A stretch of 64,000 bases of DNA from Ensifer adhaerens (lineage in GTDB: Bacteria > Pseudomonadota > Alphaproteobacteria > Rhizobiales > Rhizobiaceae), in the NCBI RefSeq assembly GCF_013283195.1, contig NZ_JABEKT010000001.1, forward strand, positions 1,276,795 to 1,340,794, written 5' to 3'. The notes beneath the pieces are model-generated. The model searched no databases. It saw only the letters and a list, made by a program, of their open reading frames with translations, and was not told the origin of the DNA. The translations under genes were made by a program, and so were the position numbers. Below, in pieces: positions 1 through 64,000 of the stretch (positions are counted from its first letter, which is position 1; each line of letters begins with the position of its first letter).

Positions 1-1
1 C

Positions 2-124
2 GAATACAAGGAACTCTTCATTGCGGTCGGTCTTGCCATTTATGGCTACGAGACCTGGTCGCGCCTGCGCTCGTCGGCGCCGGTCGGCGAGGTTCGGATC
101 GGGCGGCGACCAATGGCGGGATGA
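2..124 (+). CDS. C-terminal tail of an unidentified protein (5' end outside window)
   Basis: An open frame enters from the left edge and ends at TGA 122-124, giving 40 residues that include LFIAVGLAIYGYETWSRLRS and end RRPMAG. Codons mostly end in C or G, as in the neighbouring genes. The hydrophobic stretch followed by Arg-rich residues could be a membrane-proximal tail, but 40 residues are too few to name a family. It converges on the dehydratase operon and shares the strong hairpin at 127-150. It could be an accidental open frame. Confidence 0.45.
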   Translation, partial: EYKELFIAVGLAIYGYETWSRLRSSAPVGEVRIGRRPMAG

Positions 125-126
125 AG

Positions 127-150
127 AAAACCCCGCCGAAACGGCGGGGC
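127..150 (-). terminator. Rho-independent terminator of the galactonate operon
   Basis: A perfect 8-bp stem (131-138 with 142-149) has a 3-nt loop and is followed on the minus strand by a run of T (complement of 127-130). It lies 35 bp past the stop of the IlvD/Edd dehydratase and ends that operon. The stem could also stop the convergent plus-strand gene. Confidence 0.85.
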
Positions 151-184
151 TCGTACTGCAGTACCGTTTGATGCGACGGCAGTC

Positions 185-1909
185 TCAGTGGCTTTCGCGA
201 AGAACCTCGCTGCCGCTGCCGCCAACGAGGAAATCGAGGTCCGCGCCCTTGTCGGCCTGTAGCACCGTGTCCTGGTAGAGCTTGTAGTAGCCGCGGGTCC
301 ATTTCTGCTCCGGCGGCTGCCAGGCGGCAATGCGGGAGGCAAACTCTTCGTCACTGATCATCAGGTTGAGTTCCCCCTTCAGCGCATCAAGGCGGATGCG
401 GTCGCCGGTTCTGACGATCGCCAGCGGTCCGCCGGCGTTCGATTCCGGGCTGACATGCAGCACGACGGTTCCAAAGGCCGTGCCAGACATGCGGGCGTCC
501 GACACGCGCACCATGTCGCGCACGCCCTTTTCGACCAGGCGGCGCGGGATCGGCATGTTGCCGACTTCCGCCATGCCGGGATAGCCCTTGGGGCCGCAAC
601 CCTTGAGCACGAGGATCGTATCTTCCGTCACCGGCAGGTCCGGATCGTCGATCTTGGCCTTCAGGTCTTCGATCGTCTCGAACACATAGGCGGGCCCCTC
701 GTGCGCCAGCAGATGCTCACTGGCGGCAGACGGCTTGATGACCGCACCGTTTGGCGCAAGGTTGCCCTTGAGCACGCGAATGCCGGCTGCGGCCCTGAGC
801 GGGTTGTCGAGCGGGCGGATGACGTCGTCGTTGAAGACTTCGGCGTCTTCCCAGTATCGGCTGATCGGCATGCCGAAAACGGTCGGCGCATCCGGATGCA
901 GCAGATGCTGGATGCGGTTCATGACGGCAGGCAGGCCGCCGGCATAGGCGAGATCCTCGATCAGATACTTGCCTGACGGCATGCAATTGACGATGCAGGG
1001 CACCTGGCTGCCGACGCGGTCGAAGTCCTCGAGACAGAGATCGACACCGGCGCGGCCGGCGATCGCCAGCATATGCACGACCGCATTGGTCGAGCCGCCG
1101 ACGGCCGCGTTGGCGATGATGCCATTTTCAAAATTCTTCTTGGTCAGGATCTTCGACAGGCGCAGGTCCTCATGCACCATTTCGACAATGCGCTTGCCGG
1201 TCATGTGCGACAGCGCCATACGGCGGGCGTCGACAGCGGGAAGGGCGGCGTTGGTCGGCAGCGACAGGCCCATCGCCTCGACGATCGAAGCCATGGTGGT
1301 GGCGGTGCCCATGGTCATGCAGACACCGGGCGAACGCGACATGCCGCTTTCGGCCGCCATGAATTCCTGAACGCTCATCTCGCCGGCGCGCACCGCTTCT
1401 GAAAACTTCCAGACGTCGGTGCCGGAGCCGATGTCCTTGCCCTTCCACTTGCCGTTCAGCATCGGCCCGGAGGAAACGACGATGGTCGGCAGGTCCACGG
1501 ACGCAGCCCCCATCAGCTGGCCGGGGGTGGTCTTGTCGCAGCCGCCGAGCAGCACGACGCCGTCGATGCCATAGGCGCGGATCGCCTCCTCGACGTCCAT
1601 GGCGAGCAGATTGCGAAACAGCATTGCCGTCGGCCGCATCTGCGTTTCGCCGAGCGAGGACACAGGAAACTCGACCGGAAAGCCGCCGGCCTCCCACACG
1701 CCACGCTTCACGCCCTCCGCCAGAATGCGCAGATGGCTGTTGCAAGGCGTCAGTTCCGACCAAGTGTTGCAGATGCCGATGATCGGACGCCCGTCGAAGA
1801 CGTGATCCGGGAAACCCTGGTTCTTCATCCACGAGCGGTGGATGAAGCCGTCCTTGTGGGTGCCGCCGTACCAGTGGCGACTGCGCAGTTCTTTCTTCTT
1901 GTCGCTCAT
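185..1909 (-). CDS. IlvD/Edd-family sugar-acid dehydratase (galactonate/arabonate type)
   Basis: 574 residues, full length for the IlvD/Edd family of Fe-S dehydratases that convert aldonic acids to 2-keto-3-deoxy acids. Visible family features are GGCDKTTPGQLMGA (cluster Cys and Lys), MGTATTMAS, GGSTNAVVH, CGPKGYPGMAEVGNM and DARMSGTAFGTVVLH. By memory it is nearer the L-arabonate dehydratase branch of Rhizobium than dihydroxy-acid dehydratase for branched-chain amino acids. With the lactonase, DgoK and DgoA genes just upstream, D-galactonate is the most economical substrate; L-arabonate or D-fuconate are alternatives. A good ribosome site (AGGAGGA) lies 7 nt before the ATG. The 81-bp gap to the preceding gene could hold an internal promoter. 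Confidence 0.88.
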   Translation of the reverse strand: MSDKKKELRSRHWYGGTHKDGFIHRSWMKNQGFPDHVFDGRPIIGICNTWSELTPCNSHLRILAEGVKRGVWEAGGFPVEFPVSSLGETQMRPTAMLFRNLLAMDVEEAIRAYGIDGVVLLGGCDKTTPGQLMGAASVDLPTIVVSSGPMLNGKWKGKDIGSGTDVWKFSEAVRAGEMSVQEFMAAESGMSRSPGVCMTMGTATTMASIVEAMGLSLPTNAALPAVDARRMALSHMTGKRIVEMVHEDLRLSKILTKKNFENGIIANAAVGGSTNAVVHMLAIAGRAGVDLCLEDFDRVGSQVPCIVNCMPSGKYLIEDLAYAGGLPAVMNRIQHLLHPDAPTVFGMPISRYWEDAEVFNDDVIRPLDNPLRAAAGIRVLKGNLAPNGAVIKPSAASEHLLAHEGPAYVFETIEDLKAKIDDPDLPVTEDTILVLKGCGPKGYPGMAEVGNMPIPRRLVEKGVRDMVRVSDARMSGTAFGTVVLHVSPESNAGGPLAIVRTGDRIRLDALKGELNLMISDEEFASRIAAWQPPEQKWTRGYYKLYQDTVLQADKGADLDFLVGGSGSEVLRESH

Positions 1910-1990
1910 GCGAGCTTCCTCCTCACCATGCGTTTGATCGCGTGGATGAATTGTATGACTTTTTATTGGCGTTCCGCCAACACTTTCCGA

Positions 1991-2875
1991 TCAGAGACGG
2001 AACGACGGTTCGAAACGACCCTTGACGCTGACGCCGAGTTCGAAGGTCTTGCCGGCATGTGGATCGGCCGTGCGCGCGGTGTCATCGAGATCCTGCCAGG
2101 CAGATGTCACCAGCATGCGGTCGGCCTTGGGGCCGATGAAGGCCGTGCAGCTCGGCTGCGTCGTCGGCATCGCGTAGCGCGCGATCCGCAAGCCGTCTGG
2201 GCGGTAGACGTCGACCGTGCCGCTTCCCCAGCGGGCGTTCCAGATCAGGCCGTCGGCATCGCAGACCGAGCCGTCGATGCCGCCTTTCTCGCCACTGCCG
2301 TCGACGAGCAGGCTGGGCTCGCCCTTCGGCAACCCCGTCTCGGCATCGATGTCGACGCGCATCAGGTGGTTGATGTCGGTGTCGACGAAATAGGCAACGG
2401 TTCCATCAGGCGAAAAGCAGATGCTGTTGGGGATGGTGACCCGATCATAGAGCTTGGTTACCTTTGTCCCGGCGACGTGATAGATCGCGCCCGCGCCCTT
2501 TTCCGCGCTGCGGCCCATGGTTCCGATCCACAGCGAACCGGAGGCGTGAACGCGGCCGTCATTCGAGCGGTTGCCGGGCTTGTCTTCAAGCGTCGTCAGC
2601 AGGCTGAACGCGCCCGTCTGCGTATCCCTGATAAAGAGCCCCTGATCGGAGGCGATCAGTTGCCGGGACGGATCGATAACGGCAAGGACGCTGCCGAGGA
2701 ACGGAAGGTCATGCACGGTCTTGCGACCGGATTCCAGATGCAGCTCATGCAGCTCCTGACCCTTGATGTTGAACCACCAGGCTGTGCCGGTGCCGGGGTC
2801 ATAGGTCGGGCCTTCTCCGAGGATCGAGGCCGATTGGCAGAGGATGCTGCCGGAAAAGGGAAGGGTATCGCTCAT
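1991..2875 (-). CDS. SMP-30/gluconolactonase (LRE) family sugar lactonase
   Basis: 294 residues of the six-bladed SMP-30/regucalcin fold. Recognisable are the N-terminal GEGPTYDPGTGTAWWFNI, whose Glu is a metal ligand, SNDGRVHASGSLWIGTMG in the middle and PNSICFSPDG further on, with Asn and Asp metal ligands. Such enzymes hydrolyse aldono-lactones using one divalent metal ion, probably in the cytoplasm because no signal peptide is seen. Its ATG overlaps the stop of the aldolase gene as TGATG, so the two are translationally coupled. In this operon it would open galactono-lactone made by the SDR dehydrogenase. The exact sugar cannot be read from sequence. Confidence 0.88.
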   Translation of the reverse strand: MSDTLPFSGSILCQSASILGEGPTYDPGTGTAWWFNIKGQELHELHLESGRKTVHDLPFLGSVLAVIDPSRQLIASDQGLFIRDTQTGAFSLLTTLEDKPGNRSNDGRVHASGSLWIGTMGRSAEKGAGAIYHVAGTKVTKLYDRVTIPNSICFSPDGTVAYFVDTDINHLMRVDIDAETGLPKGEPSLLVDGSGEKGGIDGSVCDADGLIWNARWGSGTVDVYRPDGLRIARYAMPTTQPSCTAFIGPKADRMLVTSAWQDLDDTARTADPHAGKTFELGVSVKGRFEPSFRL

Positions 2876-3510
2876 CAGCGTGCTCCATAGACGGCGTCGT
2901 AGGCTTTGATCGTCGCGATGGCCCGCTTGCCGACGTCTGCAGCAGTCATGCCTGGCTTGTAGAGGCTCGATCCGAGCCCGAAGCTTCTGATGCCGATCCT
3001 GGCGTAGTCTGCGAAATTCTCCTCCGACACGCCACCGACGGCCGCCACTTCGACGTCGGTCGGCAGCACGGTGCGGATCGCGGCGATGCCGGATGGGCCA
3101 AGCACGCTTGCCGGGAAGAACTTGAGGCCGGTGGCACCCGCCGCGGCAGCGGCAAGTGCTTCCGTCGGGGTGAAGACGCCGGGCATGGTCACCATACCCT
3201 TTTGCGCCGCCAGCCGAATGACCGCCGGTTCGACATTCGGGCTGACCATCAGCTTTCCGCCGACATCGGCAAGCTGTTCGACCTGCTCTGTCGTCAGCAC
3301 CGTGCCGGCGCCGATCAGGCAGCCTTGCGGCGCCATCTTCACCGCTGTTTCGATCGAGCGGAACGGGTCGGGCGAATTGAGCGGGATCTCGATCGCGGTG
3401 AAGCCGGCCTCGATCAGCGTGCCGACGACGCCTTCAGTTTCTTCAGGCTTCAAGCCGCGCAGAATGGCGACCAGCGGGTATTTCATCGGTGGAAAGGGGA
3501 TACGGTTCAT
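2875..3510 (-). CDS. dgoA: 2-dehydro-3-deoxy-6-phosphogalactonate aldolase
   Basis: 211 residues from ATG 3510 (MNRIPFPPMKYPLV). A longer frame to 3588 would run into dgoK, so the internal ATG was chosen. It is a class I KDPG/KDPGal aldolase (TIM barrel): ILRGLKPEE carries the catalytic Glu region, GAGTVL and GLKFFPAS the Schiff-base Lys, and GGVSEEN the phosphate site. It splits KDPGal into pyruvate and glyceraldehyde 3-phosphate. It starts 16 bp after the dgoK stop and its own stop overlaps the lactonase start. The kinase neighbour favours the galactonate rather than the gluconate version. Confidence 0.9.
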   Translation of the reverse strand: MNRIPFPPMKYPLVAILRGLKPEETEGVVGTLIEAGFTAIEIPLNSPDPFRSIETAVKMAPQGCLIGAGTVLTTEQVEQLADVGGKLMVSPNVEPAVIRLAAQKGMVTMPGVFTPTEALAAAAAGATGLKFFPASVLGPSGIAAIRTVLPTDVEVAAVGGVSEENFADYARIGIRSFGLGSSLYKPGMTAADVGKRAIATIKAYDAVYGAR

Positions 3511-3526
3511 CTCAGCAGTCTTTCGG

Positions 3527-4444
3527 TCAGAGGGGCCAGATTGCCTGAGCGGCAGTCGAAAGGCCGGCGCGCACGGCCTCGTCGGCATCGACGATCCGCG
3601 GGCTAAGGTTGAGGCTTGTTAGTGCTGCGCGGTAGAGCGCGCCGAGTGAGCCGGAGGCAACGAGGCAGACGCTGTCGACCGCACCGGCTGCTGCGAGTGC
3701 CCCGGCAATCTCAAGCCCGATCAGCGTGCCCGAGAGCGTCGCCTTGGCGTCGGTCGCCGTCGCGCCGTGAAGCAATTGACCGGCGCGGACGCCGAACGTC
3801 AGGTTGGTGGCGAGCGCCGGGTTGGCGCAGGCCGCTGCAACGGCTGCGAGGAACGCCGGATGCTCGCCAGAAAAGACCTGCGCATCCGCGATCGAGTGGC
3901 TGAGGATCGAATGCTTGGAGATCACATCGAACAATTCTCCGGTCATGAAGGTCGAGAAACCTGTGACCTTGCCGCCCTCGAGGCGCACCCATTTGCTGTG
4001 GGTTCCGGGCATGCAGACGAGATGCCGGCCGTCGCCGAGGCTGGTCGCGGCACCGAGCAGTTGCGTTTCCTCGCCGCGCATCACGTCGGGATGCTGCGGA
4101 TCGCGCTGAGCGAGACCCGGAAGAATGCGAATGTCGCGGTCGATATCAGGCACCGCGACGGCACCTGCGGCAATCGTCGAGAGGGCGGCGGGGGTGTCGA
4201 GATAGCCGGCCTCCACCCAACCCTGCTTGGCGCCCGCCATCCCGCAGATGATCACCGGCAGGTGCGCAGGCGCAGCCACCGCGGCCAGATGCGCCTCCAG
4301 GACGGTCGAAAAGCCGGTCTTGGCAGCTGTGGTCATGCCTTCACCGCTGCGTCGTTCGGCAAGCACCGCGCCGTCCTCGGCAATGATCCAGAGCCGAAAG
4401 CTCGTGGTTCCCCAGTCGACTGCGGCATAATAGGCTGCGGTCAT
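3527..4444 (-). CDS. dgoK: 2-dehydro-3-deoxygalactonokinase
   Basis: 305 residues from ATG 4444; the frame also has a TTG one codon earlier. The N-terminus AAVDWGTTSFRLWII is the phosphate-1 loop of DgoK sugar kinases (ASKHA fold), and GEETQLLGA and CMPGTHSKWV are DgoK-specific blocks. It phosphorylates 2-keto-3-deoxygalactonate with ATP for the next gene, dgoA. The ATG overlaps the SDR stop as TGATG, showing tight coupling. Residue composition and codon use match the neighbours. The assignment is firm because DgoK is distinct from KDG kinases of the PfkB family. Confidence 0.92.
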   Translation of the reverse strand: MTAAYYAAVDWGTTSFRLWIIAEDGAVLAERRSGEGMTTAAKTGFSTVLEAHLAAVAAPAHLPVIICGMAGAKQGWVEAGYLDTPAALSTIAAGAVAVPDIDRDIRILPGLAQRDPQHPDVMRGEETQLLGAATSLGDGRHLVCMPGTHSKWVRLEGGKVTGFSTFMTGELFDVISKHSILSHSIADAQVFSGEHPAFLAAVAAACANPALATNLTFGVRAGQLLHGATATDAKATLSGTLIGLEIAGALAAAGAVDSVCLVASGSLGALYRAALTSLNLSPRIVDADEAVRAGLSTAAQAIWPL

Positions 4445-5214
4445 CAAAGTGCGCCTCCATCAATGATCATCGTTTGGGCCGTCATGCCCGTGGAACAGTT
4501 CGAAGCCAGGTAGAGGCAAGGGCCCACGAGGTCGTCTGCGGTCAGGCTTCGTTTCAGGCACTGCTTCTCCAGCATCGCCATGATCGCCGCTTCGTCCAGC
4601 CAGAGCTTTTTTTGCCGCTCGGTGACAATCATGCCGGGAAGGATCGCATTGACGCGGATATTGTCGGGGCCGAGCTTGCCGGCGAGCGACTTCGTCAATC
4701 CGACAATGCCGGCCTTGGCCGTCGCATAGGCCGGGATTTCCGCCATGTTCAGCAGGAAGGCGATCGACGAGAAATTGATGATCGATCCGCCGCCGGCCTG
4801 CCGCATGTGCGGCGCCACCGCCTGACTCATGAAAAACAGGTGCCTGAGATTGACCGCCTGGCTTTCGTCCCAGCTTTCTTCGGTGACATCTTCGAGTGGC
4901 TGTCGGTCGTCGCGGGCCGCATTGTTGACGAGCACGTGGAGCGCGCCGAGCGTCGCCGCAGTCGTTTCGACGGCCCGTCTCACCGCGTCGATATCGCGCA
5001 GATCGGCATGAATGAAGAGCGGTCTGTATCCGGTCTCGGCCGAGAGCCTGTCGGCGAGCTCCAAGCTTGCCGTCGCGTCGATGTCGACGAAGGCGACCTG
5101 CGCACCCTGACGAACGAAACCTTCGACGAGTGCCGCACCGATGCCGGCGCCACCGCCGGTGACAAGGACACGGCGATCCCTGAGATCGTGAAATTGGGCC
5201 GCAGGCAACGGCAT
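4444..5214 (-). CDS. SDR-family sugar (galactose/arabinose) 1-dehydrogenase
   Basis: 256 residues, a classical short-chain dehydrogenase. The cofactor loop TGGGAGIG, then NNAA, the catalytic Ser in INFSSIAF and YATAK (Tyr-x3-Lys) are all present. An acidic residue after the second strand (FVDIDA) suggests NAD rather than NADP. It is the first gene of the operon and supplies the only oxidation step missing from the other four, so it most likely oxidises D-galactose (or L-arabinose/D-fucose) to the lactone. The family alone would not reveal the substrate. The promoter faces the IclR gene across 165 bp. Confidence 0.85.
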   Translation of the reverse strand: MPLPAAQFHDLRDRRVLVTGGGAGIGAALVEGFVRQGAQVAFVDIDATASLELADRLSAETGYRPLFIHADLRDIDAVRRAVETTAATLGALHVLVNNAARDDRQPLEDVTEESWDESQAVNLRHLFFMSQAVAPHMRQAGGGSIINFSSIAFLLNMAEIPAYATAKAGIVGLTKSLAGKLGPDNIRVNAILPGMIVTERQKKLWLDEAAIMAMLEKQCLKRSLTADDLVGPCLYLASNCSTGMTAQTMIIDGGAL

Positions 5215-5264
5215 CTGATCGGCACTCCCGTTCGCGCCGCTTTGGCACGTTTGTCGATCTTAAT

Positions 5265-5281
5265 GTTCCGATATGTGGAAC
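5265..5281. promoter_or_regulatory. Putative IclR-type operator between divergent genes
   Basis: A perfect inverted repeat, GTTCC-N7-GGAAC, lies in the AT-rich 165-bp gap between the catabolic operon and its IclR-family regulator. A related half-site, ATATGGAA, sits about 15 bp further on. IclR proteins bind short palindromes in such gaps. The assignment is by position and symmetry only. Confidence 0.5.
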
Positions 5282-5379
5282 GCGATTTTATTATATGGAA
5301 TTATCGGGCGGCAACGGTTATTTTGTCAAGATCGGATTGGCGGACCCAGAGCTGTATGGGCGGGAATGAAACGGGCGAC

Positions 5380-6192
5380 ATGAGCGTGGAACTCACAGGA
5401 ATTGCGCACGGCGAGGCGGCCGGCACCGGTACGCTTGGCAAGGCCGTGGCCGTTCTTGAAGCGGTGGTCATGGCGGACGGGCCACAGCGGTTCACCGATA
5501 TTCTGGCGAGATCCGGCCAGCCGCGCGGTACCTTGCATCGGCTGCTCAGCCACCTCGTCGAGGAAGGGCTGCTCGTGCAGCGCCGCGATCTCTCCTATGA
5601 GCCCGGCCTTCGCCTGTTGACGCTCGCCTCTCGCTCCTGGGCCGGCAATCGTTTTCGCGATGTTGCCGAGCCGCATCTTCGCAGCCTGCACGAGCTGACC
5701 GGAGAAACCGTGCATCTCGGCATCCTCAGGGAAACCGAAATCGTCTATGTCGACAAGGTCGAAAGCCGGCAAACGGTGCGCATGAGTTCGCAGATCGGCA
5801 AGGCCTCTCCCGTCTATTGCACCGGCATTGGCAAGGCGGCGCTGTCGCTGTTGCCGCAACCGGAACTTGAGCGGCTTGTGGCGAAAATGGCCTTTCACGC
5901 CTTCACTCCGCATACCCATCGCTCAGCCGAAACGCTGCTGGCGGAGATTGCGGACATCCGCCGCGACGGACACGCTTTCGATCGGGAAGAACATGAGATA
6001 GAGATCCGTTGCGTCGCTGCGCCGATCCGTGTGTCGGGCAGCGATCTGACAGCTGGAATCTCGGTTACGGGGCCGGCCTACAGGGTGAGCATGGAGCAGT
6101 TGATCGCCTGGTCGGGGGCGGTGCGGGCGGCGGCGGCGGCGATCGGGGAGGAGGCCGCGATTCGCCTCGGTCCGGGCCGCGGTGGACCTTGA
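5380..6192 (+). CDS. IclR-family transcriptional regulator of the galactonate operon
   Basis: About 270 residues from ATG 5380 (MSVELTGIAHG); ATG 5356 is an alternative, and much longer upstream frames only overlap the antisense SDR gene. The N-terminal winged helix-turn-helix (roughly residues 20-75, LGKAVAVLEAVV to YEPGLRLLTLA) is followed by an IclR effector domain with GETVHLGIL, YVDKVES, SPVYCTGIGKAAL and DREEHEIEIRCVAAPI. Such domains bind small carbohydrate or aromatic acids. It is divergent from the sugar operon and probably represses it until a sugar acid binds. Its C-terminus is Ala/Gly-rich. The start site is the main uncertainty. Confidence 0.88.
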   Translation: MSVELTGIAHGEAAGTGTLGKAVAVLEAVVMADGPQRFTDILARSGQPRGTLHRLLSHLVEEGLLVQRRDLSYEPGLRLLTLASRSWAGNRFRDVAEPHLRSLHELTGETVHLGILRETEIVYVDKVESRQTVRMSSQIGKASPVYCTGIGKAALSLLPQPELERLVAKMAFHAFTPHTHRSAETLLAEIADIRRDGHAFDREEHEIEIRCVAAPIRVSGSDLTAGISVTGPAYRVSMEQLIAWSGAVRAAAAAIGEEAAIRLGPGRGGP

Positions 6193-6386
6193 GTTCACTT
6201 TACGGTAAATTAGAAACTTCGACTGGACGTGGTGTTCCAACCTCGATAACGTTAATATATCAGGTTAGCTTTGCGGTTGACCGCGACCAGGTTTGATTTT
6301 GTCATTAAGAATAATTTTGACGTAATCTTCATGCGGCGTCAGCGGCCGTGCTCCTCCCCGGAGCCGGATGTGGAGAAGGGCGGAAG

Positions 6387-7127
6387 ATGATCGATTTCAG
6401 CGCGAATATGGCGTCGTTGATGCTCCCCGACGGGCGGTCCGTGAGGGGGCCTATCTGTTGCGAGGATGATATCAGACGGGTGATCGGGCAGGTTGCGGAC
6501 GCCTACGGCTTCCGTGGCTTCCTTGTGCTCGCCGTTCCGGATACCGGCTGCAATAGCCTTGAGGCCAACGCGATCATGACGACCTATCCGGTCGAGTTCC
6601 TGAAAGGTTACGACAGCGCTGGCCTGATCAATGGCAGCCCTGTGATCCAGCGCCTGCGCCGCAGCACCATACCCTTCACCTATGACGCCCACCAGCTGGC
6701 GCGCCGGCGCGCCGATGGCAAGGGCGACGCGGCGATCTGCGTCTTCGAGCAGGCGGGCATGCCGCGCGGGATTTACCTTCCGGTGCACGACGCCGGTGGC
6801 CACCGCGCTGCCATTGCCTTTGGCGGCGATCGCCCCGTCGTGTCGAACGATGAAATGCAAGAACTCAATCTGTGGGCCGGCATCCTCTTCAGCAAGCTGG
6901 TCGAGGTGCGCGAGCGCGATCGGCGCGGGTCGGGAAGCCTGTCGCGCCGTGAGGTGGAATGCCTGCGCTGGGCCGCTGCCGGCAAGACCACGAGCGAGAT
7001 GGCGCGGATCCTTGCGCTATCCGAATACACAGTGAACCACTATCTCAACCGAGCGACGCGAAAGCTGGATTCGGTCAACCGCGTGCAGACGGTCGCCAAG
7101 GCCATGCGCGCCGGTTTGATCAACTGA
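6387..7127 (+). CDS. LuxR-family regulator with degenerate autoinducer domain (first of tandem pair)
   Basis: 246 residues from ATG 6387, which has GGAGAAGGG upstream; an earlier ATG at 6348 would add an unlikely 13-residue leader. Residues about 20-160 form an autoinducer-binding-like domain and about 175-240 a LuxR/GerE helix-turn-helix (SLSRREVECLRWAAAGKTTSEMARIL, then HYLNRATRKLDSVNRVQTVAKAMRAGLI). In place of the Asp-Pro pair that binds acyl-homoserine lactone in TraR it reads NGSPVIQRL, so classical signal binding is doubtful. There is no luxI nearby, making it an orphan. It is about 40% similar by eye to the next gene, suggesting duplication. Confidence 0.85.
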   Translation: MIDFSANMASLMLPDGRSVRGPICCEDDIRRVIGQVADAYGFRGFLVLAVPDTGCNSLEANAIMTTYPVEFLKGYDSAGLINGSPVIQRLRRSTIPFTYDAHQLARRRADGKGDAAICVFEQAGMPRGIYLPVHDAGGHRAAIAFGGDRPVVSNDEMQELNLWAGILFSKLVEVRERDRRGSGSLSRREVECLRWAAAGKTTSEMARILALSEYTVNHYLNRATRKLDSVNRVQTVAKAMRAGLIN

Positions 7128-7308
7128 GAACTGGCACTTTCTGCACATCAAAGCTGGATGCTGCGGCATGGCGCAGTTCGCTTGCAGGGAAATACACAGG
7201 CTTTTGGGCGCGTAGGGCAGGGAATCTCGATCATCTGTTGGCATTGGCCTGCGGGTCGGTCTATTTGATAATTGATGAATGCCATGGAACGCGCGAATGC
7301 AGGATACG

Positions 7309-8052
7309 ATGACCACCGGGACGACTGACGCAGATCTGCCCCGGGGCGGTGATTTCGCGTCCGAGATCGCAAAACTGGAGACCCAGTTCGATATCATCCG
7401 CTATATGCGGCGGGTCACGCAGATGTTTGGCTTCAAAACCTTTCTCATCTGCTCGATCCCGTCCATCGACGTGGACCGCCTGGCTGCAACCACCGTTATA
7501 TCCAACATGCCTGCCGAGCTGCTGAACAAGTATGACAGCCTGTCGATGCTGCGCTTCAGCACCGGCGTCAAACGGCTGCGGGAAACGACGACACCTTTCC
7601 AGGTGACGCTCGAAGCCTGGGAAGGCGAGGGTGGCAAACCCGATTCGGCCAGCGAATACATTGCCATGCTGCGCGACAACGGCATCTTCCAGGCGAGCTA
7701 TTTCCCGGTGCACGACGCAGAAGGTGGTCGCGGCGCGGTGATCCTGATGGGGCCGGAAGCCGAACTGCCGATGACCGTGACCATGGAATTGCAGATGATC
7801 GCAATCCATATCTACAACCGGCTGGCAGAGATCGGCTCGGTCTGGAAGAACGCCAGTGCGTCCCTTTCCGAGCGCGAGATCCAGTGCCTCAGCTGGACGG
7901 CGGCTGGAAAGACCAGCGCCGAGATCGCCGGCATCCTCGGCCTCTCCGAGCACACCGTGAACCACTACCTCAACCACGTCACCAAAAAGCTCGATGCGGT
8001 GAACCGCACGCAGGCCGTCGTCAAGGCGATGAAGAAGGGCTACATCAGCTAG
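7309..8052 (+). CDS. LuxR-family regulator with degenerate autoinducer domain (second of tandem pair)
   Basis: About 247 residues from ATG 7309, which has CAGGA just upstream; ATGs at 7279 and 7297 are possible. It has the same architecture as the preceding gene, including PVHDA in the sensor domain and a near-identical C-terminus (LSEREIQCLSWTAAGKTSAEIAGIL, HYLNHVTKKLDAVNRTQAVVKAMKKGYI). The lactone-binding Asp-Pro is absent here too (LRFSTGVKRL). The 180-bp gap between the pair is large enough for a separate promoter. Paired LuxR regulators of this kind can form heterodimers, as VisN/VisR do in rhizobial motility control, but that is an analogy rather than an identification. Confidence 0.85.
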   Translation: MTTGTTDADLPRGGDFASEIAKLETQFDIIRYMRRVTQMFGFKTFLICSIPSIDVDRLAATTVISNMPAELLNKYDSLSMLRFSTGVKRLRETTTPFQVTLEAWEGEGGKPDSASEYIAMLRDNGIFQASYFPVHDAEGGRGAVILMGPEAELPMTVTMELQMIAIHIYNRLAEIGSVWKNASASLSEREIQCLSWTAAGKTSAEIAGILGLSEHTVNHYLNHVTKKLDAVNRTQAVVKAMKKGYIS

Positions 8053-8054
8053 CC

Positions 8055-8160
8055 TTAAAGCGCGTCGCGATCTTTCAGATTCGCGTGGCGCGCTTTAAGT
8101 TCTTGTTTTTGCGCATGTCGTTATCGCAAAACCGCGGCACACTTCTGCGCGGCATTCTTC
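8055..8160. repeat. RIME-like rhizobial palindromic intergenic repeat
   Basis: It begins with an inverted repeat, TTAAAGCGCG (8055-8064) against CGCGCTTTAA (8089-8098), with an inner 5-bp stem, and continues into a second palindromic block around TTTTGCGCATG and CGCAAAACCGCGGCACAC. This two-block layout matches my memory of the RIME family scattered through Sinorhizobium, Rhizobium and Agrobacterium genomes. It starts 3 bp after the luxR stop, and the T-rich tract at 8099-8108 would let the first block act as its terminator. Confidence 0.75.
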
Positions 8161-8325
8161 AGTTCTGGAGCGGCGCCCAAGATTTGGTGCACCGATGCAA
8201 ATGCTGCCATCCTGTGCGATTTTGAGATCATTGCTCATAAACTGGGCAGATGCTCTCGCGGGCGTCGACGTGCAGTAATTCCGTTATCTTACTGAAAACA
8301 TTATAGGTTCAGTTCAGTTTGAATC

Positions 8326-8341
8326 TGGCACGCATCCTGCA
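8326..8341 (+). promoter_or_regulatory. Sigma-54 (RpoN) promoter
   Basis: TGGCACG-N4-CTGCA matches the -24/-12 consensus TGGCACG-N4-TTGCA at all but one position, with the essential GG and GC dinucleotides correctly spaced. Transcription would start near 8353 and enter the small RNA candidate before mrp. No enhancer site (for example NtrC) was identified in the AT-rich upstream 100 bp. Confidence 0.65.
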
Positions 8342-8352
8342 TTGCTATTGGC

Positions 8353-8475
8353 ATGTCCAGAGGGGACTAAAACAAGACAGCGCCCAAGAAGGTCGCGACA
8401 AAAAGGGCCGCCACCTTATTCCACTGTGATCCCGGATGTACGGACACAAGGGATAAGTGGCGGCTCTGCTTTTTC
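8353..8475 (+). ncRNA. Candidate sigma-54-dependent small RNA
   Basis: About 120 nt run from the predicted start of the sigma-54 promoter to an intrinsic terminator. The terminator stem pairs 8404-8420 with 8452-8467 (GCCGCCAC against GTGGCGGC, extended inward past one bulged C), its loop holds a nested TGTG/CACA pairing, and the stem is followed by GCTTTTT. No credible reading frame fills the interval. Rhizobia carry conserved nitrogen-controlled trans-encoded small RNAs (alpha-r8/MmgR is one); I cannot confirm that this is an orthologue. It could instead be the leader of mrp, with the hairpin as an attenuator. Confidence 0.55.
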
Positions 8476-8542
8476 CGTTATGTCGCATTGGCGAAGCGCC
8501 CGGCCTCGATTATCTAAGAGGACAGTAGAATGAGAGGACGCG

Positions 8543-9703
8543 ATGCCGGAAGTCACCAGAGACGTGGTACTTGATAAGCTGCGAACCGTGCGCGGTCCGG
8601 ATATGGAAGGAAACATCGTCGAGCTTGGGCTCGTGTCGGATGTCTTCATTTCGGATGGCAAGGCCTATTTTTCGATCACCGTGCCGGCCGACCGCGCCAA
8701 GGAGCTGGAGCCGATGCGGGCTGCAGCCGAGCGCGTGGTGCGCGAAATCCCTGGCATCAGCGCCGCAATGGTTGCCTTGACCGCGGACCGCAAGGCGGCA
8801 CCTGCGGCTGCCCCGGTGCAGCGCCCGCAACCGGCCGGCGCTCATGCCGGCCACGCGCATGGTCAGCGTCCGGCAGGCGGCGCGCCTGCAAAGGCCGGCA
8901 TTCCCGGCGTCGGCGCCATCATCGCCGTCGCCTCCGGCAAGGGCGGTGTCGGCAAGTCCACCACATCGGTCAACCTGGCGCTGGCGCTGAAGGCCAACGG
9001 CCTGAAGGTCGGCCTGCTCGACGCCGACATCTATGGCCCGTCCATGCCGCGCCTCCTGAAGATTTCGGGTCGGCCGCAGCAGATCGAAGGACGAATGATC
9101 CGCCCGATGGAAAACTACGGCCTCAAGGTCATGTCCATGGGCTTCCTCGTCGACGAGGAAGTGGCGATGATCTGGCGCGGCCCGATGATCCAGTCGGCAT
9201 TGCTGCAGATGCTGCGCGAAGTCGCCTGGGGCGATCTCGATGTTCTGGTGGTCGACATGCCTCCGGGCACCGGCGACGCACAGTTGACCATGGCGCAGCA
9301 GGTTCCGCTCGCCGGCGCGGTGATCGTCTCGACGCCGCAGGACCTGGCGCTCATCGACGCCCGCAAGGGGCTGGCGATGTTCCGCAAGGTCGAAGTACCA
9401 GTGCTCGGCATCATCGAGAACATGAGCTATTTCGTCGCCCCGGACACTGGCAAGCGCTACGATATCTTCGGCCATGGCGGTGCGCGCAAGGAAGCCGAGC
9501 GTATCGGCGTGCCGTTCCTCGGCGAAGTGCCGTTGACCATGGGCATTCGGGAAACCTCCGATGCCGGTACGCCGCTGGTCGTTTCCGATCCGGAGGGGGA
9601 AATCGCCCGCATCTATCGTGAGATCGCGACGAAGGTCTGGCGCGAAGTCTCGGCAGCACGAGACGACAAGAGCCGCGCGATGCCGAATATCGTCTTCGAA
9701 TAG
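8543..9703 (+). CDS. mrp: Mrp/NBP35-family P-loop ATPase (Fe-S carrier family), cysteine-free
   Basis: 386 residues: an N-terminal MIP18/DUF59 domain (about 1-80), a Pro/Ala/His-rich linker (about 85-120), then the deviant Walker A ATPase with ASGKGGVGKSTTSVNLA, LLDADIYGPSMP, VDMPPGTGDAQLT and NMSYF. The family carries and inserts Fe-S clusters through a C-terminal CxxC. Here that place reads YFVAPDTGKRYDIFG, and the whole translated protein contains no cysteine. It therefore cannot bind a cluster through thiols of its own. ATG 8543 has GAGAGGA 5 nt upstream. The gene stands alone, 420 bp before corA. Confidence 0.92.
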   Translation: MPEVTRDVVLDKLRTVRGPDMEGNIVELGLVSDVFISDGKAYFSITVPADRAKELEPMRAAAERVVREIPGISAAMVALTADRKAAPAAAPVQRPQPAGAHAGHAHGQRPAGGAPAKAGIPGVGAIIAVASGKGGVGKSTTSVNLALALKANGLKVGLLDADIYGPSMPRLLKISGRPQQIEGRMIRPMENYGLKVMSMGFLVDEEVAMIWRGPMIQSALLQMLREVAWGDLDVLVVDMPPGTGDAQLTMAQQVPLAGAVIVSTPQDLALIDARKGLAMFRKVEVPVLGIIENMSYFVAPDTGKRYDIFGHGGARKEAERIGVPFLGEVPLTMGIRETSDAGTPLVVSDPEGEIARIYREIATKVWREVSAARDDKSRAMPNIVFE

Positions 9704-10122
9704 GCCGTCGTCCGCGGCCTGTTCGATCGGGTCGACCCGTCACGCGACACAGGCCGGGTCGGCTCCGAAGCCCTGCGAATAGCGGCACAATTTTGTCCGA
9801 AACCCGATTTCGATTCGGCGAAACATGCAGTAGGGTGGCGCCGGAACGGTAGACGGCGCCTGTGTCATGTATCGAGGGGGCATTGATTTTGCGTCTGTGT
9901 TGCGCCATATGCCGTGCCGCACTTGCGAAGGTGCCCAACTTAGCGCCCTCTCGCCGGAGACCTTGTCCTCCCGCGATGACCGAGTTGAGGATTTTGTCCT
10001 GACTGGGAACGCTTCATCCGATGGATTTCGATAGTGGGAATAATGTGGCGCCAATGCGGTTGCTCACTTTCGCGCGGGCTCGCATCTCCACCCGGGACCG
10101 CAGCCGCGGGAAGGGCGCCTGA
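9704..10122. other. Intergenic region without a confident gene
   Basis: 419 bp between mrp and corA. It holds a 12-bp palindrome (CGGGTCGACCCG, 9728-9739) and a 55-codon ATG frame (9867-10034) whose codons are less GC-ending than neighbouring genes. I found no ribosome site or family for that frame and do not call it. A corA promoter must lie here, but none was recognised. Confidence 0.5.
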
Positions 10123-11100
10123 ATGATCACGGGCTATTGCTCCAACGGAGAGATCGTCTCCCTGTCGGTGGCGGACGAGCCGGTTGCGCTGCGTCCCGAC
10201 ATCGTCTGGGTCGATCTCGTCGAGCCGAGCAAATCCGAGGATCTGATGATGGAGAAGCTCCTGGGCATCTCCATTCCGACACGCGAGGACCTGAAGGACA
10301 TCGAGCCGTCGAGCCGGCTCTATTCCGAGGCTGATGCGGTTTTCATGACGGCGTCGCTGGTCTACCGCTCCGAAACCGATATTCCAGATCTGACTGACGT
10401 TGCCTTCATCCTGCATGGCGGACGGCTGGTGACCATTCGCTACGCCGAACCACGCGCTTTCGCCCTCTTCAAGGCGGCGATGCACCGGATTCCCGGCGGC
10501 TGCCCGAACGGCGTCGTGATGTTGACGCGGCTGCTCGAAACGATCGCCGACCGCACAGCCGAAATCCTCGAGCAGGCCGTCGGCAAGATCGACGATCTGT
10601 CGCTGCAGGTCTTTGGCGACAAGGCGGTCGTCAAGCGCCGGCCGCCGCACTTCCTCGAGGCGCGCCTGCGCGACGTGGCCGGTCATCACCGTCTGGTCGC
10701 CAAGACCCGCGACAGTCTTGCCTCGCTCTCGCGCCTTTTGACCTTCGTCTACACCGTTCCCGAAGTCCAGGCGGACAAGGACAGCCGCGAACTCTGCCGC
10801 TCGATCTCGCGCGACATCCAGACATTGTCGGAGCATGCCTCGTTCATCTCCGGCAACATCACCTTTTTGCTCGACGCCTCGCTCGGCCTCATCAATGTCG
10901 AGCAGAATGCCATCATCAAGATCTTCTCGATCGCTTCGGTGGTATTGTTGCCGCCAACGCTGGTCGCTTCCGTCTACGGCATGAACTTTCGCGTGATGCC
11001 GGAACTCGAATGGCAGCTCGGCTATCCCTTCGCGCTGGCCGCCATGGTGATATCCGCCGTGATACCCTTTTTCTTCTTTCGCTGGAAAGGCTGGCTCTAA
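10123..11100 (+). CDS. corA: CorA-family magnesium/cobalt transporter
   Basis: 325 residues, the normal CorA length. The cytoplasmic N-terminal domain (to about residue 260) leads to two C-terminal membrane helices, with the signature YGMNF at the end of the first and the ELEWQLGYP loop between them. The C-terminal tail ends with basic residues (FRWKGWL). It forms a pentameric Mg2+ channel in the inner membrane. It starts 17 bp upstream of the kup gene region (kup ATG 11118), so CorA and the potassium transporter may share a transcript. A second CorA-like gene, ZntB type, lies at 58937-59926. Confidence 0.92.
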
Positions 11101-11117
11101 CAGCCAGTAGGACACGC

Positions 11118-13019
11118 ATGACCCAATCGCATGCCCCTTCCACACAAGGGTCGAAAGACCTGCGCCGGCTGCTCGTCCTCGGCCTCGGCTCCATCGGCGT
11201 GGTCTACGGCGATATCGGCACCAGCCCGCTCTACGCGTTTCGCGAAGCGCTGCGCCCGGTGTCCCACGACGGCGTGACCGATGTCGAAATCATTGGTCTG
11301 ATCTCGCTGATGATCTGGACCCTGACGATCATCGTCACCATCAAATATGTGCTGTTTCTGCTGCGCGCCGACAACCAGGGGGAGGGCGGCACGCTCTCGC
11401 TGCTGGCGCTGTTGATGAAGACCGGGAATGGCCACACGGCGATCCTGTTCTTCATGGGCATTGCCGGTGCCGCACTCTTTATTGGCGATGCGATGATCAC
11501 GCCGGCCCTATCCGTGCTTTCGGCCGTCGAGGGTCTGAAGCTCGTGACCCCGGCGCTGTCGGACTACGTCGTCCCCATTGCCGTCGTCATTCTATTGCTG
11601 ATGTTTGCGGTGCAGTCGAAGGGAACGGCAGCCGTCTCCAACTTCTTCGGCCCGATCACGCTCGTCTGGTTCCTGGTCATGGGCGGTATCGGCGTCATCC
11701 ACATTTCCGACGACCTGTCGATCTTCAAGGCCTTCAATCCCTATTATGCCGCCAGCTTCATGTTCAATGAGGGCTATGTCGGCATCATCGTGCTCGGCGC
11801 CGTTTTCCTGACGGTGACCGGCGCGGAGGCGCTCTATGCGGACCTTGGCCATTTCGGCCGCCGCCCGATCCAGTGGGCCTGGTTCCTGGTGGTCTTTCCG
11901 GCACTGACACTCAACTATCTCGGCCAGGGCGCTTTCGTCCTGAAAAACCCCGAGGCGATGTCGGACCCGTTCTTCCTGATGTTCCCGAAATGGGCGCTGC
12001 TGCCAGTCGTCATCCTCGCGACGTTCGCGACGATCATTGCCAGCCAGGCGGTGATAACCGGTGCGTTTTCGCTGACGCGGCAGGCGATCCACCTCGGCTT
12101 CCTGCCGCGCATGGCGATCTTCCACACTTCGGAAACCCATACCGGCCAGATCTATCTGCCCAACGTCAACACCCTGCTGATGTTCGGCGTCATGGCGCTG
12201 GTCTTCGTCTTCGGCTCGTCGGAATCGCTTGCCACCGCCTACGGCATCTCGGTGACCGGCGCGATGGTGGTGACGACAGTTCTCTCCTTCGAGTTCCTGC
12301 GCGCGCGCTGGAACTGGTCGGCGCTTTGGGCCGGCGCCGTGCTTTTGCCGCTGTTTGCACTGGAGTTCGTGTTCCTCGGTGCCAACATGCTGAAGATCCA
12401 CGATGGCGGCTACGTGCCCGTGCTGATCGCCGCCACTTTCATCGTCATCATGTGGACCTGGAAGCGCGGTACCGAAATCCTCCATGCCAAGACCCGGCAT
12501 ATCGACATTCCGCTGGCAAGCTTCGTCAAGTCCATTGAGCGCAAGAGCGAGCACGCCCCGGTTTCTGTACCCGGCACCGCGGTGTTCCTGACCAGCGACC
12601 CGGAATCGACACCGGCGGCCCTGCTGCACAACATCAAGCACAATCACGTGCTGCATCAGCAGAACTTCATTCTGACGATCCGCACCGCCAACACGCCGAA
12701 GGTTCCCAAGACAGAACGCGTCAGCGTACAGCCGCTGTCGGAGCGTTTCACCCTGCTCGAAATGCGCTTCGGCTTCATGGAGACGCAGAACGTCTCGCAG
12801 GCGCTTGGCCTGTTCCGCAAGTCTGGGCTGAAGTTCGACATCATGTCGACGTCGTTCTATCTCGGAAGGCGCAAGCTCGTTCCGGACGCGCAGTCGGGCA
12901 TGCCGCATTGGCAGGACCGCCTGTTCATCGCGCTTGCCAACGCGGCGATCGACCCTTCCGACTATTTCCGCCTGCCGACCAACCGCGTTGTCGAACTCGG
13001 CTCGCACGTCATCATCTAA
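11118..13019 (+). CDS. kup: Kup-family potassium uptake protein
   Basis: 633 residues from ATG 11118 ([11 protein letters not shown]), preceded by AGTAGGA. Earlier in-frame starts lie inside corA. The sequence shows the Kup hallmark [22 protein letters not shown], about twelve hydrophobic helices to roughly residue 460, including [12 protein letters not shown] and [14 protein letters not shown], and a C-terminal cytoplasmic domain. Kup proteins import K+ with protons across the inner membrane, mainly at low pH or high osmolarity. It follows corA by 17 bp. Rhizobia often carry two kup copies, and which one this is cannot be told here. Confidence 0.93.
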
Positions 13020-13223
13020 CGTCACCGATTGCGAAAGCCGCTGGCGGGTCAAAAGTCCGCCACCACTGTCTTTCAGTGAACACGCATTAACCAAACATCA
13101 AGGTTAATGCTTCATTTTCAAGGCTCGAACGAAGCGTTGCCGGCCATGCGTCCGGCAGCTTCATTGTCCTAGCGTCCCCGCGCGGAATCTGTCCGCTGGC
13201 CCATCGCCGGCGAGGGCAGCGCC

Positions 13224-14432
13224 GTGCCTTCGATCAGCGTTGCGTGGAGTGGGTTGGTGCGTAAGAGTCAAAAACTGCGTCGCGAATCTCGTGTGAACGT
13301 CTCCGCCTGGCTGGCTCCGGCTCTCATCGGACTAGCGGTCTATATCGGCTTCCCCACGGTCGCCGCCTATTCCGACCTGGCGACCTTCCTCTCCGGTATA
13401 AATCGTGGCGGCGAACGCTGGCGGATGTACATGACGCCGTCGCCGGCGGGATCGATCCACGACGTCGAGATGGTCTTTGCCGACCCGATCACGACGAGCG
13501 CGCTCGATGGCGGGGCCGGTATCGAACTTCCCGATGGCAGCCGCGTCGCGTTGACCGCGGAAAGCAAGCACGCCGGCACGCCGGACGAAGACCGCGTCAA
13601 CCGCCGGGGCAAGAAGGGCCGTATCGTCGCCGTCACCCCCGTCACGCCGCCGAAGGATTTCACCGCCGGCTCGATCCTGCAGCGCACGAGTTCACTGATG
13701 GAGCCCGGTTTCGAGGGCGCCGAAAAGATGGTCTTTGCCAAGCCGAAGATCAAAGGCAAGGAGATCGAGATCGCCACGGCCTTCTACAAGAAGAAGCCGC
13801 CGAAGATCGAGCCCGGCCTCTCGCCGATGCTGGCCAAGCTTGTGACCAACGACAAGCCCGACATTCTTGCGACTGCCTATGTCCGGCCCGAGCCGGACTA
13901 TGCGCGTGAATCGCCCTTCGATTCGATCCTGAGAGAAGACAAGAACGCCGGGCGCTTCATTCCCGACATCGCCCCGGAAGATCATGCCTGGGCCGCGACC
14001 CCCCTTCCAGCTGAGGTCTTCAGCAAGGAAGAGCAGACCTGCCTTGCCGAAGGCATCTATTTCGAGGCGCGCAGCGAACCCCTGAAGGGGCAGGCGGCCG
14101 TCGCGCAGGTGATTCTCAACCGTGTGCGCAATCCGACCTATCCGAAGACGATCTGCGGCGTCGTCTATCAGAACAAGGCCTGGCGCAACCGCTGCCAATT
14201 TTCCTTCGCCTGCGACATGATCCGCGACCTGGTCTATTCGAGGTCGCACTGGAATGAAGCCAAGGATGTCGCGATGGCCGTCACCGCCGGCAAGATCTGG
14301 CTGCCGGAAGTCGGCTCGGCGACCCACTACCACGCCACCTACGTCAACCCCGCCTGGGCGAAGACGATGAAGCGGGTCGGCAAGATCGGCCTGCACATCT
14401 TCTACCGGACCTATGGCGGCGGCTGGAGCTGA
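13224..14432 (+). CDS. SleB/CwlJ-type cell wall hydrolase with N-terminal anchor
   Basis: 402 residues from GTG 13224 (GAGGG upstream) or about 391 from GTG 13257, which has GGAG 8 nt before it; both are non-ATG. A basic N-terminus followed by one hydrophobic helix (APALIGLAVYIGF) anchors the protein in the inner membrane. A low-complexity periplasmic stretch leads to the hydrolase domain (about 275-400): EEQTCLAEGIYFEARSEPLKGQ with the catalytic Glu, VILNRV, QNKAWRNRCQFSFACD and ATHYHA. This fold cleaves peptidoglycan glycan strands; in non-sporulating bacteria its role is wall remodelling. It stands alone before a hairpin at 14470-14500. Confidence 0.87.
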   Translation: MPSISVAWSGLVRKSQKLRRESRVNVSAWLAPALIGLAVYIGFPTVAAYSDLATFLSGINRGGERWRMYMTPSPAGSIHDVEMVFADPITTSALDGGAGIELPDGSRVALTAESKHAGTPDEDRVNRRGKKGRIVAVTPVTPPKDFTAGSILQRTSSLMEPGFEGAEKMVFAKPKIKGKEIEIATAFYKKKPPKIEPGLSPMLAKLVTNDKPDILATAYVRPEPDYARESPFDSILREDKNAGRFIPDIAPEDHAWAATPLPAEVFSKEEQTCLAEGIYFEARSEPLKGQAAVAQVILNRVRNPTYPKTICGVVYQNKAWRNRCQFSFACDMIRDLVYSRSHWNEAKDVAMAVTAGKIWLPEVGSATHYHATYVNPAWAKTMKRVGKIGLHIFYRTYGGGWS

Positions 14433-14469
14433 CGCCAGTCGGCCTTCATCCTGCAGCGTTTGGAGCATT

Positions 14470-14500
14470 GATCGCGGGCCGGAGATTCTGGCCCGCGATC
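14470..14500 (+). terminator. Strong hairpin after the cell wall hydrolase
   Basis: A perfect 11-bp GC-rich stem (14470-14480 with 14490-14500) and 9-nt loop lie 38 bp past the stop codon. No T-run follows, so termination would be weak or Rho-assisted, and it may instead protect the transcript end. Confidence 0.5.
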
Positions 14501-14730
14501 TGCCGATTCCTGCCTTTGTCTGCCAGCCGCGGGCGCGGGACGCGGTCAAGATGATGAAATCATTGCGAAATATTGTCCACGTCGAAGCGCTGAGCACGCC
14601 TTGACTATGCGAATGCCTAAAACTATGTTGCGCGCGACTTCAAATGGGGCTGAAACGTGGCTTGAACAGCAGCCTTTGGTGTGACCGAAATCACGGTCGT
14701 GACCGTGTAGGGTAACAATGGGAGAGCCAC

Positions 14731-15090
14731 GTGACGGAGAAACCCGAGGAAAGTCTGGAAGCGCGGCTGAAGCAGCTCGGCGAAAAGATTGAGTCCAAGC
14801 GACCCAGTCAGCCGGATGGTGCCGAGGCCAGAGCCGCCGAAAGCCGCAAAGGCTATGCGGCGGCAATGAAGCTCTCCAGCGAGTTCATCGCTGGCATCGT
14901 GGTTGGGGCGTTTCTGGGCTATCTTTTGGACCACTTTGCGGGTACAGGGCCGTGGGGCATGATCATTTTCCTGCTCCTTGGCTTTTGCGCCGGTGTGTTG
15001 AATGTACTGCGTTCGGCTGGGATGGTGGCAACACTCGACTCGGTAAAGCGCAGTTCGGGAAATGACAAGACGGACGGAGATGGCGCCTGA
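14731..15090 (+). CDS. atpI: ATP synthase protein I (F0 assembly factor)
   Basis: 119 residues from GTG 14731 with GGGAGAG 5 nt upstream. A charged N-terminus (about 1-45) precedes two membrane helices (FIAGIVVGAFLGYLLDHF and WGMIIFLLLGFCAGVLNV) with the AtpI/Q motif region GPWG between them. AtpI helps assemble the c-ring and may carry Mg2+. It is the first gene of the F0 operon and its length is normal for alphaproteobacteria. The F1 genes are not here; in this group F0 and F1 operons are separate. Confidence 0.9.
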   Translation: MTEKPEESLEARLKQLGEKIESKRPSQPDGAEARAAESRKGYAAAMKLSSEFIAGIVVGAFLGYLLDHFAGTGPWGMIIFLLLGFCAGVLNVLRSAGMVATLDSVKRSSGNDKTDGDGA

Positions 15091-15150
15091 GGCGTCGCCC
15101 GGAAAACACGGTATCCGCTCTAAAGGCGGGCAGAACGAAAGAGAAGCACG

Positions 15151-15903
15151 GTGTCAAACGATCCGACCCACCAGTTCCTGGTCAACAAGATTGTCCCGAT
15201 CGAGATTGGCGGAATTGACTTTTCCTTCACCAACGCGTCGCTGTTCATGGTTGCGACCGTGGGTGCTGCGGCCGGTTTCCTCTACCTGACGACATCGCAG
15301 CGCGGGCTGGTCCCGACGCGCCTGCAGTCGGTTTCGGAAATGTCCTATGAATTCATCGCTTCCATGCTGCGCGAAGGCGCTGGCAACGGCGGCATGAAGT
15401 TCTTCCCGATGGTGTTCTCGCTGTTCATGTTCATCCTGACGGCGAACCTGCTCGGCATGTTCCCTTATTTCTTCACCATCACCAGCCAGATCATCGTCAC
15501 CTTCGCCTTGGCGCTCTTCGTCATCGGCACGGTGCTGTTCTATGGTTTCTACAAGCATGGTTTTGGCTTCCTGAAGCTCTTCGTGCCACACGGCGTGCCG
15601 GGGGTGCTTCTGCCGCTGGTCGTGTCGATCGAAATCATCTCGTTCCTTTCCCGTCCCATCAGCCTTTCGGTCCGTCTCTTCGCCAACATGTTGGCCGGCC
15701 ACATCACGCTGAAGGTTTTCGCTGGCTTCGTTACCTCCCTGAGCGCGCTTGGTGCGCTCGGTATCGGTGGTGCGATCCTGCCGCTCATCATGACCGTCGC
15801 TATCACCGGTCTTGAATTCCTCGTCTGCTTCCTCCAGGCCTATGTCTTCGCGGTACTGACCTGCATGTACCTCAACGACGCTGTCCATCCCGGAAGCCAC
15901 TAA
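15151..15903 (+). CDS. atpB: ATP synthase F0 subunit a
   Basis: 250 residues from GTG 15151 (GTG TCA AAC) with AGAGAAG upstream. Five to six membrane helices are visible. The essential Arg that faces the c-ring is in [18 protein letters not shown], and [19 protein letters not shown] forms the last helix. Subunit a provides the two proton half-channels. It lies 60 bp after atpI and 81 bp before atpE, in one F0 transcript. The start is supported by the normal alphaproteobacterial N-terminus [19 protein letters not shown]. Confidence 0.96.
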
Positions 15904-15984
15904 GGAATACAGTCGCTTGCTTCCGGCCGGTCCTCCGCCGGAAGCGCAATCCTAAGCCGCAACACCATTCGAAGGAGTTCAATC

Positions 15985-16212
15985 ATGGAAGCGGAAGCAG
16001 CAAAGTACATCGGCGCAGGTCTGGCTTGCCTCGGTATGGCCGGCACGGCTCTCGGCCTCGGCAACATCTTCGGCAGCTACCTCTCTGGCGCGCTGCGCAA
16101 CCCGTCGGCTGCTGACGGCCAGTTCGGCCGCCTCGTATTCGGCTTCGCCGTTACGGAAGCTCTGGGCATCTTCTCGCTGCTCGTAGCCCTGCTCCTCCTC
16201 TTCGCCGTCTAA
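15985..16212 (+). CDS. atpE: ATP synthase F0 subunit c
   Basis: 75 residues, a two-helix hairpin proteolipid. The loop RNPSA and the second helix [24 protein letters not shown] carry the proton-binding Glu (ALGIF context, TEA). [22 protein letters not shown] is the Gly-rich first helix. A near-consensus ribosome site (GAAGGAG) precedes the ATG, fitting the need for many copies per enzyme. The preceding 81-bp gap contains GGCCGGTCCTCCGCCGGA, a possible hairpin upstream of this highly expressed gene. Identification is certain. Confidence 0.97.
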
Positions 16213-16287
16213 TAACGGCTGGAGTTTCGGCCGCGACCCGTAAAGGGTCGCGGCCGCGCATATTCTTGAGTGCACCTGGAGGTGAGC

Positions 16288-16902
16288 ATGTTTGTGACCG
16301 CGGCCTATGCCCAGCAGTCAACCACCACTGAAGGCGCCGAAGCACACGATGCCGCTGCGGCCGGTGAGGTGCACACCGAAACGGGTGTGGCCCACGAAGG
16401 CGAGGCTGGCTCCGGCGTGTTCCCGCCCTTTGATTCGACCCATTTCGCATCGCAGCTGCTTTGGCTCGCGATCACGTTTGGCCTCTTCTATCTCCTGATG
16501 TCGAAGGTCATCATTCCGCGCATCGGCGGAATTCTGGAAACCCGTCACGACCGGATCGCTCAGGATCTCGACGAAGCGTCGCGCCTTAAGGGCGAAGCTG
16601 ACGCTGCCATCGCATCCTATGAGCAGGAATTGGCAACCGCCAAGGCCAAGGGTCATCAGATTGCCGACGGTGCGCGTGAAGCCGCCAAGTCCAAGGCTGT
16701 CGCCGACCGCAACGCTGTCGAGGCCGATCTTTCCAAGAAGATCGCCGCTGCGGAAGACCGTATCGCCGATATCAAGACCAAGGCACTTGCAGACGTCGGC
16801 GCAATCGCCGAGGAAACTGCAACCGCTGTCGTCAAGCAGCTCATCGGTGGCACCGTCACCAAGGCTGAGATCGTCGCTGCCGTCAAGGCATCGGGTAACT
16901 GA
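16288..16902 (+). CDS. atpG: ATP synthase F0 subunit b'
   Basis: 204 residues from ATG 16288, which follows GGAGGTGA; an in-frame GTG at 16270 is less likely. An N-terminal acidic and Ala-rich stretch precedes one membrane helix ([29 protein letters not shown]) and a long coiled coil rich in Ala, Lys and Glu. Two different b-type genes in tandem (b' then b) are typical of alphaproteobacteria and phototrophs, where a b'/b heterodimer forms the peripheral stalk. The N-terminal extension before the helix is what marks b'. Also named atpF2 in some annotations. Confidence 0.93.
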
Positions 16903-16915
16903 GGAGCACTGAACC

Positions 16916-17401
16916 ATGCATCTTGATGCGACCTTCTATGCCCTCGTCGGCTTGATCCTGTTCTTCGTCCTGATTGCCTATCTCAAGGTTCCGGGCATGA
17001 TGGGCAAGGCGCTTGACGCCCGCGCCGACAAGATCACCAACGAACTGGCAGAAGCCAAGCGCCTGCGCGAAGAAGCCCAGGCTCTCGTTGCCGAATACCA
17101 GCGCAAGCGCAAGGACGCCGAAGCGGAAGCGGCCGGCATCGTTGCCGCCGCTCAGCGCGAAGCCGAAATGCTGACCGCTGAAGCCAAGCAGAAGACGGAA
17201 GAATTCGTCGCCCGCCGGACCGCGCTGTCGGAGCAGAAGATCAAGCAGGCTGAAAGCGACGCGATCAACGCCGTTCGTTCGGCTGCCGTCGATCTGGCCA
17301 TCAGCGCTGCCGAAAAGGTTGTTGCTGCCAAGGCCGACGCTGGTGCGCAGAACGAACTGTTCAAGAAGGCACTTGGCGAAGTCAAGTCGCGCCTGAACTA
17401 A
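16916..17401 (+). CDS. atpF: ATP synthase F0 subunit b
   Basis: 161 residues: one N-terminal membrane helix (TFYALVGLILFFVLIAYLKV) directly at the start, then a coiled coil with the usual PGMMGKALDARADKITNELAEAKRLREEA. It starts 13 bp after b' and is the last gene of the F0 operon, closed by the terminator at 17426-17450. Together with b' it holds F1 against rotation. Length is typical. Confidence 0.95.
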   Translation: MHLDATFYALVGLILFFVLIAYLKVPGMMGKALDARADKITNELAEAKRLREEAQALVAEYQRKRKDAEAEAAGIVAAAQREAEMLTAEAKQKTEEFVARRTALSEQKIKQAESDAINAVRSAAVDLAISAAEKVVAAKADAGAQNELFKKALGEVKSRLN

Positions 17402-17425
17402 GCTTCGGCTGCAAGCTACGATTTG

Positions 17426-17455
17426 AAAGCCCCGCCTCGTGCGGGGCTTTTTCGT
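17426..17455 (+). terminator. Rho-independent terminator of the atpI-F operon
   Basis: A perfect 10-bp stem (17426-17435 with 17441-17450, AAAGCCCCGC against GCGGGGCTTT), 5-nt loop, then TTCGTTTT. It lies 25 bp after the atpF stop. Confidence 0.92.
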
Positions 17456-17980
17456 TTTCGAGGCCACATTGTTGTGGCAAGCAAAGTTCGGGCTGGAAGG
17501 CGGCGCAGGAGGGCCAGGGTTATGGTTTGGGCCCGGTTCCGGCATAAGGCGTTCGCCTCAGGTAGGCTCGATGGAGCATGACAAGGTGACAGGCGGAAGG
17601 TAAATGCGCGGCTGAACGACTTCGCCAGGGTATCCCGGTTTCAAGTGACATCACGGAAGCGGACAAGATGCTCTAAAAACAAGCGCTCGGGCGTCCGTGG
17701 TGCATTCTTCCGAACGCACGGCGCTCCAAGCATCGCCAGGAGAGTGCGGGAGTGGCTTTTCGTCCGAGCAGGCGCAAGTGCTGAACGCTAGCGCCTCTCT
17801 GCGGCTCCGGCTGCAGGGGACGCGCTCCAGATCTCCGGCGGACAACTAGGCAAGGCGCTGTAGCCCCTCGCTCTTCCGGCCCCTGATTGGGGCACAGTTG
17901 CAAGCGGGTGTCGAGCGCTTGCACGTCGTAGGCCGGTACCTGCGGCAGTCCAGATCGCCGGGCTTCGGCGATGCCGACCG
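17456..17980. other. Intergenic region without recognised gene
   Basis: About 525 bp between the convergent F0 operon and rnhB. Short frames exist on both strands, but none has a ribosome site, family resemblance or the codon pattern of neighbours. I looked for SRP RNA, RNase P RNA and tmRNA hallmarks (for example GAGGAAAGTCCGGGC) and found none. Gene decay is possible. Confidence 0.5.
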
Positions 17981-18631
17981 TCAATCCTTGCGCAGTGGGC
18001 GGAAGCTCATGCGATGCAGCGGGCAGGGGCCTTTGGCATCGATCGCCTTGCGATGCACCACTGTTGCGTAACCGGCATGGACCGCAAAGCCGTAGCCGGG
18101 GTGAGCGACATCGGCACGTTCCATCATGCGGTCGCGCGTCACCTTGGCGACGATCGATGCTGCCGCGATCGAAAGCGAGCGGGCGTCGCCCTTGACCACC
18201 GCCTTGGCGTGACAGCCAAGGCCGGGCGGCACATCACGGCCGTCGACCAGGACGAAGCGGGCCGCAAGCGACAGACCGTCGACGGCGCGGCGCATCGCTT
18301 CAAGGCTCGCCTTGCGAATGTCGATGGTATCGATGGTCGCGGCAGAGGAAGAGGCGATGGAAACCGTGGCGGTTGCCAGGATCTCGTCGAACAGCTTTTC
18401 GCGCTGAGCTGCGCTCAGCTTCTTGCTGTCGTTCAGACCTTCGGGGATCGCATCGGGATCCAGGATGACGGCAGCCGCAACGACGGGGCCGGCAAGCGGT
18501 CCGCGTCCGGCTTCGTCGGCGCCGGCGACAGGCCAGGCGCCTTCCTTTCTGGCAGCCAGTTCGAAGCTGAAATCAGGTCCGAGGAGAAGATCCGGGAAAA
18601 GGGGAGAATCGGTCGATCTGCGATGTGACAT
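17981..18631 (-). CDS. rnhB: Ribonuclease HII
   Basis: 216 residues from ATG 18631 ([16 protein letters not shown]); the frame extends further upstream, but that extension is not family-like. The catalytic Asp-Glu pair is in [20 protein letters not shown], the next Asp in [10 protein letters not shown] and the last in [17 protein letters not shown] is also conserved. RNase HII nicks RNA-DNA hybrids and removes misincorporated ribonucleotides. It lies downstream of the radical SAM gene on the same strand with a 355-bp gap, so it probably has its own promoter. Confidence 0.94.
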
Positions 18632-18986
18632 GCGGCGAAACTCGCATGATCGACCGATTCTCTTCAAGTCCCCCGATCTGAGTGCGGCAGCAGCCGGGGG
18701 GTATGCCAGCGTCATCCTGAGGCACAAAGGAGACGCCGGAATTCACTAAAGTCATCTCGCGCCGGCAATGACGCGGCACGCATGCCTTTGCCCGCGCCGG
18801 TGGCATCTGCGCCACCCAGCTCGACATTGATCAAAAGGTGCAAGCCCTAACACCTAAGCGCGGGGTTGCAGCGGCCTTGTCCGGTCGGCCAATGAGGTCA
18901 TCGGGGCTGCCGGCCCACCTCCCACTCCATGACGTCTTCAATCCAAGAACCTCCGTCCCCAGCGACATACGCAAGACTTGTTGCCG

Positions 18987-20144
18987 CTAGAGCAGCGAAA
19001 GCTGGACGCCGGTCCCAAGCGGCGGGACGAAGATGTCGTCGCGCAGCTGTCGGCGGTTGAGGTTGAGGCCGAGGCGTTTGGCCGCAAGTTCGAACCTTCG
19101 GCCAATCTGCCAGGCATAGGGCCCGGCACCCTTCATGCGCTTGCCGAACTCGGCGTCGTAATCCTTGCCGCCGCGCATCGAGCGGATGAGCGACATCACA
19201 TGCCGGTAGCGGTCGGGATAGTTGCGCAGCAGCCAGTCGCGAAAGAGCGGGCTGACCTCAAGCGGCAGGCGCAACAGCACATAGGTCGCCTCCAGCGCAC
19301 CTGCTGCCCGCGCAGCTTCCAGCACCCGCTCTATCTCGTGGTCGTTCAGGGCCGGGATGATCGGGGAGACCAGGACACCGGTCGGAATGCCGGCTTCAGT
19401 GAGCGAGCGTATCGCCTCAAGCCGCTTGGTCGGCGTCGAAGCGCGCGGCTCCATCGTGCGCGCCAGCTTCCGGTCGAGCGTCGTTACCGAAATACCGACC
19501 CGCGCTAGTCCCTTTTCAGCCATGGGGGCAAGCAGGTCGATGTCGCGCGTCACCATCGCCGACTTCGTCACGATCATGACAGGATGGTTGGCCGCCTGCA
19601 GTACTTCGAGGATCTGGCGCATGATCCGCCATTCCTTTTCGATTGGCTGATAGGGATCGGTATTGGTGCCGATCGCGATCGGCCGCACCTTGTAGTCCGA
19701 GCGGGCGAGTTCGCGTTCCAGCAGGCGCGGTGCGTCCGGCTTGGCGAAGAGTTTCGCCTCGAAATCAAGTCCGGCCGAAAGCCCCATAAAGGCGTGCGTC
19801 GGGCGGGCAAAACAATAGATGCATCCGTGCTCACAGCCGCGATAGGGATTGATCGAGCGGTCGAAGGAGATATCAGGAGAATCGTTGCGGCTGATGACCG
19901 AGCGCGGCTTTTCCACCTGCACTTCGGTCTTGAAAGGCGGTAGATCCTCCAGGCTCTCCCAGCCGTCGTCGAAAGCCTCGCGCGCCTGCTGTTCGAACCG
20001 GCCCGACATGTTCAGCCCGGCGCCACGTCCGCGGCGGCGATCAACCTCGATCCTGAGACCGGTTCCGCTCATCAAAGCTTCGGCAACCTCTGCCGTGTTG
20101 GCGGGTGCAAGCGCACCCTGCCTGATCTGAGACAGCTCGTTCAT
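18987..20144 (-). CDS. PA0069-family radical SAM protein (spore photoproduct lyase-like)
   Basis: 385 residues from ATG 20144 (MNELSQIRQG); the frame to 20228 is an extension. Radical SAM cysteines C104, C108 and C111 are in NPYRGCEHGCIYCFARPTH. SINPYRGC and the later TNTDPYQPIEK are typical of the PA0069/SplB-like group, whose member spore photoproduct lyase repairs thymine dimers; substrates of the non-spore members are unknown. A LexA box 68 bp upstream suggests SOS control, which supports a DNA-repair role. The C-terminus RRQLRDDIFVPPLGTGVQLSLL is complete. Function remains inferred. Confidence 0.85.
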   Translation of the reverse strand: MNELSQIRQGALAPANTAEVAEALMSGTGLRIEVDRRRGRGAGLNMSGRFEQQAREAFDDGWESLEDLPPFKTEVQVEKPRSVISRNDSPDISFDRSINPYRGCEHGCIYCFARPTHAFMGLSAGLDFEAKLFAKPDAPRLLERELARSDYKVRPIAIGTNTDPYQPIEKEWRIMRQILEVLQAANHPVMIVTKSAMVTRDIDLLAPMAEKGLARVGISVTTLDRKLARTMEPRASTPTKRLEAIRSLTEAGIPTGVLVSPIIPALNDHEIERVLEAARAAGALEATYVLLRLPLEVSPLFRDWLLRNYPDRYRHVMSLIRSMRGGKDYDAEFGKRMKGAGPYAWQIGRRFELAAKRLGLNLNRRQLRDDIFVPPLGTGVQLSLL

Positions 20145-20211
20145 CGGAATCTCCGAGGGATCAGATGTTTGATCCCGTTTTGTTCTGATTATTTTCCTAA
20201 CGCGAAAGCGG

Positions 20212-20226
20212 GAACAATTCAAGAAC
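20212..20226 (-). promoter_or_regulatory. LexA (SOS) box of alphaproteobacterial type
   Basis: GAAC-N7-GAAC, read GTTC-N7-GTTC on the minus strand, matches the alphaproteobacterial LexA consensus exactly. It lies 68 bp upstream of the radical SAM gene start, inside the probable promoter. An exact match can arise by chance, but its place in a short AT-richer intergenic gap is as expected. Confidence 0.6.
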
Positions 20227-20342
20227 AAAAATTCACCCGCCCTGTATTCGGAACGAAAGCCATCGGACGGAACACGAGCCGGACGAGGGTGGTCATGCCA
20301 TAGGGTTGTAGCATTTTACGCTGCAATGCGGTAGGAACAGCT

Positions 20343-20870
20343 ATGCTGACGATCATCATGGAAACACGCGATAACGAGGCTGAACTGGCGCAGACGCTAT
20401 CGGTGCTCGTGGCGGGTGCCGTGGAGGGCCTCGTCAGCGATGTCATCATCCTCGATTACGGCTCCAAGGATGGCTCGGTGCGTGTCGCCGATGCCGCCGG
20501 CTGCCGCTTCTGTGTCGATTGGGATCTGGGCGAAATCGTGCGTTCGGCACGGGGCGAATGGTTGATGCTGCTTGAACCGGGCGCGCGGCCGATCGGCCGC
20601 TGGGTGGACGAACTCGTCGAATATGTGTCCCTTCACAAGGGGCCAGCCCGTTTCTCGCCGTCCCGGATGCATCGCAAGCCGCTGCTGCATCGCCTGGCGC
20701 GGCGGGTGAAGCCGCTGGAGGCTGGTTTCCTCGTGCGCAAGGGCGACGCTCTCGCGGTCGCACGCGGGAAGATGCAGCTGAGCGAGATGGCGAATGTCCG
20801 CAGCGTTCGAAAGCTGGCAACCGAGTTGGTGCCGGCCTGGGTTGCCGTCGACAACAGGCAGGATGCCTGA
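20343..20870 (+). CDS. Short GT-A (family 2-like) glycosyltransferase-fold protein
   Basis: 175 residues starting MLTIIMETRDNEAELAQTL. The first 100 residues resemble a family 2 glycosyltransferase Rossmann core: ETRDNE at strand 1, then DVIILDYGSKDGSVRVADAAGC where active enzymes have VDDGSxDxT, and GEWLMLLEPGARP where the DxD metal site would be. The DxD is therefore missing, and the acceptor half is only about 60 residues. It may be a shortened or inactive relative. The role is unknown. AGGA precedes the ATG. It faces away from the radical SAM gene and stands alone. Confidence 0.7.
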   Translation: MLTIIMETRDNEAELAQTLSVLVAGAVEGLVSDVIILDYGSKDGSVRVADAAGCRFCVDWDLGEIVRSARGEWLMLLEPGARPIGRWVDELVEYVSLHKGPARFSPSRMHRKPLLHRLARRVKPLEAGFLVRKGDALAVARGKMQLSEMANVRSVRKLATELVPAWVAVDNRQDA

Positions 20871-21322
20871 AGCCTGTTGCGCCGAAGTTTGCGGCAACGA
20901 CATTCGAAAGAACAACATCGTAAGGTCCGCCAAGCGGATCTGAACGAGCGCGACGCGCTCCAGGGCATGTTCGGCGCCAACAAAAAAGGTGCCAGTCCTG
21001 CGGACGGCACCTCCAAGCGGCTACCAAATATCCTTGCTAGCAAATTCGTATCCGAGCGACCGGGCGAGCCGCGCGTCGTATGTTTGATTTCCCCTCGCCG
21101 GGGGGACATCGGCGATGGGCTCGTCTTTGCTCCGTTCGAAGGATTTGCTCGGGTCTCATTGCGACCCTTCGAAGCGGGCTGACGGATGAAGCTTTAGCAG
21201 ACCGGCAGGTGCTTGCCAGTTCCCCAGGGAACAGGCTTGGGGCACGGTGCGGCCAGGATCATCGATTGCCGCGCGTCTCGCGGAATCTTTCAAAGCATGC
21301 CAGCTGTCGATTACTTGGCCGC
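20871..21322. other. Intergenic region between GT-like gene and moaB
   Basis: About 450 bp between convergent genes. A nested hairpin is visible at 21138-21176 (TTCGAA with TTCGAA outside, GGGTC with GACCC inside). No frame here has a convincing start or codon use. No other structure was recognised. Confidence 0.45.
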
Positions 21323-21865
21323 TCAGCCCCGTTTCAGATGCTCGTCGAGCCGCGGCATGATCTCGACGAAATTGCACGGCATGTGCCGATAGTCGAGCTG
21401 CTGCTTGAGAATGCCGTCCCACGCGTCCTTGCAGGCCCCTGGCGAACCCGGCAGGACGAAGATGAAGGTGGCGTTGGCGACGCCGCCGGTCGCGCGCGAC
21501 TGGATCGTCGATGTGCCGATCTTCTCGTAGGAGATCCGGTGAAAGACTTCCGAGAAGCCATCCATCCGTTTCTCGAACAGCGGCTCGAGCGCCTCGGGCG
21601 TCACGTCGCGGCCGGTAAAGCCGGTTCCGCCTGTCGTGATCACCACGTCGATCGTGTCGTCAAGCGTCCAGGCTTCCACCTGGTCGCGGATCTTTTGGCG
21701 ATCGTCAGGCACGATCGTGCGTGCTTCGAGACGATGGCCGGCGTCGCGGACGCGCGCCTCAAGCGTATCGCCGGATTTATCGTCGGCCAGCGTGCGCGTG
21801 TCGGAGACTGTCAGAATGGCGATGCCGACGGGGACGAAGGGGCGATTGTCATTGATCCCGGCCAT
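21323..21865 (-). CDS. moaB: Molybdenum cofactor biosynthesis protein B (MoaB/Mog family)
   Basis: 180 residues from ATG 21865 (MAGINDNRPFVP) with GGGAATTAG upstream. The molybdopterin-binding block ITTGGTGFTGRDVTPEALEPL, the start ILTVSDTRTLADDKSGD and PGSPGACKDAWD are conserved. MoaB/MogA proteins adenylylate molybdopterin before metal insertion. The ATG lies 1 bp past the ispE stop, so the two are coupled, an unusual pairing of cofactor and isoprenoid genes. No other moa/moe gene lies in the window. Confidence 0.93.
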   Translation of the reverse strand: MAGINDNRPFVPVGIAILTVSDTRTLADDKSGDTLEARVRDAGHRLEARTIVPDDRQKIRDQVEAWTLDDTIDVVITTGGTGFTGRDVTPEALEPLFEKRMDGFSEVFHRISYEKIGTSTIQSRATGGVANATFIFVLPGSPGACKDAWDGILKQQLDYRHMPCNFVEIMPRLDEHLKRG

Positions 21866-21866
21866 A

Positions 21867-22778
21867 CTAATTCCCTCTGCCCACGGTTCTTGCGGCGAGA
21901 ACGTACCATTCTGGGTGGGCGGCAGAAAGAGTGTGTGCAGCGTGCTGTGCGCTTTCGTCGCTATCGAACAAGCCGAAGCAGGTGGCGCCCGAACCGGACA
22001 TCCGAACCAGCGCGGCGCCGGCCGTTGCGAGCGCGCCGGAAACGTCGGCGATAACAGGCTGCAACAGGCGCGCCGGCGGCTCCAGGTCGTTGCGCATGGT
22101 GGCCATGGCCGTAAGCCAGGCAGCGGCGGATAAGGGGCCGGCCGGCATGGCAAGCGGCGGGTTGGTCTTCTTCTCCAATGTCCGGAAGATCACCGGCGTC
22201 GAGACGGCGACCAGGGGATTGACCAGCACGATTGGAAAAGCGGGAAGCTCCGGGGCGGGGGTGATCTCCTCGCCGATGCCGCGGGCAACAAGCGGCCACC
22301 CGTCGAGACACATCGGCACGTCGGCACCAAGCTTGAGCGCCAAGGTGGCGAGCAGCAGATGGTCGATCCGGGCGTGCCAAAGATCGAGCAATCCGCGCAG
22401 TGTTGCGGCCGCGTCGGCGGATCCGCCACCGATTCCCGAAGCAATGGGCAGGTTCTTTTCGAGATGAATATGGACCGGGGTGGTGTCGACGCCCTCTAAT
22501 GCGAGCGTCCGGCGCAGCAGGTCCCGCGCCCTGAGCACGAGATTACCGCCTTGATCATCGCCCGCCACTGAAAGTTCGGCGGCAAATGGCCCGGAGAGGG
22601 TGAACCGGTCCTCGCTCGACGGCGCGAGGCCGATGCGGTCGCCCCGATCGGCAAAGGTAACGAGACTTTCGAGGAGATGGTGGCCGTCGGCCCGTTGGCC
22701 GACGACATGCAGTGCCAGATTGATCTTGGCGGGCGCCGCCCGTGTTAACGCGAAGCCCGCGATCTCGCCTTCAGGCAT
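21867..22778 (-). CDS. ispE: 4-diphosphocytidyl-2-C-methyl-D-erythritol kinase
   Basis: 303 residues of the GHMP kinase fold. APAKINLALHVVGQRADGHHLLESL carries the catalytic Lys, and LPIASGIGGGSADAAATLRGL is the Gly-rich ATP loop; SGSGATCFGLF is the C-terminal GHMP motif. It phosphorylates CDP-methylerythritol in the MEP route to isopentenyl diphosphate. It starts 7 bp after the TPR gene and ends 1 bp before moaB. The nearby polyprenyl diphosphate synthase uses the pathway's product. Firm identification. Confidence 0.95.
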   Translation of the reverse strand: MPEGEIAGFALTRAAPAKINLALHVVGQRADGHHLLESLVTFADRGDRIGLAPSSEDRFTLSGPFAAELSVAGDDQGGNLVLRARDLLRRTLALEGVDTTPVHIHLEKNLPIASGIGGGSADAAATLRGLLDLWHARIDHLLLATLALKLGADVPMCLDGWPLVARGIGEEITPAPELPAFPIVLVNPLVAVSTPVIFRTLEKKTNPPLAMPAGPLSAAAWLTAMATMRNDLEPPARLLQPVIADVSGALATAGAALVRMSGSGATCFGLFDSDESAQHAAHTLSAAHPEWYVLAARTVGRGN

Positions 22779-22785
22779 GCTGGTA

Positions 22786-24618
22786 TCAGGACTTCTTGTC
22801 CGGTGCAGGTGCTTCCGGGGTGACCTTCTTCGGCGCGGTTTCCTTGGCGTCGGCGGAGGCCGGAACCTCTTCCTTCAGCGCCGGCAGACCGTTTTCGATC
22901 TTGGCCTTGATCTTCGGGATCTCGGCTTCCTCGGGTTTCAGCTCAAGCGTCTGCGTCCATTGGAACACGGCTTCCAGCTTGCGACCGACGCGCCAATAGG
23001 CATCGCCGAGATGGTCGTTGATCGTCGGATCGCCGGCCATCAGCTCGGCTGCCTTTTCAAGCTCGACCACCGCATCGTCGAAGCGGTTCATGCGGAAGTA
23101 GGCCCAGCCGAGCGAATCGACGATGTATCCGTCATCCGGCTTCAGCTCGACCGCCTTGCGGATCATGTCGAGCCCTTCTTCCAGGTTGATGTTCATGTCG
23201 ACCCAGGAATAGCCGAGGTAGTTCAGCACCTGCGGCTGGTCCGGGTTGAGCTCCAGCGCCTTGCGGAAGCTCGGCTCGGCCTTGTCCCAAAGCTTCTGAC
23301 GCTCATAGGCGATGCCGCGCTGGAAGAACACGGTCCAGTCGCTGCGCTTCGGCACGGGTCCGATCTGGTCAACGGCCCGGTCGTAAAGCTCGCCCATCTC
23401 CTTGTAATCCTTGGCATCGGAAAGCACGCTGCCATAGGCAAGATAGTTGCGGATGTTCTTCGGATCGACGTCGATCAGCGCCTTCAGGTGCTTTTTGGCT
23501 TCATCCACCTTGCCGATGCTGGCAAGGCTGAGGCCGAGCTGCAGCTCGGAAAGCCTGCGCATCGGCGAGGCTTCGGGCACGCTCTGGTAAAGCTCGATTG
23601 CTTCCTTCGGCTTCTTGAGGTTTTCGGCGATGCCGGCCAGCATAACCAGGATGTCGGCACTTTCCGGGTCGAGACGACGGGCCGTCTGGAGATAGAGCGA
23701 GACGATGTCTTCGGCGCCGTCACGGTTGAGCGCGCCGCCGATGGAAAAGAGCACGGCTGCCGCACCCTGCGATGCGTTCTTGACCTGCTGCTCCTGAGGT
23801 ATGCCGGCCTCGATATTCTTCCTGAGCGCCTCGAGTGGCGTGTAGTTGTTGACCATGTTCTCGCCGACGGCGATCGTGTCCAGGGCCTTCTGCTTGTTGT
23901 TTTCACGCGCCTCGAAACGCGCCAGGGCCTCGACCGCACGCATGAACGTGTCGGGCGCAGCACTGCCGCCTTCGCGATCGAGGATAGCGTCGTTGAGCTT
24001 GGCGCGTGCGGTGTCCTTGTCGCCGGAAGCGATCGCAATCGCGCCGGCGTGGTAGTTCTTGAACACGCGGAACCACTCCGGCCCTTCAAGGCCGTTGACC
24101 TGCGCCAGCGCTTCCTTGGGCTTGCCCTGCCCGAATTTGGCCCAGGCGGAAAGCAGGCCGTTCATCAGCCGGTCGAGATCGTTCGGCCCCTCGTAGTTGA
24201 GGAGTTTCTGCGCGTTGCGGTACTCGCGCTTGCGGATCGCCTCGATCGCCCGGATCACGGTAGTGATGCGCTCGACGGCCGGATCGGACTTCAGCTGCTC
24301 GGCAATCTTGGCGCCCTCGTCAAACTTGCCGGCCATCAGCAGCGTGATCATCAGGCGCTGCTTGACTTCGTTGTTGTTCGGCTCGAACTGCAGGGCGATG
24401 CGGTAAAGTTCGTTGGCCGCGGCAAAGTCACGGTCCGTATCTGCCGTGCGGGCGGCAAGGAATGCGCCGGCAAAGGTGTTGACGGTCGTGATGTCGAAAG
24501 GCTCGGTCTCCTCGACGGCGGCCTTTTCCTCGGCGAAAGCCTGGTAGCTGCCGCCGACGGTGGCAAGAGCCATCAGTGCAGCGCCGCTCAGAAGGCGGAG
24601 GATCGTCTTTTGCCGCAT
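22786..24618 (-). CDS. Secreted tetratricopeptide-repeat protein
   Basis: 610 residues from ATG 24618 (GAAAGG upstream); the longer frame adds an unlikely leader. Residues 1-30 (MRQKTILRLLSGAALMALATVGG and on to QAFAEE) are a signal peptide. The rest is a TPR superhelix of some ten or more repeats, with recognisable units such as YLAYGSVLSDAKDYKEMGELYDRAV, LNYLGYSWVDMNINLEEGLDMIRKAV and VDSLGWAYFRMNRFDDAVVELEKA. The C-terminus is Pro/Ala/Lys-rich. It is a periplasmic or outer-membrane-attached scaffold of unknown partner, conserved next to ispE in rhizobia as I recall. Confidence 0.85.
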   Translation of the reverse strand: MRQKTILRLLSGAALMALATVGGSYQAFAEEKAAVEETEPFDITTVNTFAGAFLAARTADTDRDFAAANELYRIALQFEPNNNEVKQRLMITLLMAGKFDEGAKIAEQLKSDPAVERITTVIRAIEAIRKREYRNAQKLLNYEGPNDLDRLMNGLLSAWAKFGQGKPKEALAQVNGLEGPEWFRVFKNYHAGAIAIASGDKDTARAKLNDAILDREGGSAAPDTFMRAVEALARFEARENNKQKALDTIAVGENMVNNYTPLEALRKNIEAGIPQEQQVKNASQGAAAVLFSIGGALNRDGAEDIVSLYLQTARRLDPESADILVMLAGIAENLKKPKEAIELYQSVPEASPMRRLSELQLGLSLASIGKVDEAKKHLKALIDVDPKNIRNYLAYGSVLSDAKDYKEMGELYDRAVDQIGPVPKRSDWTVFFQRGIAYERQKLWDKAEPSFRKALELNPDQPQVLNYLGYSWVDMNINLEEGLDMIRKAVELKPDDGYIVDSLGWAYFRMNRFDDAVVELEKAAELMAGDPTINDHLGDAYWRVGRKLEAVFQWTQTLELKPEEAEIPKIKAKIENGLPALKEEVPASADAKETAPKKVTPEAPAPDKKS

Positions 24619-24781
24619 GTCAAACCTTTCATTGCCGATCTCTCGGCCTTGCGCACGACTGAGGGTTGTTCTGGAATCAGCCACGTGTTGCCCGGCACAA
24701 CTCTTGAGGAACAGAATGGCTTTTTTGGCGCAACGCGGCAAGAAATTCCTCTTGGATGTCCCGGTTCGGCCGAAGGTCGCG

Positions 24782-25819
24782 TCAGCTCACCCGGTCGATG
24801 CAGAAGTCGATGACCTCTACCAGTGCCGATTTCCACGGCGAAACCGGGAGCGGTGCCAGGGCATCGCGTGCGATCGTGCCGTAGTGCTGGGCGCGGGCGA
24901 TGGTATCGCTCAAGCCGCCATAACGCTTGATCAGGCCGAGCGCCCTTTCGAGGTTCGCATCGCTGCTGTCGCCGCCTTCGATCGCCTCACGCCAGAAGGC
25001 GCGATCCTCCGGCGTACCGCGGCGATAGGACAGGATCACCGGCAGGGTGATCTTGCCTTCACGGAAATCGTCGCCGACGTTCTTGCCGAGGTCGCTGGCC
25101 GAGCCGCCATAGTCAAGCACGTCATCGACAAGCTGGAAGGCGAGGCCGAGGTTCATGCCGTAGGATTTTAGCGCATTGCGGTCGGACTTGCTGGTCTGGG
25201 CGACGATCGGGCCGACTTCGGCGGCCGCAGCAAAGAGCGCTGCGGTCTTGGCGCGGATGACCTGGAGATAGTCGTCTTCGGTCGTCTCCATGTTCTTGGC
25301 GACGGAAAGCTGCAGCACTTCGCCCTCGGCGATCACCGAGGCTGCGGTCGAAAGCACGTCGAGCGCATCGAGCGAGCCGACATCGACCATCATGCGGAAG
25401 GCCTGGCCGAGCAGGAAGTCGCCGACAAGAACGCTTGCCTGGTTGCCCCAGATCGTGCGGGCGGTGGACTTGCCGCGGCGCAGATCGCTTTCATCCACGA
25501 CATCGTCATGCAGCAGTGTTGCCGTGTGCATGAACTCGACGCTGGTGGCGAGCTTGACGTGAGCGTCGCCCTCGTAGCCGAACATGGCGGCGGAGGCGAG
25601 CGTCAGCATCGGCCGCAGGCGCTTGCCACCCGACGAGATCAGGTGGTTGGCAACCTCGGGAATCATCTGGACGTCGGAGCCGGCCCTCGACAGGATGAGC
25701 TGGTTGACGCGTTCCATGTCGGGAGACGTCAGGTCAACGAGCGGCTTTACGGACGCCTGTTTGTTTTTGCTGTCTTCCAGCGGTATCACTACGCCCAACA
25801 CCGGGACTCCTGTTTTCAT
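24782..25819 (-). CDS. ispB: Long-chain polyprenyl diphosphate synthase (ubiquinone side chain)
   Basis: 345 residues from ATG 25819 (MKTGVPVLGVVIP); an in-frame TTG at 25834 has no ribosome site. Both Asp-rich motifs are intact: LLHDDVVDESDLRRGK and QLVDDVLDYGGS, with GGKRLRPML and KTAALF also conserved. It builds the octa- to decaprenyl tail of ubiquinone from FPP and IPP; alphaproteobacteria normally make Q10, so a decaprenyl enzyme (DdsA-like) is likely. It lies 163 bp upstream of the TPR gene on the same strand and is divergent from the DUF2007 gene. Confidence 0.92.
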   Translation of the reverse strand: MKTGVPVLGVVIPLEDSKNKQASVKPLVDLTSPDMERVNQLILSRAGSDVQMIPEVANHLISSGGKRLRPMLTLASAAMFGYEGDAHVKLATSVEFMHTATLLHDDVVDESDLRRGKSTARTIWGNQASVLVGDFLLGQAFRMMVDVGSLDALDVLSTAASVIAEGEVLQLSVAKNMETTEDDYLQVIRAKTAALFAAAAEVGPIVAQTSKSDRNALKSYGMNLGLAFQLVDDVLDYGGSASDLGKNVGDDFREGKITLPVILSYRRGTPEDRAFWREAIEGGDSSDANLERALGLIKRYGGLSDTIARAQHYGTIARDALAPLPVSPWKSALVEVIDFCIDRVS

Positions 25820-25906
25820 TGTCGCTTTCGACAATAGGAAGGGGGGGCACGTGCGGCAAGAGGCGAATTGTCCCGCTTGCTGAAATAGGACAGGAAAAAC
25901 CGCTGG

Positions 25907-26128
25907 ATGAAGGAATTGATCCGCACCAACGACGTCGTTCTGCTCTCTTTTGCCGAGAGCCTGATGAAGGACGCCGGTATTAACAGCCTGATCGCCGATC
26001 AGGGCATGAGTATTCTAGAGGGGTCCTTGGGCCTGCTGCCGCGCCGTTTCCTGGTGCCGGACGACGATGCCGATGCCGCGCGCCGCATTCTCGTCGAAGC
26101 GGGGTTGGAAGCGGAGTTGCGGGCATGA
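25907..26128 (+). CDS. DUF2007-domain small protein
   Basis: 73 residues: MKELIRTNDVVLLSFAESLMKDAGI then LLPRRFLVPDDDADAARRIL. This matches DUF2007 (putative signal-transducing protein), a ferredoxin-like single domain often seen as a stand-alone gene. Its function is unknown. It precedes a methyltransferase by 37 bp and may be co-transcribed with it. Length is normal for the family. Confidence 0.83.
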   Translation: MKELIRTNDVVLLSFAESLMKDAGINSLIADQGMSILEGSLGLLPRRFLVPDDDADAARRILVEAGLEAELRA

Positions 26129-26165
26129 TCGCCGACGTGTTGGCAGTCATTTGGAACGATCAGCC

Positions 26166-26957
26166 ATGAGCGAAGGACAGATCGCGCTTGTCGAGTCCGA
26201 GACCGTCGACGCGTTCCACCGCGGCAGGTTTCATGTCGTGCAGCCGCTGGGGCAGGGTCATCGTTCCGGCATGGATGCGATGATGCTCGCCTCGTTGGTC
26301 GCTTCCGACCGTGCCTGCCGTGTAGCCGATCTTGGTGCGGGTGCGGGTGCCGCCGGCATGGCGGTTGCCTCGCGGCTGGATCTGGCCGACGTGGTTCTGG
26401 TGGAGCGCTCGCCGACTATGGCGGAGTTCGCGCGCCGAAGCCTCGCGCTTCCGGAAAACGGGCGTTTCGCCGCGCGGGTTTCGGTGATCGAGGCCGACGT
26501 TTCGCTTGCCGGGCGGGCGCGCCGCGCCGCCGGTTTGCCCGATGATGCCTTCGATCACGTGATCATGAACCCGCCGTTCAACGATGCGTCCGACCGGCGC
26601 ACGCCTGATAGCCTGAAGGCTGAGGCGCACGCGATGAGCGATGACCTCTTCGAGGTCTGGATCAAGACGGCGGGCGCGATCACGAAGCCGGGTGGGCAAT
26701 TGTCGCTGATCGCCCGGCCGGAATCGATCGCCGATATCATCGCCGCCTGCGGGCGTCGTTTCGGCGGCATCGAGATAACGCCGCTGCATCCACGCATCGG
26801 TGAAAACGCCGTACGCATCCTCGTCACCGCGATCAAGCAGAGCCGCAAGCGGCTGGTGCTGCGGGCGCCGCTGATCGTGCACGAGGAGGGCGCACATCGC
26901 TTTTCCAGAGATGTCGACGACCTCAACAACGGGCGCGATGCCTATCGGCGCCGCTGA
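26166..26957 (+). CDS. TrmN6-like N6-adenine methyltransferase
   Basis: 263 residues from ATG 26166 (MSEGQIALVESETVDAFHRG); an earlier start would overlap the DUF2007 gene. HVVQPLGQGHRSGMDAMMLAS, VADLGAGAGAAGMAVASRL (SAM loop) and DHVIMNPPFND (NPPF catalytic motif) define the tRNA1(Val) adenine-37 N6-methyltransferase family. Activity on tRNA is inferred from the family. RHPRIGENAVRILV-like C-terminal residues are also typical. The neighbouring S49 peptidase starts 76 bp downstream. Confidence 0.85.
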   Translation: MSEGQIALVESETVDAFHRGRFHVVQPLGQGHRSGMDAMMLASLVASDRACRVADLGAGAGAAGMAVASRLDLADVVLVERSPTMAEFARRSLALPENGRFAARVSVIEADVSLAGRARRAAGLPDDAFDHVIMNPPFNDASDRRTPDSLKAEAHAMSDDLFEVWIKTAGAITKPGGQLSLIARPESIADIIAACGRRFGGIEITPLHPRIGENAVRILVTAIKQSRKRLVLRAPLIVHEEGAHRFSRDVDDLNNGRDAYRRR

Positions 26958-27033
26958 TTTACCGTATGCGGCATTGCGTTTGGGCGACCAGTGCATACAT
27001 GCAGGAACAAGAGTCGGTATTGCAGGAGTTGAG

Positions 27034-27900
27034 ATGGCTGGGTTCTTCAAAAGGCTGATGCCGAAGCGTTTTCGGCGGGATGGCATTGCGATCCCTGTCG
27101 TGCGGCTGCACGGCGCCATTATGGCCGGTGGCGGCCAGTTTCGCCCGGCGCTCAACCTCGCATCGGCTGCTCCGCTGCTGGAGAAAGCCTTCGCCGTCAA
27201 GGAAGCGCCGGCCGTTGCAATTTCGATCAACTCCCCCGGTGGCTCTCCGGTGCAATCGCGGTTGATCTACCAGCGCATCCGTGATCTCGCCCAGGAAAAG
27301 AAGAAGCGCGTGCTCATCTTCGTCGAGGACGTGGCCGCTTCAGGCGGCTACATGATCGCGCTTGCCGGCGACGACATCATTGCCGATCCGACGTCGATCG
27401 TCGGCTCCATCGGCGTGGTCTCTGGCGGCTTCGGTTTCCCGGAATTGCTGAAGAAGATCGGCGTCGAGCGGCGCGTCTACACTGCCGGCGAAAACAAGGT
27501 GATGCTCGACCCCTTCCAGCCGGAGAAAGAGCGCGACATCGAGTTCCTCAAAAGCCTGCAACTCGATATCCACGACACCTTCATTCAAATGGTGAAGGCT
27601 CGCCGCGGCCAATTGCTGGCCGACCACCCCGACGTCTTCTCCGGTCTTTTCTGGACGGGCCGACGGGGATTGGAACTCGGCCTGATCGATGGCCTTGGCG
27701 ATCTGCGCGGCGAGGTGAAAAAGCGTTATGGCGAGAAGGCGCGGCTCGAACTGATCCAGCCGGCGCGCAGTCTTTTCGGGCGCCGTCAGGCCGGCGCTTC
27801 GATTGCTGGCGATATCGCCGCGCCGATCGCCGCATCTGCGATGGCAGGTCTTGCCGAAGCAGTGGAGGAAAGGGCATTGTGGGCGCGTTTCGGGCTTTGA
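27034..27900 (+). CDS. S49-family (SppA-like) signal peptide peptidase
   Basis: 288 residues from ATG 27034 with GCAGGAG 5 nt upstream. The core is the crotonase-fold S49 protease: AVAISINSPGGSPVQSRLIYQRI, then EDVAASGGYMIALAGDDIIADPTSIVGSIGV, which holds the nucleophile Ser in AASGGY; the general-base Lys of this short form lies elsewhere. There is no clear N-terminal membrane helix, only a basic MAGFFKRLMPKRFRRD, so it may sit on the membrane's inner face or be an SppA of the cytoplasmic type. It is followed 10 bp on by a 63-residue membrane protein. Confidence 0.88.
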   Translation: MAGFFKRLMPKRFRRDGIAIPVVRLHGAIMAGGGQFRPALNLASAAPLLEKAFAVKEAPAVAISINSPGGSPVQSRLIYQRIRDLAQEKKKRVLIFVEDVAASGGYMIALAGDDIIADPTSIVGSIGVVSGGFGFPELLKKIGVERRVYTAGENKVMLDPFQPEKERDIEFLKSLQLDIHDTFIQMVKARRGQLLADHPDVFSGLFWTGRRGLELGLIDGLGDLRGEVKKRYGEKARLELIQPARSLFGRRQAGASIAGDIAAPIAASAMAGLAEAVEERALWARFGL

Positions 27901-27910
27901 GGGAGGAAAA

Positions 27911-28102
27911 ATGCCGCAGCTTATCCTGCTCCTGATCGCAGGCTTCGTTCTATGGATCGGTTACCGCAAGTTCATCGCGGACGCCCAGAAACTGACGCGT
28001 CAACGCGATCAGACGCGCCGCGAGCAGCAGACCGGCGCCAGCGGAACCCTCGTCAAGGATCCCGAGACCGGTGAATACAGGCTGAAGCGCGAAGACGACT
28101 GA
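27911..28102 (+). CDS. Small single-helix membrane protein
   Basis: 63 residues from ATG 27911, directly after a strong GGGAGGAAAA. A membrane helix (LILLLIAGFVLWIGYRKFI) is followed by a basic, Gln-rich cytoplasmic tail ending LVKDPETGEYRLKRED, a short motif resembling that of small proteins associated with J-domain or membrane quality-control factors. It lies 10 bp after the S49 peptidase and is probably co-translated with it. Function unknown; possibly an accessory of the peptidase. Confidence 0.75.
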   Translation: MPQLILLLIAGFVLWIGYRKFIADAQKLTRQRDQTRREQQTGASGTLVKDPETGEYRLKREDD

Positions 28103-28212
28103 GATTTTTCGCGCCCTTTTGCGTGCACGCAGGTCGCCTTGAGCGCTTGACCCCTGCCGCCCGGCGTGGCACCTGTCCGGCTCTCATTTCATGAAGAATT
28201 CGGACGTTCCCC

Positions 28213-29175
28213 ATGACCACCGCCTCGCTGCCCGACCATATGAACCCCAAGCGCTCGTTCCAGGCCCTGATCCTGACGCTGCACAACTATTGGGCCGACA
28301 AGGGTTGCGCGGTGCTGCAGCCCTACGACATGGAAGTGGGCGCCGGCACATTCCATCCGGCAACGACGCTGCGTGCGCTTGGCCCCCGCCCATGGCGCGC
28401 GGCCTACGTTCAGCCTTCCCGCCGCCCGACCGACGGCCGCTATGGTGAGAACCCGAACCGTCTTCAGCACTACTATCAGTATCAGGTGATCCTGAAGCCG
28501 AACCCGTCCAACCTGCAGGAGCTCTATCTCGGCTCGCTGGAGGCGATCGGCCTCGATCCGCTGCTGCACGACATCCGCTTTGTCGAGGACGATTGGGAAA
28601 GCCCGACGCTCGGCGCCTGGGGCCTCGGCTGGGAATGCTGGTGCGACGGCATGGAAGTGTCGCAGTTCACCTATTTCCAGCAGGTCTGCGGCATCGAATG
28701 CTCGCCGGTTTCCGGGGAGCTGACCTATGGTCTCGAGCGTCTGGCGATGTATGTCCAGGGCGTCGACAATGTCTACGATTTGAACTTCAACGGCCGCGAA
28801 GGCGCCGAGAAGATCAGCTATGGCGACGTTTTCCTGCAGGCGGAACAGGAATATTCCCGCTTCAATTTCGAGTACGCCAACACTGCCATGCTGCACCAGC
28901 ACTTCATCGACGCGGAAACGGAATGCCAGGCGTTGCTGGCCGCCGGCGCGCCTGACGACGGCACCAACAACCAGCTGCACAAGTGCGTATTCCCTGCCTA
29001 TGACCAGTGCATCAAGGCGAGCCACGTCTTCAACCTGCTCGATGCGCGCGGGGTGATTTCGGTGACGGAACGCCAGAGCTACATTCTGCGCGTGCGCACG
29101 CTCGCCAAGGCGTGCGGCGAGGCGTTCCTCTTGACCGACGCCGGCGGCGCGAACCTCAACCGGGACGCCGCTTGA
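28213..29175 (+). CDS. glyQ: Glycyl-tRNA synthetase alpha subunit
   Basis: 320 residues, slightly longer than the E. coli protein (303). The start region [47 protein letters not shown] and [22 protein letters not shown] are the class II catalytic core. It pairs with GlyS (34347-36512) as an alpha2/beta2 enzyme. Unusually the two subunit genes are separated by about 5 kb carrying lemA, an EPSP synthase and DUF2207. Its stop overlaps the TTG start of the P-loop gene. Confidence 0.96.
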
Positions 29176-29720
29176 TCGCCGAGCCAGCCAGCCTCATCGT
29201 TCATATCAATGGCTGGCCGGGCACCGGGAAGCTCACCATCGCGCGCCATCTCGCCGGCCATCTCGGCGCGAGGCTTGCCGACAATCACACGCTGATCAAT
29301 CCCGCCGAGGCGCTGTTTGCGAGGGGCACGCCGCTCTATCGGTCGCTACGGGCGACCGTCAGGGCGGCTGTGCTCGATCACGTGCGCCGGGCTGATGCCG
29401 CGCAATCCTTCCTCTTCACCGATGCACTGTCGGATGATGCATTCGACAGTCGGGCGTTTGACGATTATGCGACGCTCGCTGCCGATCGCGGCGCCCGTTT
29501 CGTTGCGGTCGTTCTCGATTGTTCGATGGAGGAAAATCTGAAGCGGTTGACGCGTGCCGGTCGTGCCAAGGCGCACAAGCTGACGGATCCGCAGGTGCTG
29601 ATAGATCTTAGGGGTCGGCACGTCCTGTTGAAGGGAAAAAGCGATCAGCTGGTCGAGCTCGACGTCACCAGCCTTGGCGCCGACGAAGCGGCGCGCGAGA
29701 TTGCAGCGCGGATGGCTTGA
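29172..29720 (+). CDS. P-loop kinase-like protein overlapping glyQ
   Basis: 182 residues from TTG 29172, chosen because TTGA overlaps the glyQ stop and the Walker A ([17 protein letters not shown]) begins within 20 residues of it; no ATG lies upstream of the loop. [23 protein letters not shown] and [31 protein letters not shown] resemble shikimate/adenylate kinase-like small-molecule kinases with an R-rich lid. The substrate is unknown. Overlap implies translational coupling to glyQ, odd for a kinase. It could phosphorylate a metabolite or a nucleotide. Confidence 0.75.
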
Positions 29721-29722
29721 CG

Positions 29723-29926
29723 TCAGGCTTCAGCGGTATCGCGCGGGCATCCGCTCTTCTTCGTTATCTGCTCAAGTGTGGGGTAGGCGCCATCGTGAGA
29801 CTGGCTGGAGTAGGTCTGCAGCGCGCGGCGGACGCCTGAGGGCCTTTCGATCGAGGTGACGCTCGCATAGGCAACGAACAGCGCCGAAAAGGCGACTAGG
29901 TTGGTGAGGGTTGCGAGCGTTTTCAT
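29723..29926 (-). CDS. Small secreted or membrane-anchored protein, unknown
   Basis: 67 residues from ATG 29926 (GAAGTGAAG upstream); a GTG at 29935 is alternative. MKTLATLTNLVAFSALFVAYASVTS is a signal-peptide or anchor helix, followed by a polar tail with one Cys (KKSGCPRDTAEA). No family recognised. It is convergent with the P-loop gene, the stops lying 2 bp apart, so neither has a separate terminator between them. Confidence 0.55.
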   Translation of the reverse strand: MKTLATLTNLVAFSALFVAYASVTSIERPSGVRRALQTYSSQSHDGAYPTLEQITKKSGCPRDTAEA

Positions 29927-30142
29927 GGTCTTCACTTCGTCTTCGGGGTTATTCGATATCCCGACTATCGTCCATCATCCGGATCCTCGCCGTTCCCGAT
30001 GGAACAGGAATCGATGTGTTTTGACGTTGGGACGGGCCGCGGCTGTGAACAGAGCGTTCACCGCCTTCGGCCGGCATTTCGGGAGGGGTGTTTTTCTCCG
30101 TCCGGATGCTGCAGAAAGAGCTTTGAAGCTGGAGAGCCGATC

Positions 30143-30250
30143 TTGCAGCGCCGCGCATGGAACATGGCGGGTCAAGGACGCTGTAACGCTTTAAACTTGC
30201 TGCATAATTTTGCGCCTAAATCGATTCCGATTTAAGAATTTATGCAGTAA
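30143..30250 (+). repeat. Rhizobial intergenic palindromic repeat, copy 1
   Basis: About 108 bp opening TTGCAGCGCCG and ending with a palindrome in which AATCGATTCCGATTT is bracketed by TGCATAATTTTG and AATTTATGCAG. It is closely similar, in inverted orientation, to 52104-52210. Shared blocks include GACGCTGTAACGCTTTAAAC and TAAATCGATTCCGATTTAA. It lies between the secreted small protein and lemA. The family name is uncertain. Confidence 0.85.
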
Positions 30251-30280
30251 TCTCTGCCGAGCTTTTTTGGAGGGTGTCCC

Positions 30281-30829
30281 ATGATTGGTCTGGCCATCGG
30301 CGTTGCCGTTATCCTGTATCTGGTTTTCGTCTATAACGGCCTCGTCAAGGCGCGGCAGATCGCCGAGGAAGCCTGGTCGGGCATCGATGTGCAACTGAAG
30401 CGGCGCGCCGACCTCATCCCCAACCTGATCGAGACCGTGAAGGGCTATGCCGCGCACGAGAAGTCGACGCTTGAGGAAGTCATCGCGATGCGCAATCGCG
30501 CCCAGGCCGTGCCATCAGGCGATGTCGAGGGACGGGCGGCGGCCGAAGGGGCCCTGTCGCAGGCACTCGGAAAACTCTTTGCTCTTGCCGAAGCCTATCC
30601 GGATCTGAAGGCCAACGAGAATTTTGCCGAACTGCAGCGCTCGCTGGAAACCATCGAGGGCGAGATCCAGATGTCTCGCCGCTATTACAACGGCGCGGCG
30701 CGCGATCTGAATGTCAAGGTCGAGAGCTTCCCGTCGAACCTCATAGCCAACGCGTTCCGCTTCGTGAAGGCCGGCTATTTCGAGATCGCCAACGAGGCGG
30801 ACCGTGCGGTGCCGCAAGTTAAATTCTGA
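30281..30829 (+). CDS. lemA: LemA-family membrane-anchored protein
   Basis: 182 residues. MIGLAIGVAVILYLVFVYNGLVKARQ is an N-terminal membrane helix, followed by the LemA helical bundle with EEAWSGIDVQLKRRADLIPNLIETVKGYAAHE, LKANENFAELQRSLETIEGEIQ and RYYNGAARDLNVKVESFPSNLIANAF, all strongly conserved. LemA proteins are cell-envelope scaffolds of unclear function, usually next to a DUF2207 or TPM-domain membrane protein, as found here (32293-34233). The aroA-like gene lies between them. Confidence 0.92.
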   Translation: MIGLAIGVAVILYLVFVYNGLVKARQIAEEAWSGIDVQLKRRADLIPNLIETVKGYAAHEKSTLEEVIAMRNRAQAVPSGDVEGRAAAEGALSQALGKLFALAEAYPDLKANENFAELQRSLETIEGEIQMSRRYYNGAARDLNVKVESFPSNLIANAFRFVKAGYFEIANEADRAVPQVKF

Positions 30830-30916
30830 TCGGGACGTTACCCGAGACCGCAATCAGATGATATGAGACCTGCCGAAGCCGAGAGCGCGGCGTTATTTGC
30901 ATCAAGAGACCTAAGC

Positions 30917-32185
30917 ATGAGTGATACCGTGAAGAAGCTGATCATCCTGCCGACCGACCATCCCCTGCGCGGTCACGTCCGCCCGCCGGGTTCGAAGTCG
31001 ATCACCAATCGGGCGCTGCTTCTTGCGGGTCTTGCCAAGGGCACGAGCCGGTTGACCGGGGCGCTGAAGAGCGACGACACGCGCTATATGGCCGATGCGC
31101 TGCGCGCGATGGGCGTCCAAGTCGATGAGCCGGACGACACCACATTCGTCGTTACCGGAAACGGTCGGCTGGCATCTCCGTCGGCACCGCTGTTCCTCGG
31201 CAATGCGGGAACCGCGACACGCTTCCTGACGGCGGCTGCCGCTCTCGTCGACGGCCCGGTGGTCGTCGATGGCGACCAGCACATGCGCAAGCGTCCGATT
31301 AAGCCGCTTGTCGACGCGCTCCGTACGCTTGGCGTCGAGGTGACGTCGGAAACAGGTTGCCCGCCGGTCACCGTCAACGGCAAGGGCGGTTTCCCTGCCG
31401 GCCGTATCGAAATCGACGCGGGCCTTTCCAGCCAATACGTGTCGGCGCTGCTGATGGCGGCCCCCGGCGCCAAAGGCCCTGTCCGCATCGAGCTTGCCGG
31501 CGACGAGATCGGCGCGCGTGGCTATATCGATCTGACCGTTGCGGCGATGCGCGCCTTCGGCGCCGAGGTCGAGCAATTGAGCCCATCCGTCTGGCAGGTT
31601 GCGCCGACGGGCTATCGCGCCGCCGATTTCGCTATCGAGCCGGACGCATCGGCGGCGACCTATCTCTGGGCGGCGGAAGTGCTGACGGGCGGTGCCATCG
31701 ACCTCGGCGTGCCGGCGTCGGTTTTTTCGCAGCCCGATGCCCGCGCCCACGACGTCATCTCCCAGTTCCCGCATCTTCCTGCCGTCATCGACGGATCGCA
31801 GATGCAGGACGCGATCCCGACGATTGCGGTTCTTGCCGCATTCAACGAGACACCGGTGCGTTTCGTCGGCCTTGCCAATCTACGGGTAAAGGAATGCGAC
31901 CGCGTTCGCGCTCTGTCGCTGGGCCTGACCGCCATCCGGCCGGGACTGGCGCACGAGGAGGGGGACGATCTGATCGTCTCTTCCGATCCGGGACTCGCCG
32001 GACAGACGTTGCCGGCGTCGATCGACACGTTTGCCGACCACCGCATTGCCATGAGCTTTGCCCTTGCCGGGCTGAAGATCCACGGCATTGCCATTGAGGA
32101 CCCCGGCTGCGTCGCCAAGACCTATCCGGCCTATTGGGACGCGCTGGCATCGCTCGGCGTCGCCTACACCGGTGACCGTCCTTGA
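30917..32185 (+). CDS. aroA: 3-phosphoshikimate 1-carboxyvinyltransferase (class I-like EPSP synthase)
   Basis: 422 residues from ATG 30917 (MSDTVKKLIILPTDH); an ATG at 30863 would add 18 residues. Conserved sites are PGSKSITNRALLL (K27), GNAGTATRFL (95-104), SSQYVSALLM, RVKECDR and FADHRIAMSF. It makes EPSP from shikimate 3-phosphate and PEP. It reads GNAGTATR, as class I enzymes do, not GNAATGCR of the CP4 type known from Agrobacterium and expected for the main rhizobial enzyme. Position 103 is Phe where E. coli has Pro101, a residue affecting glyphosate sensitivity. It may be a second copy or replacement; no other aro gene is near. Confidence 0.88.
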   Translation: MSDTVKKLIILPTDHPLRGHVRPPGSKSITNRALLLAGLAKGTSRLTGALKSDDTRYMADALRAMGVQVDEPDDTTFVVTGNGRLASPSAPLFLGNAGTATRFLTAAAALVDGPVVVDGDQHMRKRPIKPLVDALRTLGVEVTSETGCPPVTVNGKGGFPAGRIEIDAGLSSQYVSALLMAAPGAKGPVRIELAGDEIGARGYIDLTVAAMRAFGAEVEQLSPSVWQVAPTGYRAADFAIEPDASAATYLWAAEVLTGGAIDLGVPASVFSQPDARAHDVISQFPHLPAVIDGSQMQDAIPTIAVLAAFNETPVRFVGLANLRVKECDRVRALSLGLTAIRPGLAHEEGDDLIVSSDPGLAGQTLPASIDTFADHRIAMSFALAGLKIHGIAIEDPGCVAKTYPAYWDALASLGVAYTGDRP

Positions 32186-32292
32186 TATCGCGCCTCAAGC
32201 CTTTTCAGGAAAGGTGCGAAGCGGTTTTCCGTCAGGAAATGCGAAAAACCATGAAATCGTCCCTCCAGATCGATCGAAAGGTCTGAGACCGT

Positions 32293-34233
32293 ATGGCCCG
32301 TTTCGTCGCCCTGCTTGGCATGTTGTTGTTCCTGCTGGCGACGGCGGGTGCCGGGCGTGCGGACGAAGTGTTCTCGTCCTATCATTCGGTGATCGATGTC
32401 GCCAAGGACGGCACGCTGACGGTGACGGAGACGATCACGGCCAATGCCGAAGGCAACCAGATCCGGCGGGGGATCTTTCGTGACCTGCCGTTGACCTTTA
32501 CCGACGCCAAGGGTCGCCGCAGCAAGGTGGATTTCAAGCTGCTTTCGGTCGAGCGCGACGGCGAGGAGGAGCCTTACCGCACTGAATCGATCTCGGGCGG
32601 CATCCGTATCTACACCGGCTCGGCGGAGATATTTCTGCCGCACGGCGAGCACACGTTCCAATTCACCTATGAGACCAGCCGGCAGATCCGCTTCTTCGAG
32701 GATCACGACGAACTCTACTGGAACGTGACAGGCACCGAATGGGCGTTCCCGATCGATGAGGCGAGCGCCACCGTCAATCTGCCGGAGGGTGTGCGACCCG
32801 AGGCGCTTGACGTTTTCACCGGTGGCTACGGCGCGACCGGCAAGGATGCGCGGGCTTCCGAGGAAGGCAGCGAGATTTTCTTTGCGACCACCCGGCGGTT
32901 GGAGCCGAAGCAGGGGCTGACCATTGCGGTCAAGATGCCGAAAGGCAGCATCGAGCAGCCTTCCTCCAGCCAGGAAAATGCCTGGTGGATTCGCGATCAT
33001 ATGGCGCTTCTGATCGCCGCAGCGGGTCTTCTGGTGGTGGCGCTCTACTACGGCCGCGCCTGGCTGAAGGTGGGGCGGGACCCGGCACGCGGCGTCATGG
33101 TGCCGCGCTGGGACGCGCCCGAAGGCATTTCGCCGGCGCTGGTCAACTACATCGACAACAGGGGCTTTTCCGGTGAGGGCTGGACGGCGCTGTCTGCGTC
33201 GGCGCTCAGCCTTGCGGTCAAGGGCCATGTGGTGCTTGAGGACCTGAAGAGCGCCATCGTCATTGCCGCAACCGGCAAGGGCAGCAGCGAAAAGCTGCCG
33301 ACCGGCGAGGCGAGCCTGATGAAGGCCGTCAATGCCGCCGGCGGCAAGCTGAAGATCGACCGGGCCAACGGCACGAAGGTGCAGGCGACCGGCGCGGACT
33401 TCCGCAATGCCATGGAGCGCGAGCATCGCGGCAAGTACTATCTGGAAAACACCGGTTATATCGTCGCTGGCGTGGTGCTCTCGATCCTGGCGATCGCTGC
33501 CGTGTTCCTGTTCGGCGATTTGAGCGAGGACAGCATCCCGCTGGTGATCGTCCCGGTCTTCATCGCCTTTGTCATTTCGATCCTCGCCGTTTCCTTCGGC
33601 AAGTCCTTGCAGCGCGAAAAGAGCCTGATGAGCCGCATCATGTCGATCGTGGTGATCGCTTTCATCGGCTTCGTCGCCTTCACCATCTTTTCCAGCATTC
33701 TGGCGGTGGTGTTCTATTCCGCCGCCGAGACGGACGAGTTGCCGCTGCTGTTTGCGATCGGCGGCATCGTGCTGGTCAACGTGCTGTTCTTCTTCCTGAT
33801 GGGGGCGCCGACGCCGCTCGGCACCCGGATGATGGACGGCATCGACGGCCTCCGGCAATACATGACGCTTGCCGAGAAAGACCGGATGAACATGCAAGGG
33901 GCACCCGAAATGTCGCCCCGGCATTTCGAGACGCTGCTGCCCTATGCCGTGGCCCTCGGGGTTGAAAAGCCGTGGACGCAAACCTTCGATCGCTGGCTGC
34001 TTGCAGCCGCCGCAGGCGCCGCTGCAGCCGCCGCCTACCAGCCCACCTGGTACCATGGCGATAGCTTCGGCTCGACCTCATTCGGCGATCGCATCGGCGG
34101 CTTTGCCGGCTCGATGGCCGACACAATGACCTCCTCTCTGCCGCCCCCGCCGAAATCCTCGTCGTCAAGCTTTTCCACCGGCGGCGGCTTTTCCGGTGGC
34201 GGCGGCGGCGGTGGTGGCGGCGGTGGCTGGTGA
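32293..34233 (+). CDS. DUF2207 membrane protein with glycine-rich C-terminus
   Basis: 646 residues. A signal peptide ([25 protein letters not shown]) and an extracytoplasmic DUF2207 beta-domain (about 25-225; [25 protein letters not shown]) are followed by a membrane helix near 238 ([18 protein letters not shown]) and, after a cytoplasmic stretch, four or so helices at about 385-510. The tail is Ser-rich and then about eleven glycines ending in Trp. DUF2207 proteins accompany LemA and are thought to act in the envelope; the Gly-rich tip may be a surface or binding tail. It lies 107 bp after aroA. Confidence 0.9.
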
Positions 34234-34346
34234 TCTCGCCGCGAGCCTCTTGCCTGCGGGTCAAATTCATCGTCGGGCTTGGTGACATTTTCACCAGAGC
34301 TTGCTAAGTCGGCGGCAACCGTCCGGAACAGAAAAAGTCATCTCCC

Positions 34347-36512
34347 ATGCCCGATCTTCTTATCGAACTCCGCTCCGAGGAAATTCCTGCCCGCCTGCAG
34401 CGCAAGGCGGCCGGCGACCTCAAGAAGCTCTTGACCGACGCACTGGTCGAAGCGGGTTTGACCTATGAGGGCGCGCGCGAATACTGGACGCCGCGCCGGC
34501 TGACGCTCGATATCCGCGGCCTCAATGCCCGTTCCGCCGATGTGCGCGAGGACCGCAAGGGCCCGCGCACCGACGCCAATGAAAAGGCGATCGAAGGCTT
34601 CCTGCGTGGCGCCGGCCTGTCTTCGATCAGTGAGGCCCACGTTCACAGCGATCCGAAGAAGGGCGATTTCTACGTCGCCCACATCGTCAAGCCGGGCCGT
34701 CCCGCCGAAGAGATCGTCGCCGAGGCGATGCCGGACATCATCCGCAACTTCCCCTGGCCGAAGCCGATGCGCTCCGGTGCCGCCTCGGCCAAGCCGGGGG
34801 CGCTCCGCTGGGTGCGCCCGCTGCAGTCGATCGTCTGCACCTTCGGCTCGGAAACCGACGAAACCCATGTGATCCCCTTCGAGGTCGACGGCATCGTCGC
34901 CTCCAACATCACCTATGGCCATCGCTTCCATGCGCCCGAAGCGATCACAGTGCGCCGCTTTGCCGACTATGCCGAGAAGCTGGAGCGCGCGAAGGTCGTG
35001 CTCGACGGCGAGCGCCGCAAGCAGATGATCCTGGCCGACGCGCACAATGTCGCTTTCGCCAACGGCCTCGAACTCGTTGAGGATGAAGGCCTGCTTGAAG
35101 AAGTCTCCGGCCTCGTGGAGTGGCCGCAGGTTCTGATGGGAAGCTTTGAAGAGAGCTATCTCGAAATCCCCTCGGAAATCATCCGTCTGACGATCAAGAC
35201 CAACCAGAAGTGTTTCGTGACCCGTGCGCCGGGTGCCGAGACGCTGTCCAACAAGTTCATCCTCGTCTCAAATATTGAGGCGAAGGACGGTGGCAAGGAG
35301 ATCGTGCACGGCAACGGCAAGGTCGTGCGCGCCCGCCTGTCGGACGCCGCCCACTTCTGGCACCGCGACCAGGGCAGCCTGCCGGATCTGGAGACCTTGA
35401 AACCGTCGGCCGAAAAGTTTGGCCTCGATCTCGGCAAGCCGCTCGACCAGCGCATGGCGAAACTCGACGCGCTGAACGTGACCTTCCATGCCAAGCTCGG
35501 CACGCAGGGCGAACGTGTCGCCCGGATCCGTGCGCTTGCCGCAGAACTCGCCAAGGTGACCGGCGCCGACGCCAAGCTGGTCGACCGTGCCGTGGTGCTG
35601 GCAAAGGCCGATCTGCGCACCGAGGCCGTCGGGGAATTTCCCGAACTCCAGGGCATCATGGGCCGCAAATATGCGCTGCTCCAGGGTGAAGACGGCTCTG
35701 TCGCCACGGCGATCGAAGATCACTGGAAGCCGAATGGTCCCTCGGATCGCGCGCCAACCGATGCTGTCGCAGTCACCGTTGCGCTTGCCGACAAGCTCGA
35801 CACGCTCGTCGGCTTCTGGGCGATCGACGAAAAGCCAACCGGCTCCAAGGATCCCTACGCCCTGCGGCGCGCTGCTCTCGGGGTCATTCGTCTGATCCTC
35901 GAAGGCAAGGCCCGCCTGCCGCTCGTGCCGTTCCTTGAGATCGCGCTGACAGCGCTCAGGGCACAGAAGCCGGCGCTGGCGAACGATGTGTCGGCGGACC
36001 TGCTCTCCTTCTTCCACGATCGCCTCAAGGTCTATCTGCGCGATCTCGGCGCCCGTCACGACCTGATCGATGCGGTGCTGACGCCGGATGCCGACGATCT
36101 GCTGATGATCGCCCGCCGCGTCGAGGCGCTGACCGCCTTCATCACTGACGAAGAGGGCAAGAACCTGCTGGCCGGCACGAAGCGGGCCACACAGATCCTG
36201 GCCGCCGAAGAGAAGAAGGGCACGGCGGTTGCCGACGCAGTTGATGCCGGCCTCTTCCGCCTCGATGCCGAAAAGGCGCTGCATTCCGCAGTCCAGCTCG
36301 GCTCCGGCGAAGCCCGCGAGGCGATCGCCAAGGAAGACTTCCGCTCGGCCATGCAGGCCCTGTCGAAGCTGCGCGAGCCGGTCGACCAGTTCTTCAACGA
36401 TGTTCTCGTCAACGACGATGACGTGTCGATCCGGGCAAACCGCCTGGCGCTGCTTGGTCTGATCCGCTCGGCGACCGGCACGGTTGCCGACTTCTCCAAG
36501 ATCGCGGGATGA
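34347..36512 (+). CDS. glyS: Glycyl-tRNA synthetase beta subunit
   Basis: 721 residues, full length. [25 protein letters not shown], the middle blocks [15 protein letters not shown], and the helical C-terminal tRNA-binding region ([19 protein letters not shown] and [24 protein letters not shown]) are all present. GlyS binds tRNA-Gly and pairs with GlyQ. It follows DUF2207 by 113 bp. Its stop is 13 bp before the DUF523 start, so those two are probably co-transcribed. Confidence 0.96.
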
Positions 36513-36525
36513 CGGGGAGGGGCGC

Positions 36526-37041
36526 ATGACGGCGAAGATCCTCGTCAGCGCCTGTCTCATGGGGCATGCGGTGCGCTACGATGGGGCGTCGAAGCCGCTT
36601 GTCCACCCGGCGATCGACCGCTGGCGCGAAGAAGGCCGGCTGGTCACCATCTGTCCCGAGATGTCGGCCGGTATGCCGGTGCCGCGCCCGCCCGCCGAGA
36701 TCGCGTCGGGCAAGTCAGGTGTGGATGTACTCGACGGTGGTGCGACTGTGATCGAGAACACCGGCCGCGACGTAACCGGCGAGTTCCTTGCCGCCGCGGA
36801 AAATGCGCTATCGCTCGCGCTTGAAACGGACTGTCGTTTCGCGCTTTTGATCGACGGCAGCCCGTCCTGCGGATCGGGCTTCGTCTATGACGGCACGTTC
36901 TCCAGCGCTCGCCACGCAGGACAAGGAGTGACGGCAGCGCTGCTCGCAAGGAACGGCATCGAGGTTTATTCCGACAGGGAAATCGAAGCGTTGATCGAAC
37001 GGGTCGATGGGGTGTGCGACGCCGATAGAAAGCCCGGATAA
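36526..37041 (+). CDS. DUF523-domain protein
   Basis: 171 residues from ATG 36526 with GGGAGGGG upstream. ILVSACLMGHAVRYDGASKP, VTICPEMSAGMPVPRPPAEI and LLIDGSPSCGSGFVYDGTFS give DUF523, a conserved family of unknown function with three conserved Cys-containing motifs (SACL, CPE and PSCG). The Cys positions suggest a metal or Fe-S site. It is close behind glyS. Its C-terminus ends at 37041 just before a terminator. Confidence 0.9.
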   Translation: MTAKILVSACLMGHAVRYDGASKPLVHPAIDRWREEGRLVTICPEMSAGMPVPRPPAEIASGKSGVDVLDGGATVIENTGRDVTGEFLAAAENALSLALETDCRFALLIDGSPSCGSGFVYDGTFSSARHAGQGVTAALLARNGIEVYSDREIEALIERVDGVCDADRKPG

Positions 37042-37043
37042 GA

Positions 37044-37078
37044 AGATTGCGCCCCTGCTTCTCTCAGGAGCGCAATCT
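37044..37078. terminator. Terminator hairpin between convergent genes
   Basis: A 9-bp stem (37044-37052 with 37070-37078, AGATTGCGC against GCGCAATCT) encloses a nested CCTG/CAGG pairing. It lies directly after the DUF523 stop and 80 bp from the stop of the convergent secreted protein. No T-run follows on the plus strand, so strength is uncertain. Confidence 0.6.
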
Positions 37079-37158
37079 CTCGCTTTTCAGCGAAACGCCC
37101 GTCAGCCCTTGAATGCAGGAGCGGCTGACTGGGGCAGGGAACTTTCCCGTTCAGGCCC

Positions 37159-37683
37159 TCAGTTTAGCCGAAGTTCGAGGCTGGTCGGATCAAATTGCCG
37201 TGAGGCTTCGCCGGTCGCCGCTGCCGCAACGGCAGGTCCCGCCTGTGTCATGGTTTGAACCGCGGCAGTCTTGGCAGTCTCGTCGATCGTTGGGGCGACC
37301 GTGCCATGATCGCCCGGGCTTACGAGGTCGCCGAGCGCAGCGGCTGTCGCCACATCAGCCTGGCCGGTTCCATCGGATGCCTTGACCACATCCACGGGTG
37401 GCTTGCTGACGAAAACAACGGGCGAACCGCCGAGCCAGGCTTCGGTGCGCACCAGCTTCATCTCGCCATTGATTTTCTTGAGTTCGACCTTGTCGCTGCC
37501 CTTGTCGATTTCGGGCACCACATAGGTGATCTTCTTCCTGGTCTGCAGGGGAGGGCACTGTGGGCAAGTCACCGCCGCCACGCTGGAGTTGACCGCTTCG
37601 CCCGAAACGATGGTGTCGATCGACGATGCCCAGGCGCTGCCGGCTGCAAGCGTAACGGCGGTGGTGATCAGCAACAGGCGCAT
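37159..37683 (-). CDS. Secreted protein, possibly HPE1-like rhizobial virulence-effector-like family
   Basis: 174 residues. MRLLLITTAVTLAAGSAWASS is a signal peptide. The body has a paired-Cys motif (VTCPQCPPLQTRKKITYVVPEI) and a block VELKKINGEMKLVRTEAWLGGSPVVFVSKPP, which I remember from rhizobial proteins that databases call plant virulence effector HPE1-like; this name is from memory and unverified. The C-terminal half is Ala/Thr-rich and low complexity. It is periplasmic or secreted. It faces the DUF523 operon and lies upstream of purD on the other side, so it is a single-gene transcript. Confidence 0.65.
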   Translation of the reverse strand: MRLLLITTAVTLAAGSAWASSIDTIVSGEAVNSSVAAVTCPQCPPLQTRKKITYVVPEIDKGSDKVELKKINGEMKLVRTEAWLGGSPVVFVSKPPVDVVKASDGTGQADVATAAALGDLVSPGDHGTVAPTIDETAKTAAVQTMTQAGPAVAAAATGEASRQFDPTSLELRLN

Positions 37684-37790
37684 CGGTCTTCTCTCCGAGT
37701 TTGTTCTCGGCGAGAATATGCGTTCTCTCTTACTTTCCCGTCAGGAGAATTGGTAAAAATTGAATGATCCGGCGTATTTGCCGACGGCGG

Positions 37791-39062
37791 TCAGGCCTTC
37801 TCGCGGGCAACCGCGCGCCAGCCAATATCGTGACGGTAGAAGCCGTTGTCCCAGGAAACGCCGGCAACAGCCGAATAGGCAAGCGCCTTGGCAGCGCCGG
37901 CGCTGTCCCCGATCGCGGTGATGTTCAACACCCGGCCACCCGTTGCGACCAGGCTGCCGTCCTTCATCGCTGTTCCGGCATGAAACACCTTGGTCTGCGC
38001 CGAGGCTGCCGGGAGCGCATCGATGGGCGTGTTCTTGTCGTAGCTGCCCGGATAGCCCTTTGAAGCCATGACCACGGTCAATGCCGTCTCGTCGCGCCAT
38101 TCGGCTTCCATGCCTGCCAGCGTGCCCGTTGCTGCGGCGTAGAGCAGCGGCAGCAGGTCGCTCTTCATGCGCATCATCAGCACCTGGCATTCTGGATCGC
38201 CGAAACGCACATTGTACTCGATCAGCTCCGGCCCCTTGGCGGTGATCATCAGCCCGGCGAAGAACACGCCGGAAAAGGAATGCCCGCTTTCGGCCATGCC
38301 GCGCATGGTCGGCTCGACGATCTCCTTCATCGTGCGTTCGGTCATCTCGGATGTCATCACAGGTGCTGGCGAATAGGCGCCCATGCCGCCGGTGTTCGGG
38401 CCGGTGTCGCCATCGCCGACGCGCTTGTGATCTTGCGCCGAGGCGAGCGCCAGCGCGGTCTTGCCGTCGCTCAGGCAGAAGAAGCTTGCCTCCTCGCCGT
38501 CGAGAAAGGCTTCGACCACCACTTCCGCGCCAGCCGCGCCGAAGGCGCCGTCGAAACAGTCATCGATCGCATCGAGCGCTTCGTCGAGTTCCATGGCAAC
38601 GGTCACGCCCTTGCCTGCGGCAAGACCGTCGGCCTTGATGACGATCGGCGCACCCTGGTCGCGCACATAGGCCTTGGCGGCCTCTGCGTCGGTAAAGCGG
38701 CCGTAGGCCCCGGTCGGGATATCGTAGCGGGCGCAGAGGTCCTTGGTAAAACCCTTGGAGCCTTCAAGCTGGGCCGCAGCAGCGGAAGGGCCGAAAACCG
38801 CGATGCCGGCGGCGCGCAACACATCCGCGAGACCTGCCACGAGCGGACCTTCAGGTCCGACGACGACGAAGTCGATCGCCTCTTTCAGGCAGAAGTCGAC
38901 GATTGAAGCGTGATTGTCGGTGTCGAGCGCGACGAGGGTCGCTTCCTCGGCAATACCCGGATTGCCGGGCGCGGCGTAAAGCTTGGTCAGTTTCGGCGAC
39001 TGCGCAATTTTCCATGCCAGCGCATGTTCGCGTCCACCCGATCCGATCAGAAGAACCTTCAT
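37791..39062 (-). CDS. purD: Phosphoribosylamine-glycine ligase
   Basis: 423 residues, full length. [23 protein letters not shown], the central ATP-grasp ([42 protein letters not shown]) and [36 protein letters not shown] are classic. It ligates glycine to phosphoribosylamine in purine synthesis. It lies alone, with a 147-bp gap before the GGDEF-EAL gene that ends upstream on the same strand. Confidence 0.96.
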
Positions 39063-39209
39063 TGCCTGCTCCCGACATGCTGAAATTGTTGCGTTGCGGT
39101 TAAGGCGAGGCGGCTGTCAGGTCAAGGGGGCAGGGAGGGTTGGCGCACGATTCCCGCGACGCAAAGCACCCACCGGAGGCGCTGCGAGATGAAACGCGCG
39201 AAGGTGCGT

Positions 39210-41573
39210 TCAGGCGATTGCCTGCTGGTTCTTGCGATCATCCCTTTCGTTGCCGTAGCGGGCCGTGCGCGTCAGCGCCCAGATGCCGAGATCCTCGAGC
39301 GGCAGCGGCTTGCTGATGAGGTAGCCTTGGAACAGGTCGCAGCCTGCAGCCGTCAGCATCGAGAGTTTCTCCGGCGTATCGACGCCTTCGCCGACCACGG
39401 CAACGTCCTTGGCGTGGCAGAGTGCGATCAACGCCCTTAGAACCGGCAGCGATTGCGATGCGGTCAGGTTCGAGACGAGCGCCCGGTCGAGTTTGATTGT
39501 GTCGGCGGTGTATTCGATGATCTGCTGGACGGAGGTGTATCCCGCTCCGAAATCGTCGATCGACAGGCGGAAGCCCTTTTGGCGCAGCTCGTCGATGTTG
39601 CGGCGAAGCTGGTCGCTGAACTTGACCGCGAATGTCTCCGTCAGCTCGATCTCGATTGATTGCGGCTGCAGGCCATGGCGGTTGAGGCAATCGGAGAAAT
39701 AGTCGGCGATCGCCTTGGAATGTAGTTCGGCCGAGGAGATATTGATCGCCAGGATCGTATCGGGACCAAACAGCGCCTTGAGCTGCGCACAGTCGGACAT
39801 CGCCTGGTTGATCACCCACCAGTCGATCTTGGTGAAAAGGCCGGAGCTTTCGGCGATCGGCACGAATTCATCGGGCGTCACATTGCCAAGCACCGGCGAA
39901 TACCAGCGCAAAAGCGCTTCGCAACCCGTCACCCGCCCATCGGTATCGACAATCGGCATGTAGACCAGATGGAATTGTTCGTCCGGATCGAGCGAGCGCA
40001 GCTCATCCTGGATCTGGCGCAGGCGCGTGCGCTTGTCGTGAAGGGCGCGCGAGAACCTTGAAGAGCGGTTCTTGCCGCTGGTCTTTGCCTGATACATCGC
40101 GGCATCCGCATTCGAGATCAGCTCGGCGAGATTGGTCGCATCATCGGGGCAGATGGCAGCGCCGATGCTGGCCGTGACCGGGTAGCTCTTGCCCGCGACT
40201 TCGAAGCCGTCTTCAAACAGTGCGAGGATGGCGGCCGAGACTTCCCGTACGGTGCCGTCACCCGGTCGGGAGCGCACGAGCACCGCGAATTCGTCGCCTG
40301 AAAGCCGTGCGAGAATTGCCGGCTTCTGGCCACGCCGCTCGGTGATCGCTTCGACGTTCTCGGCGATCCGCGTCGCCAGCGTCTTCAAGAGTTCGTCGCC
40401 GATCTCATGGCCATGCTTGTCGTTGACGAACTTGAAGTTGTCGATGTCGATGAACAGCAGGCTGCATTTTTCACCCGAGACGATCGCCTCGCGCACGATG
40501 CCGGCAGCAACGGCGTTGAAATGGCCGCGATTGCTGATGCCGGTCAACGTATCGGTCCAGGAGCTGCGCTGCACCAGCTTGAGCGATTGTTCCGACTGGC
40601 GATGCAGCTCTCTGATGTTTTCGGTCAGGCGCCCGATCTCGCCCTTCTCCGCCATGTTGCGGATCTCGTCATGGGCACCGACCATGACCGCCATGACGTT
40701 GGCGTCGAGCGTAGCAATGGGATCGGTGATGAAGCGGCGGATGAGCACGATGATCAGCCAGATGGAGAACAGGCTCATGGCCACGGCGCCAAGCGCCAGC
40801 AGCAGCTTCTGCTGTGCCATCAGCCGGTCGAAATGATCGCTCGAAACCGTCAGCGTCGCATAGAGCGATGGTCCGAGGTGCACGCTTGCGGAAAGGTCGT
40901 CAGTGACCGCCAGCGGCCACGGCTGAAGCACGACGTCGGCGCCGTATTCCTGCTTCAGGGTTTCCTGCATGTCGAGGAAACGGTCCGGCTGGATTGCTAC
41001 CTGGATCAGCAGCGCACCCGATTTCTTGCTCGGTAGCGGCCGCGTGAACGTAACGGGATCGAGGAAATACGAATAGACGATACGGGCCTTCTGTCCGACG
41101 TCGGAGAGATAGGTCCAGTCGGCTAGCTTCTCTTCGCGGATCAGTCGCCGCGACAGGTTGAGCTGCGCCTCGTCGATTTCGGCGAAGGGATCCCAGCTGT
41201 TCTCAAAATAATATTCGGACTGCAGGTCCGATGTCAGGATCGCCAGCGACACGTAGCCCATCGGATCGTCGGAAAGCGATTTCACGCTTTCCTGCAGCCG
41301 CACGCCGAGCGCATTGGCCCGGTAGTTCTTGTCGGTTTCGGAGATGTACTGGCGCAGCGAATTGCTGTTCAGCAGCGCGTTGAGGAAGCCCTTGCTGCGG
41401 CCGATCTCGTTTTGGAAGACGGCGGCGGCGTGCTCCAGCCGCTGCGACAGCTTGGCATGTTCGAGCGCCCGGATCGAGCGGCTCTGGGTGACATGGACCG
41501 AAACCGCCGCCAGCAGGTAGCCGGCCAGCACCACGGGAAAGATCAGGATGAGTGCGCGCTTGCCGAGGGTCAC
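39210..41573 (-). CDS. Membrane GGDEF-EAL protein coupled to a PotD-like binding protein
   Basis: 787 residues from GTG 41573, whose GTGA overlaps the binding-protein stop; a longer frame to 41858 only overlaps that gene in another frame. Membrane helices at about 7-27 and 258-278 enclose a periplasmic sensor of some 230 residues, then a HAMP-like linker (280-330). The GGDEF domain has SGDEF (425-429), usable by cyclases, but no RxxD inhibitory site is visible. The EAL domain begins near 515; EALLRW, INISSAEL, IEIELTE, DDFGAG, IKLD and GEGVDT are intact, so phosphodiesterase activity is likely. Architecture and pairing resemble Vibrio MbaA. Confidence 0.9.
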   Translation of the reverse strand: MTLGKRALILIFPVVLAGYLLAAVSVHVTQSRSIRALEHAKLSQRLEHAAAVFQNEIGRSKGFLNALLNSNSLRQYISETDKNYRANALGVRLQESVKSLSDDPMGYVSLAILTSDLQSEYYFENSWDPFAEIDEAQLNLSRRLIREEKLADWTYLSDVGQKARIVYSYFLDPVTFTRPLPSKKSGALLIQVAIQPDRFLDMQETLKQEYGADVVLQPWPLAVTDDLSASVHLGPSLYATLTVSSDHFDRLMAQQKLLLALGAVAMSLFSIWLIIVLIRRFITDPIATLDANVMAVMVGAHDEIRNMAEKGEIGRLTENIRELHRQSEQSLKLVQRSSWTDTLTGISNRGHFNAVAAGIVREAIVSGEKCSLLFIDIDNFKFVNDKHGHEIGDELLKTLATRIAENVEAITERRGQKPAILARLSGDEFAVLVRSRPGDGTVREVSAAILALFEDGFEVAGKSYPVTASIGAAICPDDATNLAELISNADAAMYQAKTSGKNRSSRFSRALHDKRTRLRQIQDELRSLDPDEQFHLVYMPIVDTDGRVTGCEALLRWYSPVLGNVTPDEFVPIAESSGLFTKIDWWVINQAMSDCAQLKALFGPDTILAINISSAELHSKAIADYFSDCLNRHGLQPQSIEIELTETFAVKFSDQLRRNIDELRQKGFRLSIDDFGAGYTSVQQIIEYTADTIKLDRALVSNLTASQSLPVLRALIALCHAKDVAVVGEGVDTPEKLSMLTAAGCDLFQGYLISKPLPLEDLGIWALTRTARYGNERDDRKNQQAIA

Positions 41574-42610
41574 TGGAAATTCGCCAATGTGCTGATGATG
41601 CGCCGGCGCAGCTGCACCGACGTCGTTGACAGTTCCTGCTGGTACTGGCTCTTGGCCAGAATGTCCGGCGACGGGTAGATCGCCTGGTCCGCGCGGATCG
41701 CTTCCGGCAAGAGGGCAAACGCGGCCTTGCTGGGCGTCGGCATGTTGAGCGTCTGCGCATTTGCGGCAGCACTTCCGGGCGAACCGATATAGTCGAGGAA
41801 AGCGAGCGCTCGCGCCTTGTTCGGCGACTTGGCGACGACCGACATGCAGTCGAGCCACGAAAGCGTGCCTTCCTTGGGCGCGACATAGCGCCAGACGCCG
41901 GGGGTGCCGGCCTTTTCGTTCAGGACGTGCTGGTCGCCGCTGTAGCCGAGCGCCAGATGGATGTCCTTGCCGATCGCCTGGTTCTGGATCGAGCTGATGA
42001 CGTATTCATAGGTGAGAACCGACGGCGCCTGTTCCTTCATCATGTTGAAGGCGGTCTTGAGCGTTTCGGGTTCGTTGGTATTGATCGACTGGCCGAGCAG
42101 CATCAACGGCGCAACGAAAGCCTCGTTGTGATCGTCATACATCGCTACGTGTTTGTGGAGTGCCGGCGCCGGCTGCATCAGGTCTCGCCAGGATGTCGGC
42201 GCTTCCGGCAGCACGTCCGATCGATAGAGAATGCCCATCGTGCCCCAGAGGTACGGCAGACCGTGGTTCGAGCAGCGCGTGCGCCAGCTTTCGTCATAGT
42301 CCCTGAGCGAGGCGACATTGCTTTCGTCGACCGCTTCCAGCACCCCTTTGCGCCCGAACAGCGCAGCACCGTTCTCCCCGGTCACCACCAGATCGACGAT
42401 GCTGTTCGGATCGGCCAGCACCTCGTCGCGGGTGTCGCCGCTGTCGTAGTAGACTTGGTGGATTCCGACGCCAGTTATCGCCGTCCAGCGATCGAGGATC
42501 GCCTGGTCGATATAGGATTCCCAGATCAGCAGGTTGAGCGTTTCGGCTTGCCCCGCCGTTGCCAAAAGCAACGTCGTCAAAAAGGCAGGAATCGCCGATC
42601 GCCTTCGCAT
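41570..42610 (-). CDS. PotD-like periplasmic polyamine-binding protein
   Basis: 346 residues with a signal peptide (1-22, MRRRSAIPAFLTTLLLATAGQA). The fold is that of PotD: LLIWESYID (W30, E31, Y33), LPYLWGTMGILYRSDVL, SWRDLM, YDDHNEAF (E163) and TLSWLDCMSV, where W252 and D254 stand at the positions of PotD Trp255 and Asp257, which hold the polyamine. There are no permease or ATPase genes nearby. Its stop overlaps the GGDEF-EAL start, which makes a signalling receptor (NspS-like) more likely than an uptake component. The ligand is inferred from homology. Confidence 0.85.
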   Translation of the reverse strand: MRRRSAIPAFLTTLLLATAGQAETLNLLIWESYIDQAILDRWTAITGVGIHQVYYDSGDTRDEVLADPNSIVDLVVTGENGAALFGRKGVLEAVDESNVASLRDYDESWRTRCSNHGLPYLWGTMGILYRSDVLPEAPTSWRDLMQPAPALHKHVAMYDDHNEAFVAPLMLLGQSINTNEPETLKTAFNMMKEQAPSVLTYEYVISSIQNQAIGKDIHLALGYSGDQHVLNEKAGTPGVWRYVAPKEGTLSWLDCMSVVAKSPNKARALAFLDYIGSPGSAAANAQTLNMPTPSKAAFALLPEAIRADQAIYPSPDILAKSQYQQELSTTSVQLRRRIISTLANFQ

Positions 42611-42720
42611 TGTCTACCCTTGCCCAAGCCCCATTCAGCGACCGTAGCGCGCAAAAATTGATGAATGATTACGCAGGGCTGCGGGAAATAGCAGGGTTGG
42701 TGCACGGCACTGCCACGCGG

Positions 42721-42753
42721 AAAACAGAACGGGCGCCGCAGGGCGGCGCCCGT
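42721..42753 (-). terminator. Rho-independent terminator of the MFS gene
   Basis: An 11-bp stem (42729-42739 with 42743-42753, ACGGGCGCCGC against GCGGCGCCCGT) with a 3-nt loop, followed on the minus strand by TTCTGTTTT. It lies 27 bp after the MFS stop and upstream of the binding-protein promoter region. Confidence 0.88.
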
Positions 42754-42779
42754 TGAAGATCTGCGGTTCGATGCACGCG

Positions 42780-43979
42780 CTAGTGGCGCGCAGGCATCTT
42801 GGGCAGAAGGATCGTCAGAATGCCGAGCAGCGGCAGGTAGGAGCAGATGGTGTAGACGAACTCGATGCCCTGCCGGTCGGCAAAAATACCGAGAAGAGCT
42901 GCACCCATGCCGCCGAAGCCGAAAGCGAAGCCGAAGAAGACGCCGGCAATCAATCCGACCCGGCCCGGCACCAGTTCCTGCGCAAAGACGACGATAGCCG
43001 AAAACGCCGAGGAGAAGATGAAGCCGATGATGATAGACAGAACGCCCGTCCAGAAAAGGTTCGCATAGGGCAGCATCAACGCGAACGGGATGACGCCGAG
43101 GATCGAGAACCAGATGACGAAGCGTGCGCCGTAGCGGTCGCCGATCGGACCGCCGAGGAAGGTGCCTGCAGCGGCTGCACCCAGGAACAGGAAGAGCATC
43201 AGCTGCGCCTGTTGCACGGAAACGCTGAACTTCTCGATGACGAAGAAGGTGAAGTAGCTGGAGATGCTCGCCATGTAGACGTTCTTGGTGGCCGTCAGCA
43301 GCACCAGCACGGCAACGGCCCAGATCACGCGGTTCTTCGGCAGAGGAAGCGCGCGGCTCGGCGCCGGCTTGCTCATCGACGAGCGGCGGTGGCGCACGTA
43401 CCAGGTGCTGACCCAGGAAAGCACGAAGAAACCGATGATTGCAACGATCGAGAACCAGCTGAGGCTGCCCTGGCCGAACGGAAGCACTATGAAGGCGGCA
43501 AGCAGCGGCCCCATGGCGCTGCCGGCATTGCCACCGACCTGGAACAGCGATTGTGCCAGGCCATGCCGCCCACCGGAGGCAAGGCGGGCGATGCGCGAGG
43601 ATTCCGGATGGAAGATTGCCGAGCCGACACCGATCAGGCTTGCAGCCAGAAGCAGCATCGAGAAATCATGGGCGTTGGCGAGCAGGATCAGGCCGGAGCA
43701 GGTGGACAGCATCGCCACCGGCAGCGAATAGGGCAGCGCCCAGCGGTCGGTGATGATGCCGACGGCCGGCTGCAGCATCGAGGCTGTCAACTGGAAGGTG
43801 AAGGTGAGAAGGCCGATCTGCACGAAATCGAGCGAATAGTTCGCCTTGAGCAAGGGATAGAGCGCCGTCAGCAGCGACTGCATGATGTCGTTCAGCATGT
43901 GGCAGAAGCTCACTGCCAGGATGACGGAAAAAGCCGTCTTTTCCGGGGTTATGCCCCCGGTTGAAGTAACCGTTGCCAT
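42780..43979 (-). CDS. MFS transporter, Fsr (fosmidomycin-resistance)-like
   Basis: 399 residues, twelve membrane helices. VSFCHMLNDIMQSLLTALYPLLKANYSLDFVQIGLLTFTFQLTASMLQPAVGIITDRW and GGNAGSAMGPLLAA are typical of the Fsr branch, and FHPESSRIARLASGGRHGLAQS carries the loop motif of that family. Members export fosmidomycin or related phosphonate-like compounds in some bacteria; the natural substrate is unknown. It is divergent from an AraC regulator across 109 bp, which probably controls it. Closed by the terminator at 42721-42753. Confidence 0.87.
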   Translation of the reverse strand: MATVTSTGGITPEKTAFSVILAVSFCHMLNDIMQSLLTALYPLLKANYSLDFVQIGLLTFTFQLTASMLQPAVGIITDRWALPYSLPVAMLSTCSGLILLANAHDFSMLLLAASLIGVGSAIFHPESSRIARLASGGRHGLAQSLFQVGGNAGSAMGPLLAAFIVLPFGQGSLSWFSIVAIIGFFVLSWVSTWYVRHRRSSMSKPAPSRALPLPKNRVIWAVAVLVLLTATKNVYMASISSYFTFFVIEKFSVSVQQAQLMLFLFLGAAAAGTFLGGPIGDRYGARFVIWFSILGVIPFALMLPYANLFWTGVLSIIIGFIFSSAFSAIVVFAQELVPGRVGLIAGVFFGFAFGFGGMGAALLGIFADRQGIEFVYTICSYLPLLGILTILLPKMPARH

Positions 43980-44088
43980 GGAATGTGTCCTTGCCGTCTC
44001 GATGGTTGTGTGCGGCGCGGGATATCTCTACTGATCTTGCTCGTGGCCTGCTTTTGTGATGTGGTCGACTTCTTTCGCGAGTGGGCCA

Positions 44089-44904
44089 ATGCCGATCCAT
44101 CGAGTAAACTTGCCCGAACTGCCCGATGCCGACCATTTCAGGAACCTGGACTGGATCGAGACAGGGAATTCGGCCGTCCTCGCCCTTGGCCGCGATTACG
44201 GCGCGGGCCTGACTGTTCCGCTGCACAGCCACACCCGCACGCAATTGTGGTGGGCGCGCCAGGGTGTTGTTCTTGTGCGCACGGCGCACGGGCGCTGGCT
44301 CGTTCCACCGGGGCACGCGCTTTTGATCCCGGCCGGGGTCGAGCATTCGACCGAGATGATCAGCGATGTGCGCATGCACTCGATCTATTTCACTCAGTCG
44401 CTGCTACGTGCCGAGCGGCCGATGGTCATGGAGATCACCCCGCTTGCGGGCACTCTTGTCGATGCCTTGGTCAGCGTCGAGAGCGAGACCATGTCCGAGC
44501 GGAGGGAGCAACTGATCATGGATCTTCTGCTGGAAGAGATCGCCCTTCTGCATGAACGGCCGCTCGGCCTGCCTTTTCCGCGCGAGCAGAAGCTGGCACT
44601 TTTGTGCCGGCAGTTCCTGGAGGCGCCATCGGCGACCGCGAACATCGACCAATGGGCCGATCGTCTGGGTTTGAGCCGACGGACATTCACGCGGATGTTC
44701 CGCAACGAGACAGGCGTCAGCTTCGTCACCTGGCGCCAGCAGGCCTGCATTTTCGCATCGCTGCCGCGGCTGGCGGACGGCGAACCGATCACCAACGTCG
44801 CGCTCGATGCCGGCTACGAGAACGTCGCGGCGTTCACGACAATGTTTCGGCGCATGCTCGGAAGTGCCCCCAGCCACTACTTGAAAATGTATCAGGGGCG
44901 ATAG
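44089..44904 (+). CDS. AraC-family regulator (cupin sensor plus HTH) divergent from MFS gene
   Basis: 271 residues from ATG 44089 (MPIHRVNLPELPD); a start at 44056 is possible. Residues about 35-110 form a cupin (VPLHSHTRTQLWWARQG, PPGHALLIPAGVEHSTEM) and about 180-265 the two-helix-turn-helix domain (IDQWADRLGLSRRTFTRMFRNETGVSFVTWRQQ, ITNVALDAGYENVAAFTTMFRRMLGSAPSHY). It likely senses a small molecule and regulates the divergent Fsr-like exporter. No operator was located in the 109-bp gap. Confidence 0.88.
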   Translation: MPIHRVNLPELPDADHFRNLDWIETGNSAVLALGRDYGAGLTVPLHSHTRTQLWWARQGVVLVRTAHGRWLVPPGHALLIPAGVEHSTEMISDVRMHSIYFTQSLLRAERPMVMEITPLAGTLVDALVSVESETMSERREQLIMDLLLEEIALLHERPLGLPFPREQKLALLCRQFLEAPSATANIDQWADRLGLSRRTFTRMFRNETGVSFVTWRQQACIFASLPRLADGEPITNVALDAGYENVAAFTTMFRRMLGSAPSHYLKMYQGR

Positions 44905-45067
44905 CTGCGGCCGTCATGGGAAACGGGAGCTGAATTGACCTGGTTAACGGAATCGTAGGAACAAGGGGCAATAAGTCGCCCCGTGCCCATTCAGATTGCG
45001 CCATTGTCGCGCGCATGGGGCACGGTTCAAACTTCGCCCCGGCGAATGATTCTTCCGGAGTTGTTCC

Positions 45068-45874
45068 TTGCGTATCCGTTCTTTTCTCTTCCTTTCTGGA
45101 ACCCTTTTGTTGTCCGCAGGCACCGCCTCGGCTGGTGACGGCCAGTATTTCTGGTCCGGCGACTGGTACTTGAAGGTCGGTGCCACCGGCTTTCTCGGCC
45201 CGAAGTACGAAGGCGCCTCCAAGCGCATGTTCCAAGCCGCACCACTGGTATCGCTCGGCAAGGCCGGTAGCACCGTTCGCTTTTCCTCGCGCAACGACAA
45301 CATGTCCTATGCGCTGCTCGATCAGGGCGGGTTCCGCGCCGGTGTCGCAGGCAAGCTAATCTTCGAACGCGATTCAGGCACATCCAGCGATCTGAATGGC
45401 CTCGCTCCCGTCAAGTTCGGCGGCGAGCTTGGCGGTTTCGCCGAAGTGTATCCGACCGATTGGATGCGCGTGCGCGCGGAAGTCCGCCAGGGTATTCGCA
45501 GCCACCACGGCATTGTCGCCGATGTCACCGCCGACGCCTTTACCGACATCAGCAGCAATGTGCGCATTTCTGCCGGTCCGCGGATGACCGCTGCCACCAG
45601 CGATTATTTCGGCGCCTATTACGGTGTGAACGATGCCGAATCGGCAGCGTCGGGCCTCAGCCCCTACAGTCCGCATGGCGGCATTCATTCTGCCGGTGTT
45701 GGCGCTGCGATCAACTGGCAGGCAACCGAGAAACTCGAAACCGGCGCCTATGCCGAATATCGCCGCCTGATGGGATCGGCCGCCGATTCCAGCCTCGTGC
45801 GCGAACGCGGCAGCCGCAACCAGGTCCTCGTCGGCCTGTCGGCCACCTATCGCTTCGACTTCACGCTTCACTGA
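45068..45874 (+). CDS. MipA/OmpV-family outer membrane protein
   Basis: 268 residues from TTG 45068 with CGGAG 9 nt upstream; TTG is chosen because a classical signal peptide (MRIRSFLFLSGTLLLSAGTASA) begins there and no in-frame ATG is upstream. The mature part is a beta barrel with the MipA signatures GAGYLGPKYEG-like GATGFLGPKYEGAS, PLVSL and terminal aromatic FDFTLH. MipA proteins scaffold peptidoglycan enzymes at the outer membrane in E. coli; in rhizobia the role is unknown. An 8-bp CCGTGCCC/GGGCACGG-type stem (about 44978-45021) lies in the upstream leader. Confidence 0.85.
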   Translation: MRIRSFLFLSGTLLLSAGTASAGDGQYFWSGDWYLKVGATGFLGPKYEGASKRMFQAAPLVSLGKAGSTVRFSSRNDNMSYALLDQGGFRAGVAGKLIFERDSGTSSDLNGLAPVKFGGELGGFAEVYPTDWMRVRAEVRQGIRSHHGIVADVTADAFTDISSNVRISAGPRMTAATSDYFGAYYGVNDAESAASGLSPYSPHGGIHSAGVGAAINWQATEKLETGAYAEYRRLMGSAADSSLVRERGSRNQVLVGLSATYRFDFTLH

Positions 45875-45949
45875 CCGGCGCCACTCCGCTTCGGGACGGT
45901 GCGGCATCGAACCGCTTGACCGTCCCGGCGCGTGGCGTCAAACAGGGGC

Positions 45950-46906
45950 ATGAACACGTCCTCCGCCGATTCCGGGCGCGTCCACGACGCGCCGTCGAAC
46001 AACTGGGTCTATCGCGCGTTGCCGCGCGCGCTCTGGCCCTATGCGCAACTTGCTCGCTGGGACCGTCCGATCGGCTGGCAATTGCTGATGTGGCCATGCC
46101 TGTGGTCGGTCGCCCTGGCCTCGGGCGCGGCGGCTGCCGGACAGTTCTCGGCCGGTCGGTTCGTCTTTCACAGCTTTCTCTTCATCGCCGGCGCCATCGC
46201 CATGCGCGGGGCTGGCTGCACCTTCAATGACATCATCGACCACGACATCGACATGGAAGTGGCGCGCACACGTTCGCGGCCATTGCCATCGGGTCGGGTC
46301 TCCCGCTTTCAGGCAAAGGCCTTCATGGTGCTGCAGGCGCTCGTGGGGCTGGTGATCCTGCTGCAGTTCAATGCCTTCAGCATTCTGCTCGGCATTCTCT
46401 CGCTTGGGCTTGTGGCGATCTATCCCTTTGCCAAGCGCTTTACCGATTGGCCGCAGTTCTTCCTCGGGCTTGCCTTCTCCTGGGGTGCGATCATGGGCTG
46501 GACGGCGGAGTTCGCAACGCTTTCGCTGGCGCCCGTGCTGCTTTATGGCGCAGCGATCGCCTGGACGATCGGTTACGACACGATCTATGCCTACCAGGAC
46601 AGGGAAGATGACGAGTTGATCGGCGTGCGGTCGACCGCTCGCCGCTTCGGCGACAACCCACGTCCCTGGCTGATCGGGCTCTACGGGCTTGCCGTCGTGC
46701 TGATGCTGTTGTCGTTCCTCGCGGCCGGCGCCGGGCTGTTTGCCTATTTCGGGTTGCTTGTTGCAGCCGGGCTGCTGATCTATCAGATCCTGGTGCTGAA
46801 CATTCACGACCCGGAACAATGCCTGGCCTTGTTCAAGTTCAACGGTGTCGTGGGGCTGATTATCTTCACCGGGCTCGTCGCGGCGCTGCTCGTGCGCGCG
46901 GTATGA
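45950..46906 (+). CDS. ubiA: 4-hydroxybenzoate polyprenyltransferase
   Basis: 318 residues from ATG 45950 (MNTSSADSGRVHD), CAGGGG upstream. Aspartate-rich sites are both present: GCTFNDIIDHDIDMEVARTRSRPLPSG (NDxxDxxxD) and IGYDTIYAYQDREDD. About eight membrane helices follow the UbiA pattern. It joins the long prenyl chain (made by the synthase at 24782-25819) to 4-hydroxybenzoate in ubiquinone synthesis. The gene lies 75 bp after the MipA stop. Firm identification. Confidence 0.94.
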   Translation: MNTSSADSGRVHDAPSNNWVYRALPRALWPYAQLARWDRPIGWQLLMWPCLWSVALASGAAAAGQFSAGRFVFHSFLFIAGAIAMRGAGCTFNDIIDHDIDMEVARTRSRPLPSGRVSRFQAKAFMVLQALVGLVILLQFNAFSILLGILSLGLVAIYPFAKRFTDWPQFFLGLAFSWGAIMGWTAEFATLSLAPVLLYGAAIAWTIGYDTIYAYQDREDDELIGVRSTARRFGDNPRPWLIGLYGLAVVLMLLSFLAAGAGLFAYFGLLVAAGLLIYQILVLNIHDPEQCLALFKFNGVVGLIIFTGLVAALLVRAV

Positions 46907-46931
46907 AAAATCCTCCGTCTTGGCGGAGGAT
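46906..46931 (-). terminator. Terminator hairpin after the microprotein gene
   Basis: An 8-bp stem, ATCCTCCG (46910-46917) with CGGAGGAT (46924-46931), is followed on the minus strand by a run of T (complement of 46905-46909). It overlaps the end of ubiA on the other strand and is the likely stop of the small minus-strand transcript at 47004-47108. Confidence 0.7.
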
Positions 46932-47003
46932 CGGGCAGTCTACGCAATCTGCTTGATGCAGGCTTTCTGTCTTTGCCGATGTGTCGGCAAAGCTGGGACC
47001 GGG

Positions 47004-47108
47004 TTAAGCCCAGCTGACGTCCGTCACGGCCTTGCGCTTCTTCGCCTTGGCACGCGCGCGGAAAATGGCGGTGACTGCGGCAACGGTGGCGGCGATATGT
47101 TTGCGCAT
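47004..47108 (-). CDS. 34-residue basic microprotein
   Basis: ATG 47108 is preceded by AAGGAGAT at ideal spacing, one of the best ribosome sites in the window. The 34-codon frame begins MRKHIAATVAAVTAIFRARA, is Lys/Arg/Ala-rich in the middle and ends VTDVSWA. It carries a 9-bp stem hairpin (46971-46992) and then the terminator (46906-46931) downstream. No family is recognised; the N-terminal half could be an amphipathic membrane helix. It is too short for most ORF callers. Expression is inferred from the ribosome site and the terminator. Confidence 0.6.
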   Translation of the reverse strand: MRKHIAATVAAVTAIFRARAKAKKRKAVTDVSWA

Positions 47109-47228
47109 CGGATATCTCCTTCTTCCTGACCTTGGCTATGGACCGGATATGGCACGAAGAAGGCGAAGCGGCTGTTTCGGAAGGAACATCCCGGTTTTCA
47201 CGATGGCAATTTGGCATTGGCCGCAAAC

Positions 47229-47259
47229 AAAAACCGGCCGCAGGGAACGGCCGGTTTTT
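47229..47259 (-). terminator. Bidirectional Rho-independent terminator after DUF6101 gene
   Basis: A 12-bp stem (47229-47240 with 47248-47259, AAAAACCGGCCG against CGGCCGGTTTTT) provides a T-run on both strands. It lies 24 bp after the DUF6101 stop. Confidence 0.92.
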
Positions 47260-47282
47260 GCACTGGAGGAATTCGGGAATAC

Positions 47283-47849
47283 TTAGCTGCGGGCGATGAT
47301 TTCTCGCCCGTCGATCTTCATGGCAACGCCAAGCCGGCCGGTGGAGCGGCGCACGAGGAACCGTGGCCGGCGGTCGGCGAAGAAGGAATGGCGGCGTCGC
47401 GGCTTGATCGGCGCGGTGCGCACGTCGCCGAGATGCTCTTCCAAAGCGCGAGCCACACCATCGGCTTCGACCATCAGCATCGGGATGCGATAGGCTTCTG
47501 CCCAGGCGCGCCAATCGGCAGCTATGTCGGAAAGATCATGTGCGACGAGCAGCGGAACGCAAAGGTCCGGATCGTCATGATGAAGTTCAAGCGTCACTGT
47601 AACGTCTCCGTCGCCGTGGTCGATCGCGCGTGCCGCGACCCCTTTGAATGCCCGCGCCGGCAGTGCGATCGAAAGCGGCAGGCCGCTTGATGGTAGCACC
47701 TTGCGCAGAACCGCGCCACGCTCGTCCAGGCTGATCGTGACATTGCCTGTGTGGCCACGCAGGACGTAGCTTGCCTGCTGAGGAAAACGCTTCGGATCGA
47801 GCCGGAGCGTATTTTCGACCCATGCGGGTTGAGAGAGTGTATTGCGCAT
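47283..47849 (-). CDS. DUF6101-family rhizobial protein
   Basis: 188 residues from ATG 47849 (MRNTLSQPAWVENTLRLDP); longer frames upstream are antisense to the next gene. Blocks VTISLDERGAVLRKVLPSSGLPLSIALPARAFKGVAARAIDHGDGDVTVTLELHHDDPDLCVPLLVAHDLSDIAADWRAWAEAYRIPMLMVEADG are characteristic of DUF6101, a family I remember only from Rhizobiales. Function unknown. It is divergent from the large DUF1217 gene across 325 bp and is followed by a strong terminator. Confidence 0.75.
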   Translation of the reverse strand: MRNTLSQPAWVENTLRLDPKRFPQQASYVLRGHTGNVTISLDERGAVLRKVLPSSGLPLSIALPARAFKGVAARAIDHGDGDVTVTLELHHDDPDLCVPLLVAHDLSDIAADWRAWAEAYRIPMLMVEADGVARALEEHLGDVRTAPIKPRRRHSFFADRRPRFLVRRSTGRLGVAMKIDGREIIARS

Positions 47850-48174
47850 TTCAATCGCCCTTGTTTTTCCTTGAGAGCCGATTTCCGGTCTTCTCTTCGG
47901 GACTTTTCGTCCTCTATGGGCTGGAGAATAGGCGGCTCCCCTTCCGGCCGACTTAAAAATCGCGGTTAAGAAAACTTTGCGTTTTTCGATGGTTAGCAAA
48001 AGCCGACCGGCCAAGGTTTCTGTTTCGTCAACAGGGTCATCGGCATTTGTCGCATCGTCGTGGAACGCCGGCGAAAAGCCACACACAAGCCTGTCGTGCA
48101 ATCATGCCGCGTCAGAATTCTGTTTCGGGGGAGGGTGTGACCCACCCCTTGAGTTAAGCGACGGGGCAGCAGGC

Positions 48175-50625
48175 ATGGTTTCGACCTATCTCAATTACAG
48201 CCGGATCACGAGCGATTTGAGGACCAGTCTCAATCGCGTGGCCGACCAGCCGCTGGTCGCGCGCGAGGCCCAGTACTACAAGGAAAAGATCGGCAGCGTG
48301 AAAACCGTCGATGCGTTCCTCGACGACTACCGCCTCTATGCCTATGCCATGAAGGCGCATGGCCTTGAGGATATGGCCTATGCCAAGGCCTTCATGCGCC
48401 AGGTGCTCGAAAGCGACCTCAAGGATAAGGACAGCTTTGCCAACCGCCTGACTGATGAGCGCTACCGCAACTTTGCCGAGGCGTTCAACTTCAGCACATC
48501 GTCGGCGACCGCACAGACGACGGCACAGCAGGACGCGCTGATCGGTCTCTACAACGAACGTGTCTCCAATCTCGACACTGTTCTCAAAGGAGACAACGCC
48601 TACTTCAACGCGGCGATGGACCTTGTCACCAACGTCGATCAATTCCTTGGAAATGAACGCCTGCGTTCCTATGCCTTCGGAATCTTCAACATCGACAAGC
48701 GCAACTACTCCTACGATCAGGTGCGCTACGCGTTGACAGCCGAGCCGGCGGATCTCGCCAACTCCCAGACTGCGGCGCAGACCCGGCGCACTGAAGCCGA
48801 AAAGACGCTGACCGACCTTGAGACGCGCGAGACAGCCGTCAATGACATCAGCACGCTGACGGCACAGCTTGCCGCCGCGGCAGAGGCTGACAAGCCGGCG
48901 ATCCAGGCGCAGATCGACGCCAAGAACGCCATTGTCGCCGATCTCAACACCAAACTGCCGCCACGCGGTGATCAGACGAATGCGTTGGCTTCGCAGCTTT
49001 CGACCGAAGTGAGCCTGTTGACGCGCCAGATCAGCATGCTCGACTCGTATCGCCAATTGAACGCCGCGTTCAACTTCGAGCCCGATGGCAGTGTACCGTC
49101 GGGCGGCAAGGCGATCACCGACGAAAAGAAGAAGATGCTGAATGAGGCTTATATCTTCAGCAGCCCGCGTCTGACGCCGTCCGGCGCCGTGCTCAACAGG
49201 GATTACTTCGAACAGAAGATCGGTTCGATCACCACGGTGGCCGAGCTCGTGGCCGATACGCGCATGCTCAACTATGTCAGAACGGCCTTCGGGCTGCCTC
49301 CGACAGCCGTCGGTGCGACGATCGAGAACATTCTCACCAGCGACATCAACGATCCGAACAGCTACGTGAACAAGTTCGGTGGTGAATACAACAAGGCCTA
49401 CAAGGCTCTGCTTGCCGCGTTCAATTTCAAACCGGACGGCACATTGCCGGCGGACACAAAGCCGCAGACGGCGGAGCAGACCAAGACGACCACCGACGGC
49501 TACATGGTCCACTACAACGACGCTGACGATGAGGACGACGAGTCCAAGATCGGCCGGTACAAACTCCAGATCAAGACGCTGAAAACGGTCGATGATCTCA
49601 TTGGCAACAGCGAATTGCGATCGTTCGTGCTGAGCGCGTTTGGTCTTGAAAAAGAGGATCTGACGCCGCGCAGGCTCAAGCAGATTCTGACGAGCGATCT
49701 CAACGATCCGGCAAGCTACGCCAATTCCCTGCGGGACGAGCGTTACACCAAGCTGGTGAAGGCGTTCAATTTCAACCCCGATGGCACGCTCGGCGCGCCG
49801 AAGCTGGCGCAGAACGAGGCCGATATCGTCAATATGGCCAAGGCCTACATCGTCGAGAAGTCGCGTTTTGGCACCGAGGACGAAAAGAAAACCGCCAAGA
49901 CGAAGGCTGAAGAGGAAAGCAAGTACTATACGACGCAGATCCAGAAGGTCGAGACGCTCGATGATTTTCTGAAGGACAAGCGGCTTGTCGATATCGTGCT
50001 CATCGGCGCCGGCATCGATCCTGAAGGCGTCAAGACCGACTACCTCAAGCAGATGTTCGCGTCCGATCTCGACGATCGCAAGAGCTTTATCAACACCGAT
50101 CCGAACGGCTTGAAGTATCGCGAGATCGTGTCGGCCTTCAATTTCGACAAGGACGGAAAGATCGTCAGCGGCGAAGCCGGACAGATACAGACACGGCGCG
50201 GTCTGATCACCACCATCGATCTCTACCTCAACCAGACGCTCGAGGAGAACGAAGGCGCGGACAATGCCGGTGTTCGCCTGGCGCTCTATTTCAAGCGCAA
50301 GGCGTCGGAAATCACCACGCCCTACGATCTGCTCGCCGACAACGCCCTGATGCAGGTCATCCGCACCGCCTACAGCATGCCAGAAGGCATGGCGAGCGCC
50401 AAGATCGAGATGCAGGCCGCCTACATCGAGCGCACGATGGATATCAAGGATCTGCAGGACCCTGAAAAGCTTGCGAAGCTGATGCAGCGCTTCACCGCAT
50501 TGTACGACGTCGAGAACAATACCGACGTCTCTCCCGGTCTCGCTATCCTCACCGGCGGCAGTGGCGGCGGCATCAGCGCCGATGCGCTGTTTTCGCTCGC
50601 GCAGTTGAGGTCTGGCGGGCGGTAG
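48175..50625 (+). CDS. Large protein of about six DUF1217-type repeats
   Basis: 816 residues from ATG 48175 (MVSTYLNYSRITSDLR). About six related units repeat the pattern YYxxxIxxxxTVDxxLxDxRLxxYxxxAFGL then ILxSDLxDxxSYxNxLxDxRYxxLxxAFNF, at roughly residues 20-105, 125-195, 335-425, 455-535, 580-665 and 700-785. Residues about 200-290 form an acidic/Ala-rich coiled coil. DUF1217 is a family found beside flagellar genes in rhizobia, usually as one or two units, so this is an expanded form. No secretion signal is seen. Function unknown; a filament-like or scaffold role is speculation. Confidence 0.87.
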   Translation: MVSTYLNYSRITSDLRTSLNRVADQPLVAREAQYYKEKIGSVKTVDAFLDDYRLYAYAMKAHGLEDMAYAKAFMRQVLESDLKDKDSFANRLTDERYRNFAEAFNFSTSSATAQTTAQQDALIGLYNERVSNLDTVLKGDNAYFNAAMDLVTNVDQFLGNERLRSYAFGIFNIDKRNYSYDQVRYALTAEPADLANSQTAAQTRRTEAEKTLTDLETRETAVNDISTLTAQLAAAAEADKPAIQAQIDAKNAIVADLNTKLPPRGDQTNALASQLSTEVSLLTRQISMLDSYRQLNAAFNFEPDGSVPSGGKAITDEKKKMLNEAYIFSSPRLTPSGAVLNRDYFEQKIGSITTVAELVADTRMLNYVRTAFGLPPTAVGATIENILTSDINDPNSYVNKFGGEYNKAYKALLAAFNFKPDGTLPADTKPQTAEQTKTTTDGYMVHYNDADDEDDESKIGRYKLQIKTLKTVDDLIGNSELRSFVLSAFGLEKEDLTPRRLKQILTSDLNDPASYANSLRDERYTKLVKAFNFNPDGTLGAPKLAQNEADIVNMAKAYIVEKSRFGTEDEKKTAKTKAEEESKYYTTQIQKVETLDDFLKDKRLVDIVLIGAGIDPEGVKTDYLKQMFASDLDDRKSFINTDPNGLKYREIVSAFNFDKDGKIVSGEAGQIQTRRGLITTIDLYLNQTLEENEGADNAGVRLALYFKRKASEITTPYDLLADNALMQVIRTAYSMPEGMASAKIEMQAAYIERTMDIKDLQDPEKLAKLMQRFTALYDVENNTDVSPGLAILTGGSGGGISADALFSLAQLRSGGR

Positions 50626-50637
50626 GCCCCCGCGCCA

Positions 50638-52071
50638 TCAGTCCGCCCGCAAGACCTTGTCCGGGTTCATGATGCCGGCCGGATCGAAGGCATGCTTGAT
50701 GCGACGCATCAGCTCGATCTCGATCGGAGTGCGGACTTCGGCGAGCTCGTCGCGCTTCAGTTGTCCGATGCCATGTTCGGCCGAGATCGAGCCGTTGTAT
50801 TTCGCGACGATGCCGTGAACGATGGCGTTCATTTCCCGCCAGCGATCAAGAAAGACCTGTTTGTCGGCACCGATGGGCTGCGAAATATTGTAGTGGATGT
50901 TGCCGTCGCCCATGTGGCCGAACGAGCAGATGCGCGCCCCTGGCATCGCCCGCATGACAGCGGCATCGGCCTCTTTCATAAAGGCGGGAATGCTTGAAAC
51001 GGGGACGGAAACGTCGTGTTTGATCGAGCCGCCTTCCGGCTTCTGCGCCGGCGACATGCTTTCGCGCATGTGCCAAAGGGCCTTGCGCTGTTCCTCGCTC
51101 GTGGCGATCACTGCGTTTTCGACCAACCCGGCGACGATGCCCTGCTCAAGCAGTTCATGGACCATGCGCTCGGCACTTTCTGCGGAATCGGACGTGGAAA
51201 TGTCGATGAGCGCGTACCATGGGTGAACGGTGTCCATCGGGTCGCGCACGCCAGGAATATGCTTGGCAGTAAACTCGACACCGAGGCGTGGCATCAGTTC
51301 GAAACCGGTGAGCGCCGACCCGCAGAGGCTTGATGCCCTGTCGAAGAGGGCAAGCGCATGCTCGACGCTGCCGACGCCGGCAAAGGCCACCTGGTGGCCA
51401 AGCGGCTTCGGAAACATCCTGAGCACGGCACCGGTGATCACGCCGAGCGTGCCTTCGGCGCCGATGAACAGATCGCGCAGGTCGTAGCCGGTATTGTCCT
51501 TCTTCAGCCGCCGCAGCCCGTCCCAGATCTCGCCGGTTGGCAGCACCACCTCGAGGCCGAGGCAAAGCTGGCGCATGTTGCCGTAGGCAAGCACCGCCGT
51601 GCCGCCGGCATTGGTCGAGAGGTTGCCGCCGATGCGGGCCGACCCTTCAGACCCCAGAGACAGCGGAAACAGCCGGTCGTTGTCGTCGGCCGCCTTCTGG
51701 ATATCGGCGAGGATACAGCCGGCGTCGGCAACGATGACATTGCCGACGGGGTCGATGTCGCGAATTCGGTTCAGTCGCTGCAGTGACAGGACGATGTCGG
51801 CCTTGCCCTCGCGCGGGATCTGTCCCGCCACGTGGCCGGTGTTGCCGCCCTGAGGAACGATCGCCGTCCGGGTTGCGCTTGCAAGTTTCATGATGCGCGA
51901 CACTTCCTCGACCGAACCGGGTCGAAGCACCATGGGCGTGGTGCCCTTGTAGAGCCCGCGGGATTCGACGAGGTAGGGGACAAGGTCAGCCGGGTTCGTC
52001 AGCGCATTGGCGCTGCCGACGATGTCGATGAAGGAGGCGATCAGTTCGGGAGAGGGGAGCGTCGTCGTCAT
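50638..52071 (-). CDS. FAD-linked oxidase (D-2-hydroxyacid dehydrogenase type)
   Basis: 477 residues. An FAD-binding PCMH domain with PQGGNTGHVAGQIPREGKADIVLSLQRLNRIRDID and GGNLSTNAGGTAVLAYG is followed by the FAD-oxidase C-terminal domain with SFGHMGDGNIHYNISQP and NGSISAEHGIGQLKRDEL (metal and catalytic His). This fits D-2-hydroxyglutarate/D-lactate/glycolate dehydrogenase-like enzymes; the substrate is not fixed. It converges on the DUF1217 gene with only 12 bp between stops. It is separate from sua5, which lies beyond a repeat on the same strand. Confidence 0.9.
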   Translation of the reverse strand: MTTTLPSPELIASFIDIVGSANALTNPADLVPYLVESRGLYKGTTPMVLRPGSVEEVSRIMKLASATRTAIVPQGGNTGHVAGQIPREGKADIVLSLQRLNRIRDIDPVGNVIVADAGCILADIQKAADDNDRLFPLSLGSEGSARIGGNLSTNAGGTAVLAYGNMRQLCLGLEVVLPTGEIWDGLRRLKKDNTGYDLRDLFIGAEGTLGVITGAVLRMFPKPLGHQVAFAGVGSVEHALALFDRASSLCGSALTGFELMPRLGVEFTAKHIPGVRDPMDTVHPWYALIDISTSDSAESAERMVHELLEQGIVAGLVENAVIATSEEQRKALWHMRESMSPAQKPEGGSIKHDVSVPVSSIPAFMKEADAAVMRAMPGARICSFGHMGDGNIHYNISQPIGADKQVFLDRWREMNAIVHGIVAKYNGSISAEHGIGQLKRDELAEVRTPIEIELMRRIKHAFDPAGIMNPDKVLRAD

Positions 52072-52103
52072 GGCCCTGCCTTCGCAAATGCGCCCGGCGG
52101 CGC

Positions 52104-52210
52104 TACTGCATAATTCGTTAAATCGGAATCGATTTAAGGAGAAAATTGTGCAGCGAGTTTAAAGCGTTACAGCGTCGTTTGCGCGTCATATTTGACGCAC
52201 GGCGCTGCAA
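52104..52210 (-). repeat. Rhizobial intergenic palindromic repeat, copy 2
   Basis: The minus strand of this interval aligns along its length with 30143-30250, including TTGCAGCGCCG, GACGCTGTAACGCTTTAAAC, GCTGCA(T/C)AATTTT and TAAATCGATTCCGATTTAA. It lies between sua5 and the FAD oxidase. Two copies of one element 22 kb apart, in opposite orientations, mark it as a dispersed repeat family. Confidence 0.85.
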
Positions 52211-52223
52211 AAATGTCTGTCGG

Positions 52224-53198
52224 TCAGTCTCTTGGGGCTGCCGCACGCTGCAGCCGGTCAAGGATCGCTTCGCCCAAACCTTCTGAGGGGATGGGAGCGA
52301 AGGCAATGGTCGCGGCGCCGCTGGCATCGGCTTTCTTCATATAGTCGAACAGATTGGCAGCTGCCTCGCGCAGGCTGCCTGCCGGGCTGAGATCGAGCAC
52401 GATCGCTGCATGCTCTTCGCCGGGGAGCACTGTGTTGCCAAAGCGGATCAGGGCTTCTCCCGGGCGCACGTCGCCGGCGTCGAGCCGGACTGCAGCGCCC
52501 GGCGCATAGTGCGAGGCGAGCATGCCCGGAGCCTCGATTGTCGCGCCGGCACTTTCGGGTCTCGACACGGCAAGGCCGGTCAGATTTTCGATATCGAGGA
52601 CGTCGAGACCGCCCGGACGCAGCAGGCGCAAAGCCCCGTCCTCGACCTTGATGATCGTCGATTCAAGCCCGATCTCGGCCGAGCCGGCGTCGAGAATGAG
52701 CTTGAGGCGTGGGCCGAGATCGGCGTCCACATGGGCAGCGCTCGTCGGGCTGATCTTGCCTGACGTATTGGCGCTCGGTGCCGCGAGCGGGCGGCCGAAA
52801 CGGGCAATTACCCGACGGGAGAAGCCATCGGGCATGCGGATGCCCAGGGTGTCGAGACCGGCCGAGGCGAGCGCATGCACGGAACTTGTCGGGCGCTGGG
52901 GCAGGATCAGCGTCAGCGGGCCGGGCCAGAAGGCTTCGGCCAGGCGTCGCGACAACGGATCGAATATCACATGGGCTTCAGCCATCGCCATGTCGGACAC
53001 GTGCGATATCAGCGGGTTGAAGCGCGGGCGCCCCTTCATCTCATAAATGCGGCTGATCGCATCCGGATTGGTGGCATCGGCGGCCAGGCCGTAGACCGTT
53101 TCTGTGGGAATGGCGACGGGCTCGCCTTCGGCAAGCACAGCGCAGGCGCGCTCGATCGCGCGTTCCGGCTCGGTCCGTGTGTCGATGATTTCGGCCAT
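52224..53198 (-). CDS. tsaC: Threonylcarbamoyl-AMP synthase, long (Sua5) form
   Basis: 324 residues from ATG 53198 (MAEIIDTRTEPERAIERAC). The YrdC domain (about 10-200) has KGRPRFNPLISHV, GIRMPDGFSRRVIARFGRPLAAPSANTSGKISPTSAAHV and LESTIIKVEDGALRLLRPG; the extra C-terminal domain (about 215-324) makes this the Sua5 form. It makes threonylcarbamoyl-AMP for t6A37 in tRNA, an essential modification. Its partner TsaD genes are not here. It ends just before the repeat copy 2. Confidence 0.92.
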   Translation of the reverse strand: MAEIIDTRTEPERAIERACAVLAEGEPVAIPTETVYGLAADATNPDAISRIYEMKGRPRFNPLISHVSDMAMAEAHVIFDPLSRRLAEAFWPGPLTLILPQRPTSSVHALASAGLDTLGIRMPDGFSRRVIARFGRPLAAPSANTSGKISPTSAAHVDADLGPRLKLILDAGSAEIGLESTIIKVEDGALRLLRPGGLDVLDIENLTGLAVSRPESAGATIEAPGMLASHYAPGAAVRLDAGDVRPGEALIRFGNTVLPGEEHAAIVLDLSPAGSLREAAANLFDYMKKADASGAATIAFAPIPSEGLGEAILDRLQRAAAPRD

Positions 53199-53284
53199 AT
53201 CGCTTCCGTTTCCCTTTCGAGGTCTCCTTAAAGGAGCCACGAGGAAAACAGAACGATTTTCTTCAGACAGAGCGTGCCGGTGGT

Positions 53285-53884
53285 TCAGAGGCTGCGGATG
53301 ATACGCCGCAGCGCCTCATCGCGCGCGCCGAGCATCAGCACGTTCTTGAGCGCGACCTTCGGGTCGTCGGTGCGAAACAGGAGCCCGTTGTCGCTGACGC
53401 TGCGATTGATGGTCATCTGACCTTCCTGCGCGTCGGGTTCGATCGCGACGGCGAAGTACATCCTGGAATAGCCGGCCTGGATACGCTCGAAGAAGTGCTT
53501 TTCGTCGCCGAGATCGCAGAAGAAGTTGGCGAAGTAGAAGGACCAGGTCACGTCCTTGGATTGGGCGAGATGTGTTCTCGCGGCCGTCACATGGCAATAA
53601 CCCAGATGCGGCCGGCCGGCGAGCGTGCGGTGGAAGATCATCTTGGGAAACTGGATCGAGGTGTGGAAGCCGTTCATCCGCTTGTGCGTCGTTTCGCCGG
53701 CGGTCGTCAGCTTGTGGCCGGTGCGCTGGGCAACCTCGTCATAGCTGAGATAGCGCCGTTCGCGCTGCGACCATTGCCGCCTTTCGATGCGGCCGGTGCG
53801 CAGGAACTCGGTATGGACCGCTGTCTTCGGAGCGATCGTGGGCAGCTTCTCGGCTGCGGCGTCGTAGTATTTGAGCTTTGCCAT
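53285..53884 (-). CDS. Conserved hypothetical protein (rhizobial, unknown)
   Basis: About 199 residues from ATG 53884 (MAKLKYYDAAAEKLPTIA); the TTG three codons earlier is possible. Blocks FLRTGRIERRQWSQRERRYLSYDEVAQRTGHKLTTAGETTHKRMNG, AGRPHLGYCHVTAARTHLAQ, WSFYFANFFCDLGDEKHFFERIQAGYSRMYFAVAIEPD are clear but I cannot name the family. No signal peptide. A single-gene transcript whose promoter faces the riboswitch region. Confidence 0.7.
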   Translation of the reverse strand: MAKLKYYDAAAEKLPTIAPKTAVHTEFLRTGRIERRQWSQRERRYLSYDEVAQRTGHKLTTAGETTHKRMNGFHTSIQFPKMIFHRTLAGRPHLGYCHVTAARTHLAQSKDVTWSFYFANFFCDLGDEKHFFERIQAGYSRMYFAVAIEPDAQEGQMTINRSVSDNGLLFRTDDPKVALKNVLMLGARDEALRRIIRSL

Positions 53885-54214
53885 GGACTTCAATGCGCTG
53901 TTTGCCGGTTCGGCCGGTTTCTCCGTCAGGCGACGCTAATGCATTATGGTTAATGGAAGATTTCATTGCGCCGGCCAGGATGGATGAGCCGACGCCGCAA
54001 CGGATGTCGCAAAATGGCGAAGGCTTCGCGCTTTCGCGCCGGCTTTGCCGGAAAAAGCGACAACTGCCCAATATTTGATCTATCTCATTGTTTATAATGA
54101 CAAATAGTCGGCCTTGTGGTGTTTCAGACACGGGATGCACTGTGTCGTCTTTCTGGAATTGGATGTCGTTAATCGGCAGCTGCGACGACGGCTTCCGCGA
54201 TTAGATATGCCTAC

Positions 54215-54389
54215 TCAAGGTGCCGCCTCTTAGGGAAGACGGAGAATTGGGAAGCCGGTCAAAACCCGGCGCTGCCCCCGCAACGGTGGTGGAGCGAAAG
54301 CCTCGGCAAAAAGCCACTGGACGGTTCCGTCCGGGAAGGCGCCGGGCTGGTCCTTGCGGATAGCTCCTGAGCCCGGAAACCAGCCTTGA
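54215..54389 (+). promoter_or_regulatory. Cobalamin (B12) riboswitch
   Basis: The P1 stem pairs TCAAGG (54215-54220) with CCTTGA (54384-54389). Inside are GGTGCC, GGGAAGCCGG with the CCCGC-rich GCTGCCCCCGCAAC, and the B12 box AAGCCACTGG with GGGAAGGCGCCGGGC, in the standard order. A GC hairpin (about 54443-54460) and the ribosome site GAGGATA follow. Such riboswitches lower expression when cobalamin is plentiful. It leads directly to the Rieske oxygenase, 120 bp downstream. Confidence 0.92.
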
Positions 54390-54508
54390 CACGAATAGAC
54401 CGTAACGGGTTGCGGCGGGCAGCCGGATCGGAGCCGTCATCGCACAGGCATTGCGCCTGCGTGGGTTCCAGTCCTGCCTCTCCGAAACAAGGCCAACGAG
54501 GATAGGAC

Positions 54509-55753
54509 ATGGACATCAAGGGCGATATGCTCCGCAAGCTGAAGGGTCGACGCGACGGCTACAGCCTCGACCGGGCCTTCTACATCGACCCCGACTACTA
54601 CAGGCAGGATCTCGAGAGCATCTGGTACAAGGACTGGCTGTTCATCGGCCACGACTGCGAGGTCCCGCGCGCCGGCAACTATTTCACCGTTCAGGTCGGC
54701 GACTACCCCGTCGTCATCGTCCGCGACCGGCAGGGCACGATCCGCGCGCTGCACAATTCTTGCCGTCACCGCGGTTCCCGCGTCTGCTCGCAGCACAAGG
54801 GCTCATCGGCCAAGCTCGTCTGTCCCTACCATCAGTGGACCTACGAGCTCGACGGCACGTTGCTCTTTGCCCGTCAGATGGGCGAGGATTTCGACAAGGC
54901 CGCTCACAGCCTGAAGCCGATCCACTGCGAAACGGTCGGCGGCTACATCTTCATCAACCTGTCCGAACAGCCAATGGACTTCGCTCCGTTCCGCGACATG
55001 GTCGCGCCCTATCTGGCGCCGCACCGCCTTGGCGAAACCAAGGTCGCCTTCGAAAGCACCATCATAGAGAAGGGCAACTGGAAGCTCGTCTGGGAAAACA
55101 ACCGCGAGTGCTACCATTGCGCAGCCAACCATCCCGAGCTTTGCCGGACCTATCCGGAAGCCCCGACGGCGACCGGCGTGCAAGGCGCCAAGGATGATCC
55201 TGTCATCGCCGCCCATTGGGAAAAATGCGAAGCGTCCGGGCTTCCGAGCGAGTTCCGCATGTCCGAGACCGGCCAGTTCCGCTCGGCGCGCATGCCGTTG
55301 ATCGACGACGCCGAGAGTTACACCATGTCCGGCGCCCGCGCCGTGCGGCGGCAATTGTCGGCGGATGTCAGTCAGAAGCATATCGGTACGCTGCTTCTGT
55401 TCCATTATCCGTCGACCTGGAACCATGTGCTGGCCGACCATGCGATCACCTTCCGCGTTTTGCCGCTCGGGCCTGAGCTGACGCAGGTTACGACCAAGTG
55501 GCTGGTCAACAAGGATGCGGTCGAGGGCGTCGACTACAATCTGGAAGAACTGACGCACGTCTGGACCGAGACCAACGATCAGGATCGCCAGATCGTCGAG
55601 GAAAACGCTTTCGGTATCCGCTCGCCGGCCTACCAGTCAGGGCCCTATTCGCCCGATCACGAAGGCGGTGTGATGCAGTTCGTCGAATGGTACTGCAAGT
55701 TCATGGAGCAGCGCCTCCAGGGCGAAGCTGCTCCGCTCTTTAGGGTCGCCTGA
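54509..55753 (+). CDS. gbcA: Rieske oxygenase alpha subunit, GbcA-like (quaternary amine demethylase)
   Basis: 414 residues. The Rieske ligands are C85, H87, C105 and H108 (HNSCRHRG and CPYHQW). The mononuclear iron site is ENNRECYHCAANH: H203 and H208, and E200 takes the place of the usual bridging Asp. A bridging Glu is known from carnitine oxygenase CntA and relatives, so the substrate is probably a quaternary amine such as glycine betaine, which would be demethylated with release of formaldehyde. It starts the operon led by the B12 riboswitch; comparative work called such an alphaproteobacterial pair ardX-frdX, as I recall. Substrate is inferred. Confidence 0.82.
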   Translation: MDIKGDMLRKLKGRRDGYSLDRAFYIDPDYYRQDLESIWYKDWLFIGHDCEVPRAGNYFTVQVGDYPVVIVRDRQGTIRALHNSCRHRGSRVCSQHKGSSAKLVCPYHQWTYELDGTLLFARQMGEDFDKAAHSLKPIHCETVGGYIFINLSEQPMDFAPFRDMVAPYLAPHRLGETKVAFESTIIEKGNWKLVWENNRECYHCAANHPELCRTYPEAPTATGVQGAKDDPVIAAHWEKCEASGLPSEFRMSETGQFRSARMPLIDDAESYTMSGARAVRRQLSADVSQKHIGTLLLFHYPSTWNHVLADHAITFRVLPLGPELTQVTTKWLVNKDAVEGVDYNLEELTHVWTETNDQDRQIVEENAFGIRSPAYQSGPYSPDHEGGVMQFVEWYCKFMEQRLQGEAAPLFRVA

Positions 55754-55754
55754 T

Positions 55755-56852
55755 ATGCAGATGGCATCCTCGTTCCATCACTTCGATGAACTCCATGTCT
55801 GGATCGACAGGCAGAACATGCTCGAATGCACATCCGCGGTCATGGAGACCGCGGATGTGATGACCTTTACCTTCCGGCCCGAGAAGCCGGCCTGGTTCCG
55901 TTATCTGCCCGGTCAGTTCGTCACGCTCGAACTGCCGGTGACCGACGACGAGCCGGTGATGCGCACGTACACGCTGTCGTCGACGCCTTCCCGGCCGCTT
56001 TCGATCGCCGTCACCGTCAAGGCGCAGGCCGACAGCATCGGCACGCGCTGGATGTTCGATCACCTGAAGCCGGGCATGCGGCTGAAGGCCTTCGGCCCGC
56101 TCGGCGATTTCAGCTTCGTGCGCCATCCCGGCGAAAAATACCTGTTCATCTCGGCAGGCTCCGGCGTCACGCCGATGATGTCGATGACGCGATGGATGGC
56201 AGACTGCATTCCGGAGACCGACGTCACCTTCATTTCCTGCGCGCGCCGGCCGGATGATATTCTGTTTCGCTCAGAGCTCGAAGTGCTGGCGCGCCAGATG
56301 TCGGGGCTGAACCTCGGCTTTGTGGTCGAGGGGCATGAGGCCCGGCACGGCTGGCACGGCCTGCGCGGCCGCATCGACGGCGCCAAGCTGCCGCTGCTTG
56401 CGCCCGACTTCCTGGAACGCACCGTATTCTGCTGCGGTCCGGAGCCGTTCATGCGCGGCGTGCGCGAGCTGTTGACGGCCGCCGGCTTCGACATGAGCCG
56501 CTATCACGAGGAAAGCTTCCAGCCGGCCGCAGCACCAGCCGCCGAGGAGATCGCAGTCAGGGCAGGGGTGGCAACCGATGCTGACGCGCAGGTCGCCAAG
56601 GTGGTGTTCACCATGAGCGGCAAGGAGATCGAGGCCAAGCCCGGCCAGACCATCCTGCAGGCGGCACGCGCCAATGGCGTCAGGATCGGGGCTGCCTGCG
56701 AAGGCGGCATCTGCGGCACCTGCCGGGTGATGAAAGTCGCCGGCGAGGTCGAGATGAACCACAACGGCGGCATTCTCGACGACGAAATTGACGAAGGCTA
56801 TATCCTTGCCTGCTGCTCGCGCCCGCTCGGGGACGTGCAGATCGAGGCCTGA
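55755..56852 (+). CDS. gbcB: Oxygenase reductase, FAD/NAD plus [2Fe-2S] ferredoxin, GbcB-like
   Basis: 365 residues from ATG 55755, 1 bp after the oxygenase stop. An FNR-type FAD domain (RTYTLSS, about 75-82), NAD domain (LFISAGSGVTPMMSM, CARRPDDILF, VFCCGPEPFM) and a C-terminal [2Fe-2S] ferredoxin (CEGGICGTCRVM and ILACCSRP) appear in order. It passes NADH electrons to the Rieske subunit. Domain order matches GbcB and CntB. Co-transcription from the B12 riboswitch is clear; the operon has only these two genes. Confidence 0.88.
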   Translation: MQMASSFHHFDELHVWIDRQNMLECTSAVMETADVMTFTFRPEKPAWFRYLPGQFVTLELPVTDDEPVMRTYTLSSTPSRPLSIAVTVKAQADSIGTRWMFDHLKPGMRLKAFGPLGDFSFVRHPGEKYLFISAGSGVTPMMSMTRWMADCIPETDVTFISCARRPDDILFRSELEVLARQMSGLNLGFVVEGHEARHGWHGLRGRIDGAKLPLLAPDFLERTVFCCGPEPFMRGVRELLTAAGFDMSRYHEESFQPAAAPAAEEIAVRAGVATDADAQVAKVVFTMSGKEIEAKPGQTILQAARANGVRIGAACEGGICGTCRVMKVAGEVEMNHNGGILDDEIDEGYILACCSRPLGDVQIEA

Positions 56853-56924
56853 TCGCGGGCAATGGTTGCGGGGAGGTTCCTCCCTGCAGCGATTGGGAGA
56901 TCGACAGCAACGTTCGTGTGTTTG

Positions 56925-56951
56925 AAAAGACGCACGGGCCTGTAGGCCCGT
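56925..56951 (-). terminator. Terminator of the GH25 gene
   Basis: A 7-bp stem, ACGGGCC (56934-56940) with GGCCCGT (56945-56951), overlaps the stop codon side of the lysozyme gene and is followed on the minus strand by GCGTCTTTTC. It could also serve the gbcAB operon on the plus strand, where the T-run is lacking. Confidence 0.7.
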
Positions 56952-58015
56952 CAGCGGCTGGCGGCAGCCAGCCGCACCGCGCGATCATGACGGCCGAAAT
57001 CGATCGATCCGGTCGCCATCATGTCGACGCCTTCGCCCGCAGCGCTGGCGGCTTCCGCGCGGCTAATGAGCAGCGGCTGGGTTTCGATTGTGGCCTCTGC
57101 CTGGGCAGAGCTGGATACGCCGGCCCCTTTGTCGGCCTTCGCCAAGAGAACGAGGGGCATCGGTTTTTCCGGCAACAAGACACCGTCCGCCCAGATCGAC
57201 CGCAAGGCGGTGCTGGTCATCGCGGCGACATTGACGTCGATGTCGTCGAGCGTGCCGGGCACACGATAGGGACAGCGGCGCTTGCCGCAATTGACGCCTG
57301 ACGAGAACTGCCACAGCGCGTAGCTGTCCCAGTTGCCCATCGGGAAAACCTGACGGATATCCGGCTTGTAGCGGGCATACCAGAGCGGCAGCCGCGACAG
57401 CAGCCGATACCTGGAGCGGTTGGCTGCGATGTATTTCGCCGTCACATGGTTGGTGTAGAGCATCGGATAGCGGCCGGTGCGGGTCTTGATGTGACCGGCA
57501 AAGATCGCCGCGTCTTCGAGCGACATGTATTTTTTGGGGTCGATGCCTTCGAGATCGAGCACCATCAGCTCGTCGTCGCGGGGCTCCGCATAGTCGAGGA
57601 AATGGTTGGCCTGATCGACCGGGTTGCCGGGGCGGGCGAGATGGTAGGCGCCCCAGAGCAGCCCATGGGAGCGCGCGATCATCCGCCGTGTCTGATATAG
57701 CTCGCGGCTGACCGCGTATTTGCGCCACATCGTCTTGCAGTGGGCAAACGTGTCGCCACCATGATCGCCGGTGCAGGAGAAGCTTTCCGGCAGACCGTCG
57801 GAAGCCTTGGCAATGAAGCCGGAGATGCGCTTGTCGGCAAACATTGCCTCCCAGTCGATGCTGTTCATCTCATAGGCATCGACGATGATGGCGTTTGATT
57901 TCGTCTTCCAGGGTTCCAGCTCACCGGCGCGCGCGTTTGCCGCCGCGAATGCCAGACCCAGAAGGGTCGCGAGGCGCAGAATCATCCGTACAGTGGAGAT
58001 ATACCGCTTTGCCAT
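56951..58015 (-). CDS. GH25-family lysozyme, secreted
   Basis: 354 residues from ATG 58015; ATG 57985 (MILRLATLLGLAFAAANARA) is an alternative that gives a cleaner signal peptide. The GH25 fold is seen from IIVDAYEMNSIDWEAMFADKRISGFIAKASDG, through GAYHLARPGNPVDQANHFLDY and LMVLDLEGIDP with the catalytic Asp-x-Glu, to YALWQFSSG. It cleaves peptidoglycan. The C-terminal 80 residues are low complexity. It is not part of a phage; no phage genes surround it, so envelope remodelling is more likely. Confidence 0.88.
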   Translation of the reverse strand: MAKRYISTVRMILRLATLLGLAFAAANARAGELEPWKTKSNAIIVDAYEMNSIDWEAMFADKRISGFIAKASDGLPESFSCTGDHGGDTFAHCKTMWRKYAVSRELYQTRRMIARSHGLLWGAYHLARPGNPVDQANHFLDYAEPRDDELMVLDLEGIDPKKYMSLEDAAIFAGHIKTRTGRYPMLYTNHVTAKYIAANRSRYRLLSRLPLWYARYKPDIRQVFPMGNWDSYALWQFSSGVNCGKRRCPYRVPGTLDDIDVNVAAMTSTALRSIWADGVLLPEKPMPLVLLAKADKGAGVSSSAQAEATIETQPLLISRAEAASAAGEGVDMMATGSIDFGRHDRAVRLAAASR

Positions 58016-58268
58016 TCAGTGAGATTGCCGACACTACAGTTAATGGATCGTAAATCCCAGTCCCCGAGCCGACTGTGCTTGAGACCGCGACGAATGTATA
58101 GAGACTTGTGGCTGTATATCAGCTGCGCCTATTATTGCCGTCATTTCGCGCGGCCATTGCCCTGTCTGTAGCGTCACAGAAGCGCAAGGGGCCTCTCATG
58201 ATTGGTACGCCAGCGTCTCACGATGCGCCGTCGCGTCGGCGGAGGCGCGATTTTTCGTTCCGGATCAT

Positions 58269-58294
58269 GGAACAAAACCCGTCACTTAGGCGTT
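58269..58294 (+). promoter_or_regulatory. EcfG/RpoE2 general stress response promoter
   Basis: GGAAC (58269-58273), 17 bp, CGTT (58291-58294): an exact match to the alphaproteobacterial EcfG consensus GGAAC-N16/17-CGTT. It is about 130 bp upstream of the BA14K gene. It would place that gene under general stress control. Confidence 0.72.
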
Positions 58295-58423
58295 GATGGA
58301 CGATTTCGCTTCTTTCGATCAGGCGACGCCGGCGCGCGGTGCCGAAACGGGATGAGATCGCACAGAACTCGTGATGGTGGTTCGCAGGCGCCGGAAGCGC
58401 GCATGGCTCTTATGGAGGGTTAA

Positions 58424-58876
58424 ATGAGAACAATGACGGGCAATTGGTTCGCCACAGTGATTGCTTCGGCAGTCTTGATGACGTCGGCCGCGCCGTCCCA
58501 GGCTTTCATGCCGGCTCCGCCGCGTGTCGAGCGCCAAGTCGAACGCCTGAGCGACGCAACCGAGATCCAGTATCGCCGACCCGGCTACGAACGCCGCGGC
58601 GGATATTATTATTATAATGGCTATCGCGGTTATAACTATCGCAGGCCCGGATATCGCTACTACGATGGCTGGTGGTACCCGATGGCCGCCTTCGGCACCG
58701 GCGTGATCGTCGGCGGTGCGATCGCCCAGCCGCCGCGCTACGAGCGTCCCGCTCCTGCCTATGGCAGCCGCCACGTGCAGTGGTGCTATGACCGCTATCG
58801 GTCTTATCGTGCCTACGACAACACCTATCAGCCCCGTGGCGCTCCGCGACGGCAGTGCTACTCGCCTTACAGCTGA
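58424..58876 (+). CDS. BA14K-family secreted protein
   Basis: 150 residues: signal peptide [27 protein letters not shown], an Arg/Tyr/Gly-rich middle ([22 protein letters not shown]), one membrane helix ([14 protein letters not shown]) and the C-terminal BA14K motif, [18 protein letters not shown] and CYSPYS, with its two Cys. BA14K lectin-like proteins are known from Brucella and rhizobia. GGAGGG precedes the ATG. The EcfG promoter suggests stress induction. It converges on zntB at a shared terminator. Confidence 0.88.
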
Positions 58877-58896
58877 GTGTTAGGGAAATAGACGAT

Positions 58897-58927
58897 GAGA
58901 AAGGCCGGACAATCTCCGGCCTTTCTC
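58897..58927. terminator. Bidirectional terminator between BA14K gene and zntB
   Basis: A perfect 12-bp stem (58897-58908 with 58916-58927, GAGAAAGGCCGG against CCGGCCTTTCTC) with 7-nt loop lies between the convergent genes, 21 bp from one stop and 9 bp from the other. T-rich tracts are short on both sides. Confidence 0.82.
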
Positions 58928-58936
58928 ATGGCAAGG

Positions 58937-59926
58937 TCAGAGAATGCCGATCCGCCGGAGGATCCACCAGGCAAGGCCCATCGAAAGCCCGATGAACAGC
59001 GCCGCGTACAGCGTGCCGCTGCCGTCGGCGAAGGGAAGCGCGCCCGTGTTCATGCCGAAAAAGCCGGTGACCAGCGTCGGGGGCAGCAGGAAGGCCGTCA
59101 TCAGTGACAGGATGTAGAGGTGCCGGTTGGTTTCCGAGGATATCTTGCTGTCGATCTCCTCATGCAACAGTCGGGCGCGCTCCTGCAGCGCGAAGACGTC
59201 GCGGTCGACAGCCTCCAGCCGATCCGAAAGGCGCTCCGTGACGTCGATGAAGCCGGGAGGCACCTCGTCTTCCTCCGACGCGCCGGCGCGCCGAAGCAGG
59301 GCGAGGATCGTGCGCAGGTGCCGATGAAGACGCACGACGGTCCGGCGGAGCGGCGCCAGGCCCGGCTGCTGACGGTGGCCGGCCTCGCCATAGACGTGGT
59401 CCTCGATAACGTTCAGCTCTTCGGTCAACTCCAGTACGAGCGAAATCAGCGTGCGCTGGAATTCCACCACCAGCATTTCGAACAGATCGATCGGCCGCGC
59501 GCATTTGGTGCTTTTTTCGACCGCGGCTTTCACTCGGTCGATGCTGCGCAGCGGGTGCAGCCGGGTGGTGATGATCACTTTGTCGCTGACGGCGAAATGC
59601 AGCCAGCCGATCGTTTTCGTCACCGCGTCGAACGTACGCTCGAAATCGACCAGGGTTCCATGCACGATGTCGTCCGACACGGTGATTGCGGCCTGGGTAT
59701 CGTGGCTGGTCAGCGTCGTCACCGCGGCCGGCGGCAGGTTGCCGATCCGCTCGATCAGGCCTGGCGTGCGGGCGTCCGACAGCGCCAGATGCAGCCAGAT
59801 CCAGCCGTCGCCCTTCAGCAGTCCGTCGATCGAGGCATCGTTGGCGATGCGCTGGCATCGGCTTTCGCCCGGCAGGAAGCGGTAGGCCCAGACGAGGCCG
59901 GGTATTTCTGGGGAAATCAGGTTCAT
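58937..59926 (-). CDS. zntB: ZntB-type CorA-family zinc transporter
   Basis: 329 residues. The N-terminal cytoplasmic domain (about 1-260) has WIWLHLALSDARTPGL and LHPLRSIDRVK, and the C-terminal two helices carry FFGMNTGALPF, which is the GMN signature. ZntB proteins move Zn2+ or Mg2+ in the inner membrane. It differs from the CorA at 10123-11100, which has YGMNF. It ends at the shared terminator 58897-58927. Divergent from the acyl-CoA dehydrogenase gene. Confidence 0.88.
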   Translation of the reverse strand: MNLISPEIPGLVWAYRFLPGESRCQRIANDASIDGLLKGDGWIWLHLALSDARTPGLIERIGNLPPAAVTTLTSHDTQAAITVSDDIVHGTLVDFERTFDAVTKTIGWLHFAVSDKVIITTRLHPLRSIDRVKAAVEKSTKCARPIDLFEMLVVEFQRTLISLVLELTEELNVIEDHVYGEAGHRQQPGLAPLRRTVVRLHRHLRTILALLRRAGASEEDEVPPGFIDVTERLSDRLEAVDRDVFALQERARLLHEEIDSKISSETNRHLYILSLMTAFLLPPTLVTGFFGMNTGALPFADGSGTLYAALFIGLSMGLAWWILRRIGIL

Positions 59927-60030
59927 GTGAACGCCTTGGCGAGAGCCATCGTTACTGGCTTCTATGCGCCGTTGATGACAGTTTTGTTACGGTGCGGCCT
60001 GCGCCGGCAGCCACCGTATGGTGGTCTGAA

Positions 60031-60053
60031 TTGACGTTGACGTTTACGTAAAA
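60031..60053. promoter_or_regulatory. Putative LiuR/FadR-like operator before the acyl-CoA dehydrogenase
   Basis: Tandem ACGTT and ACGTA motifs end in a perfect 10-bp palindrome, TTTACGTAAA (60043-60052), 72 bp before the acyl-CoA dehydrogenase start. Similar ACGT palindromes are bound by MerR-family LiuR regulators of branched-chain or fatty acid degradation in alphaproteobacteria, as I recall. Evidence is the symmetry and the gene context only. Confidence 0.5.
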
Positions 60054-60124
60054 ATCAATAGTGTTCGGCCAAACGAAGATGCGCCGGCGGCCGCGTGAGC
60101 GGCCCGGAATCTGGGAGGATCATC

Positions 60125-61903
60125 ATGTACAAGGCACCCGTTGACGAGATTGCGTTCACCTTGAAGCACGTGGCCGGCATGGCTGGCGCGCTGGAAAGCG
60201 GCGCCCTCGGCGATCTCGGCGAAGACCTCGTCGATGCAATCCTGTCGGAGGCCGGACGGTTCGCGACCGAGGAAGTGGCGCCGCTCGGCGATGTCGGCGA
60301 CAGGCAGGGTTCGCGCCTCGTCGATGGCAAGGTCCAGACACCGGATGGCTGGCGCGATCTCTACCACAACTGGATCGGCGGCGGCTGGAACGGGCTAACG
60401 GCGCCGGAAGAATTCGGCGGCCAGAACCTGCCGCATATGCTGCATGTCGCGGCGATGGAAATGTGGAATGCCGGCTCGATGGCCTTCGCGCTCGGGCCCA
60501 CGCTCACAATGGGTGCCGTCGACGCGCTGGAGAAGCATGGCTCCGCGGCGCTGAAGGCGACCTATCTGCCGAAGATGGTTTCCGGCGAGTGGACCGGCAC
60601 CATGAACCTGACGGAGCCGCATGCCGGCTCCGATCTCGGTGTTCTGAAGACCCGGGCCGAGCGCCGCGACGACGGCAGCTATCGCATTTTCGGCCAGAAG
60701 ATCTTCATCACCTGGGGCGAACACGACTTTACCGACAACATCGTCCATCTTGTGCTCGCGCGGTTGCCGGATGCGCCTGCGGGCACCAAGGGTATTTCGT
60801 TGTTCTTGGTGCCGAAGTTCCTCGTGAATGACGACGGTTCGCTCGGCGAACGCAACGATCTGTTCTGCCATTCGCTGGAGCACAAACTCGGCATCCATGG
60901 TTCGCCGACCTGCACGATGATTTACGGCGACGGCAAGTTCGGCGCTGAAAAGGGTGCGATCGGCTACCTGATCGGCGAGGAAAACCGCGGCCTTGCCTGC
61001 ATGTTCACGATGATGAACAACGCCCGGCTTGCGGTCGGGATGCAGGGTGTCGCGATCGCGGACGCCGCCACCCAGAAGGCGATCGCCTTTGCCAAAGAAC
61101 GCACGCAGGGCAAGGCGCTCGGTTGGTCCGGCCAAGGCATGAGCCCGATCATCGAGCACCCGGATGTTGCCCGCATGCTGCTGACGATGAAGGCCCTGAC
61201 GCAAGGTTCGCGCGCCATCGCCTATGCCTGCGCCCATGCGGTGGACATGGGCCACGCTGACGGCGACAAGGCGACCTACTGGCAGGAACGCTCCAGCCTC
61301 TTGACGCCGATCGCCAAGTCGTTCGCCACCGATGCCGGCGTCGACGTTGCTTCGCTCGGCATCCAGGTTCACGGCGGTATGGGCTTCATCGAAGAGACGG
61401 GGGCCGCCCGTTACCTGCGCGATGCCCGCATTGCTCCGATCTACGAGGGCACCAACGGCATCCAGGCGATCGATCTCGTCACCCGCAAACTGCCGCTTTC
61501 GGGCGGCGAGCATGTCCGCGGCTTCGTCGCCGAGCTGCGCGAGATCGCTTCCGCGGTCAGCGCCTCCAACCGCGAAGGTTTCGGCGCGACGGCCGCGCGG
61601 CTCGATGCAGCGCTTGACGATCTCTCCGATGCGACGGAATGGCTGCTCGCGGCCGTGTCAGCCGGCAAGCTCTCCGAGGCATTGGCAGGCGCCACTGCCT
61701 ATCAGCGCCTGTTCGGCCTCGCTTTGACCGGCGCCTACCTTGCCAAGGGTGGTCTTGCCGAAGCGTCTGACGGCAAGGACGAGCAGCGCATCGCGCTCAG
61801 CCGGTTCGCCGCCGAAAACATGCTGGCGGAAACCTCCGCCTTGAAGGATCGTGTCGTTACCGGTGCCGACAGCCTCGCTGCCGCACGTGCTGTCTTGGGT
61901 TGA
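60125..61903 (+). CDS. Acyl-CoA dehydrogenase, DmdC-like long form
   Basis: 592 residues from ATG 60125 (MYKAPVDEIAFTLKHVAG). GTMNLTEPHAGSDLGVLKTRA, YRIFGQKIFITWGEHDF and IAPIYEGTNGIQAIDL, whose Glu is the catalytic base, are the acyl-CoA dehydrogenase signatures. The extra C-terminal domain (about 460-592) and the length are those of the subgroup that includes the 3-methylmercaptopropionyl-CoA dehydrogenase DmdC, but the substrate chain is not fixed. It starts 11 bp upstream of the enoyl-CoA hydratase, making a two-step beta-oxidation operon. Confidence 0.9.
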   Translation: MYKAPVDEIAFTLKHVAGMAGALESGALGDLGEDLVDAILSEAGRFATEEVAPLGDVGDRQGSRLVDGKVQTPDGWRDLYHNWIGGGWNGLTAPEEFGGQNLPHMLHVAAMEMWNAGSMAFALGPTLTMGAVDALEKHGSAALKATYLPKMVSGEWTGTMNLTEPHAGSDLGVLKTRAERRDDGSYRIFGQKIFITWGEHDFTDNIVHLVLARLPDAPAGTKGISLFLVPKFLVNDDGSLGERNDLFCHSLEHKLGIHGSPTCTMIYGDGKFGAEKGAIGYLIGEENRGLACMFTMMNNARLAVGMQGVAIADAATQKAIAFAKERTQGKALGWSGQGMSPIIEHPDVARMLLTMKALTQGSRAIAYACAHAVDMGHADGDKATYWQERSSLLTPIAKSFATDAGVDVASLGIQVHGGMGFIEETGAARYLRDARIAPIYEGTNGIQAIDLVTRKLPLSGGEHVRGFVAELREIASAVSASNREGFGATAARLDAALDDLSDATEWLLAAVSAGKLSEALAGATAYQRLFGLALTGAYLAKGGLAEASDGKDEQRIALSRFAAENMLAETSALKDRVVTGADSLAAARAVLG

Positions 61904-61914
61904 GAGGAAATATC

Positions 61915-62667
61915 ATGACCGACCACGTCCTCGTCGAGCGTCCGGACGCCTATCCCGGTGTTCAGGTCATCCGCCTCAACCGGCCGGAAAAGAAGAATGC
62001 CATCACGCGCGACATGTACGCGAAGATGACCAATGCCTTGACCGTCGCCGGTAGCGATCCGGCCGTTCGCGTCACCGCGTTTCTCGGCACTGACGGCTGC
62101 TTTTCCGCCGGCAACGACATGGCCGACTTCCTGGCGTTTGCCATGGGCGGCTCGATGGGTACGGAGGTCATCGATTTTCTGAAGGCTCTCGCGAGCGCGG
62201 CCAAGCCGGTCGTCTCCGGTGTCGACGGGCTGGCGATCGGCATCGGCACGACGATCCACCTGCATTGCGATCTGACGATCTCTTCTGCCCGTTCGGTCTT
62301 CAAGACGCCCTTCGTCGATCTGGCTCTGGTGCCGGAAGCGGCTTCGAGCCTGATCGCGCCGCGCGTCATGGGCCACCAGCGGGCCTTCGCCCTGCTTGCC
62401 GCCGGCGAGCCGCTGGAGGCGCGTGATGCGCTCGAGGCCGGCCTGATCTGGAAGATCGTCGGCCAGGATGCGGTCGAAGACGAGACCCTGTCGCTCGCCG
62501 CCCGCCTTGCCAAGAAGCCGCCGGAGGCCCTGCGTATTGCCCGCGATCTCGTGCGCGGCGACCGCAGCGACGTGTTGGCGCGCATCGACGAAGAGGCGAA
62601 GCACTTCGCAGCACAGCTGAAAAGCGCCGAGGCGAGGGCGGCCTTTGAAGCCTTCATGCGCCGCTAA
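61915..62667 (+). CDS. Enoyl-CoA hydratase/isomerase family protein
   Basis: 250 residues from ATG 61915, GAGAGGAAAT upstream. Crotonase fold: NRPEKKNAITRDMYAKM, GCFSAGNDMADF (oxyanion), KPVVSGVDGLAIGIGTTIHLHCDLTISSARSVF and LVPEAASSLIAPRVMG, with Glu at the second catalytic position; the first usual Glu (in GEAxxG) is Leu-Ala here, so hydratase chemistry may be altered towards an isomerase. It follows the acyl-CoA dehydrogenase by 11 bp and would act on its product. Substrate unknown. Confidence 0.87.
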   Translation: MTDHVLVERPDAYPGVQVIRLNRPEKKNAITRDMYAKMTNALTVAGSDPAVRVTAFLGTDGCFSAGNDMADFLAFAMGGSMGTEVIDFLKALASAAKPVVSGVDGLAIGIGTTIHLHCDLTISSARSVFKTPFVDLALVPEAASSLIAPRVMGHQRAFALLAAGEPLEARDALEAGLIWKIVGQDAVEDETLSLAARLAKKPPEALRIARDLVRGDRSDVLARIDEEAKHFAAQLKSAEARAAFEAFMRR

Positions 62668-63007
62668 ATCTCTGCCAGACGTCGTTTTCGGCGCCTGAAA
62701 TGCAAAGGCGGGGGCGACCTTCTAGCCGTCCCATTGTGAAGATCGCGTTGCTGCCGGCATCCCGAACTCGCATATGTCAATTTTAATCGCTTCTTAAATA
62801 GCAAACGCTAGCGTGCGGCGCGATAGGCCTATCCTCACGAGGGTGGCCCCGGCCGCATGAAGCATGGCCGCTTCCGCCTTTTGGCATGTTCAACGTTTTC
62901 CCGAGGCTTGCCCCAACCGCCATTCCGGCGGCTGAGCGATGCTGCGCGTGAAAATCATCGAGAGCTCATGTCCGGCGAAGCACGCCGGCCCCTGTTAGGA
63001 GCCCATC
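62668..63007. other. Intergenic region upstream of the chemoreceptor
   Basis: About 340 bp. It includes an AT-rich stretch (62776-62808) that may be the chemoreceptor promoter and the GCCGGCGAAGC/GCCGGCCCC area before AGGAG. No gene or clear factor site was recognised. Confidence 0.45.
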
Positions 63008-64000
63008 TTGTCCAAGCGATCGAACCTCATGACGCGCATTCTGGTTGCCGCGTCCGGTGTCGTTGTCACCGCCTTCGCCGGCTTTTCCGTCTACATCGAC
63101 AGCCTCCAGTACGACACCACGACGAAGGCCGTCGAAGAAAACATTTCGTCCTCCGGCGATCAGGCGGCACAGAGCGTTGCCAAGTGGCTGAACGGTCGCG
63201 TCACCTTGACGGCGATGGTGGCCGATGCCGCCGGCCGTGCGGCTGACGACGCCGGCGTCCAGCCGATCCTCAAGAACGACGTCCTGACCAGCGAGTTCAT
63301 GTCGACCTATGTCGGCAACGAGGCGGGCAAGTTCATCACCTGGCCTGACAATCCGATGCCCGCCGGCTACGACCCGCGCCAGCGTCCGTGGTACCAGCAG
63401 GCGGTAAAGGCCGACGCGCGCGTCCTCACCGAGCCCTATGTCGACGCCTCGACCGGTGAACTCATCATCAGCGCGGCCATCCCGGTCAAGCGTGACGGCA
63501 AGCTATACGGCGTCGCCGGCAGCGACTTCTCGCTGGAAACACTGGTCTCGATGGTCAAGGGCATCGACGTCGGCGGTGAAGGTTTTGCCTTCCTCGCCAG
63601 CAAGAACGGTCAGATCCTCGTCCACCCGGATTCCAAGCTTGTTACCAAGACGCTTGCCGATGCCTTCCCGATCGACACACCGACGATCAGCTCCGGCATC
63701 ATGAACACCGAACTCGACGGCAAGCCGATGATCGTCAGCTTCGTGCCCGTTCAGGGCCTGCCTTCCGTCGAATGGTATGTCGGCTTCGTGATCGATGCCG
63801 ATGTCGCCTATTCCGCGATCGATCAGTTCCGCATTGCCGCCACCGTCGCGACCATTCTTGCGGTCGGCGTCATGCTCGTCTTCCTTGCAACCTTCCTCAA
63901 CCGTTTGGTCATCCGCCCCGTCACCGACATGACCGGCGCGATGGAAAAGCTCGCTTCGGGCAACCACAACGTCGAAATTCCCGGTGAAGAGCGTACCGAC
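63008..64000 (+). CDS. Methyl-accepting chemotaxis protein, dCache_1 type (truncated by window)
   Basis: The first 331 residues, running off the end. The start is TTG 63008 with AGGAG 8 nt upstream (an ATG at 63029 is alternative). A membrane helix (about 10-30) leads to a periplasmic dCache_1 ligand domain with DPRQRPWYQQAVKA, TEPYVDASTGELIISAAIPV and GVAGSDFSLETLVSM, typical of amino-acid or carboxylate binders. A second helix (about 280-305) and a HAMP start (LVIRPVTDMTGAMEKLASGNHNVEI) follow. The signalling domain lies beyond the window. Rhizobial McpU has this architecture; the ligand here is unknown. Confidence 0.88.
   Translation, partial: MSKRSNLMTRILVAASGVVVTAFAGFSVYIDSLQYDTTTKAVEENISSSGDQAAQSVAKWLNGRVTLTAMVADAAGRAADDAGVQPILKNDVLTSEFMSTYVGNEAGKFITWPDNPMPAGYDPRQRPWYQQAVKADARVLTEPYVDASTGELIISAAIPVKRDGKLYGVAGSDFSLETLVSMVKGIDVGGEGFAFLASKNGQILVHPDSKLVTKTLADAFPIDTPTISSGIMNTELDGKPMIVSFVPVQGLPSVEWYVGFVIDADVAYSAIDQFRIAATVATILAVGVMLVFLATFLNRLVIRPVTDMTGAMEKLASGNHNVEIPGEERTD

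Follow-up and report, generated by a model that had tools for sequence, protein, structure and literature searches.

Why a cobalamin riboswitch should stand in front of a Rieske oxygenase and its reductase is the question raised by this locus of Ensifer adhaerens, which we examined within a window of 64,000 nucleotides (the whole stretch of DNA analysed). The two open reading frames (54509-55753 and 55755-56852) are 1 bp apart, and the operon holds no gene for B12 synthesis or transport, because the flanking frames (53285-53893 and 56951-58015) both lie on the opposite strand, an arrangement repeated at the annotated Sinorhizobium meliloti locus; the earlier note on this DNA had described both points in the same way. 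For the pair we use the names ardX and frdX, which we take to stem from comparative work, and among the literature matches listed none is a paper on this pair by title or abstract. The features discussed below are the following:

54201 to 54402, plus strand: cobalamin (corrinoid) riboswitch aptamer (Rfam RF00174).
54275 to 54281, plus strand: L5 loop, CCCCCGC, located by sequence; putative partner for L13 in a kissing-loop contact, assigned by comparison with corrinoid riboswitches.
54407 to 54425, plus strand: P13/L13 hairpin of the expression platform, with the conserved GCGGCGGGC at 54412-54420.
54471 to 54508, plus strand: predicted translational OFF hairpin from the leader fold, in which the Shine-Dalgarno sequence GAGGATAGGAC (54498-54508) pairs with an anti-Shine-Dalgarno segment beginning at 54471.
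54509 to 55753, plus strand: ardX-like gene, Rieske non-heme iron oxygenase assigned to the group Vb quaternary-amine type, 414 aa (open reading frame, profiles, alignment).
55755 to 56852, plus strand: frdX-like gene, FAD/NAD(P)/2Fe-2S reductase, GbcB-like, 365 aa (open reading frame, profiles).

The aptamer is complete, as had been claimed: it matches RF00174 over the full model (1-189) with 112.7 bits (E 1.9e-27) against a gathering score of 31.5, and the 64 kb window holds no other Rfam match at gathering level. The element had been placed at 54215-54508; that start lies slightly inside the aptamer, and the leader extends past the aptamer to 54508. Behind the aptamer, the P13/L13 hairpin presents a loop complementary to L5, and by this complementarity the two may form a kissing contact, modelled on corrinoid riboswitches as described in part of one study (PMC10653944). 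Of the 70 riboswitch-bearing named relatives, 54 carry the exact L13 motif no more than 160 nt from the start (51 within 115 nt), and at the four inner positions of P13 the bases pair in 74 of 76 cells (19 distinct flank pairs) with changes on both sides, a pairing total reached by 5 of 2000 partner shuffles. The Shine-Dalgarno stretch directly precedes the start codon. Its predicted hairpin is weak in the window when taken alone, because 14 of 200 shuffled leaders fold equally well (z -1.51); among the relatives, folding the final 65 nt pairs at least four of five Shine-Dalgarno bases in 51 of 70 and fewer in 16, while three show no site (a count without shuffle control). By eye, the 3' part of the leader resembled a tRNA end; Rfam detects no tRNA there, and these bases instead pair with the Shine-Dalgarno sequence. 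No sigma-70-like site came up in a promoter scan, with 0.9 expected.

The kind of reaction under this control is suggested by the oxygenase itself. Alignment assigns the Rieske ligands to C85, H87, C105 and H108 and the iron site to H203, H208 and D359. Further marks of group Vb, the residues and roles of which follow definitions in parts of two papers (PMC10952381; PMC7948474), are the bridging E200, the Cys-X-X-Cys pair C201/C204, and N198 in place of the aromatic residue of group Va; each listed residue is invariant in all 57 riboswitch-type proteins. The bridging role earlier proposed for Glu200 agrees with an alignment to an Stc2 protein, and the assignment of ArdX to the quaternary-amine demethylase type is supported by these residues, by the family profiles and by the gene context of riboswitch-free homologues (at most 70% identity), which lie beside fdhA, betaine-type transporters or ETF/folD/FAD-oxidoreductase genes. 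The former label of GbcA- and GbcB-like stands as a likeness, the GbcA and GbcB models (NF058607, NF058606) being the best NCBIfam models for ArdX and FrdX; as a claim of equivalog status it does not, with 511.1 bits against a cut-off of 670 for ArdX and 388.8 against 500 for FrdX.

The company in which the operon is regulated points to its possible purpose. There are nine cobalamin riboswitches in this genome, including the one before ardX-frdX. Four precede B12 or cobalt genes (a B12-type TonB receptor, bluB, cbtA and cobU), two precede ABC-transporter genes that probably encode corrinoid importers, and two precede metE and nrdI/nrdE, which are classical genes for B12-independent isozymes. 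Similar associations recur elsewhere: metE, nrdA, nrdB, ardX and frdX form one cluster at two loci of the same genus (L180 and L179), several riboswitch-ardX loci have metE, metH or homocysteine methyltransferase genes nearby, annotated metH and homocysteine S-methyltransferase genes adjoin the locus on a Cereibacter plasmid, and fdhA follows frdX at L176. B12-linked neighbours occur at 10 of 20 riboswitch loci of the G series, where one genus supplies six of the ten and several query genes came from those same loci, and, with flanks of 4 kb, at a single one of the 70 named loci that bear a riboswitch.

An isozyme calls for a corrinoid-dependent counterpart, and the genome of ardX itself contains one. 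L015 is an MtgB-like MTTB protein (PF06253) with 1068 bits to 4yyc and 411 bits to the glycine betaine methyltransferase 9yce, and its gene adjoins that of a corrinoid-binding protein whose best model is MtgC (212.8 of 370 bits); two further MTTB paralogues, L016 and L017, are present. The corrinoid glycine betaine demethylase MtgBCD was reported in 2025 from marine bacteria, with a strongly suggested cobalamin dependence of its own, in a paper whose main text refers to riboswitches solely through the title of one cited work, about a glycine riboswitch (PMC12478193). Among the openly licensed matches listed, none ties a cobalamin riboswitch to a betaine demethylase by title or abstract.

Across 144 ArdX-like loci, MTTB is present in the genome of every one of the 65 whose riboswitch is intact, compared with 21 of the 79 others. 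Among tree-based independent pairs (n = 14), about 10.5 go the same way, 0.0 go the opposite way and 3.5 show no difference (median p 0.001). In a test with predictions set beforehand, MTTB was present in 8 of 8 riboswitch genomes versus 3 of 16 riboswitch-less ones (Fisher p 0.0002), 13 of the latter being without MTTB as predicted. In G234, G240 and G246, three riboswitch genomes that have one MTTB each, this MTTB is of the L015 type (87-90% identity) and has the corrinoid gene next to it. Four riboswitches of one clade (L043, L048, L053 and L058), at 56-61 bits and above the Rfam cut-off, lie in genomes without MTTB; they were picked for cmscan before the MTTB search for want of a B12 box and were called degraded only afterwards, and scoring them as present gives 65 of 69 (median p 0.002). 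As far as intact copies are concerned, the riboswitch is thus confined to genomes that retain the counterpart, and the reverse fails. L077, L082, L090 and L092 have no intact riboswitch (L082 shows apparent remnants by eye), yet their genomes hold L015-type MTTB at 87-89% identity, and in the order survey riboswitch-ardX accompanies MTTB in only 13 of 77 genomes, so MTTB does not require it. At L089 and L091, in genomes without L015-type MtgB, comparison by eye with L078 finds the outer riboswitch arms left and the core missing.

The samples comprised 54 of 66 order-survey matches (the remainder being three in the genome of ardX itself and nine at no more than 37% identity), all 16 genomes of one follow-up set apart from this one, 24 of the 43 new match genomes of a later sample, and, for the MTTB search, 50 of 80 named loci, deliberately including all nine without a riboswitch, of which 49 were counted; L069, with 41 bp upstream only, was excluded from the counts. 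Riboswitches at the 80 named loci were called by cmscan in 13 cases and by motif pattern and nhmmer in the others. NrdJ (TIGR02504) was considered as a rival explanatory trait and is unable to explain the riboswitch pattern, since it exceeds its cut-off in all 63 genomes tested. The same ubiquity speaks against the idea that MTTB-less genomes have no B12, as does another riboswitch above the Rfam cut-off in 21 of the 22 genomes whose ardX riboswitch has decayed or disappeared.

We consider it likely that ardX-frdX encodes an oxygen-dependent, cobalamin-free betaine N-demethylase that stands in for MtgB. ArdX-FrdX would use O2 and NAD(P)H to convert, most likely, glycine betaine to dimethylglycine and formaldehyde with no need for cobalamin, and its counterpart in the same genome would be the corrinoid betaine methyltransferase MtgB with its corrinoid partner protein. 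When B12 is sufficient, its binding to the riboswitch would allow the L5-L13 kissing loop and the Shine-Dalgarno hairpin to form, so that translation would be blocked, and betaine methyl groups would pass to the corrinoid protein and on to folate or methionine. As B12 falls, translation would begin and the oxygenase pair would replace the MtgB path, the methyl group being released as formaldehyde that could enter the folate pool and feed MetE. A B12-sparing route had already been suggested in the earlier note, and sparing is retained here; the spared enzyme is better sought in MtgB than in methionine synthase. In this genome metE is preceded by a separate cobalamin riboswitch.

B12 may be spared in just this manner on another substrate, such as proline betaine (stachydrine) or the quaternary amine of a different MTTB paralogue, although we regard this as unlikely. 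ArdX is 56% identical to an Stc2 protein of S. meliloti 1021, a stachydrine demethylase (Stc2/Stc4) with which it shares the group Vb residues, a riboswitch-bearing homologue of Phaeobacter gallaeciensis is 66% identical to that Stc2 versus 57% to ArdX, and L016 and L017 belong to a superfamily that spans several betaines (PMC12478193). The three single-MTTB riboswitch genomes, however, carry the L015 type, the two Stc2 loci examined have no riboswitch, and Thr replaces the Stc2 pocket residue Ala223 in 49 of the 57 riboswitch-type proteins, in the Phaeobacter protein and in a Paracoccus homologue (70% identity) encoded in a betaine-type cluster (Ile in an Agrobacterium homologue). It is improbable that the operon provides one-carbon units or methyl groups for MetE during B12 shortage while replacing no B12-type enzyme: the metE, metH and homocysteine methyltransferase genes near several loci, the Cereibacter plasmid included, would fit, but neither the MTTB link nor the riboswitch loss where MTTB is missing is predicted, and such a supply may follow from a stand-in for MtgB instead of competing with it.

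Shared ancestry or the general B12 economy could also have produced the link between riboswitch and MTTB as a side effect, with ardX in an unrelated role. Many sampled genomes are related Rhizobiaceae, and both the weight of one genus in the B12-gene neighbourhoods and the 21 loci with MTTB but no intact riboswitch could be read this way; the independent-pair tests, the out-of-sample prediction and the B12 use retained in MTTB-less genomes make it quite improbable. A step in corrinoid synthesis or repair, the other role entertained in the earlier note, is hardly to be expected and finds no support: genes for such steps are often controlled by B12 riboswitches, but betaine-type transport and formaldehyde dehydrogenase genes beside the riboswitch-free homologues argue against it, as do the group Vb active-site residues of ArdX.

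As a proposed stand-in for MtgB, the pair resembles several known systems and departs from each. GbcAB, the glycine betaine monooxygenase of Pseudomonas and Chromohalobacter, is likewise a Rieske oxygenase with a reductase, in a gene context similar to that of the riboswitch-free ArdX homologues; in contrast, ardX-frdX scores below the curated cut-offs and lies under a cobalamin riboswitch, and, with the four degraded copies set aside, every riboswitch-bearing ardX of the genomes examined is in one that has MTTB. With the metE and nrdAB/nrdEF isozymes it has the regulatory logic in common, and it would differ from them in replacing a third kind of enzyme with an oxygen-dependent, formaldehyde-releasing one of another family. 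MtgBCD is proposed to share both its substrate and the product dimethylglycine, by corrinoid methyl transfer there and by oxygen-dependent oxidation in ArdX-FrdX.

On balance, we favor the view that Alphaproteobacteria route betaine methyl groups by B12 supply, through MtgB where the cofactor is plentiful and through the oxygen-dependent, formaldehyde-releasing ArdX-FrdX where it is scarce. If this is true, a third isozyme pair under cobalamin riboswitches would join MetH/MetE and NrdJ/NrdAB, and the long-orphan ardX-frdX operon, which soil and plant-associated bacteria, Sinorhizobium and Ensifer among them, conserve behind a B12 riboswitch, would gain a function and a role. Such a role would tie one-carbon flow to riboswitches and to the use of oxygen, would complement the MtgBCD report (PMC12478193), and would suggest that B12 supply sets the route by which betaine, an abundant osmolyte, is demethylated.

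The sole Rfam match at gathering level in the 64-kb window is a cobalamin riboswitch, which together with the ardX-frdX pair is flanked on both sides by opposite-strand ORFs:

54201-54402, cobalamin riboswitch, full (Rfam, 112.7 bits)
54509-55753, Rieske oxygenase gene (ardX), 414 aa, downstream of the riboswitch
55755-56852, reductase gene (frdX), 365 aa, 1 bp after the oxygenase gene

The oxygenase carries Rieske and Ring_hydroxyl_A domains and the reductase FAD, NAD and 2Fe-2S domains (Pfam). The top NCBIfam models for the pair are the two glycine betaine monooxygenase subunits, but given scores of 511.1 and 388.8 bits against cut-offs of 670 and 500 bits, ArdX and FrdX fall outside these curated families. 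The nearest solved structures to ArdX are 3n0q (536 bits) followed by 3vca and 4qup (524 bits), the latter two of which we take to be the stachydrine demethylase Stc2. The residues defining group Vb Rieske demethylases (PMC7948474; PMC10952381) are all present and unchanged in every one of the 57 riboswitch-type proteins; they include Glu200, the Cys201/Cys204 pair and Asn198, which stands where group Va has its aromatic residue. As they are likewise invariant, except Asn198, in 63 other aligned homologues, they cannot discriminate between betaines. Ala223 of Stc2 is replaced by Thr222 in ArdX, and 49 of the 57 riboswitch-type proteins have Thr at this position, as does the homologue from Paracoccus, with that of Agrobacterium having Ile; such a Thr argues mildly against proline betaine.

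Ten homologue loci in annotated plasmids were inspected. In Paracoccus versutus (70.0% identical to ArdX) fdhA and a BCCT transporter gene lie downstream of the pair, and genes for ETF subunits and for an FAD-dependent oxidoreductase, together with folD, lie alongside; the P. ferrooxidans locus is nearly identical. In Agrobacterium strain 1D1609 (61.6%) the locus carries fdhA along with ABC transporter genes for glycine betaine; that of Salipiger abyssi (55.1%) combines ETF genes and folD with an FAD-dependent oxidoreductase gene. The riboswitch is absent from all four of these loci and present on the copies of S. meliloti pSymB, Phaeobacter gallaeciensis, Cereibacter azotoformans and Gemmobacter fulvus. 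The P. gallaeciensis copy, whose protein is 66% identical to Stc2 versus 57% to ArdX, lies ~3 kb from a gene for a glycine betaine binding protein. Such gene neighbourhoods make glycine betaine, or else a betaine closely related to it, the favoured substrate of ArdX. On the C. azotoformans plasmid pORIO2 (L237), typed as conjugative, riboswitch-ardX-frdX sits beside annotated metH, a homocysteine S-methyltransferase gene and cobalt transporter genes.

The kissing-loop mechanism assumed for this leader is the one described in PMC10653944. On the 3' side of the aptamer lies the hairpin P13, with a loop (L13) complementary to L5; the L13 motif GCGGCGGGC occurs without mismatch in 54 of the 70 riboswitch-bearing named relatives, and at the inner four positions of P13, where both sides vary, 74 of 76 cells pair across 19 distinct flank pairs. 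In the predicted fold the Shine-Dalgarno stretch 54498-54508 is paired with a stretch from 54471, which alone is not above chance (z -1.51, equalled by 14 of 200 shuffles). By a count made without shuffle control, 51 of the 70 relatives have at least four of five Shine-Dalgarno bases paired and 16 have fewer, and no site was found in three. This modelled architecture fits a translational OFF switch. Since one activating corrinoid riboswitch is described in the same paper (PMC10653944), the sign of the ardX switch is one that we only infer.

The 7.07 Mb genome, whose nearest named loci mark it as an Ensifer, contains nine cobalamin riboswitches. The first long genes behind the other eight are:

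TonB receptor, best model a B12 receptor; gene truncated by the stretch examined
ABC ATPase, corrinoid type among the best models, below cut-off
metE
nrdI/nrdE
ABC substrate-binding protein, siderophore and F420-0 types the best models, below cut-off
bluB, cbtA and cobU, behind the remaining three

The riboswitches of metE and nrdI/nrdE (L003 and L004, G000:C12:785087-788934) are separate, ~3.4 kb apart, with a thioesterase gene in between. Two of the nine thus serve B12-independent isozymes of B12-dependent enzymes (metE, nrdI/nrdE), which raises the question of which B12-type enzyme ardX-frdX could replace.

In Ruegeria pomeroyi, glycine betaine is demethylated by MtgC and MtgD with MtgB, according to a 2025 paper (PMC12478193), which grades the cobalamin need of MtgBCD-type demethylation as "strongly suggested" and locates S. 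meliloti mtgBCDE with cobalamin genes. The genome of the window has three genes of the corrinoid methyltransferase family MTTB (PF06253), to which MtgB belongs. One of these, L015, matches 4yyc, presumably an S. meliloti protein, with 1068 bits and the glycine betaine methyltransferase 9yce with 411 bits; it adjoins a corrinoid-binding protein gene whose best model is MtgC (212.8/370 bits), and cobQ is ~18 kb away. A second MTTB gene, L016 (G000:C1:1270840-1272327), lies ~4.5 kb left of the window edge and is followed, by eye, by a putative FMN-dependent oxidoreductase gene.

ArdX-like loci were drawn from an order survey (199 genomes), a class survey (385), a phylum survey (398) and the 80 top-ranking loci from named genomes, and riboswitch state was assigned by cmscan, a motif pattern and an nhmmer profile; the latter recovered all cmscan and pattern positives and, among cmscan negatives, matched only the 24-bit remnant of L089. 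MTTB is present in the genomes of 65/65 intact-riboswitch loci versus 21/79 others (144 loci), a contrast also seen at identities of at least 46.5% (65/65 versus 12/42) and at least 60% (55/55 versus 6/19). Among 14 independent pairs differing in riboswitch on the ArdX-like protein tree (FastTree, long-branch placements unsure), MTTB differed the same way in 10.5, the opposite way in 0.0 and was equal in 3.5 (p 0.0002-0.008, median 0.001). Scoring four degraded riboswitches as present gives 65/69 (median p 0.002), and excluding them leaves the result unchanged. As predicted before the final MTTB search, MTTB was found in 8/8 riboswitch genomes and was absent from 13/16 riboswitch-less ones (Fisher p 0.0002); it also occurs in three more genomes of that search without an ArdX match at 1e-100. 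Riboswitch-ardX is present in only 13 of the 77 MTTB genomes of the order survey, and MTTB does not require ardX.

Genomes with riboswitch-less or degraded-riboswitch ardX still use B12: another cobalamin riboswitch scores above cut-off in 21 of the 22 tested, the 22nd having a 29.5-bit match, and NrdJ is above its cut-off in 63/63 genomes tested. At L089 and L091 (about -190 to -100 from ardX) the outer riboswitch arms are kept and the aptamer core is missing, by eye, relative to L078, which points to riboswitch loss rather than original absence. The genome of L089 has only a divergent MTTB (34% to L015), that of L091 has none, and these remnants would be useful for dating the loss. Against a replacement of MtgB stand L077, L082, L090 and L092, which have no riboswitch but have an L015-type MtgB at 87-89%, with L082 also seeming to retain riboswitch remnants, as well as G188, G353, G288, G938, G910, G692 and other genomes that keep MTTB without the riboswitch.

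Adjacent frdX accompanies riboswitch-bearing ardX at 66/70 named loci and 27/28 loci of the numbered survey genomes (G loci), and riboswitch-less ardX at 10/10 and 37/66, respectively. Within flanks of at most 10 kb, 10 of the 20 riboswitch G loci have B12-linked genes (metH, metE, nrdAB, homocysteine methyltransferase, btuB), and one further locus, L168, has MTTB and a dimethylglycine-dehydrogenase-like gene; 21 riboswitch-less loci gave one weak TonB match, with dimethylglycine/GcvT-type genes at six. Because several query genes were drawn from the same loci, six of the ten positive loci belong to one genus, and a B12-linked gene turned up at only one of the 70 named loci with a riboswitch (4 kb flanks), these neighbourhoods serve as supporting evidence only. 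The clearest case, L180 (G150:C89:1-12900), is a same-strand cluster of metE, nrdA, nrdB, ardX and frdX, repeated at L179 of the same genus; at L180 a BtuB-like gene lies beyond the B12-independent isozyme block. At L176 the gene after frdX encodes a glutathione-independent formaldehyde dehydrogenase (714.5 bits, cut-off 637), the enzyme to be expected if ardX-frdX yields formaldehyde. A homocysteine S-methyltransferase-like gene lies near the pair in two families (L175:12219-13277; L184:12670-13680). At L105, L111 and L154 the ardX riboswitch is adjoined by a second, divergent cobalamin riboswitch, which faces a btuB-like gene at L105 and a ribonucleotide reductase gene at L154.

The regulatory logic of cobalamin riboswitches is already known, and its application to an enzyme pair of the ardX-frdX type was not found among the matches listed in the openly licensed papers searched. 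Judged from sequence, ardX-frdX is best read as a B12-independent, O2-dependent stand-in for a corrinoid betaine demethylase, and the pair would be switched by the cobalamin riboswitch.
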